A stretch of DNA of 29,219 bases from a virus. The translations under genes were made by a program, and so were the position numbers. Shown piece by piece: positions 1-29,219 of the stretch. How positions within the stretch are numbered: the first letter of the stretch is position 1; each line of letters starts with the position of its first letter. Below the pieces are notes generated by a model that was not told where the DNA came from, ran no database searches, and saw only the letters and a program-made list of their open reading frames with translations. The stretch covers positions 1 to 29,219 of the IMG/VR virus record IMGVR_UViG_3300027907_000038; one strand, written 5' to 3'.

Positions 1-1
1 C

Positions 2-109
2 GTTGTCAACCTTCCGCCGTCGCTCTCGCGCGCGTCGGGCACATCAGCAAACGTGCCCGATGACGGCGACATGAGCGATGCCAGCCTGTTCAGGTACGCA
101 ATGAGATAG
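2..109 (+). CDS. C-terminal end of an unidentified upstream gene (partial)
   Basis: One of the three plus-strand frames is open from base 2 to a TAG at 107-109 and encodes 35 residues ending FRYAMR. The other two plus frames stop earlier, near bases 61 and 75. The stop lies about 28 bases before a hairpin terminator and about 80 bases before the capsid gene, as expected for the last gene of an upstream transcript. In phages with this capsid family the preceding gene is often a scaffold or portal-linked protein. The fragment is too short to identify, so that role is only positional inference. Confidence 0.45.
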   Translation, partial: VVNLPPSLSRASGTSANVPDDGDMSDASLFRYAMR

Positions 110-136
110 CCGTCACCGCCTGCATGATCTCGACGA

Positions 137-156
137 CCGCCCACGGGCGGTTTTTT
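137..156 (+). terminator. Intrinsic terminator before the capsid gene
   Basis: CCGCC (137-141) pairs perfectly with GGCGG (146-150) around a CACG loop and is followed directly by six T residues (151-156). It would end transcription from the gene to the left and separate it from capsid expression. Confidence 0.75.
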
Positions 157-190
157 CATGCCTCGGTGACGGCAGGAAAGGACAACGGCC

Positions 191-1327
191 ATGGCCGTCA
201 CCACGATCCAAACCAACAACAAACTCATCCGCTTCACCCAGGAGATCAATCGCGAGTGGGTGCGCGAAAACATGTTCTCGCCCTACCAGGGCGAGGCCGT
301 CAATAGCATCATCCGCGTCAAGAACGAGCTTAAGGCGGGTGGCGAGCAGATGAACATCCCGATTGTCGCCCGGCTCACCGGCGCCGGCGTCGCATCGGGC
401 ACCCTGGTCGGCAACGAAGAGCAAATTGACAACTACGGCATGCGGGTGTGGCTCGACTGGGCCAGGCACGCAGTCGTCAGCAACAAAGCGGAGGAGCAGA
501 AAGACAGCGCCGATATTTTCGGCGAGGCCAAGCCGCTACTGTCGGACTGGCTGAGCGAACTGCGGCGTGACGAGACGATCGCCACCATGATGGCCCTGCC
601 GTCCGAAAGCCAGCCGGCCGCCGGCACTCGCGTCAACGGCATCCAGTACGATCTGGCGACTCCGGCGCAGCGCGATACGTGGCAGACGAACAATAGCGAC
701 CGTATTCTCTATGGCGCGGCCACGAGCAACACGAAGGCCACCCACGCTCTGTCCTTGGCCGAGTGCGATACGACCAATGACAAGCTCACGGCGGCCAACC
801 TCGCCTTGCTCAAGCGCATGGCCATGGGCGCCAACCCAAAGATCCGGCCTTTCAAACTGCGCGATGGATACGAATACTATGTTGCGTTTGCCGGGTTGAA
901 TACGTTTAGGGACCTCAAGGCATCCCTGGAAACGATCAACCGCGACGCCCGCGCCCGCGAGGGCGATGGCATGAACCGGAACCCGCTGTTCCAGGACGGG
1001 GACCAGATGTACGACGGCATCATCATCCGTCAGGTGCCGGAGATATCGAACTTTGTGACCGACGTGTGGACGACCCTGAAGACGGCGGGCACGGGTGGTA
1101 CGGTACGGGTCGAGCCGGTGTTCCTGTGCGGCCAGCAGGCCGTCGTCATGGCGGTCGGGCAAATGGCCAAGCCGACGTTCAGAAAAGAAGATGATTACGG
1201 CTTTGTAACGGGCACCGGTATCGAGGCCGCGTATGGTATATCCAAAATATTCAAGAAGCATGGCCCAACAAACAAGCTAATACAATGGGGAATGGCCACA
1301 GGCTTCTTCGCCAGCGCCGCAGACTGA
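191..1327 (+). CDS. Major capsid protein, N4gp56 family
   Basis: The 378-residue protein matches the N4-gp56 family of major capsid proteins, which form the icosahedral shell. The N-terminal pattern (NKLIRFTQEINREWVREN, then a segment around PIVARLTGAGVASG and LVGNEEQ) and the internal LRDGYEYYVAFAG and YDGIIIRQVPEI blocks are typical of the family, and the length is as expected. The ATG is preceded by AGGAAAGGAC and follows a terminator, so the gene probably heads its own strongly expressed unit, although I see no clear promoter. Small head genes follow immediately. Family assignment is confident from motif recognition; no structure-based check was possible. Confidence 0.92.
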   Translation: MAVTTIQTNNKLIRFTQEINREWVRENMFSPYQGEAVNSIIRVKNELKAGGEQMNIPIVARLTGAGVASGTLVGNEEQIDNYGMRVWLDWARHAVVSNKAEEQKDSADIFGEAKPLLSDWLSELRRDETIATMMALPSESQPAAGTRVNGIQYDLATPAQRDTWQTNNSDRILYGAATSNTKATHALSLAECDTTNDKLTAANLALLKRMAMGANPKIRPFKLRDGYEYYVAFAGLNTFRDLKASLETINRDARAREGDGMNRNPLFQDGDQMYDGIIIRQVPEISNFVTDVWTTLKTAGTGGTVRVEPVFLCGQQAVVMAVGQMAKPTFRKEDDYGFVTGTGIEAAYGISKIFKKHGPTNKLIQWGMATGFFASAAD

Positions 1328-1378
1328 GGTCTTGACCTAAGGAACGGCGGTTTCCAGCAATCCAAGGAGAACACACCA

Positions 1379-1780
1379 ATGGTAACCTCTCTCAACAGCA
1401 GCGTGCCGGCGCGCGACTTCAATTATAATGCCACGAATACCATCCGCAAACGGATCACGTTTGCCAACCAGACAGCAACCGTGGTCGGTAAGATCCCGGC
1501 CGGCTCCTCTGTGATCGGCGGCGGTGTCCACGTCGTGACGGCGTTCGATGCCGCGGCCACCCTCAATGTCGGCTACATCGGGGCAACCACGGTTGCCAAT
1601 GCCTACGCGAGCGCATTGACCCTGGTGGCGGTCGGCTACATTCCCCTCGACGACCTGGGGGCGACGACCAACATCCAAGGCACGGTGGAACACACCATAA
1701 CCTGCATCGTTACCACGGCAGCCACGGTGGGGGCGGCGGACCTGATCATCCAGTTCGTTCCGCCTAATCCCCCTGTATAG
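1379..1780 (+). CDS. Small head protein, possible capsid decoration protein
   Basis: The 133-residue protein is rich in Thr, Ala, Val and Gly, with alternating hydrophobic stretches suggesting an all-beta fold. It has no signal peptide or membrane segment. An AAGGAGAA ribosome site precedes the ATG. It lies directly behind the major capsid gene with a short gap, the usual place for head decoration or cement proteins. I recognise no specific family, so the decoration role is inferred from position and composition only. Confidence 0.7.
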   Translation: MVTSLNSSVPARDFNYNATNTIRKRITFANQTATVVGKIPAGSSVIGGGVHVVTAFDAAATLNVGYIGATTVANAYASALTLVAVGYIPLDDLGATTNIQGTVEHTITCIVTTAATVGAADLIIQFVPPNPPV

Positions 1781-1790
1781 GAGGAACAGT

Positions 1791-2003
1791 ATGGCTAGCA
1801 TAACCTGGAAGGGGGAGGGCGAAGGCGGCGCTCCCTACGTGAAATGGGAAGGACACGACTTCATCGCCGGCAAGCCGACCGAGGTCGACGATCCGATGGT
1901 GATCGAGAAGGCGAAGGGCAACCAGCACTTCACCGTCTCCGGCGAGGAGCCGGCGCCTGAGGCCAAACGCGGCCCCGGCCGGCCGCGCAAGGACGAGGAC
2001 TGA
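1791..2003 (+). CDS. Small conserved head-region protein with basic Gly-Arg-Pro tail
   Basis: The 70-residue protein starts 10 bases after the previous stop behind AGGAGGAAC. The first 50 residues look beta-rich. The last 15 carry a KRGPGRPRKDED tail that contains an AT-hook-like GRPRK core. Short proteins with this tail occur next to capsid genes in several phages; a role in head completion or DNA contact is possible but unproven. A strong terminator follows immediately, so this is the last gene of the capsid transcription unit. Confidence 0.7.
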   Translation: MASITWKGEGEGGAPYVKWEGHDFIAGKPTEVDDPMVIEKAKGNQHFTVSGEEPAPEAKRGPGRPRKDED

Positions 2004-2009
2004 ACGAGC

Positions 2010-2031
2010 GGGGGCTTCGGCCCCCGTTTTT
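2010..2031 (+). terminator. Strong intrinsic terminator with UUCG loop
   Basis: GGGGGC (2010-2015) and GCCCCC (2020-2025) pair perfectly around a TTCG tetraloop, followed by GTTTTTATTT. It closes the capsid-decoration unit and probably sets a high capsid-to-connector expression ratio. Confidence 0.9.
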
Positions 2032-2037
2032 ATTTCC

Positions 2038-2064
2038 CGACAAATAGCGACAAATACCGACATG
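2038..2064 (+). repeat. 10-base tandem repeat leading into the adaptor gene start
   Basis: CGACAAATAG (2038-2047) is followed directly by CGACAAATAC (2048-2057) and a partial third copy, CGACAT, that runs into the ATG at 2062. The stretch replaces the ribosome-binding site expected here: no purine-rich Shine-Dalgarno sequence is visible upstream of the ATG. Confidence 0.6.
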
Positions 2065-2412
2065 CCCGACATCACCAAGACACGCGCCCAACTGGTCGAG
2101 CGGGTAGCGGACAATCTCAACCTGCTGCAGGCCGGACAGACGATCGAGACAGATGTCTACGCCAAGATCGACAGTCACCTTGACGAGGCAGTGTCGGCGA
2201 TGGCCGCGCTCGGCATCGTCTACATCGCCGACCTCGAGGAGATCGAAACAGCCGTTTTCAGTGACAGCGCCAAGGTGATCGCATTTCGCATCGCCTCGTC
2301 GGGTTACGGCATCCCACCGAGGGAGCAGGACGCGCAACTGTCGGAATTGCGGTTGCGGCAGATGACGTCCGGCAAGCCGACGTTCGAAACCATGCGGGCG
2401 GAATATTTCTGA
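2062..2412 (+). CDS. Head-tail adaptor-like protein
   Basis: The 116-residue, mostly helical protein sits between the capsid genes and the P22 gp10-like gene. In P22-type phages that position is held by the small tail accessory factor or connector that binds the portal ring. Its helices (residues 5-20, 30-70 and 85-110) suit a connector. I recognise no diagnostic motif, so the role is inferred from gene order. The stop overlaps the next ATG by one base (TGATG), implying coupling. The start lacks a Shine-Dalgarno sequence. Confidence 0.65.
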   Translation: MPDITKTRAQLVERVADNLNLLQAGQTIETDVYAKIDSHLDEAVSAMAALGIVYIADLEEIETAVFSDSAKVIAFRIASSGYGIPPREQDAQLSELRLRQMTSGKPTFETMRAEYF

Positions 2413-3830
2413 TGGCTGCCCAAATCACGTTTCCCACGAGTTCGGCGCCCGGCGTCAACCCGCACGAGGGCTCCGGCCGGCTGGTCAACGTGTACGCCGA
2501 GAAGTCGCCGCCGGCCGCGCGGTTCCCCGTCACCTGGCGGCGCACCCCCGGCGTGGCACTGGAAACGACCGTCTCTTTCGTGACGAATTGCCGGATGATC
2601 TTCGATACGACCAGTCCGGGATCAGGGGATCTGGAAGCCAGTGCTTTTCTGGTATTCAATAACGAAGTCTATTCGGCCGAGAGATCTGCGGATGGAATTT
2701 GGGTCACCAATGACATCGGAGCCATTTCGGGATCGCGTCCGCTTACGATGGCGAGGAACAACAAGACGCCTCCACCGGATGTCGTTGCGGTGGCGCCAGA
2801 GGGTGGCGCATACTCGTTGAACACACCGGGCATGGCTTATCCTGACACTGATCTGCCGGCGGGAAATGTGAATAGCGTTTCGGTGCTCGACGGATATTTC
2901 CTGTTCACGCAGCGCAACGGCATCATCTGGGCATCCCAACTCAACAGCACCAATGTGGCGACTGATTCCAATGTTGCGACGCAGGGGCGCCCGGACGGAC
3001 TGCTGCGCGGCGTGGCCTACCGTAAGGAATTCTTTGCCTTTGGCGAGCATTCGATCGAGGTCTGGCGCGATATCGGCACCTCGCCGTTTCCATTAGAGTT
3101 TGTTACCATGATCCCGCGCGGCATCTGCGGCACGCACGCAGTGGCCGGCTGGGAAGAAGGATGGTCGAACGAACTGATCTGGGCAGCCGACGACAACCGC
3201 GTCTACAAACTAGATGGCTACACGCCGGTTCCGGTTTCGCAAGATGCCGTGTCGCGCGCCATCGCGACCTGCGCTAACAAGCTACTACTCGATGCAATCG
3301 TCTACATGTCCGGTCAGCACGCCATGTGGCAACTGACCAGTCCCGGCGAATGGACCTGGTGCTACAATCAAACTACTGGCGAATGGCACGAACTGCAGAG
3401 CACTGGCCGCCTCGACCGGCGCATTCGTGCCTCCTGCCACCTCGGCGGCGAATGGATTGTTGGCGATGTAACGACCGGCAACATCGGAAGAATATCTCCG
3501 ACCACTTATCAGGAATTTGGTGCAACGCTGCCGTGGCTGATCGAGAGCGCGCCCGTGCATGAATTCCCCGGCCGCATCATGGCGCCGCGGCTCGACTTTG
3601 ATTTCAGCAAGAACAGCACGGCGTCCACGGTCGATATCACTTGGTCGAATGACGGTGGGCACACGTATGTGGCCAACCCGCTGACCCGCAGCTTGACGAA
3701 AGATATCGTGTTCATCACCAACACCGGCATCGCGACGTCCAAGGGCAAACGGTTCCGGCTGGCCGGCTCGAGCAATGCGCCAATGGCGTTCATGGGCGCC
3801 GGGGCGGCAACAGTAACGCGGGCAGCCTGA
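2412..3830 (+). CDS. P22 gp10-like tail / packaged-DNA stabilisation protein
   Basis: The 472-residue protein has the same length as P22 gp10 and the same beta-propeller-like layout. It begins with a short segment ending in a VNVY motif, then a PGV segment. Further on come a DGYFLFTQRNG-type strand, an RPDGLLRGVAYRKEFFAFGEHSIEVW block (the family's 'PDGI..W.DF..FG..SIE' signature), an IPRGICGTHAV block and a C-terminal beta domain. In P22, gp10 is part of the tail machine that plugs the portal and holds DNA in the head. The tailspike gene follows directly, also as in P22-like order. Assignment rests on pattern recognition of the family signature. Confidence 0.8.
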   Translation: MAAQITFPTSSAPGVNPHEGSGRLVNVYAEKSPPAARFPVTWRRTPGVALETTVSFVTNCRMIFDTTSPGSGDLEASAFLVFNNEVYSAERSADGIWVTNDIGAISGSRPLTMARNNKTPPPDVVAVAPEGGAYSLNTPGMAYPDTDLPAGNVNSVSVLDGYFLFTQRNGIIWASQLNSTNVATDSNVATQGRPDGLLRGVAYRKEFFAFGEHSIEVWRDIGTSPFPLEFVTMIPRGICGTHAVAGWEEGWSNELIWAADDNRVYKLDGYTPVPVSQDAVSRAIATCANKLLLDAIVYMSGQHAMWQLTSPGEWTWCYNQTTGEWHELQSTGRLDRRIRASCHLGGEWIVGDVTTGNIGRISPTTYQEFGATLPWLIESAPVHEFPGRIMAPRLDFDFSKNSTASTVDITWSNDGGHTYVANPLTRSLTKDIVFITNTGIATSKGKRFRLAGSSNAPMAFMGAGAATVTRAA

Positions 3831-3831
3831 G

Positions 3832-5220
3832 ATGGCGCTGACCCAGATCCCGCAGATCCTGCACCCGTCCGTCGCCTCGGCGAAGACCAACGGCGGGCAG
3901 AAATACACGATCGACGATGAACTGTGGCGCTGGCTCAACCAGCTCCGGCGGGGCTTGGAGGAAACTACCGAGGTTGTTCGTGACATTATCAATGTAAAAG
4001 ATCCGCGTTTCGGCGCCGCCGGCAATGGCGCCACGCTCGACGACGACGCCATCCAGGCGGCGATCGAATTCGGCAACGCGCAGGGCGGCGGCGTGCTGTA
4101 CTTTCCGCCCGGCGTCTACCAGATCAGCCGGCCGATCGTGTTCGACGATAACGGCTTCGGGTTCTGCCAGGTGCGGGTGTGGGGCGCCGGCATGTACACG
4201 TCCGGCATCCGTTGCAACGCCAACCCGGCCAATGGCCCGGTGTTCAGCGGCACGGCTGCGATTCATATCCACGGTTCGATCTCGTTCTCCGACTTCTTCA
4301 TCAACGGCAACCAGAAGGCGCCGATCGGCATCGTCTACGATCCGCCCATCGGTATTGATGGGACCGTATTCTCTGCGCCGAGCTTGTTTCAGCGGATACA
4401 ATTTGCCCTGTGTGCGACGTCCGGCTTCCTGAGCGGCAGCCAAAACGGTTTTGGCGGCCAGCATACATTGCGGGATTGCTTCTTCAATACCTGCGGCGGG
4501 TATGCAATCGATTGGAATAACGGCGGCCAAGGAAATATGCTCGAAGATACCATCGTGCTCGGCGGCACGCTCGGCGGCCTGCACATGTCGAGCGTGCTCG
4601 GCTCGGCCGGGGCAAATCATAACGAGGGGCAGTGCGTTCGCGGATGCGCCTTCTTGACCGCCAACAATCAACCGCCACTGGCGATTCCATGTCCGGGTGT
4701 CGTCATCGACAATGGCTTGTTCAACGTGTTTTCCGACAACGTGATCGAGGGGCCGGGACCGAGCTCCTGCCGGAGCGTATGGAAGCGAGACCTCGGTAGC
4801 AACCACGTAGGGCCATTGCATTTTACCAACAACTGGTTTGGCTCCGGGTGCGACTTCAGAGGATCGTGCAGCGAGATCGGGTTGCTGGACAACTCGTTTC
4901 CCGGCGGCGCGCCGCTGCGGTTCATCTGCAATAATCCTGGTCCTTCAGTCAACCACACGATTATCGGCAATAAGTTCACAGGCGACGGACAGCTTCTGGG
5001 CACTACGTATCGAGTGACATTGACCAACCAGAGAAACGTGATCGTTTCGCACAATACACTCAGTGGAGAAAACCGCGGTTTTCATGAAACCAGTACAGAC
5101 CAGCCGAGCTTTGGCTCGAACCAGCAGATCTGGGTTTTCTTCAATTTTTTCTCACAGGCGCAAAGCTCGTTTAATCTTGCCGGAGGAACCGGAGTTACAT
5201 TCGGGTTGAATTCACCATGA
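3832..5220 (+). CDS. Tailspike / depolymerase-like protein, pectate-lyase fold
   Basis: The 462-residue protein has an N-terminal particle-binding segment (about residues 1-55) followed by a Pectate_lyase_3 domain starting near residue 57. The classic opening is DPRFGAAGNGATLDDDAI, then GGGVLYFPPGVYQI. Repeated Gly/Asn-rich strands to the C-terminus fit a right-handed beta-helix. Such trimeric spikes bind and often cleave surface polysaccharide during adsorption. No catalytic residues can be assigned from sequence alone, so whether it is an enzyme or only a receptor-binding protein is open. It starts one base after the gp10-like stop and overlaps the next ATG by four bases (ATGA). Confidence 0.82.
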   Translation: MALTQIPQILHPSVASAKTNGGQKYTIDDELWRWLNQLRRGLEETTEVVRDIINVKDPRFGAAGNGATLDDDAIQAAIEFGNAQGGGVLYFPPGVYQISRPIVFDDNGFGFCQVRVWGAGMYTSGIRCNANPANGPVFSGTAAIHIHGSISFSDFFINGNQKAPIGIVYDPPIGIDGTVFSAPSLFQRIQFALCATSGFLSGSQNGFGGQHTLRDCFFNTCGGYAIDWNNGGQGNMLEDTIVLGGTLGGLHMSSVLGSAGANHNEGQCVRGCAFLTANNQPPLAIPCPGVVIDNGLFNVFSDNVIEGPGPSSCRSVWKRDLGSNHVGPLHFTNNWFGSGCDFRGSCSEIGLLDNSFPGGAPLRFICNNPGPSVNHTIIGNKFTGDGQLLGTTYRVTLTNQRNVIVSHNTLSGENRGFHETSTDQPSFGSNQQIWVFFNFFSQAQSSFNLAGGTGVTFGLNSP

Positions 5221-5432
5221 GCAAAGATCACATTGCCATCCTGCGCAAGCGCGGCGAGGAACAGTTCGCCGCCGGCAACAAGGAATTTGCTGCGGATCTG
5301 TTCGAGGCAGCGGATGCGTATTGCGATCTGATCGTCGAGCTCGGCCCGCAGCGCGCCGTGCGATCGATGTCACGGGTCGGCGAGCAGATGCGCCAGGATC
5401 AAGCGGCGCTGCTCAAGAGCATCAAGAAATAG
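5217..5432 (+). CDS. Small helical protein between tailspike and ejection genes
   Basis: The 71-residue protein is predicted almost entirely helical and charged, with no membrane segment. Its ATG overlaps the tailspike stop (ATGA), so translation is probably coupled. Its position just before the ejection genes suggests a minor virion or assembly protein; I recognise no family. Confidence 0.7.
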   Translation: MSKDHIAILRKRGEEQFAAGNKEFAADLFEAADAYCDLIVELGPQRAVRSMSRVGEQMRQDQAALLKSIKK

Positions 5433-5441
5433 GAGGCGACG

Positions 5442-6545
5442 TTGGCTTTGTTCAGCGCACTCACGGGCGGTCCCGCACACACGGCGGCAAACGCGCAGCG
5501 CGACCTGTACGGGAACGTGCTTGGCATGGGTCTGCCGGTCATCGGGGCGGGGCAGACAGCCTCGCTCGGCTATCTGGGAGAGGGGCGGGAGGGTGCGCTC
5601 GGCCAGATCGGGGCCGGCGTCGACATCGGCCGCGGCGACATCGTCGGCGGCATCGGCCAAGGGCGTTACGATATCGCCCAAGGCGCCGGCTTCGGCCAGG
5701 GTTACCTCGACCAGGGCGTGGGCGCCGGCCGTGAGGCACTGGCGGGCGCCAGCAATGCCTATGCGCCACTGGAGGCGCTCGCCGGACGGTACCGTACCGG
5801 CGCCGACATGTACAGCAATGCGCTCGGCCTCGGTGGGGCAGGCGGGGTGGCGGCAGCGCAGGATGCCTTCCATACCGGACCCGGCTACAATTTCGCGGTC
5901 GACCAGGGCCTCGAGGCGATCAACCGGCGGCGCAATGCCAGCGGCCAGCTGGTCGGCGGTAACGCCGATCGCGACGCCATGACCTACGGCCAGGGGCTCG
6001 CCAACCAGGAATACAACAACTGGCTGAGCAGGCTGCAGGGGTTCCAGCCGCTCGAACTCGCCGCGACCAGCGGCGCCGCCACCGGGCGCGCCGGCATCGG
6101 CCGCGACCTGGCAAACCTGGAGGCGGGCTACGGGCGCACCTCGGCCGACCTCGCGCGCGGCACCGGCCTGTCGCTGGCGGAACTGGCGCAGCGCGGCGGG
6201 CAGTCGCTGTCCGATCTGGCCATGCGCGGCGGGCTCGCCGGGGCGGGGGTTGAGACGGGCTACGGCACGGGCGCCTCCAACGTCATCCAGCAGGCCGACG
6301 CCAACCGGCTCGGGCTGCTGAACAGCGTCACGCGGCCCTATGCCGACACCTACGGCCAGGAGGCGGCAGCCGAAATGCAGGCGAGCGGCAATGCGCTCAA
6401 CCTCGGCATGAACGTTCTGCGCACCATCGGCGGAAGCATGTGGGGTGGCGGGCCGATGGGCGGCGGAGGAGGAGGTGGCGGCGGCTCGCTTGGCAGTCTG
6501 TTTCGATCACCAATAAGTGGTTCGTCTGGCAGCATGTGGCCGTGA
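5442..6545 (+). CDS. DNA ejection protein 1 (P22 gp7-like)
   Basis: The 367-residue protein is very rich in Gly and Ala, with amphipathic helices. It carries the block GPGYNFAVDQGLEAINRRR, then ASGQLVGG, YGQGLANQEYNNWLSRL, which is common to P22 gp7-type ejection or internal virion proteins. These leave the capsid with the DNA and help form the trans-envelope conduit. The C-terminus ends in a run of about ten glycines and a Ser-rich tail. The start is a TTG at 5442, chosen because AGGAGG lies five bases upstream and because the family block is intact from there. It is the first of three consecutive ejection genes. Confidence 0.78.
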   Translation: MALFSALTGGPAHTAANAQRDLYGNVLGMGLPVIGAGQTASLGYLGEGREGALGQIGAGVDIGRGDIVGGIGQGRYDIAQGAGFGQGYLDQGVGAGREALAGASNAYAPLEALAGRYRTGADMYSNALGLGGAGGVAAAQDAFHTGPGYNFAVDQGLEAINRRRNASGQLVGGNADRDAMTYGQGLANQEYNNWLSRLQGFQPLELAATSGAATGRAGIGRDLANLEAGYGRTSADLARGTGLSLAELAQRGGQSLSDLAMRGGLAGAGVETGYGTGASNVIQQADANRLGLLNSVTRPYADTYGQEAAAEMQASGNALNLGMNVLRTIGGSMWGGGPMGGGGGGGGGSLGSLFRSPISGSSGSMWP

Positions 6546-6555
6546 GGGGCGATCG

Positions 6556-7632
6556 ATGGCGGATTATTCAGGGTATGGTATTCCAAGGTTGGATTTCAGC
6601 GCGCTCGGCAACCTGCCCGAGGACATGCGGCGGGCGCAATTATTCCAGCAGCAGCAGCAGTCGCTGGCGGCACGGCAGAAGACCTTGGCCGAGATCGCGG
6701 CCGGCGGCGAGGCCTTCGACTATGGGGCCGGAGCGAAGAGACTGCTCGGCGCGGGCGACTTCGAGGGCGGCCTGACGCTGCTCAAACTGGCCGACGAAAA
6801 GTTCAAGCGCGATCTGGAGGAGCGCAAGGTCAAGGTGCTGGAGGCAGCCGGCACGCGGAAGGAGGCGCCGGTCCTGCACGAGATTTTCGATCCCGCAACC
6901 GGCCTGCCGCAGAAGGCACTGATCGATCCGGTCACGGGTGCCATCCAGCCGATCGGCGGGACCAAGAAAGAGGTCGAGAAGCCGCGCCAGATGGGCTACG
7001 GCGACATTTCGAAAATGACCGAGGAGGGCGGCAAGCTGACCGAGGTGGCCGGGTTTGCCAATACGTTCCAAGATCGGTTCGCCGGCTACAAGAACCCCAC
7101 TGTGGGCAGTGCAGTCATGACCGCCGGCCGATTGCTGCCGCAGGATCTGGTCGGCAAGGACGTGGCGGAAGGGGCGGCGTGGTGGCAGGATTACAACAAG
7201 TATCGCGGCGTCGTGCGCAATGAATTGTATGGGGCAGCTTTGTCGAAGGGCGAGCGGCAGGATTTCGAGGCCGCCGACATCACGCCCGGCATGACTCCGG
7301 AGCAGATCAAGAAGAACCTCGCCAAGCAGGAGGAGATCGTCAAGCGGGGCGTCACCCGCAAGGCGGGCGCCCTGGTCAACGAAGGCTTCAACCCGGAGAC
7401 GATCGCGCGCGCCTACGGCGTCAAGCTGGAAGATCTTGGCGTACAGCCGAAAACGACGCCGCCGCGCGGGGGCGCCTCGGCACCGCGGACGACAGGGACA
7501 GGATCGGCGGCAGGGCGGCCGGCGCCCAACGAAGGGGCGGTCAAGTATCTTGAGCAGAACCCGCACACGCGGGATCAATTTGACGCCATGTACGGCGCCG
7601 GCATGTCGGATGTGGTTCTCGGTCAGCGGTAA
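6556..7632 (+). CDS. DNA ejection protein 2 (P22 gp20-like position)
   Basis: The 358-residue protein starts at the ATG at 6556; a GTG frame extension to 6517 would overlap the previous gene and lacks a ribosome site. The N-terminal third is helical and Gln-rich. The C-terminal half has the block FQDRFAGYKNPTVG, then WWQDYNKYRGVVRNELYGAALSKGE and ITPGMTPEQIKKNL. This pattern recurs in podovirus internal virion proteins, often with F or Y before GA. It ends in a Pro/Gly/Thr-rich linker and a short helix. Its stop overlaps the next ATG (TAATG). The ejection role is inferred from motif and position. Confidence 0.72.
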   Translation: MADYSGYGIPRLDFSALGNLPEDMRRAQLFQQQQQSLAARQKTLAEIAAGGEAFDYGAGAKRLLGAGDFEGGLTLLKLADEKFKRDLEERKVKVLEAAGTRKEAPVLHEIFDPATGLPQKALIDPVTGAIQPIGGTKKEVEKPRQMGYGDISKMTEEGGKLTEVAGFANTFQDRFAGYKNPTVGSAVMTAGRLLPQDLVGKDVAEGAAWWQDYNKYRGVVRNELYGAALSKGERQDFEAADITPGMTPEQIKKNLAKQEEIVKRGVTRKAGALVNEGFNPETIARAYGVKLEDLGVQPKTTPPRGGASAPRTTGTGSAAGRPAPNEGAVKYLEQNPHTRDQFDAMYGAGMSDVVLGQR

Positions 7633-10391
7633 TGGCCAACATCTACGAGCAATTTTTGGACGAGGGCGACGCGCCTCGCTCCACCATGTCCCCGCGTGAT
7701 CGCGAACTCGCCATCCGCACGGTGCTCGGCGAGGCGGCCGATCAGCCCGACGAGGGGCAGGCTGCGGTCGCGGCCGTGATCCGCAACCGGATGCAAGCCG
7801 GACGCTACGGCGGCGAGAATATCCCCGGCGTGGTCCTGGCGCGGCACCAGTTCGAGCCGTGGTCGACCCAGGCCGGCCGCAACCGCATGTACGGCTACGC
7901 GCCCGACAGCGAGCCCTACCAGCGCGCAGCGGCGGCCGTGGATCGCGTGTTCGGCGAGGGCTATGACCCTACCGGGGGAAGCACGCACTTCTTCTCCCCG
8001 ACCGCCCAGGCGGCACTGGGACGGCAACCGCCGCGGTGGGCGCAAGGCCAGCCGCTGACGATCGGCGGCCATGCCTTCTACGCGCCGGAGGGGCGGGTGG
8101 GCGCGGCACCGGGTGCGCAGCCGGTCGCCTACGCACCGGAAACCGTCCAGGCCGGGCCGTTCTCCTCGGCGGCATCTGCGGAACGGCCGGTTCCGCAAAC
8201 TCCGCAAACTCCGCAGATGGCGCAGGCTGGCGGCAACGTCTACGAACAGTTCGTCACGCCAACCCCGACTTTGCCTGCGGCGGGGGAAAACCCGTATGGG
8301 CAGTTTGCGCCGAGCGGTACCGAGCGGATCGATCCGGCCGCGCCGCGCTCGCCACTGCGTATCGAGGTCACACCCGAACAGCCCAAGCCCGCCGAGGGCG
8401 CCGGCTCCTCGCAGGGCGATGTCGGCCGGTTCACGGCACTGCTGCGCGGCGCCTCGTCCGGGGCGACATTCAATTTCGCCGACGAGCTCGCCGGTATCCT
8501 CAACAGCCCGGACTACATGGCCGGCCGCCAGGGCGAGATGGCGGGGCCGTTGCAGGCGATCGGCGGTCTGGCAAAGCTCGGCTACGAAACCCTGACCGGC
8601 TCGCCCGGTGAGGCGACGAAGGCCTACGAGCAGGCGCGCGATGCCGCCCGGCAGGAGCTCAAGACCGCCAAGGAGCAATATCCCGGCACGACGCTCGCCG
8701 GCGAGCTCGCCGGGGCGGTCGCGGTGCCGCTGCCCGGCGTGGCGGCGCTGCGCGGCGCCGGCATGGCCACACGGGCGGCAGGAAGCGCAGGGATCGGCGC
8801 TGGTGCGGGTGCACTGGCGGGGGCAGGGGAAGGCGAGACTGGCGCGGAACGCCTCTCCAAGGCCGCTACAGGGGCCGCGGTGGGGGGCGTGGTCGGTGGG
8901 GTTGCCTCGCCAGTCCTCGATGTGGCTACCAGGGCCGGTGGCAGGGCGCTCACAGAGGCCGGCCGATACCTGTTTCCCAATACAGATGCACGAGCCCTCA
9001 AGATCCTGCAGGGCGCGCAGGAGTCGGCCGAGAAGATCGATCCATCAGCCGCCACCCGCCTGACCGGCCAGCAGGTCGCCAGAACGCCCTCGGCGGCTGT
9101 CGTCGACATGCTCGGCGAGCCTGGACGAGCCGTTGCACGCTGGGTCGCCAATGCCTCGCCGGAAGCGCGCAACACGCTCAACCGGATGATCGATCCGCGG
9201 TTTGAAGGTCAGGCGGCGCGAGTCGTTGGATGGTTGAACAACGCCTTTCATTTTCCCAGTGCGACCGCCCAGCGCGAGGCTCTCGAGGCGGCCAAGAAGA
9301 CGGTGAACAGCGCCAACTACGAACGCGCCATGCGTGAGGGGGCGGATGGTTTGTGGTCTCCTAAACTGGAGCAATTGGCCGGTTCTCCCGCTGTCACCGC
9401 CGCCATGCAGCGCGCCAGCACGGCGTGGAAAGACGAGATGATCGCCGCCGGCCAAGGCGCGATGAACCCGCGCATCACGTTTACTCCGGACGGGCGGATG
9501 CAGATCGCGCGCGGACCAGGTGGCGTGCCAGTCTATCCCGATTTGCAATACTGGGATCTGGTTCGCCGGGAATTGAGCGATGCCATGCAGGCTGCAGGCG
9601 AGTATACGGCCGACGGCCGACGGCTCGGCGTGTTCGCCAGGCAGATGAATGCCGAGCTCGATCGTCTCGTTCCATCCTATGCGCAGGCACGGGCGGGGCA
9701 TGCTCACTTTGCCGGCGCCAAGGATGCGCTCGAGGCGGGGGAAAATTTCGTCCTGATGAAAGGGCAGAACGAGGAAGCCCGCCGCGCACTGGCGCGGATG
9801 TCGCCCACCGAGCGGCAATTGTTTCAGGACGGGTTCGTCTCGAAATATGTCGAGATGCTCAAGGAGCCGGGCGACCGCCGCAACATCCTCAACAAGATCG
9901 CCGAAAGCCCAGGGGCTCGGGAACGGCTCGAAATGGTGCTGGGACGGCAGAAATCCAATGAGCTGGAAGCCATGCTGCGGGTCGAGGGCATCATGGACCT
10001 GACGCGGTCGCAGACCCAGGGCAACTCGACCACGACACGGCAACTGATCGAGGCTGGTCTGGTGGCCACACAGGGTGGGGTCGGTGCGTACTATCAGGGG
10101 CTGGCCGATCCCGGCAACCTGGCGACAACCCTGATTGGCAGCGCCCTCGTCAAGCGCGGGCGCACGACGGATCAGCGCGTGGCGCAGAGGGTTGCCGAGA
10201 TGCTCGTCTCGCGTGACCCGGCGGTGATGCAGAAGGGGCTCAAGGTCATCGCACGCAACCAGGGTTTCATGGACGCGCTGCGTGGCCTCGACAAGCAGAT
10301 CGCCCGCATCAGTGGTCAGCAAGGCTCAGCCGTTCCTGGCGTGCAGTCGCTCGGCGTAGGCCGAGCAGAAGACCGCCAGCAACAGCAATAG
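7632..10391 (+). CDS. DNA ejection protein 3 with N-terminal SleB cell-wall hydrolase domain
   Basis: The 919-residue protein opens with a cell-wall hydrolase (SleB/Hydrolase_2) domain at about residues 24-150. It has the TVLGEAADQPDEGQAAVAAVI motif with presumed catalytic Glu34, then VV..RHQFEPW and YDPTGGSTHFF. A Pro-rich linker follows, with copies of an N-x-Y-E/G-Q-F motif at residues 3-8, 202-207 and 220-225. A Gly/Ala-rich hydrophobic section (about 260-440) resembles membrane-active ejection proteins, and a long helical region ends in four Gln residues. The probable role is to open peptidoglycan during entry and form part of the DNA conduit. It is the last of the ejection block. Confidence 0.82.
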   Translation: MANIYEQFLDEGDAPRSTMSPRDRELAIRTVLGEAADQPDEGQAAVAAVIRNRMQAGRYGGENIPGVVLARHQFEPWSTQAGRNRMYGYAPDSEPYQRAAAAVDRVFGEGYDPTGGSTHFFSPTAQAALGRQPPRWAQGQPLTIGGHAFYAPEGRVGAAPGAQPVAYAPETVQAGPFSSAASAERPVPQTPQTPQMAQAGGNVYEQFVTPTPTLPAAGENPYGQFAPSGTERIDPAAPRSPLRIEVTPEQPKPAEGAGSSQGDVGRFTALLRGASSGATFNFADELAGILNSPDYMAGRQGEMAGPLQAIGGLAKLGYETLTGSPGEATKAYEQARDAARQELKTAKEQYPGTTLAGELAGAVAVPLPGVAALRGAGMATRAAGSAGIGAGAGALAGAGEGETGAERLSKAATGAAVGGVVGGVASPVLDVATRAGGRALTEAGRYLFPNTDARALKILQGAQESAEKIDPSAATRLTGQQVARTPSAAVVDMLGEPGRAVARWVANASPEARNTLNRMIDPRFEGQAARVVGWLNNAFHFPSATAQREALEAAKKTVNSANYERAMREGADGLWSPKLEQLAGSPAVTAAMQRASTAWKDEMIAAGQGAMNPRITFTPDGRMQIARGPGGVPVYPDLQYWDLVRRELSDAMQAAGEYTADGRRLGVFARQMNAELDRLVPSYAQARAGHAHFAGAKDALEAGENFVLMKGQNEEARRALARMSPTERQLFQDGFVSKYVEMLKEPGDRRNILNKIAESPGARERLEMVLGRQKSNELEAMLRVEGIMDLTRSQTQGNSTTTRQLIEAGLVATQGGVGAYYQGLADPGNLATTLIGSALVKRGRTTDQRVAQRVAEMLVSRDPAVMQKGLKVIARNQGFMDALRGLDKQIARISGQQGSAVPGVQSLGVGRAEDRQQQQ

Positions 10392-10458
10392 CGCGTTTGC
10401 CGGCCACACCGTGACCAGCACCACAGTTATCACGTAAATCCCTAGCAGTGGACCTGAC

Positions 10459-10809
10459 ATGACATCGATGACATCGGGCTGGTTCGTCGGCGTAGAGGCG
10501 CCGGCGAGCAACCGCGCCTCGTTTCATCGCACCTGGGCCGTCATCAGCGCCGAGGATGATACACCGTTTGACCTGACCGGGGCGAATATTGTGTTCGAGA
10601 TCTGCGATCCGGAAACCGGGCGCAGCATGCTCTTGGCCACCACGGCAAACGGCAAGGTATTCGTGCCCGAACTCGGTCGTATGTCAGTGTTTTTCACGGT
10701 CGACGAGATGCGCGGCCTGTGCCCGCAGACCTATGAAATCGCTTGCACCATAGCGAGCGCGGGCGAAACGCAGCCATTCATAAAGGGCTCGCTGCCAGTC
10801 TATCATTGA
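10459..10809 (+). CDS. Fibre-region protein with small beta-sandwich
   Basis: The 116-residue protein has alternating strands (TWAVISAED, FDLTGANIVFEI, GRMSVFFTVDEM, QTYEIACTI) resembling the immunoglobulin-like N-terminal domains found before phage baseplate or fibre proteins. It ends eight bases before the fibre start. No convincing Shine-Dalgarno sequence precedes ATG 10459, and a second in-frame ATG lies at 10468. The most likely role is a fibre-attachment or minor structural protein; I cannot name a family. Confidence 0.65.
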   Translation: MTSMTSGWFVGVEAPASNRASFHRTWAVISAEDDTPFDLTGANIVFEICDPETGRSMLLATTANGKVFVPELGRMSVFFTVDEMRGLCPQTYEIACTIASAGETQPFIKGSLPVYH

Positions 10810-10817
10810 GGCGTATC

Positions 10818-13478
10818 ATGACCGTACCTACCCTCAAGATGCGGGCGATCCCGCAGTATCCCGTCCGCGTCGTCGGGATCGGCGGCATCACCACGAGCTA
10901 TGCCAACGGCGTCCTGACGATCTCGTCGGGCACCACGGCATCGGTGCCGGACAACTCGATCACCAACGCGCTGCTGCGCGATAGCATCGCCAACAGCGTC
11001 ATCGGCCGCGCCGCCAACAGCACGGGCGATCCGGGCGATATCCAAGCCGCGAACGATCATCAGGTGCTGCGCCGCTCCGGCACGGTGCTCGGCTTTGGCG
11101 CCATCGACATCAGCCAGTCGGCCGCCGTCACCGGCACGCTGCCCGCCACCAGCGGCGGCACCGGGACAGCGACGCTCGGCGGGACGACACAGTTGCTTTA
11201 CACCAGCGCGACCAACACGCTGGCGGCATTTCCGACCACGGCGGACGCCTTTCTGACCTCGACCGCGGGCAGCGTACCGCAATGGTCGACGACGCTGCCG
11301 GCGGCGATCGCCTCAGGCATCACCCAGGTCGGCACGATCACCTTGGGCACCTGGAACGGCTCCGTCATCACGCCTGCGTTCGGCGGCACCGGGCTGTCGA
11401 GCTATGCGGCCGGCGACATTATCGCGGCGACTGGTGCCACCACCCTGGCGCGGGTGCCGTCGACCACGGGCGTGCTGCAGGCGTCGGCCTCGGGCGGCAC
11501 GCCGTTCTACGGCGGTACGCCATCGCTCGGCACCGTGCTGGTGGGCAATGGCGTGGCGTGGACGCATCTTGCTGCCGGCACGGCGGGCCAGGTGCTCACG
11601 TCGGCCGGTTCCAGTGCCGTGGTTGCGTGGGACGACCTCGGCGCCGAGGCGCTGTCCGGCCTGCCCTACATCTGGCTGACGACCAGCGCGGTTGCCGACC
11701 CTGGCCTGGGCAAGGTCAACACTAATAACGCCTCTCCCGGATCTGCCTTTACCCTGTCCATCTCGCAGACCGACACTCTGGGGCGCGCCGTTACTGGGCT
11801 CATTCGCTCGGCGTGCCAGTCGCTCAGCGGTGTGCGCGGGCAGTTATGGTTTTTTGATCTCGCCGCGCCACAGAACTGGCTTGCCTTTGACGTGATCGAG
11901 CGGCCCGGTACTGGCGCGGCGATGTTTGATCACAGTGGCTGGAGCGAGATCCAGATAACGCTTCGCGAACAAGGCGGCACGCTGGCAAATAACACCGAGG
12001 TCGTGCTGCAGATCATGCGGACAGGCGACGCGGGGTCGGCGGGAGCCCCCGGCACTGCGGGTGCTACCGGCCCCATTGGGCCGAGCGCATCCCTGGAATA
12101 TACGTTTGACACCGGCACCTCGGGCGATCCTGGCAGCGGAGAATTCTTGTTCAATGCCGCACTCGGACCCGGTGTTCTCTCGATCAACATCAGCGAGACG
12201 GCGGCCGGCGGCGGCAATGTCGCGGCCTGGCTCGACGAGTTTGACAGCTCAACGACCGTGGGCGACAAGGGTTCGCTGACGATCATTCAAAAAAGCGACG
12301 TTAGCAAGTTTGCCGTCTTTAAGGTCAACAGCACCCTTACCGATGCTGGCACGTATCAGACCGTCCCCGTCACATTTCAGGCGGGTGCTGGACCGCTTAC
12401 GGGACTGTGTACGATCCGCTTCGACCGGACGGGCAACGCGGGAACCTCGGGCGCCGGCACGGGCGACGTGATCGGTCCGGCGACGGCGACGGTGCTCAGC
12501 GACTTTGTCCTGTGGGACAGCACTGATGGCACCGTCGTCAAGGACGGCGGCACGTTCACCGCGGCCACCATTCCGTTCGTACCAGCCGGTACGATCGCGG
12601 CCACGAATGTTCAGGCGGCGATCGTCGAGGTCAATAACGAAAAGCAGCCGCTCGACGCGACGCTGACGGGTATCGCCGGGGTTACGACCTCGGCCGACCA
12701 GGTCATCTATGCCACAGGTGCCGATGCGTTTGCGGTCACCGGCTTCACCTCGACCGGTCGCGCGATAGCCGGCGCCGTAGATGCTGCCGCAGCACGCTCC
12801 ACGCTCGGCCTGGCGGCGATCGCGAGCACCGGCTCGGCGGCCGACCTGAGCGCCGGCACGGTGCCGGCGGCACGCATGCCGGCACACACCGGCGATGTCA
12901 CCTCAACGGTCGGCACCGTGGCGCTGACCATCCCCAACGATACCGTGACGTATGCCAAGATGCAGAACGTCTCGGCCACGTCGCGTTTCCTGGGGCGTAT
13001 TACAGCGAGCGCGGGCGATGTCGAGGAACTGACAGCAGCGAATGCAAGGACCATCCTGGCGCTCACGTCGACCGATGTGGGGCTTGGTAACGTCGTCAAC
13101 GTCGACACGACCAACGCCGCCAACATCACCTCCGGCATTCTCCCGGATGCGCGGCGCGATGTTGGGATCAATGCCGTCACGGCGACGGCGTATACGTTTA
13201 TCCTCACCGATCGGCACAAACTCGTGACGTTCAATGCAGGCGCCTCCGCGGTCATCGTCGATGTGCCGCTCAATTCCAGCGTGGCATTTCCGGTCGGGAC
13301 GAAGATCGATGTGGCCCGACTCGGAGCCGGAACAGTTCGTATTCGGCCGGTCGGCGGCGGCGTGACGCTGAATTCCGCGTCCGGCAACCAGTTCCTCGCG
13401 GCGCAGTATGCCGGCGCCTCGCTTATCCAGACCAGCCTCAACAATTGGCTCCTGGTCGGCAACCTGAGCGCCACATGA
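10818..13478 (+). CDS. Long tail fibre protein with collagen-like segment
   Basis: The 886-residue protein contains repeated low-complexity fibre motifs: AFGGTGLSSYAAGDIIAATG and similar GGTG units in the first 300 residues. Two related beta modules follow. The first ends RTGDAGSAGAPGTAG; the second starts EYTFDTGTSGDPGSGEF and ends RTGNAGTSGAGTGD. A collagen-like Gly-X-Y run of seven triplets lies at residues 403-423. The C-terminal quarter has further GDV.S..GT repeats and a beta-rich end. Such fibres trimerise and bind the host surface. ATG 10818 was chosen over an upstream TTG at 10743 because the latter overlaps the previous gene. The last four bases overlap the next gene. Confidence 0.8.
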   Translation: MTVPTLKMRAIPQYPVRVVGIGGITTSYANGVLTISSGTTASVPDNSITNALLRDSIANSVIGRAANSTGDPGDIQAANDHQVLRRSGTVLGFGAIDISQSAAVTGTLPATSGGTGTATLGGTTQLLYTSATNTLAAFPTTADAFLTSTAGSVPQWSTTLPAAIASGITQVGTITLGTWNGSVITPAFGGTGLSSYAAGDIIAATGATTLARVPSTTGVLQASASGGTPFYGGTPSLGTVLVGNGVAWTHLAAGTAGQVLTSAGSSAVVAWDDLGAEALSGLPYIWLTTSAVADPGLGKVNTNNASPGSAFTLSISQTDTLGRAVTGLIRSACQSLSGVRGQLWFFDLAAPQNWLAFDVIERPGTGAAMFDHSGWSEIQITLREQGGTLANNTEVVLQIMRTGDAGSAGAPGTAGATGPIGPSASLEYTFDTGTSGDPGSGEFLFNAALGPGVLSINISETAAGGGNVAAWLDEFDSSTTVGDKGSLTIIQKSDVSKFAVFKVNSTLTDAGTYQTVPVTFQAGAGPLTGLCTIRFDRTGNAGTSGAGTGDVIGPATATVLSDFVLWDSTDGTVVKDGGTFTAATIPFVPAGTIAATNVQAAIVEVNNEKQPLDATLTGIAGVTTSADQVIYATGADAFAVTGFTSTGRAIAGAVDAAAARSTLGLAAIASTGSAADLSAGTVPAARMPAHTGDVTSTVGTVALTIPNDTVTYAKMQNVSATSRFLGRITASAGDVEELTAANARTILALTSTDVGLGNVVNVDTTNAANITSGILPDARRDVGINAVTATAYTFILTDRHKLVTFNAGASAVIVDVPLNSSVAFPVGTKIDVARLGAGTVRIRPVGGGVTLNSASGNQFLAAQYAGASLIQTSLNNWLLVGNLSAT

Positions 13479-14167
13479 ACTTCGGCTTTCCCATTGGGTT
13501 CGTCACGCCTGCCGGCGGTGTCGCAACTGTGCTGCCGACGTTCGTCAACGTCGGCACTGGCGCGAGTGCCACCAGTGGCAATGTCACGCCGGGACTGCCG
13601 AGCGGCTCGGTGGCAGGCGATTTCCTCGTGGCGCTGGTCTGGGGGTTCAAAGGGGGAACCTTCACCAATACGACGAGCCCCACGAACTGGGTGCGGCAGT
13701 CGGTGCTGCGGATTGACGAGGCTTCCTTCGGCTGGAACCTCGAAGTTCATACTTCCATCACTGCGACGGTGAACCCGACATTCGCCACAAGTGTCTGGGG
13801 AACTGCCTCGCCGAAGGCGATAGTCTTCGGCTTCCGGGGGGTCTCGGCCCACGAGTTGTTGACGCATGCGGAGGTCACGGCGTCTGGCTTCGATGTCGCA
13901 TATGCGAGCATCACGACGGGCGGTCCGAACCGGCTCGTGGCAAATTGGTTTCTGCCGCATGTCTCGCCCCCGACCACGGTCGCGGACACTGGTTGGACGA
14001 AGCAAGCCGATGTCACATTCGGTGGCAGTTCCATCGCACTGGCGACCACGCCGATGGTGGCTCTCGGCACGACGCCGGCGGGCAACCATTCCTGGGTCGA
14101 CGACGAGTCGGGGACGCCGAACTCCATCCACCGGGTGTCGCTGGCGATGATCCCGACCGGGGGCTGA
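13475..14167 (+). CDS. Fibre tip or minor tail protein, beta-rich
   Basis: The 230-residue protein starts at an ATGA overlap with the fibre stop. It is Thr/Gly/Val-rich with a pattern seen in many phage fibre-region proteins: a PSGSVAGDFLVALVWG strand, then a TSPTNWVRQS loop, and later PTTVADTGWTKQ. This suggests a jelly-roll or concanavalin-like beta sandwich. It could cap the fibre or serve as a second receptor-binding protein. Enzymatic activity is not indicated. The TGA is followed two bases later by the endolysin GTG. Confidence 0.7.
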   Translation: MNFGFPIGFVTPAGGVATVLPTFVNVGTGASATSGNVTPGLPSGSVAGDFLVALVWGFKGGTFTNTTSPTNWVRQSVLRIDEASFGWNLEVHTSITATVNPTFATSVWGTASPKAIVFGFRGVSAHELLTHAEVTASGFDVAYASITTGGPNRLVANWFLPHVSPPTTVADTGWTKQADVTFGGSSIALATTPMVALGTTPAGNHSWVDDESGTPNSIHRVSLAMIPTGG

Positions 14168-14169
14168 GC

Positions 14170-15222
14170 GTGAAACTGCGCGGCAAATGCTCTTGGTTCG
14201 GAGGTCCATCAGATACCGGCGTCAGCCCCAGCGAAAACCTTGCCTTCATCTACTCGATTGACATGGCGCCTGAGCTATTCTTGCCCGAGCAACCGCCGGG
14301 TACGACCGGCCTTGCGCGGCGGCTCGATCCGGAGACATTCTTCATTGCCGTGAGATGGAACTACGATGAGACGAGCAAAGAAGACTTGCTCGACATCCGC
14401 TGCCTCGTGCGCTCGCCGAAGACTGGCAAGGAATACGTCGCCCGACCTGCGGATTGGGGGCCTCACATCGATACCGGCCGCGTCGCCGACATCAGCAAGG
14501 GGCTGATGGATGCCCTCGGCATCCAGACCGACGACGAGGTCGAGGTCACCTATCCATACGGTGAACAAGAGGCGGTGAAGCCCATGTACAAGAGTGTCTG
14601 CATCAGCTCGGGCCACGGGCTTTACGTGCGGGGCGCCTCGGGCGTCAATTCCGGCGGGTTCGACGAGGTCGACGAGGCGCGCCGGCTCGTGGAGCGTGTA
14701 GCGGACGAACTGGATGCGCGCGGCGTCTCCGTGAGCGTCTTTCACGACAACACGTCCAAGACGCAGAGTGAAAACCTCAACACGATCGTCAATTGGCATA
14801 ATGCGCAGGGAGCGCACGATCTTAATGTGAGCGCACATTTCAACGCTTTCGACGGTAAGGCGCATGGCACTGAGGTGCTCTACCTCACGCAGCCGGAACT
14901 CGCATCCGAGATGTCGGCGGCCATCGCCACGGCGGGCGGGTTTACGAACAGGGGGGGCAAGAAACGGACCGATCTGGCCTTCCTCAACAAGACCAAAGCG
15001 CCGGCGATACTGCTCGAAACATGCTTCTGTGACTCGGCCGCCGATGCGGAACTGTACGAGATTGGCTTCAGCCGCATCTGCGATGCCATCGCCGACGTGC
15101 TCGGTGGCAAGGAGGCTACGCCGCCGATCGAGCCGCCGAAGCCTGAGCCGGCCGAGGCTCGTGTCGACATCGGCGTGACGGGCAACGTGGCCATCTACGT
15201 CAACGGCAAACTGATTCAATGA
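14170..15222 (+). CDS. Endolysin: double-psi beta-barrel domain fused to N-acetylmuramoyl-L-alanine amidase (Amidase_3)
   Basis: Starting at GTG 14170 the protein has 350 residues; frame extension upstream would run through the preceding gene. Residues 1-130 form an RlpA-like double-psi beta-barrel, with WGPHIDTGRVADIS at 96-109 matching the family's 'GP....R..DLS' core. Residues 140-312 are a zinc amidase: SSGHG gives H149, VDEARRLVE gives E169, SAHFNAFDGKAHGTE gives H223, and ILLETCFCD gives catalytic E283. A Pro/Glu linker leads to a 20-residue tail. The enzyme cleaves the MurNAc-L-Ala bond to release progeny. There is no signal peptide, so it would need a holin or another export route. 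The stop overlaps the next gene (ATGA). Confidence 0.88.
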   Translation: MKLRGKCSWFGGPSDTGVSPSENLAFIYSIDMAPELFLPEQPPGTTGLARRLDPETFFIAVRWNYDETSKEDLLDIRCLVRSPKTGKEYVARPADWGPHIDTGRVADISKGLMDALGIQTDDEVEVTYPYGEQEAVKPMYKSVCISSGHGLYVRGASGVNSGGFDEVDEARRLVERVADELDARGVSVSVFHDNTSKTQSENLNTIVNWHNAQGAHDLNVSAHFNAFDGKAHGTEVLYLTQPELASEMSAAIATAGGFTNRGGKKRTDLAFLNKTKAPAILLETCFCDSAADAELYEIGFSRICDAIADVLGGKEATPPIEPPKPEPAEARVDIGVTGNVAIYVNGKLIQ

Positions 15223-15560
15223 CTGCTGTCGAGGAGGGCGCCCCGCTCGTCCGGCTCCTGGTCGGCGTGACGACGGTGCTCTGCACGCTGATGGTGGTGT
15301 GGCTGAGCGAACTGCTGGAGGCTCGCTCGCAAGTGGCGGAACACTGTGTGGACGGCGAAGAACGAGAACGGATACGTGAACTTTCCTTGGAAGGGATAGA
15401 CTTGGCGCTGAAAAATCATGTGGCTAAATTATTCGATATTTGGATGAAGGATGACCGAGAGCAGCCGCGGCGGGCTGTTACCGGCATGCAGGCCGGCATC
15501 AGCGCACACCTGCGTGCCCGCGCCAATGCACTAAAATGGGATCCCCCCCGCTGTTCATAA
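15219..15560 (+). CDS. Single-TM membrane protein, putative holin or inner-membrane spanin
   Basis: The 113-residue protein has one strong transmembrane helix (about residues 12-33, LLVGVTTVLCTLMVVWLSELL) after a short N-terminus. A charged helical domain (about 45-110) follows. It overlaps the endolysin stop by four bases, the classic place for a lysis partner. One TM plus a long soluble helix suits either a class III-like holin or an i-spanin; no outer-membrane lipoprotein gene is visible nearby. It is the last rightward gene before a convergent leftward block. Confidence 0.65.
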   Translation: MTAVEEGAPLVRLLVGVTTVLCTLMVVWLSELLEARSQVAEHCVDGEERERIRELSLEGIDLALKNHVAKLFDIWMKDDREQPRRAVTGMQAGISAHLRARANALKWDPPRCS

Positions 15561-15584
15561 GGGGCTGGCACAGTCGGCGGCCCC
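15561..15584. other. Hairpin between convergent genes, weak terminator candidate
   Basis: GGGGC (15561-15565) pairs with GCCCC (15580-15584) between the rightward lysis unit and the leftward operon. Neither side has a proper T tract, so termination here is only suggested by position. Confidence 0.25.
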
Positions 15585-15621
15585 GCGCCGTGGTTCGTCA
15601 CCGCCGTGCCTCGGTATGGTC

Positions 15622-15822
15622 TTACTCCTCATTGTACTCGATAGAGAAATTACACCACTCCCCCGGAGGCAAAAAGACTTGGCCATCGTCTCTTATTTCC
15701 AGATTGACCAATTCGCCAGCTGTGTGATTATTGACCTTAACGGCAACAGCCGTAGCCCGTACAATCGTTCTCCCTGGGTAAGAGACATGATGCAGGTTGG
15801 TGTAGTAGAATGGTTTGCTCAT
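15622..15822 (-). CDS. Small protein downstream of the PEP-CTERM gene
   Basis: From ATG 15822 the protein has 66 residues. A GTG at 15831 that overlaps the preceding stop (GTGA) is the alternative start; AAGG is better spaced for the ATG. Composition is mixed beta (RTIVRATAVAVKVNN, ELVNLEIRDDGQVFLPPGEW), with no signal or membrane segment. It is the promoter-distal gene of the leftward block and close enough to the PEP-CTERM gene to be coupled. No family is recognised. Confidence 0.55.
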   Translation of the reverse strand: MSKPFYYTNLHHVSYPGRTIVRATAVAVKVNNHTAGELVNLEIRDDGQVFLPPGEWCNFSIEYNEE

Positions 15823-15827
15823 CGCCG

Positions 15828-16586
15828 TCACGCCTTACGCCATTTACGCCAGCCGAAGAAGCCACCGCCGAGAGCCAGGACCAGCCCCGGCAAGCCTGCG
15901 CCTGCGATAGGACCGGGGACGACTGCGGGTGTCAGGAAGAACGAATCCGGCCCATCGGTCTGGTTGCTGATGCGAGCGAAGAAGATGAGCTGATCGCCCG
16001 CCTGGATGTCCGTTCCGATGTTGATGTCGAAGCCGGTCAATGTGTAGTCGGGGAAGCCGGTTCCATTGTTGAGGCTCGGAATCGGCGTGCCACCCGGTCC
16101 AGGCGAGAACGCGGCGAGGACCGTGTGCTGCGTAAGATTCAGGAGATAGAACGACTCGAGAACCTGAGTTCCGTTGGCGCCGCCGGCGTCGTTCACGTCG
16201 ACGCCGATGGAGAACTGCAGATTGGTAGCGCCGCTGGCGAGCAAGTAGGCTCGCAGAAACGAGCCGTCATATCCGATGCCCACGGTATCGACGCCGGGAT
16301 TGGCACCTCCCGACACGTTGGTCGAGAAGAACGCCGCATTGGCGAGGTTGCCCGAGTTGTGGTAGTCGGTGTACCCGAACGTCGCACTCTGCTGCGGCTG
16401 ATTATCGCCGCAGATCACGCATTGCACATTCAGCGGCTGGTTGCCGCCCGGCACCACATTTTGCAGCGTTAGAAGAGTGCCGGTGGCGGTCCAGTTCTGG
16501 CCGCCGAGAACGACATCGGCTCTGCTCGGCTGGCTGAGCACGAGTGCTGTTGCGACAGCACTCGCGGCGAGAAGGAACTTCAGCAT
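15828..16586 (-). CDS. Secreted protein with PEP-CTERM-type sorting signal
   Basis: Starting at ATG 16586 (GGGAGAATCCTA upstream), the protein has 252 residues. Residues 1-23 form a signal peptide with likely cleavage after SRA. The middle is a beta-rich, Gly/Asn/Thr-rich domain with a CVIC pair (C56, C59). The last 31 residues are a tripartite sorting signal: VPGPIAGAGLPGL, a hydrophobic helix (VLALGGGFFGW), then a basic RKWRK end. In bacteria such tails are processed by exosortase and linked to exopolysaccharide or envelope. This layout is normal for an alphaproteobacterial chromosomal gene but unusual in a phage, suggesting a host-derived accessory gene that changes the cell surface. The ligand or role is unknown. 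Confidence 0.82.
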   Translation of the reverse strand: MLKFLLAASAVATALVLSQPSRADVVLGGQNWTATGTLLTLQNVVPGGNQPLNVQCVICGDNQPQQSATFGYTDYHNSGNLANAAFFSTNVSGGANPGVDTVGIGYDGSFLRAYLLASGATNLQFSIGVDVNDAGGANGTQVLESFYLLNLTQHTVLAAFSPGPGGTPIPSLNNGTGFPDYTLTGFDINIGTDIQAGDQLIFFARISNQTDGPDSFFLTPAVVPGPIAGAGLPGLVLALGGGFFGWRKWRKA

Positions 16587-16627
16587 TAGGATTCTCCCTG
16601 TTCCTGTTGGATGAAGATCACGCACGG

Positions 16628-16738
16628 CTACACGTAATAACGACGGCGGCGGCGGCTCTGCAGGTGCCGCAGGTAGTATCCGAGCGGAGCGCCGGCGAGA
16701 GCGCCGGCGATGAAACAGACCAGCTGGACCGTCATCAT
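16628..16738 (-). CDS. 36-residue membrane microprotein
   Basis: Start at ATG 16738 (a second ATG follows at once), overlapping the preceding HTH stop (ATGA), with GGTGAAAA upstream. The peptide has one hydrophobic helix (VCFIAGALAGAPLGYYL, about residues 7-23) and a highly basic tail with five consecutive Arg before YYV, so the C-terminus probably stays in the cytoplasm. Function is unknown. The frame is open for another 70 codons upstream, but that extension overlaps other genes and looks non-coding. Confidence 0.5.
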   Translation of the reverse strand: MMTVQLVCFIAGALAGAPLGYYLRHLQSRRRRRYYV

Positions 16739-16842
16739 TTTTTCACCCATATCTCCCGGTAAATTGTGATCCGGTGGACGCCATAGCGTTCCGACAGTTC
16801 CCGGATGCTGTAGGCGTCGCGCTCGGCCGTCTGTGTGTTCAT
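16735..16842 (-). CDS. 35-residue helix-turn-helix microprotein
   Basis: Reading leftward from ATG 16842 (AGGTG upstream) gives 35 residues with the core SIRELSERYGVHRITIYREI. This looks like a MerR/excisionase-type helix-turn-helix (helix ELSERYG, turn VH, recognition helix RITIYREI). Both ends are tied to neighbours: it starts nine bases after the preceding gene and its TGA overlaps the next ATG. It may be a minimal DNA-binding or Xis-like regulator, or the remains of a larger one. Confidence 0.5.
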   Translation of the reverse strand: MNTQTAERDAYSIRELSERYGVHRITIYREIWVKK

Positions 16843-16850
16843 CGCGGCAC

Positions 16851-17051
16851 CTAATTGTGTAGCACGGTGCGAGTCGGGCGGGCACTCGCTCTGAGCCGTT
16901 TAATGCAGCGATCGGCAAATTCATCTTCCGACATATCGCGACGAGCACTTTTCCCAGGGTGCTCGCGCTCCCACTCGCGCCATACCGCCTCGATGTCGTC
17001 AGGCGTGAATGTCAGCGTCACGTCACCAAATACGAAGGCCATCTTCTTCAT
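16851..17051 (-). CDS. Small acidic-then-basic phage protein
   Basis: The 66-residue protein starts at an ATGA overlap with the HNH gene stop. The N-terminus is beta-like (MAFVFGDVTLTFTPDD) and is followed by amphipathic helices with EAVWREWEREHPGK and EDEFADRCIKRLRA. There is no membrane segment and no recognised family. Coupling makes it a genuine operon member. Confidence 0.65.
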   Translation of the reverse strand: MKKMAFVFGDVTLTFTPDDIEAVWREWEREHPGKSARRDMSEDEFADRCIKRLRASARPTRTVLHN

Positions 17052-17386
17052 CGTAGCACTACCCTGCCTGTTATTTTCTTTTTCAGTTTGTCATTGCGCC
17101 CGCCGGGGAGCGGGTTGCGCGACCGCTTGGCGCCGAGATGCCGCATCTCAATGCGCTTGGCCTTGGCAATGGTCGGATGATCGTAGATCCGGGTCTTGAG
17201 CGACCAGCAACTTTTACAAAACACAAGCGCGTTTTCTAGCGTTGCTGCGCCACCCAGTTCGCAGGGCACGCGATGCTCGAAGTAAATATCGCCAGGAGAC
17301 AGTCTGCGGCTACAATTCTCGCATAGGCCACAACTGCGCTCCCAGGCGGCAACGCGAACTTTTCCTGGGAATTCGACGCGTCTCAT
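17048..17386 (-). CDS. HNH endonuclease
   Basis: Starting at ATG 17386, which overlaps the stop of the preceding gene (ATGA), the protein has 112 residues; the open frame upstream of that ATG runs antisense through other coding sequence. It has an HNH layout: CGLCENC (first zinc pair), DIYFEHRVPCELGG with the catalytic EH-R core, TLENALVFCKSC (HNH Asn and second zinc pair). A basic C-terminal tail is present. Small phage HNH proteins can act in recombination, packaging or as free-standing homing enzymes. Its place in a recombination operon favours a role in DNA processing. Confidence 0.8.
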   Translation of the reverse strand: MRRVEFPGKVRVAAWERSCGLCENCSRRLSPGDIYFEHRVPCELGGAATLENALVFCKSCWSLKTRIYDHPTIAKAKRIEMRHLGAKRSRNPLPGGRNDKLKKKITGRVVLR

Positions 17387-17895
17387 GCTGTCCGCACCTT
17401 TTGCAGGTCGTCCACGCTCACGCCGATCATGTTGGCAAGGTAATCGAGCGTCTTGGTTTTTGAGTCCTGAAATTCTCGCTTCTTCATCGCGCGGTACGAC
17501 TGCGAGCGCGCGGTGAGGCGCGTGACCACCAAGCCGTCGATCACGGTTTCCGAGTATTCGTGCGTGAACGTCGCGAGGTAGCGACACCAGCGCTCGGCTT
17601 CTGCCCGGGACGTGCAGATGAAATGCTGCGGCGGATTGTGGTATCCGGTATGGATGAGGGCGTGCGCCCGGAGTTCGTCCGGGTTCAACCAGCGGCCCGT
17701 ATAGGCTTCAGGCAGGTTTTTGAAAATCTCGTCGATGTTGACGAAGTAGTGGTCATGGCTGACCTTTGAGCGCTGCTCATGCGGCACCATCTGGTAGACT
17801 TCGCCGACGACGTAATGTTTTTCGGCATAGCGCGGGTACAGTGGCTTGAATTGCTCGCCATCCCAGCGCATCGCCATAGGTGGAGGTGCACTCAT
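17383..17895 (-). CDS. Conserved phage protein of unknown function in the recombination operon
   Basis: Starting at ATG 17895 gives 170 residues; ATG 17919 lies upstream but has no ribosome site. Characteristic blocks are MRWDGEQFKPL, HYVVGEVYQMV, SHDHYFVNIDEIFKNLPE, HALIHTGYHN and FICTSRAEAERW, then RSQSYRAMKKREFQDSK and LANMIGVSVDDL. This set recurs in phage proteins found near recombination genes, but I know no assigned activity. The start overlaps the stop of the 33-residue peptide gene and the stop overlaps the HNH start, so translation is coupled through the three genes. Confidence 0.7.
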   Translation of the reverse strand: MSAPPPMAMRWDGEQFKPLYPRYAEKHYVVGEVYQMVPHEQRSKVSHDHYFVNIDEIFKNLPEAYTGRWLNPDELRAHALIHTGYHNPPQHFICTSRAEAERWCRYLATFTHEYSETVIDGLVVTRLTARSQSYRAMKKREFQDSKTKTLDYLANMIGVSVDDLQKVRTA

Positions 17896-17993
17896 GCGGG
17901 AACCTGAATGTACGACCATGTGCGGCCGGACGCGATAGCGTTGATGGCCGCTACGCTTATGTTGAAGCGTGCCGCCATGCGAGCGCGGATCAT
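17892..17993 (-). CDS. 33-residue HTH-like peptide between exonuclease and conserved protein
   Basis: Two bases after the exonuclease stop, ATG 17993 opens 33 codons that end in a TGA overlapping the next ATG. The core IRARMAARFNISVAAINAI followed by ASGRTW resembles the short DNA-binding repeat (NUMOD-like HTH) found at the ends of homing nucleases, where it reads 'IR..LA..fgvs...I..I..GRTW'. Precise coupling on both sides supports translation. It could be a free-standing DNA-binding peptide or a fragment split from an HNH protein. Confidence 0.5.
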   Translation of the reverse strand: MIRARMAARFNISVAAINAIASGRTWSYIQVPA

Positions 17994-17994
17994 A

Positions 17995-18633
17995 TCAGCC
18001 TGCCATTGCCAGGGGCTCGGCGAGCGCGCGCAGCCGGGCGAGCTTCTCGTCCAACTCGCCGAGGAAGTCGCGGACCATTTCCTCTAGCTCCTCGATCCGC
18101 TCGTCGTTGCGGTCGACGCGCTGCACGAACAACCGCATATGCTCAGGCATGCGTGGATCATAACTGACGAAGTCACACCATTGCCGGCCGGAGCATGCCA
18201 TCTGCCACTGCATCTGCGTGTGATAGCGCAAGTCGATGGCTTGCCCGAGCAACGTCTCAATATGCTTTGCGCTCTGTGGACACTTGATCTCGAGGAGTCC
18301 ATCGTCGCTGATTAGTCCGTCTGGCGAGGCGTGCGTGTTGGGGATCGATGGATGTCGGACCAGTCCGATTTCCTCCACCGTCACGTTGCGCCAGAATTCA
18401 TAAGCCGTGCGCGCCTCCGGCTCGGTGTCGATGCCGTTCTGCATGGCGGCGTTGACGTAGGTATCTTGCGGAACGCCAGTCAGCCGTTCGACGATTTTGC
18501 GGGCCATTACATTGGCGCGCGAGGCGCCCCACCCGGTTTTCGTGCGCGCGATAGCCTCATACACCTCGGACGCGCCGAGGCTGCCGAGACGCGCGGCAAA
18601 CCATTCCGGCGAGCGTTGAACGAGTTCGATCAT
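17995..18633 (-). CDS. YqaJ-type (lambda exonuclease fold) recombination exonuclease
   Basis: The 212-residue protein carries the YqaJ viral recombinase signature: QRSPEWFAARLGSLGAS at residues 6-22, GIDTEPEARTAYE (67-79), SPDGLI with D105, and LLEIKCP with E115 and K117 as metal and catalytic residues. A C-terminal helical stretch with an acidic coiled segment (residues 170-205) follows. It would chew one strand of double-stranded ends to give 3' tails for its neighbour, the ERF annealing protein. It overlaps the ERF stop by four bases (ATGA). Confidence 0.88.
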   Translation of the reverse strand: MIELVQRSPEWFAARLGSLGASEVYEAIARTKTGWGASRANVMARKIVERLTGVPQDTYVNAAMQNGIDTEPEARTAYEFWRNVTVEEIGLVRHPSIPNTHASPDGLISDDGLLEIKCPQSAKHIETLLGQAIDLRYHTQMQWQMACSGRQWCDFVSYDPRMPEHMRLFVQRVDRNDERIEELEEMVRDFLGELDEKLARLRALAEPLAMAG

Positions 18634-19418
18634 GTTTTTGCCATTGCCTTCTTCTTGTTCTGCAGCGCGGTCTTGGCGCGGTCGAACGTGATCGCTGGCA
18701 GATCCTCGATCAGGTCTATTTTGTAATACTGACAGAAGGCCTTCACATTAGCTCCACCGCGCAGGCCGGCCTCGACCGCGATGTCCTGCAGGAGCACCCG
18801 CAATTCGTCGGCCTGCGCTTCACTGATAGAGCCGCTCTCTGTCTGCGTGTTCCTGTGGCTGGCGGCGTTGCCGTCGTCGTCATCGCCTTCGGCGATGTTG
18901 AAGATCATCTTGAGCAGCCCGCGGCGGCCGTAGGTGACGGCGGACATGGTGGCGTGGGTCTTTGTCATCACATCATTGCCGCGCGCACCCTTGCCATCGG
19001 CCGGCATGTCGAGGTGATAGGTGCGGTTGTGGCCGCCGGCGGCGACGAACGCGAGCACGCGCACGCAGTTTTCCGGCGCCTCGTCGCCGGTGTCGAACGA
19101 GATGTTGAAACCGTGTTTCGTGTAGATTGGCCGCAGCGCACGGTCGATCGCGGCGAACGAGGCATAGCGGCTGCGCGTCTGTGGGTTTGAACTGTCGGCG
19201 GACACCCGTGTCATTTCGGACTGCGCTGCTGACATGGCGTCGTTGAACCGGGTCAACGCTTCCTGGGCGACGATGCGCTCGCGCATCTCCAGAAGCTTTT
19301 CCATTTTGCCGAGATCGGCCGCTGGATCGCGTGCCAGCCGCTCAATCAGGTTGATGAGCGCCGCGCTTTCGGACGCCGGCTGCGGGATGTTCTCGGACAT
19401 CTTGGCGATCTGGTTCAT
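18630..19418 (-). CDS. ERF-family single-strand annealing protein
   Basis: The 262-residue protein is an ERF-type recombinase. A helical N-terminus is followed by the conserved core FNDAMSAAQSEM, a YASFAAIDRALRPIYTKHGFNISF block, then HNRTYHLDMPADGKG and the family hallmark THATMSAVTYGRRGLLKMIFNIA (shown here as a motif that continues past 20 residues: T-H-A-x-x-S-A-x-T-Y-G-R-R). The acidic DDDDG linker leads to a helical C-terminal domain. ERF anneals complementary strands and, with the exonuclease downstream, forms a two-part recombination module. It overlaps the upstream gene's stop (ATGA). Confidence 0.88.
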   Translation of the reverse strand: MNQIAKMSENIPQPASESAALINLIERLARDPAADLGKMEKLLEMRERIVAQEALTRFNDAMSAAQSEMTRVSADSSNPQTRSRYASFAAIDRALRPIYTKHGFNISFDTGDEAPENCVRVLAFVAAGGHNRTYHLDMPADGKGARGNDVMTKTHATMSAVTYGRRGLLKMIFNIAEGDDDDGNAASHRNTQTESGSISEAQADELRVLLQDIAVEAGLRGGANVKAFCQYYKIDLIEDLPAITFDRAKTALQNKKKAMAKT

Positions 19419-19783
19419 TGCGTGGGCTCCTCTGGCGTCGGGGCGGCGAGCAGATCGGCCATGCCGTCGAGCTGGGATTTTTGATTGAGAATGAAGGTTT
19501 TCAATACGGCGTGCTCGGCGAGGTCGCGGTCGCGCTGCACCTCCAGTACGCTCAGGCGCGTGCGCAAGTCAGTGATCTCGCGAGCCTGCGCGTCAATCTC
19601 GATCTGCATCATGCCGGTGCGGTTCTGCTCTTGTTGCAGCGCATCGGCGAGGTGGTCGCGCTCGGCGAACAGTTCCTGAAACGTGCGCAGGCCGGCCTCG
19701 ACTACGCGCTCGCGCTCAGGCGGGATTGGCAGCCTCTCCGACACTGGAGCGACCTCGCGTGAACGGCTATTGGTCACGGTCAC
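19415..19783 (-). CDS. Coiled-coil accessory protein upstream of ERF
   Basis: The 122-residue protein starts at GTG 19783, which overlaps the preceding stop (GTGA) and has GGAGAAC upstream. A second GTG six bases downstream is an alternative. Residues 25-105 form a continuous charged heptad-like helix (RDHLADALQQEQ, IDAQAREITDLRTRLSVLEV), so it is probably a dimeric coiled coil. Coupling to ERF suggests an accessory role in recombination. Function is not recognised. Confidence 0.65.
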   Translation of the reverse strand: MTVTNSRSREVAPVSERLPIPPERERVVEAGLRTFQELFAERDHLADALQQEQNRTGMMQIEIDAQAREITDLRTRLSVLEVQRDRDLAEHAVLKTFILNQKSQLDGMADLLAAPTPEEPTQ

Positions 19784-19992
19784 GGCTGTTCTCCAGCAGA
19801 TGTGTGATCGCGAATTGCGTCTGCTAATTCACCGATCGATAAGGCAATTTCGCTGAGCTTTCCGCCTAGATGCTCGCCGAGTGCTTCCAGTCCACCCATT
19901 GGGGTTGCGGCATCGGCATTTCCGAGTCGGTCGATTGCGCGTGCAATCCTGATGATTGCCTCTGCCAGGGGATTTTCATCATCATTGGTCAC
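19780..19992 (-). CDS. Small helical operon protein
   Basis: GTG 19992 was chosen because GGAGGACCGCC lies directly upstream; the longer frame to 20070 would sit inside the neighbouring gene. The 70-residue product is an amphipathic helical protein (AEAIIRIARAIDRLG, LEALGEHLGGKLSEIALSIGEL) and resembles small phage proteins without assigned function. It overlaps genes on both sides by a few bases. Confidence 0.6.
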   Translation of the reverse strand: MTNDDENPLAEAIIRIARAIDRLGNADAATPMGGLEALGEHLGGKLSEIALSIGELADAIRDHTSAGEQP

Positions 19993-20323
19993 GGCGGTCC
20001 TCCAGGTGGGCGTGGCGCATGGCGCGGAGATCGGTCTCGGCGCAGTCGATCGCGTAGTTGCGGCCAACATCGCTCTTCAGGAATTGCTCGGCCCATTCCT
20101 GTATGCGGTAATGCTTGGGATGCATTCCATGGCCGTTGAGTAGCTTGGCCTCGTAGAGGTAGATGTGGTCGCCAACCGGCGGATCGATCGGGCCATACTC
20201 ACCGCGCGGTGTTTTGGGTGTATAGCCACGCTCGTATTCGTAAGTTATTTCGAGGACGGGATAGGCGTAGTCGTCATACGCCAGTTGGACCTCGACCTCG
20301 GTCTGGATGGTGTGCTGGCTCAT
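19982..20323 (-). CDS. Unknown operon protein
   Basis: The 113-residue protein has GGAGCTGGTAACC before its ATG. It has a beta-rich N-terminal half (EVEVQLAYDDYAYPVLEITYEYE) and a mixed C-terminus with YRIQEWAEQFL. The acidic, tyrosine-rich composition is notable. No motif or membrane segment is recognised. It ends inside the start region of the next gene, as expected for a coupled operon. Confidence 0.65.
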   Translation of the reverse strand: MSQHTIQTEVEVQLAYDDYAYPVLEITYEYERGYTPKTPRGEYGPIDPPVGDHIYLYEAKLLNGHGMHPKHYRIQEWAEQFLKSDVGRNYAIDCAETDLRAMRHAHLEDRRDQ

Positions 20324-20325
20324 GG

Positions 20326-20721
20326 TTACCAGCTCCTCGGCATGATGGTTGCGGTGGAGGTGAGGGCGTCGCGGATCGCGTAGTATGCGCGCGGGTTGTT
20401 CCTGCGCAGCCAGCGTAGCAGGATCAGCGCCTCCAGATGGCGGCCGAGTTGATATGGGTTAGGCGCGATTTTGGCTTTCTCTAGCTGGCGGAATAACTGT
20501 AGGGATATGATCGCGTCGTGGATGTTGAACTCGTCCTTCTTCATCTGTGCGGCAATATCGCCGTAGCGGGCGCGAGCCTCCAGCGAACGCGGGCCGATAC
20601 CACACATCCGGCGCGAATTGCTCTTCTGCACTCCCCACTTGTTGGAGAAGGCCCGGTGCAGCGCCAGGATCGTGCGCGCCATCGCCGGGCTGGCGGGGAC
20701 GACGTTGTCGTAGCGGATCAT
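20326..20721 (-). CDS. Unknown helical operon protein
   Basis: The 131-residue protein is preceded by AGGAGCGGCGC, and its ATG overlaps the preceding stop (ATGA). It is basic and predominantly helical (AMARTILALHRAFSNKW, HDAIISLQLFRQLEKAK, LEALILLRWLRRNN). The pattern could suit a DNA-binding or DNA-modification accessory protein, but I recognise no family. Confidence 0.65.
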   Translation of the reverse strand: MIRYDNVVPASPAMARTILALHRAFSNKWGVQKSNSRRMCGIGPRSLEARARYGDIAAQMKKDEFNIHDAIISLQLFRQLEKAKIAPNPYQLGRHLEALILLRWLRRNNPRAYYAIRDALTSTATIMPRSW

Positions 20722-20900
20722 GCGCCGCTCCTGATATGCTCGCGTATGGCTTGCTTCATGTTGCGAGCAATGCAGAGCAGAGCACTACGGGTCAGCAACT
20801 CGATATCTTCGCCATTGGTGCGCGCCGCGCCTGGATGATGTATCTCGTCGTGAAGGAGTTCCAGCACACTTCGCAAATGCTTCAATTCGCCAGCGGTCAT
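20718..20900 (-). CDS. Small unknown operon protein
   Basis: The 60-residue helical protein begins MTAGELKHLRSVLELL and has a perfect GGAGGT ribosome site, which lies over the last codons of the preceding membrane micro-gene. The stop overlaps the next start (ATGA). No family is recognised. Confidence 0.6.
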   Translation of the reverse strand: MTAGELKHLRSVLELLHDEIHHPGAARTNGEDIELLTRSALLCIARNMKQAIREHIRSGA

Positions 20901-20901
20901 A

Positions 20902-21000
20902 TCAATTACCTCCGATGATGGCGCAGATGACGAAGATCAGCCCCATGAGCAGGGCAAGGGCGACGAGCGCCGATGCCTCCTCGGCAATGCTGCGGATCAC
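20902..21000 (-). CDS. 32-residue single-TM microprotein
   Basis: GTG 21000, with GGGAGCGACC upstream, opens 32 codons: a short charged N-terminus (IRSIAEEAS) followed by one hydrophobic helix (ALVALALLMGLIFVICAII). The end of the gene supplies the GGAGGT site of the next gene. It lies between the secreted Cys-rich peptide gene and the first soluble protein of the leftward operon. A membrane-embedded early phage peptide is the plain reading; its target is unknown. Confidence 0.55.
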   Translation of the reverse strand: MIRSIAEEASALVALALLMGLIFVICAIIGGN

Positions 21001-21012
21001 CGGTCGCTCCCG

Positions 21013-21144
21013 TCAGTGGCAGGTGGTGGTGCAGGTGCGATAGCCGGGCGGGCCGTAGCAATTCGTCGTGCAGGTTCGGAATTGCGCCTCGGCCAAGCCG
21101 ACGGTGCTGGCCAGGAGCATCAAGGTCAGGATCAGGTGTTTCAT
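21013..21144 (-). CDS. Secreted Cys-rich microprotein, first gene of the leftward operon
   Basis: ATG 21144 (GGAGACTGAGCG upstream) opens 43 codons. Residues 1-20 are a clean signal peptide (LILTLMLLASTVG, ending AEA). The mature 23 residues are a duplicated motif, RTCTTNC then YGPPGY then RTCTTTC-H, giving four cysteines and probably two disulfides in the periplasm. It is the first gene behind the leftward early promoter, so it should be made early and in quantity. Similar tiny CTT.C peptides occur in Rhizobiales genomes without known function; superinfection exclusion or envelope binding is speculation. Confidence 0.65.
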   Translation of the reverse strand: MKHLILTLMLLASTVGLAEAQFRTCTTNCYGPPGYRTCTTTCH

Positions 21145-21171
21145 CGCTCAGTCTCCGTTTTGATGGTCCCC

Positions 21172-21199
21172 AGTATACATATAGTTGACAGCGCGTCAA
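21172..21199 (-). promoter_or_regulatory. Leftward early promoter
   Basis: On the minus strand, -35 TTGACG (complement of 21194-21199) and -10 TATACT (complement of 21172-21177) are 16 bases apart. This places the start of transcription near 21165, about 20 bases before the Cys-rich peptide ATG. The -35 lies inside the operator palindromes, so the neighbouring regulator could repress it. Confidence 0.65.
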
Positions 21200-21211
21200 G
21201 ACACTCTTGAC
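21185..21211. promoter_or_regulatory. Overlapping palindromic operators
   Basis: Two inverted repeats share a half-site: TTGAC-N5-GTCAA at 21185-21199, and GTCAAGA-CAC-TCTTGAC at 21195-21211, the latter with perfect 7-base arms. They cover the -35 elements of both divergent promoters. This is the expected binding region for the repressor encoded just to the right. Confidence 0.65.
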
Positions 21212-21235
21212 AATTTTTTGCTCTGGCCCTATCAT
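21207..21235 (+). promoter_or_regulatory. Rightward promoter of the repressor gene
   Basis: A consensus TTGACA (21207-21212), 17-base spacer and TATCAT (21230-21235) predict transcription starting at about 21242-21243. That is at or within a base of the repressor ATG, so the mRNA would be leaderless. The -35 overlaps the right operator palindrome. Confidence 0.65.
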
Positions 21236-21242
21236 TTTGCGC

Positions 21243-21452
21243 ATGAGCCCGCTGGATCGCCTCCGCAAAACTGTCGCCAAATATCGGTTCGAATCTGATT
21301 TTGCGATCGAGTGCGGCGTCAGCAGGCAATACATGAACCTCATTTTGAAGGGAGAGCGCGGCATGAGCTGGCCCCTGGCCAAGCGTGTAAGCGCGGTGAC
21401 CGGCCTCCCGCCTGCTGAACTCATGGAAATCGGCCGCGATCGCGTCGCCTGA
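21243..21452 (+). CDS. Small HTH repressor (Cro/CI-like)
   Basis: ATG 21243 gives 69 residues: LDRLRKTVAKY, then a helix-turn-helix (FAIECGVSRQYMNLILKGERG, of which GVSRQYMNLIL is the recognition part) and a closing helix LAKRVSAVTGLPPAEL. It has the single-domain size of Cro-type regulators and no dimerisation or protease domain. It lies next to overlapping operators between divergent promoters, so it probably controls both transcripts. The frame extends to a TTG at 21207, but that overlaps the -35. No Shine-Dalgarno sequence precedes the ATG, which agrees with leaderless translation. Confidence 0.78.
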   Translation: MSPLDRLRKTVAKYRFESDFAIECGVSRQYMNLILKGERGMSWPLAKRVSAVTGLPPAELMEIGRDRVA

Positions 21453-21454
21453 AT

Positions 21455-21468
21455 TTGATCCAGATCAA
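21455..21468. promoter_or_regulatory. FNR/FixK-type box upstream of the replication genes
   Basis: TTGATCCAGATCAA is a perfect palindromic match to the TTGAT-N4-ATCAA consensus of FNR/FixK regulators. It lies 58 bases before the GTG of the DnaA-like gene. Two -10-like sequences follow: TAAAAG (21489-21494), placing the box near -40, and TAAAAT (21509-21514), placing it near -60. Both are workable activator positions. Binding itself is unproven. Confidence 0.5.
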
Positions 21469-21525
21469 TTTTGTTGCGTTCTCCCGTCTAAAAGTACGCT
21501 TTTTCGGCTAAAATGGAGGGATATC

Positions 21526-22110
21526 GTGTCTTTTGAGGACGAGATCCTGGCCGAGGCGAAGGCGCGGCGTGAGCGGCTCGAACACCCACCGGGCGGCCAC
21601 AGTTCCACCGACCTGGACATCCTATCCGCCCCGGCGGCGCGGGCGCTGGCAATCGCCCGGATAGAGGCCGAGGCAGAGGATGCACGGCGGGAGGCCGAGC
21701 AGTTTGCGGCGGCCCAGATGGAGGATCGGCGTCGAGAAGCGGTGGCGAGGGCCAAGGAGAGAGCCAGGGCCAAGGCGGAAATGGTGCAGCGGACCGAGCC
21801 ACGATTGTGCAAGCCGCCGCCCAAATTGCGGGAGATCGCCAAGGTAGTGGCTGAGCACTACGGCGTGACGGTGCTTGAACTAGTGGGAAGCGGGCGAAAA
21901 ACTCGTGTCACGCGCCCGCGGCAGGTATTTTGCTATCTCGCTCGCAAGCTCACGTTCAAATCGTTTCCCGACCTCGGCCGGGCACTGGGCGGGCGTGATC
22001 ACACCACAACTTTATGGGCATTTAATAAAATTGCTACACTAATAGTTGTAGACCAGAAACTTGCTGCAGAGGTCGAATCCATTTGCGCCAAATTGGGGGG
22101 GCTGCGGTGA
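21526..22110 (+). CDS. Replication protein with DnaA domain IV (DNA-binding), no ATPase
   Basis: The 194-residue protein starts at GTG 21526 behind GGAGGGATATC. Residues 35-90 form an Arg/Glu/Ala-rich coiled coil. Residues 100-170 match the C-terminal DnaA domain: IAKVVAEHYGVTVLELV, TRPRQVFCYLARKLT, FPDLGRALGGRDHTT. GGRDHTT at 155-161 is the DnaA-box-reading signature. The AAA+ motor of DnaA is absent. It may bind host or phage DnaA boxes to direct or redirect replication. A GTGA overlap joins it to the AP2-HNH gene. Confidence 0.8.
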   Translation: MSFEDEILAEAKARRERLEHPPGGHSSTDLDILSAPAARALAIARIEAEAEDARREAEQFAAAQMEDRRREAVARAKERARAKAEMVQRTEPRLCKPPPKLREIAKVVAEHYGVTVLELVGSGRKTRVTRPRQVFCYLARKLTFKSFPDLGRALGGRDHTTTLWAFNKIATLIVVDQKLAAEVESICAKLGGLR

Positions 22111-22688
22111 AATCCCGTATGAAATTTCGCCCACTACCTTCACAGGAGACGGTGCGGCGAAACCTTCATTATGATCCGCTGTCCGGGCTGTTTGTGTGGC
22201 TTGTTCAGACCAGGGGATGGGATCGAAGAGGTTCTCCCGCCGGAACCATCAGTAGAGGATATGTGAAGATCGGTATTGAGGGCCAACAATATCCGGCTGC
22301 TCGATTGGCGTGGGTTTATGTCTATGGGGCAATTCCTGAGGGCATGGAAATAGATCACAAGGACGGTAATCCGTCCAACAACAGGCTGTCCAATTTGCGG
22401 CTAGCGACATCGTCTCAGCAAAAGCAAAATAAAAAGGTTCAATCCAACAACAAATCCGGCCTCAAGGGCGCCTACTACCATGCCATTCACAAGGGAAAGA
22501 AATGGCGAACCCAGATCAAGGTCGGGGATCGACTGATCTTCCTTGGGTATTTCCATAGGCCAGAAGAAGCACACGCCGCCTATCGCGCTGCCGAGCAAAA
22601 ATTTTTCGGCGAATTTGCGCGACGCCTCACCGATCCCGAGCTCGCTGACGAAATTGCCTACATCCGCAGGACGCTGGAGGGAACATGA
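22107..22688 (+). CDS. AP2-HNH homing-type endonuclease, copy 1
   Basis: GTG 22107 overlaps the preceding stop (GTGA) and gives 193 residues. An N-terminal beta segment (YDPLSGLFVW, then GYVKIGI.GQQYPAARLAWVY) leads to an HNH core with IDHKDGNPSNNRLSNLRLAT (H84, N92). Residues 117-172 are an AP2 DNA-binding domain (SGLKGAYYHA, W, FLGYFHRPEEAHAAYRAAE, FFGEFAR). This architecture is typical of free-standing phage homing endonucleases that copy themselves between genomes. A second copy lies near 26.2 kb. The next gene starts at an ATGA overlap. Confidence 0.85.
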   Translation: MKSRMKFRPLPSQETVRRNLHYDPLSGLFVWLVQTRGWDRRGSPAGTISRGYVKIGIEGQQYPAARLAWVYVYGAIPEGMEIDHKDGNPSNNRLSNLRLATSSQQKQNKKVQSNNKSGLKGAYYHAIHKGKKWRTQIKVGDRLIFLGYFHRPEEAHAAYRAAEQKFFGEFARRLTDPELADEIAYIRRTLEGT

Positions 22689-23047
22689 CGGTTGCTCTGA
22701 CGCGGACGCAATGGGCTGCCCGTATTTCGAAAGCATGGGAGTCCGCGGCCAAAGACATGCTGCAGGCTATTTTTCAGATTGGCCGCAATCTGCTCGCAGC
22801 GAAAGGCCCCGGTCCCGGTGCGCTCGAGCACGGCGAATTTATTGCCATGGTTGAGAGCGATTTGCCGTTCAGCCGAATTACAGCCAACAAATTCATGAGG
22901 ATAGCGCGCGACCCTCGCCTGTCAGATGATACACATGTGCATCATTTGCTGCCCCCCAGGAGTGGTTCTGGCCCCGTGAGCAGAACTACCCGGAATTCCG
23001 GAATTACAACACCATCAACAAGTCGGTTGGGCGGAAAGTCCTGGTGA
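22685..23047 (+). CDS. DUF3102-type phage protein with probable broken C-terminus
   Basis: Residues 5-90 match the phage family marked by a helical start, a GR.L..AK segment, HGEFIAMVESDLPFSRITANKFMRIARDPRLS and a following H-LLPP motif. After LLPP the 120-residue reading continues as an unnatural Ser/Thr/Arg-rich tail. The frame one base back encodes a protein-like tail that ends exactly at the next gene's ATGA overlap (see next entry). The switch point is a run of six C at 22952-22957. A real 139-residue product would need a -1 shift, or the run has lost or gained a base. The family is often found with replication genes. Confidence 0.65.
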   Translation: MTVALTRTQWAARISKAWESAAKDMLQAIFQIGRNLLAAKGPGPGALEHGEFIAMVESDLPFSRITANKFMRIARDPRLSDDTHVHHLLPPRSGSGPVSRTTRNSGITTPSTSRLGGKSW

Positions 23048-23103
23048 AAGATGTGCACCGTGCGGTGCCGGCGTGGCAGCGGAAGGTGAAGGCCGAGCCA
23101 TGA
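22930..23103 (+). pseudogene. Start-less downstream frame fused to the DUF3102 gene
   Basis: This frame has no start codon upstream of its open part; a TGA lies at 22927-22929. It reads QEWFWPREQNYPEF, RNYNTINKSVGRKVLVKDVH, then AVPAWQRKVKAEP, and stops in a TGA overlapping the replication gene ATG at 23100. The aromatic and charged composition and the precise ATGA overlap look coding, unlike the tail in the annotated frame. It is either the true end of the upstream protein after a frameshift, or a remnant of another gene joined by deletion. Confidence 0.5.
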
Positions 23104-23606
23104 AGTGGTTCCGCTTCTACACCGAGGCGCTGCACGATCCGAAGGTGCAGCAATTGCCGGGCGACCTGTTCAAGGTCTGGGTGAGTATTCTGTGTCTTGC
23201 TTCCCGGTATGGCGGGGAGATACCTGTTGCGGCAGTACCACACCATTTGTCGCACCGTTCTGACCGTGCGGTTCGGGAGATTAATGACCTGATCCGGCGC
23301 GGACTTTTGGTCTACGGCGGCGGATTAATAATTCCTCACAACTGGCATGGCCGGCAATACAAATCTGACCTCAGTACCGAGCGTGTCCGACGGTTCAGGA
23401 CACGCTCAATGAAACGTTTCAGAAACGTTTCAAATGAAACGCATGAAACGGCCCCAGAGAAGAAAGTAAGTAAGAAAGAAAGAGAGCGAGCAAGCAAGTG
23501 GGTGGCCGACCTTGAAGCAAGGCTCGCTGCTGAGACCCAATCGGCCAACGTCACCAGCCTCGACGCTCTCCGAAACCTCACGCCACTCACCAAGTGGAGG
23601 GAATAG
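23100..23606 (+). CDS. Replisome-organiser-like phage replication protein
   Basis: ATG 23100 gives 168 residues. Residues 1-85 form a winged-helix type domain seen in phage replication initiators: WFRFYTEALHDPKVQQLPGD, FKVWVSILCLASR, IPVAAVPHHL, INDLIRRGLLV, PHNWHGRQYKSDLSTERVRR. The rest is a basic linker with MKRFRNVSNETHETAPE, then a Lys/Glu-rich stretch and helices. The linker DNA carries repeated GAAACG units and a purine-rich run, recalling the origin inside lambda O. The protein probably binds its own gene and recruits host helicase. It follows the DUF3102 frame by coupling. Confidence 0.7.
   Translation: MKWFRFYTEALHDPKVQQLPGDLFKVWVSILCLASRYGGEIPVAAVPHHLSHRSDRAVREINDLIRRGLLVYGGGLIIPHNWHGRQYKSDLSTERVRRFRTRSMKRFRNVSNETHETAPEKKVSKKERERASKWVADLEARLAAETQSANVTSLDALRNLTPLTKWRE
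23411..23500. other. Candidate replication origin within the replisome-organiser gene
   Basis: Two GAAACGTTTC palindromes (23411-23420, 23422-23431) and two further GAAACG half-copies (23436-23441, 23445-23450) form an iteron-like cluster. They are followed by an almost pure purine run on the plus strand (23456-23490, repeating AAGT/AAGA units). Iterons plus a strand-asymmetric melting region inside the initiator gene match the lambda origin plan. This is inference from sequence layout only. Confidence 0.4.
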
Positions 23607-23608
23607 CT

Positions 23609-23773
23609 ATGGCCGAGGAAGAACCCAAGCCAGTGAACTCACCTGAGCCAGAGGCAGCCGAACTGGAGGCCGTCATCAAAAAAAGGCACTGGCTGGTTGG
23701 CAACTCAGGCTGGGTGCGGCCAACCCACGACGCCCTGCGCGCCCGCTACGGCACCCGCACGGAGGAGCCTTGA
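23609..23773 (+). CDS. 54-residue protein
   Basis: ATG 23609, behind GTGGAGGGAATAGCT, opens 54 codons. The N-terminus is Glu/Pro-rich (AEEEPKPVNSPEPEAAELE) and the C-terminus reads KKRHWLVGNSGWVRPTHDALRARYG. Its TGA overlaps the next gene's TTG. The tight spacing to both neighbours and good ribosome site support it. No family is recognised. Confidence 0.6.
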   Translation: MAEEEPKPVNSPEPEAAELEAVIKKRHWLVGNSGWVRPTHDALRARYGTRTEEP

Positions 23774-24282
23774 CCCGCACGTTCGATCGCCGCATCCCGG
23801 TTGCCCCGTTCAACGCCCAGCTCGGCTCGGCCGTCCTGCCCGACCCGGAGCCCGGGCCGGACGGCACCGACCAGGTGCGGCTCACCGTCAGCCTGCGCGA
23901 CGACCCGCTCGGCCGGCTGCACGCCCGCCGGCAGATCGGCCAGGCGCAGTACGAGGCTGGCCGCCACTGGCAGGCGCTGTACGAGGCGGCCGAGGTGGGC
24001 GCCGTGCGCTCCGTCGACACCACGGTCACGCCGGTCGACGGCGGCGCGTGGCCGGAGCCGTTGACCGAGCGGCGGCGCAAGGCGGCGCTCGAGCTCGCCC
24101 GCATCGATCGCCTGCTCGGCCAGGACGGCACCAGCCTCGTGCACGCCGTCCTGGTGCACAAGCGCTTGTTTCGCGACCTGGCGGTCGGCGAGCGCATGGT
24201 GCGCTACATCGGGCTGCGGTTCGCGGAATGTCTGACCACGATTGCGTGCGCAACTGGATATTCAACCGGGCGAGGGGCTTGA
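23770..24282 (+). CDS. DUF6456-like phage regulator candidate
   Basis: TTG 23770 overlaps the preceding TGA and has GGAGGAGCC upstream; 170 residues follow. The layout LGRLHARRQIGQAQYEAGRHWQ, then VDGG...PEPLTERRRKAA, LARIDRLLGQDGTSLVHAVL and RYIGLRFAECL resembles the alphaproteobacterial DUF6456 domain, with a terminal HTH-like pair of helices. Such proteins sit at the end of phage early regions where late-gene activators are common. A regulatory role is inference. The gene is noticeably more GC-rich than its neighbours. A terminator lies downstream. Confidence 0.6.
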   Translation: MTRTFDRRIPVAPFNAQLGSAVLPDPEPGPDGTDQVRLTVSLRDDPLGRLHARRQIGQAQYEAGRHWQALYEAAEVGAVRSVDTTVTPVDGGAWPEPLTERRRKAALELARIDRLLGQDGTSLVHAVLVHKRLFRDLAVGERMVRYIGLRFAECLTTIACATGYSTGRGA

Positions 24283-24337
24283 CAATGGGTCCGCTTCAGC
24301 GGCAGGTTTTCGTCAGTCTGCGGTTATGCGTTCTGAG

Positions 24338-24368
24338 CCCGGCCGGGGAAACCCGTGGCCGGGTTTTT
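24338..24368 (+). terminator. Intrinsic terminator at the end of the replication operon
   Basis: CCCGGCC (24338-24344) pairs with GGCCGGG (24357-24363), with an inner GGG-GAAA-CCC helix in the loop, and TTTTT follows (24364-24368). It separates the early replication operon from the small-gene region. Confidence 0.85.
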
Positions 24369-24384
24369 CATTGGGGAGAGGCCG

Positions 24385-24681
24385 ATGCAAACCGATAGGC
24401 AGTTTTGCGTCAGCGGAAACTGGGCACTGGCCAGCGATGGCATGCAATGGGTTCTTCAGCGCCGCAATGGTCCTGGCTGGAAAGCCGTCTCGTTCGTTCG
24501 TTCAACCAAAGACATTCTCGCGCGTTGCATGCGGGAGAAGGGATGTTCTCCTCCCGATCAGGCGAGGCTGCTTGACGGGTTGCCGTCCTCGTTCGACGAA
24601 TGGCACCAAGGCGAGAGGCTCAGCGACATGCCTCATGCCGCTCAAACCGAACGGGAGCCAGAGATCCCGCTCCTCGGGTAA
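24385..24681 (+). CDS. Small unknown protein
   Basis: ATG 24385, with GGGGAGAGG upstream, gives 98 residues: FCVSGNWALASDGMQWVLQRR, a segment WKAVSFVRSTKDILARCMRE, and GLPSSFDEWHQGERL. The pattern resembles small phage proteins that are annotated without function. It starts 17 bases after a terminator, so it needs its own promoter or antitermination. There is no signal or membrane segment. Confidence 0.6.
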   Translation: MQTDRQFCVSGNWALASDGMQWVLQRRNGPGWKAVSFVRSTKDILARCMREKGCSPPDQARLLDGLPSSFDEWHQGERLSDMPHAAQTEREPEIPLLG

Positions 24682-24689
24682 AAAATTGC

Positions 24690-24896
24690 CATGAGGTAGC
24701 AGGTTGCTCGTCTCATGCGGCTTCCTAGTGGCCCTGGCGGCGTCCCCCAAAAGTTGCCAGGGCTCGGCGCGGCTCTCGTCCTCCTCTGCCCTCGTCCGGC
24801 GGGGCCGCGCCACTGAACACGGGGTGCCTGACTTGCGTGGCGTGAGCGGGCGCCCCGTCAGGGACGGTGGCAGCGACGGTTGCCACCATCCCGCTC
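24690..24896 (+). ncRNA. Candidate structured RNA of four hairpins
   Basis: No convincing gene fills 24682-24919; the one long frame there has no ribosome site and an odd composition. The stretch instead holds four perfect stems. H1: CATGAG/CTCATG (24690-24695, 24712-24717) with inner AGCA/TGCT. H2: GCCCTGGC/GCCAGGGC (24731-24738, 24756-24763). H3: GGCGCGGC/GCCGCGCC (24766-24773, 24804-24811). H4: GAGCGGG/CCCGCTC (24844-24850, 24890-24896) enclosing GGTGGCA/TGCCACC (24866-24872, 24881-24887). It ends 23 bases before the next gene and could be a separate RNA or a leader. Confidence 0.45.
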
Positions 24897-24919
24897 GCCC
24901 CGACCAAGGAGATGGCGAC

Positions 24920-25165
24920 ATGAGGCGTCACGGCGATTATCCGATCGACGAAATGATCGCAGCCGCGGCAGCAGCAAAAAGTCCACTGGAGGCCGTCTTC
25001 GCTGCCCTGCGACTGCTCGATAAAGCCGGTGGCTACGTAGGCTTGCCGATAAACGGGCGGGGAGGAGGCAACTGGCGCCCTGGTATCGCTGAATTGAAGC
25101 GACGCACCATGCGGCGGCGGCGCAGCCAGACGGCAGGCAAGTCCCAGGAAAGGGGGCCGCCATGA
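24920..25165 (+). CDS. Small basic protein
   Basis: ATG 24920 is preceded by AAGGAGATGGCGAC; the frame runs further upstream but through the structured stretch without a ribosome site. The 81-residue product has an Ala-rich helix (IDEMIAAAAAAKSPLEAVFAA), a middle segment, then a very basic C-terminus (ELKRRTMRRRRSQ). It may bind nucleic acid; no family is recognised. It overlaps the next ATG by four bases. Confidence 0.6.
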   Translation: MRRHGDYPIDEMIAAAAAAKSPLEAVFAALRLLDKAGGYVGLPINGRGGGNWRPGIAELKRRTMRRRRSQTAGKSQERGPP

Positions 25166-25452
25166 TTGGCGCTCTGGTACAAATTCTATTTGCAGTTGTG
25201 CTGATGGGCGTGATTTGGTGGGGCGTGCAGAAGCTGCTGCCGTTGATTCCGATGGGGGAGCCATTTCGGACGATTGTGTACGTACTGTGTGTGATAATTT
25301 TGGTAATTATTGTGATGTGGATAATTTGGCAGCTGCTGGTGATTTCCGGGCTTGTGAGTGGCCGGCCCTTTCGGCTCGGAGGAGGAATCGCAGATAGAAC
25401 GATTGCCGCCATTTCCGCCTCGCCCGCCCGACATCTGCAAGGATGGGGGTAG
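25162..25452 (+). CDS. Two-TM membrane protein (Thivi_2564-like)
   Basis: The 96-residue protein has two long hydrophobic helices (residues 3-28, ALVQILFAVVLMGVIWWGVQ region; residues 36-65, TIVYVLCVIILVIIVMWIIW), with a short LPLIPMGEPFR loop between them. This resembles the Thivi_2564 family of small membrane proteins, common in phages and prophages of Proteobacteria. The C-terminal 30 residues are low in features. It could act in lysis (holin-like) but stands apart from the endolysin. It is coupled to the preceding gene by ATGA. Confidence 0.65.
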   Translation: MIGALVQILFAVVLMGVIWWGVQKLLPLIPMGEPFRTIVYVLCVIILVIIVMWIIWQLLVISGLVSGRPFRLGGGIADRTIAAISASPARHLQGWG

Positions 25453-25481
25453 ACCGTGTTAAAACTCGATGGAGAGTGCAA

Positions 25482-25538
25482 ATGCTGAAATTCCTGCTCG
25501 GCGGCGGCCTGCCCGGCCATGCTATATCAGTGGTTTAA
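25482..25538 (+). pseudogene. 18-codon ORF, possible stub of a 3TM holin gene
   Basis: ATG 25482, behind GGAGAGTGCA, encodes MLKFLLGGGLPGHAISVV and then stops. The good ribosome site and the opening MLKFLLGGGL resemble the start of 3TM-type phage holins, whose remaining 100 or so residues are absent. It follows a membrane-protein gene, as holin genes of that type often do. The simplest reading is a deletion remnant; a functional micro-peptide cannot be excluded. Confidence 0.3.
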
Positions 25539-25614
25539 TCCAGCGGTAGAGGAGGTCACGCCCGGCTGGCAGTTGATTTTTGGCGGGGCTGTGCACAAGA
25601 GGGCGCCGAGGACA

Positions 25615-25767
25615 ATGACTGACGCAGATCTCGAGGCACGCCGCGCACTCAAGGCGGCAATGCGCGGTAGTTGCATGATTGTGAACAGCCTGATCGCGGG
25701 CGGCCCATACTGTCAAGTCCCCGCGAACCGCGAACAAACAATGGCCAAATCAGGAAAAATGGCGTAG
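25615..25767 (+). CDS. Doubtful 50-residue ORF in a poorly coding interval
   Basis: The interval 25539-25827 has no clear gene. This ORF (MTDADLEARRALKAAMRG, then a mixed tail) has GAGG only three bases before its ATG, and its second half does not look protein-like. The frame is open back to an ATG at 25519 without a ribosome site. It could be a truncated remnant. No other coding or RNA signal is seen here apart from the hairpin at 25788. Confidence 0.25.
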   Translation: MTDADLEARRALKAAMRGSCMIVNSLIAGGPYCQVPANREQTMAKSGKMA

Positions 25768-25787
25768 TTTGGAAATGTCAATCCCCT

Positions 25788-25812
25788 CGGAATAAGGGAG
25801 GGGGTTATTCCG
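25788..25812 (+). promoter_or_regulatory. Stem-loop with purine loop before the 59-residue gene
   Basis: CGGAATAA (25788-25795) and TTATTCCG (25805-25812) pair perfectly over eight bases and expose a GGGAGGGGG loop. The hairpin ends 15 bases before the ATG at 25828. There is no T tract, so it is not a terminator. It could influence translation or RNA stability of the following gene. Confidence 0.4.
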
Positions 25813-25827
25813 ACAACGGAGGCTCAT

Positions 25828-26007
25828 ATGCCCTCAGTCAGCAAGGCCCAGGCCCGCCTGATGGCCGCCGCCGCGCACAACCCGTCCTTCGCAAAAAAAG
25901 TAGGCGTTCCGGGCAAGGTCGCCAAGGAATTTAATGCTGCAGATAAGGCAACCCGTAAAACCTCCGTCGCCATCCCAAAATATCGCGCCGCCAAGCGGGG
26001 AAAATGA
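25828..26007 (+). CDS. Small conserved phage protein (KAQARLM family)
   Basis: ATG 25828, with ACGGAGGCTCAT upstream, gives 59 residues with the pattern SKAQARLMAAAAHNPSFAKK, VPGKVAKEFNAADK and a basic end. This short protein type is widespread near structural or packaging genes of tailed phages and has no firmly assigned function; small basic virion-associated proteins are one possibility. Its TGA overlaps the next micro-ORF (ATGA). Confidence 0.75.
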   Translation: MPSVSKAQARLMAAAAHNPSFAKKVGVPGKVAKEFNAADKATRKTSVAIPKYRAAKRGK

Positions 26008-26048
26008 TCCACCTCATCGCCATCATCCTCATCGTTCTCCTGATGTGA
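26004..26048 (+). CDS. 14-residue hydrophobic micro-ORF
   Basis: An ATGA overlap with the preceding stop opens 14 codons, MIHLIAIILIVLLM, almost all hydrophobic, ending six bases before the next ATG. Coupling on both sides and its membrane-like composition favour translation. Tiny hydrophobic peptides of this type can insert into membranes. Evidence is limited to layout. Confidence 0.35.
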   Translation: MIHLIAIILIVLLM

Positions 26049-26053
26049 CCCCA

Positions 26054-26230
26054 ATGGACTACCGCGACCTCCTCGCCAAATACATGCAGCACATCGTCGA
26101 CTGCGAAGGCTTCGACTACGTCTCCAACATCGTCGTCGAGCCCGGCGGGCGCTTCAACTCGCACCAAGAAATAGACGAACTCAAAAAGATAGCCGCCGAA
26201 ATTAAACCAGAGCCCCAGCCCGGCGACTGA
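26054..26230 (+). CDS. Small acidic phage protein
   Basis: ATG 26054 gives 58 residues; the frame is open to 25934, but upstream lies other coding sequence. The product begins MDYRDLLAKYMQHIVDCEG and ends in a helix, DELKKIAAEIKPEPQPGD. No Shine-Dalgarno sequence is obvious, so translation may depend on the preceding micro-ORF. No family is recognised. The AP2-HNH gene starts three bases after its stop. Confidence 0.55.
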   Translation: MDYRDLLAKYMQHIVDCEGFDYVSNIVVEPGGRFNSHQEIDELKKIAAEIKPEPQPGD

Positions 26231-26233
26231 GAA

Positions 26234-26731
26234 ATGAAAACCCTGACTGCGGACCGGCTCCGGGAATTAATTTTCTACGATCCGGACACAGGCATCTTTA
26301 CTTGGCGAGTGGCGCCTCGAAATGCATGCCGAAGAGCTGGCGATGTGGCGGGAGCAAATAATTCTGGCCACTGGAAAATTGGCATAGGCGGTGGTGTCTA
26401 TGGAGCCCATCGCTTGGCATGGCTCTACATGACCGGAGAAATGCCAAATATGCAGATCGACCACAAAAACATGGTCGGGACAGATAATCGTTGGAGTAAT
26501 TTGCGCTTGGCAACAAAATCCCAGAACCTGGCAAATTCACGCGCGCGGAAAGACAATTTTTCCGGGTTCAAGGGTGCATATTACGACAAAAAGTCGGGCA
26601 AGTGGCGAGCCCAGGTGAGACACAACGGCAAGCTTCACTCCCTTGGCCGATTTCCAACGCCGCGAGAAGCAAACGCCGCCTACCTCGTTGCCGCTTCTAA
26701 ACTGTTCGGCGAATTTGCCCGAGCGGGTTGA
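26234..26731 (+). CDS. AP2-HNH homing-type endonuclease, copy 2
   Basis: The 165-residue protein has the same architecture as copy 1: an N-terminal FYDPDTGIFTWRV beta segment, a YGAHRLAWLYMTG segment, an HNH core QIDHKNMVGTDNRWSNLRLA (H77, N85), and an AP2 domain at residues 110-163 (SGFKGAYYDKK, W, LGRFPTPREANAAYLVAA, LFGEFAR). The two differ in length and in most residues outside the motifs, so they are related but not recent duplicates. It lies directly before the terminase genes, a usual landing place for homing nucleases. Confidence 0.85.
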   Translation: MKTLTADRLRELIFYDPDTGIFTWRVAPRNACRRAGDVAGANNSGHWKIGIGGGVYGAHRLAWLYMTGEMPNMQIDHKNMVGTDNRWSNLRLATKSQNLANSRARKDNFSGFKGAYYDKKSGKWRAQVRHNGKLHSLGRFPTPREANAAYLVAASKLFGEFARAG

Positions 26732-26734
26732 CCA

Positions 26735-27190
26735 ATGCCCGTCCTGTCTAACCCGCGTCACGAACGCTTCGCCCAAGAACTGGCTAGTGGCAAATCTGCA
26801 ACAGAGGCGTACGTGACAGCAGGCTTCAAGCCAAATCGCCACAACGCATGCCGCTTGAAAACAAATGAACACATCGAAAACCGCGTCGCCGAATTGCAAG
26901 GTGGCACCGCTGAAGAATTCATCCTGAACCGGCAGTTCGTTCTCGATCGGCTGAAGCAAAATCTCGATCGTGCCATGCAGTTGCGCGAAGGCGCCGTCGC
27001 CAACAAAGCATTGGAACTGCTCGGCAAGGAAATCGGCATGTTCGTCGAGCGCAAGGAGGTTGGCCCGCCCGGCTCCTTCGTTGCTCTCTTGCCGGAGAAG
27101 ACGGAAACAGCAGAAGAATGGGTGCAGCAGCTAAACGGCTCGAGCCCACAGTCGTCTGGCGGCCCCAAGCCGGTCCCCAGACCCAACTGA
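26735..27190 (+). CDS. Terminase small subunit
   Basis: The 151-residue protein has the small-terminase HTH opening: NPRHERFAQELASGKSATEAY, VTAGFKPNRHNACRLKTN and a helix with IENRVAELQ. These are followed by a central coiled segment (LDRLKQNLDRAMQLREGAVANKALELLGKEIGMF) typical of the oligomerisation core. It recognises the packaging site and loads the large subunit. Its last 73 bases overlap the large-subunit gene, which suggests coupled translation. Confidence 0.85.
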   Translation: MPVLSNPRHERFAQELASGKSATEAYVTAGFKPNRHNACRLKTNEHIENRVAELQGGTAEEFILNRQFVLDRLKQNLDRAMQLREGAVANKALELLGKEIGMFVERKEVGPPGSFVALLPEKTETAEEWVQQLNGSSPQSSGGPKPVPRPN

Positions 27191-28590
27191 TTAAATGCCC
27201 GGTGTTCGAGGTTTTCTTCGGGGGAGCTCGAGGCGGCGGCAAGACGGATGGCATGCTCGGCGACTTCATCCAGCATGCAGGGCAGCACGGCGCGGGTGCG
27301 ATCGGTCTCATGGTTCGCCGAGAGCGCACGCAACTCCTGGAAACCATTGAGCGGTCGCGGGCGATCTACACCCTGCTCGGCTGCAAGTTCCTCGAGCAAG
27401 ACAAGATGTGGCGCTTCCCGAACGGCGCCAGGCTGCGCTTCGCCTACCTCGAGCGGGACGCCGACGCGGATGCCTACCAGGGTCATTCTTACAGCCGTGT
27501 ATACGTGGAGGAGATCGGCACGTTCCCGAATGCGGCTCCGGTCCTCAAACTCATGGCTACGCTCCGCAGCGGCACTGGCGTGCCTTGTGGGTTCCGGGCG
27601 ACGGGAAACCCTGGCGGACCTGGACACCAATGGGTCAAGGCGCGTTATATCGATCCGGACCCAACAGGATACCGGGTTCAGGTGTTCAGCTATACGGACC
27701 CTTGGTCCGGGGAGACCGTGACGCGGGACCGGGTTTACATCCCGTCCCGACTATCAGACAACCACTACCTCGGCGCCGACTATGTTGCCAACCTGCAGAT
27801 GGTCGGCAACGAAACGTTGGTCCGGGCATGGCTCGAGGGCGATTGGTCGGTCATCGAGGGCGCCTTCTTCGACTGCTGGAGCAATGAGAAGCATGTCATT
27901 GCGCCGTTTGCTATTCCACTTGACTGGGCACGCTTTCGCAGTGCTGACTGGGGCAGCGCCAGCCCATTCAGCATCGGATGGTGGGCGATCGTGGGCGACG
28001 AACATCAGGCAGCCGATGGCAGGACAATCCCTCGAGGCGCGCTGCTGCGCTATCGCGAATGGTACGGCGCCAAGGCGGCCAACGTCGGCCTCAAGCTGAC
28101 GGCCGAGCAAGTGGGCGATGGCATCGTGGCGCGCGAGAAGGGCGACCCACGGCTCTCCTACGGCGTCCTGGACCCGTCTGCCTTCAAGGAAGATGGCGGC
28201 CCGTCGATTGCCGAGCGCATCAACAGCGTGCTGATCAAGGCCAAGATGCAACCGTTCCACGGAGCGGACAATTCGCGCATTGCGCTGCGCGGGGCAATGG
28301 GCGGCTGGGACCAGATGCGTGCCCGCCTGGTGGGCATGGAAGACCGGCCAATGGTCTATTTCTTCTCGACGTGCCGCGATGCGATCCGGACCATTCCCGC
28401 GTTGCAGCACGACCAGGCGCGGCCCGAGGACGTGGACACCGAGGGCGAGGACCACGCAGGGGATGAGGTACGCTACGCTTGCATGTCGCGGCCGTGGGTG
28501 CGGCCCGCGGTGAAACCGGAGGCCAAGCGTCCGGCCGACTATCGCCAGCACCGCGACCCGGCGCAGGCGGGAGATTGGATTTCCTACTAG
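27118..28590 (+). CDS. Terminase large subunit
   Basis: The 490-residue packaging motor has Walker A FGGARGGGKT at residues 34-43, Walker B VYVEEIG at 128-134, and coupling motif ATGNPGGPGH at 161-170. The RNase H-like nuclease has D277 (SADWGSAS), D352 (GVLDPSAF) and D449 (DHAGDEVRYACM). The ATPase pumps DNA into the capsid and the nuclease cuts concatemers. ATG 27118 was chosen because the adenine-binding segment RPQAGPQ precedes Walker A and would be lost with a later start; no strong ribosome site is seen inside the upstream gene. Confidence 0.93.
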   Translation: MGAAAKRLEPTVVWRPQAGPQTQLIKCPVFEVFFGGARGGGKTDGMLGDFIQHAGQHGAGAIGLMVRRERTQLLETIERSRAIYTLLGCKFLEQDKMWRFPNGARLRFAYLERDADADAYQGHSYSRVYVEEIGTFPNAAPVLKLMATLRSGTGVPCGFRATGNPGGPGHQWVKARYIDPDPTGYRVQVFSYTDPWSGETVTRDRVYIPSRLSDNHYLGADYVANLQMVGNETLVRAWLEGDWSVIEGAFFDCWSNEKHVIAPFAIPLDWARFRSADWGSASPFSIGWWAIVGDEHQAADGRTIPRGALLRYREWYGAKAANVGLKLTAEQVGDGIVAREKGDPRLSYGVLDPSAFKEDGGPSIAERINSVLIKAKMQPFHGADNSRIALRGAMGGWDQMRARLVGMEDRPMVYFFSTCRDAIRTIPALQHDQARPEDVDTEGEDHAGDEVRYACMSRPWVRPAVKPEAKRPADYRQHRDPAQAGDWISY

Positions 28591-28620
28591 GACACGAGGG
28601 ATAACCCAAGGAGAACAGCG

Positions 28621-28848
28621 ATGTCAGCAGAGAGCGAGCGGAAGGCCGAGGCGAAGCAGCGCGACGCAACGGCGAAGGTTGAGAACCGTGATCCGGCAAT
28701 GGTGGCCAAGTATCGGCTGCTGCGGGCGAGCCAGGAGGAGGAGGCGGCGCTGGAGGCGCTGAAGAGCGAGTTCTCGATCGACGACGCCGAAGCGCACCGG
28801 ATTGCCAACGAGGCGGCGCGCGAGCCGAGCCAGCGGCTGCCGGGTTAA
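28621..28848 (+). CDS. Small charged helical protein after terminase
   Basis: ATG 28621 has CAAGGAGAACAGCG upstream and gives 75 residues, almost all helical and charged (SERKAEAKQRDATAKVE, LRASQEEEAALEALKSEF). Its place between terminase and the portal region suits a small packaging or head-assembly factor. No family is recognised. Confidence 0.65.
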   Translation: MSAESERKAEAKQRDATAKVENRDPAMVAKYRLLRASQEEEAALEALKSEFSIDDAEAHRIANEAAREPSQRLPG

Positions 28849-28862
28849 TTAGAACTAACCGC

Positions 28863-28890
28863 TGGACACGGTCGCGATCGGCGTTAAACT
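28863..28890 (+). promoter_or_regulatory. Weak promoter candidate before the next gene
   Basis: TGGACA (28863-28868) and TAAACT (28885-28890) are 16 bases apart. They would place transcription initiation at or near the GTG at 28898, again predicting a leaderless mRNA. Both elements depart from consensus. Confidence 0.3.
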
Positions 28891-28897
28891 GTTAGAC

Positions 28898-29134
28898 GTG
28901 AGCGAGAACATCTGGCTGATCATGGCACGGCTCCGGCGGGCGCAGCCGCGCAACCCGGACACCATGGCGGTGTGTGAGGCGCTCGAGGAGGCCCTGATCG
29001 CGACCGCGCCGCCGCCGGCTGAGCCGACGACTATTGTGTCACCTCTGCCGAGCGGCAAGTTCGACCGCAACGCTTATCACCGGGACTACATGCGCGAGTA
29101 CATGCGCAAGCGCCGCCGGGAGGCCAAGGCATGA
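28898..29134 (+). CDS. Small protein with basic C-terminus
   Basis: GTG 28898 gives 78 residues; no Shine-Dalgarno sequence is visible, and ATG 28922 is an alternative start. The N-terminus is helical (IWLIMARLRRAQPRN, MAVCEALEEALI), followed by a Pro-rich linker and a basic YHRDYMREYMRKRRREAK tail, which resembles the ends of other phage proteins and may bind nucleic acid. The stop overlaps the next ATG (ATGA). Confidence 0.6.
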   Translation: MSENIWLIMARLRRAQPRNPDTMAVCEALEEALIATAPPPAEPTTIVSPLPSGKFDRNAYHRDYMREYMRKRRREAKA

Positions 29135-29219
29135 GCGATCATTGCGACAGTCGTGTGCACGCTCTCACCATGGGGATGAACGACCTGTTCTCTGGTGAGA
29201 CGGTCGGGGACATCGGCGA
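29131..29219 (+). CDS. Start of a gene cut by the window edge
   Basis: ATG 29131 overlaps the preceding stop (ATGA), and the frame stays open to the end of the window. The 29 visible residues begin MSDHCDSRVHALTMGMNDLF. They are too few to identify. The portal gene is expected near here but this fragment does not show its motifs. Confidence 0.5.
   Translation, partial: MSDHCDSRVHALTMGMNDLFSGETVGDIG

Follow-up and report, generated by a model that had tools for sequence, protein, structure and literature searches.

The question raised by this locus is whether a phage replication operon can be governed by a box through which its host responds to oxygen. Soils and root nodules differ above all in their oxygen supply, and a limited literature search found no example of a host FNR/FixK box directly controlling the replication operon of a phage. 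The window analysed here, 29,219 bases in all, is a phage contig of 29.2 kb. It encodes head, connector, tail and terminase proteins, and its minus strand carries a recombination module of the ERF/YqaJ type. In that module (17995-19418, minus strand) the gene for the ERF single-strand annealing protein adjoins that of the YqaJ exonuclease, and the stretch is 100% identical in another viral contig, IMGVR_UViG_3300009094_000270 (L190). Contigs encoding identical proteins come from samples 3300009094 and 3300050511. Elsewhere in the window, positions 7632-10391 encode a 919-residue protein in which an endolysin-like N-terminal part (residues 21-129) is joined to phrog_5880, a phage protein that is conserved but has no known function.

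The box and its neighbours in the phage

The sequence TTGATCCAGATCAA at 21455-21468 is, as the preliminary description held, an exact match to TTGAT-N4-ATCAA, the consensus of the anaerobox of FNR, FnrN and FixK (PMC7888657). It lies upstream of a gene for a DnaA-domain protein whose GTG start codon is at 21526; the upstream location was described correctly, and the distance, which had been put at 58 bases, is 57. Within the 29,219 bases this is the only match to the consensus with no or one mismatch, the next seven best having two mismatches each. A first-order Markov model predicts 0.016 perfect boxes per window and 0.0011 in the roughly 1.6 kb of non-coding DNA that the window holds, and the empirical rate, three perfect boxes in the 1.37 Mb of 41 related phage records, comes to 0.064 per window. 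A scan of the genome and of related phages for the consensus had been proposed as a check on the box; the site is indeed unique in the window, but in the related phages all three boxes lie inside genes and none outside them.

It should be pointed out that the size of the palindrome is ordinary. The window contains 56 perfect palindromes of the 5-N4-5 form, and the 73-base gap in which the box lies, when shuffled, contains one in 6.6% of trials. What is rare is a sequence of the TTGATCCAGATCAA type in non-coding DNA, as opposed to palindromes generally. A reversed-pattern control for TTGAT-N4-ATCAA was set aside as a measure of background because it is probably depressed by the scarcity of CTAG in such genomes.

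On the upstream side the box is preceded by the gene for a 69-residue regulator of the Cro/CI helix-turn-helix type (21243-21452, plus strand), whose stop codon lies 2 bases before the box. The assertion that the gap offers no other explanation for the palindrome was accordingly too strong. AlphaFold predicts the regulator to be a five-helix XRE domain (pLDDT 90), and Foldseek likens it to SinR, HigA, 434 Cro and P22 c2, with E-values that are all modest. A sigma-70-like promoter, TTGACA-17-TATCAT (21207-21235, plus strand), scores 11 of 12 against the sigma-70 pattern and precedes the rightward operon of the helix-turn-helix, DnaA-domain and replication genes. Its transcript would be nearly leaderless, starting almost at the ATG at 21243, and a promoter predicted to be this strong does not need the box to drive the replication gene. 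The leftward operon has a sigma-70-like promoter of its own, TTGACG-16-TATACT (21172-21199, minus strand). The divergent control region (21144-21242) thus holds two opposed promoters of this kind, together with TTGACAGCGCGTCAA and GTCAAGACACTCTTGAC, two TTGAC palindromes that overlap. The former (TTGAC-N5-GTCAA, 21185-21199, with no strand assigned) is a candidate operator of the phage regulator.

In the gap of 73 bases that separates the Cro-like gene from the DnaA-domain gene come, in order, the box, a -10-like sequence and a ribosome-binding site, and the start codon follows. The box itself is given no strand. The putative -10 sequence TAAAAG (21489-21494, plus strand), recognised by its spacing, lies 20 bp past the box and would place a transcription start near 21500-21501. 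A second candidate, TAAAAT (21509-21514, plus strand), lies 40 bp past the box, and with it the centre of the box would fall at about -59.5, a class I-like position. The ribosome-binding site GGAGGG (21515-21520, plus strand) follows.

The gene downstream (21526-22110, plus strand) encodes a 194-residue protein with a C-terminal DnaA domain IV (PF08299, residues 103-169) that is about 40-50% identical to domain IV of host DnaA. Domain IV is the only part of DnaA that is present, behind a charged and probably helical N-terminus, and the protein could compete for DnaA boxes or load at them instead of serving as a full initiator. An HNH_3 endonuclease gene (22083-22688) comes directly after it. 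The same pair is found in L098, where the HNH protein is 62% identical but the DnaA domain only 34%, which suggests a mobile gene of the homing type at that spot.

The same 14-mer in the likely hosts

The terminase relatives of this phage in bacterial genomes come mostly from Hyphomicrobiales (a Bradyrhizobiaceae bacterium, several Rhizobium, Mesorhizobium and Ancylobacter), and because these relatives are prophages there, we infer that the likely hosts are Hyphomicrobiales, i.e., Rhizobium-like bacteria. TTGAT-N4-ATCAA occurs 1,443 times in 150 Hyphomicrobiales genomes. The exact 14-mer of the phage makes up 87 of these 1,443 perfect boxes (6.0%, where equal use of all centres would give 0.8%), and its centre, CCAG, is over-represented about 8-fold among the host boxes; this bias in composition is an independent point in favour of reading the phage sequence as a host box. 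Half of the host copies examined (15 of 30) are intergenic according to a crude gene caller. Five of the nine neighbouring genes tested encode COX1-type oxidases (ccoN/fixN) and one encodes a Crp/Fnr protein. This last protein, from R. leguminosarum, has the N-terminal cysteine cluster CRSCQARHGVVC and the recognition helix ETVSR (ETVSRQM), and by its sequence it is FnrN. In the R. leguminosarum fnrN promoter (L268, 2487-2620) a pair of perfect anaeroboxes lies 32 bp apart and the phage 14-mer is the distal member, and a two-box arrangement with an activating distal box has been described for fnrN (PMC7888657).

Judged by the genes that it precedes, TTGATCCAGATCAA is letter for letter a host anaerobox of the working type, and because the identical 14-mer stands before host ccoN/fixN and fnrN, the phage carries a host-type box. 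The claim of the preliminary description that FNR/FixK reads the box in the host gains from these positions and from the presence of an FnrN-like protein (called at E <= 1e-30) in 28 of 61 sampled Hyphomicrobiales genomes, a share below half that also tells against it. It gains nothing from the 16 phage relatives with a DnaA-domain gene, none of which has the box before that gene.

The spacing downstream of the box calls for a closer comparison. The distance expected from box to -10 sequence is about 20-22 bp for class II and about 42 bp for class I activation. Among 30 host copies, a -10-like sequence most often starts 22 bases past the box (in 10 of them), and ccoN promoters read TTGATCCAGATCAA-N22-TAGCAA (L251, L252, L254); the phage box has no -10-like sequence at offset 22. 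The box had been judged to be correctly placed for class I or class II activation, and the -10-like elements are present, but they start at 20 and 40 rather than at the host mode of 22. The objection that the phage spacing is plainly wrong by 2 bp is softened by the mapped start sites of R. leguminosarum, where activating boxes are found at -32 to -34 and that of fixGHIS at -32 (PMC7888657). By our reading of the fnrN promoter these positions would correspond to offsets of about 20-22. The phage spacing of 20, equivalent to about -32 as in fixGHIS, appears compatible with activation, at the edge of the range and inside it, because the R. leguminosarum boxes span -32 to -34.

The reading that we favour, tentatively and at somewhat under an even chance, is that the box is a site for host FnrN or FixK. 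As oxygen falls, the FnrN/FixK dimer of a Hyphomicrobiales host would bind TTGATCCAGATCAA and recruit RNA polymerase to TAAAAG (21489-21494), and a transcript from near 21500 would then enter the DnaA-domain and replication genes, adding to what the main early promoter (21207-21235) supplies by read-through. The host, the binding, the sign of its effect (either activation or an obstacle to read-through) and selection for the site are inferences. Binding of host FnrN/FixK at TTGATCCAGATCAA is rather probable, given an active regulator in the host. A selected oxygen response through the box is less likely than binding and is put forward as a possibility. We are a little more doubtful still that a phage of soil Alphaproteobacteria took over host FnrN/FixK in order to time its replication operon or raise its expression, and thereby made infection or induction depend on oxygen, e.g., in a microaerobic soil or a root nodule.

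Competing explanations and the phage relatives

A chance origin, which we consider rather unlikely, would make the box a palindrome without a regulatory role, with the operon read from 21207-21235 through the Cro-like gene and any binding of host FnrN/FixK having no selected effect. The phages lend this explanation its strength. The related phages have about 2 perfect boxes per Mb, all of them in genes, and hunting for any known box over many windows yields such matches. The exact 14-mer is intergenic in 5 of 120 viral contigs (4%), a set that is not restricted to alphaproteobacterial phages, and the control palindrome GTATTCCAGAATAC in 4 of 120, with a non-coding background of 5%; the same crude greedy gene caller was applied alike to every set. 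The viral copies have no preference for non-coding DNA, and there is no sign that phages at large, in this set wider than the alphaproteobacterial phages, use the 14-mer. Conservation is not seen either, as TTGAY-N4-RTCAA is found within 500 bases before the DnaA-domain gene in 0 of 16 relatives. This absence is weak evidence against function, because none of the 16 has the regulator gene or the gap in common with our phage. Scans with the DnaA-domain and helix-turn-helix proteins found no close relatives. The exonuclease scan led to IMGVR_UViG_3300009094_000270, in which the neighbouring genes are identical and which ends near window position 20540, before the site; a scan with the gene at 20326-20721 returned the same contig, and no sequence covering the box site was found in the viral collection. 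What stands against chance is the expectation of about 0.001 boxes per window in non-coding DNA, the CCAG centre, which is the one over-represented about 8-fold in the host boxes, and the presence of a -10-like sequence and a ribosome-binding site at workable distances downstream.

The Cro-like gene next to the box brings in another explanation, one that we regard as improbable: the box could be an operator of the phage's own regulator (21243-21452), a repressor that would sit on TTGAY-type palindromes at TTGACAGCGCGTCAA and behind its own gene and stop the transcription of the replication genes, the resemblance to an FNR box being a half-site coincidence. There are only four TTGA-N4..8-TCAA palindromes in the 29-kb window, and two of them, TTGACAGCGCGTCAA and the box, flank the regulator gene; TTGACAGCGCGTCAA also overlaps the leftward -35 sequence, and the predicted fold of the regulator is like those of 434 Cro and P22 c2. 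Operators of the 434 type are 14 bp long, with conserved outer ends. However, the two palindromes differ by one base in spacing (N5 and N4), which dimeric repressors seldom tolerate, and the upstream one is partly accounted for by the -35 hexamers. An operator would also not predict the exact FNR consensus or the centre typical of the hosts, and no regulator homologues usable for operator footprinting were found among the phages, plasmids and Hyphomicrobiales genomes searched. It is very improbable that the box is a DnaA-type site, TGATCCAGA at 21456-21464, bound by host DnaA or by the phage DnaA-domain protein in autoregulation of its own gene or at an origin. The site matches the Caulobacter DnaA box TGATCCACA at 8 of 9 bases (PMC4285127), and the gene downstream encodes a DnaA domain IV, but five of the nine bases are already fixed by the FNR box and the palindrome is left unexplained. 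Set beside the DnaA box in the form TTWTNCACA or the alphaproteobacterial TGATCCACA, it was rejected: its one mismatch sits in the conserved ACA end, and there is no cluster of DnaA boxes around it, the single consensus box of the whole window being at 25316. We give still less credence to an RNA element, in which a weak hairpin and U-run behind the Cro-like gene would act as a terminator or attenuator. A TTGAT/ATCAA stem followed by TTTTGTT does come right after the stop codon, but its fold of -5.3 kcal/mol (z -0.79) is no better than that of shuffled sequences, the terminator scan did not report the site, and there was no Rfam match. An intrinsic terminator, which would have a stable stem rich in G+C and a T run behind it, was rejected on the same fold and scan.

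If the box is a host FnrN/FixK site, it offers a concrete and mutable target of 14 bases for testing how a phage reads the respiratory state of its host. If it is not, the locus is a lesson on how much trust a perfect match to a short consensus deserves: the exact sequence is a host box of the working type, and the phages overall give no sign of using it.

Comparison with known boxes and operators

Among phage systems, the operators of the 434 type resemble this locus in having a 14-bp palindrome close to a Cro-like gene, whose product shares the same fold. Their sequence, however, is unrelated to the box, and the phage lacks a matched set of equally spaced operators.

The Fnr regulon of Sphingopyxis granuli has a consensus, TTGAc/t-N4-g/aTCAA, that resembles the phage box, and its class II boxes are centred at -40.5 to -42.5, with one box at -60.5 (PMC7713065). 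That regulon consists of host genes only, and its positions come from mapped start sites, whereas those in the phage were read from the sequence.

The anaeroboxes of fixNOQP/ccoN in Hyphomicrobiales (L251, L252, L254, L259, L262) are closer, with the identical 14-mer in front of the gene. In three of them (L251, L252, L254) the -10-like sequence is a conserved TAGCAA that begins 22 bases past the box, unlike in the phage. These boxes are also conserved across species and have an established function in rhizobia, in contrast to the phage box.

The distal anaerobox of R. leguminosarum fnrN (PMC7888657; L268) has the identical 14-mer as well, on the other strand and again before the gene, and a -10-like sequence about 20-22 bp downstream of the box, similar to the arrangement in the phage. 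There are two boxes 32 bp apart in fnrN and one in the phage, and the -10 sequence is at 22 in the former and at 20 in the latter. While the R. leguminosarum box drives the oxygen sensor of the host, the same 14 bases in the phage stand before a replication gene.
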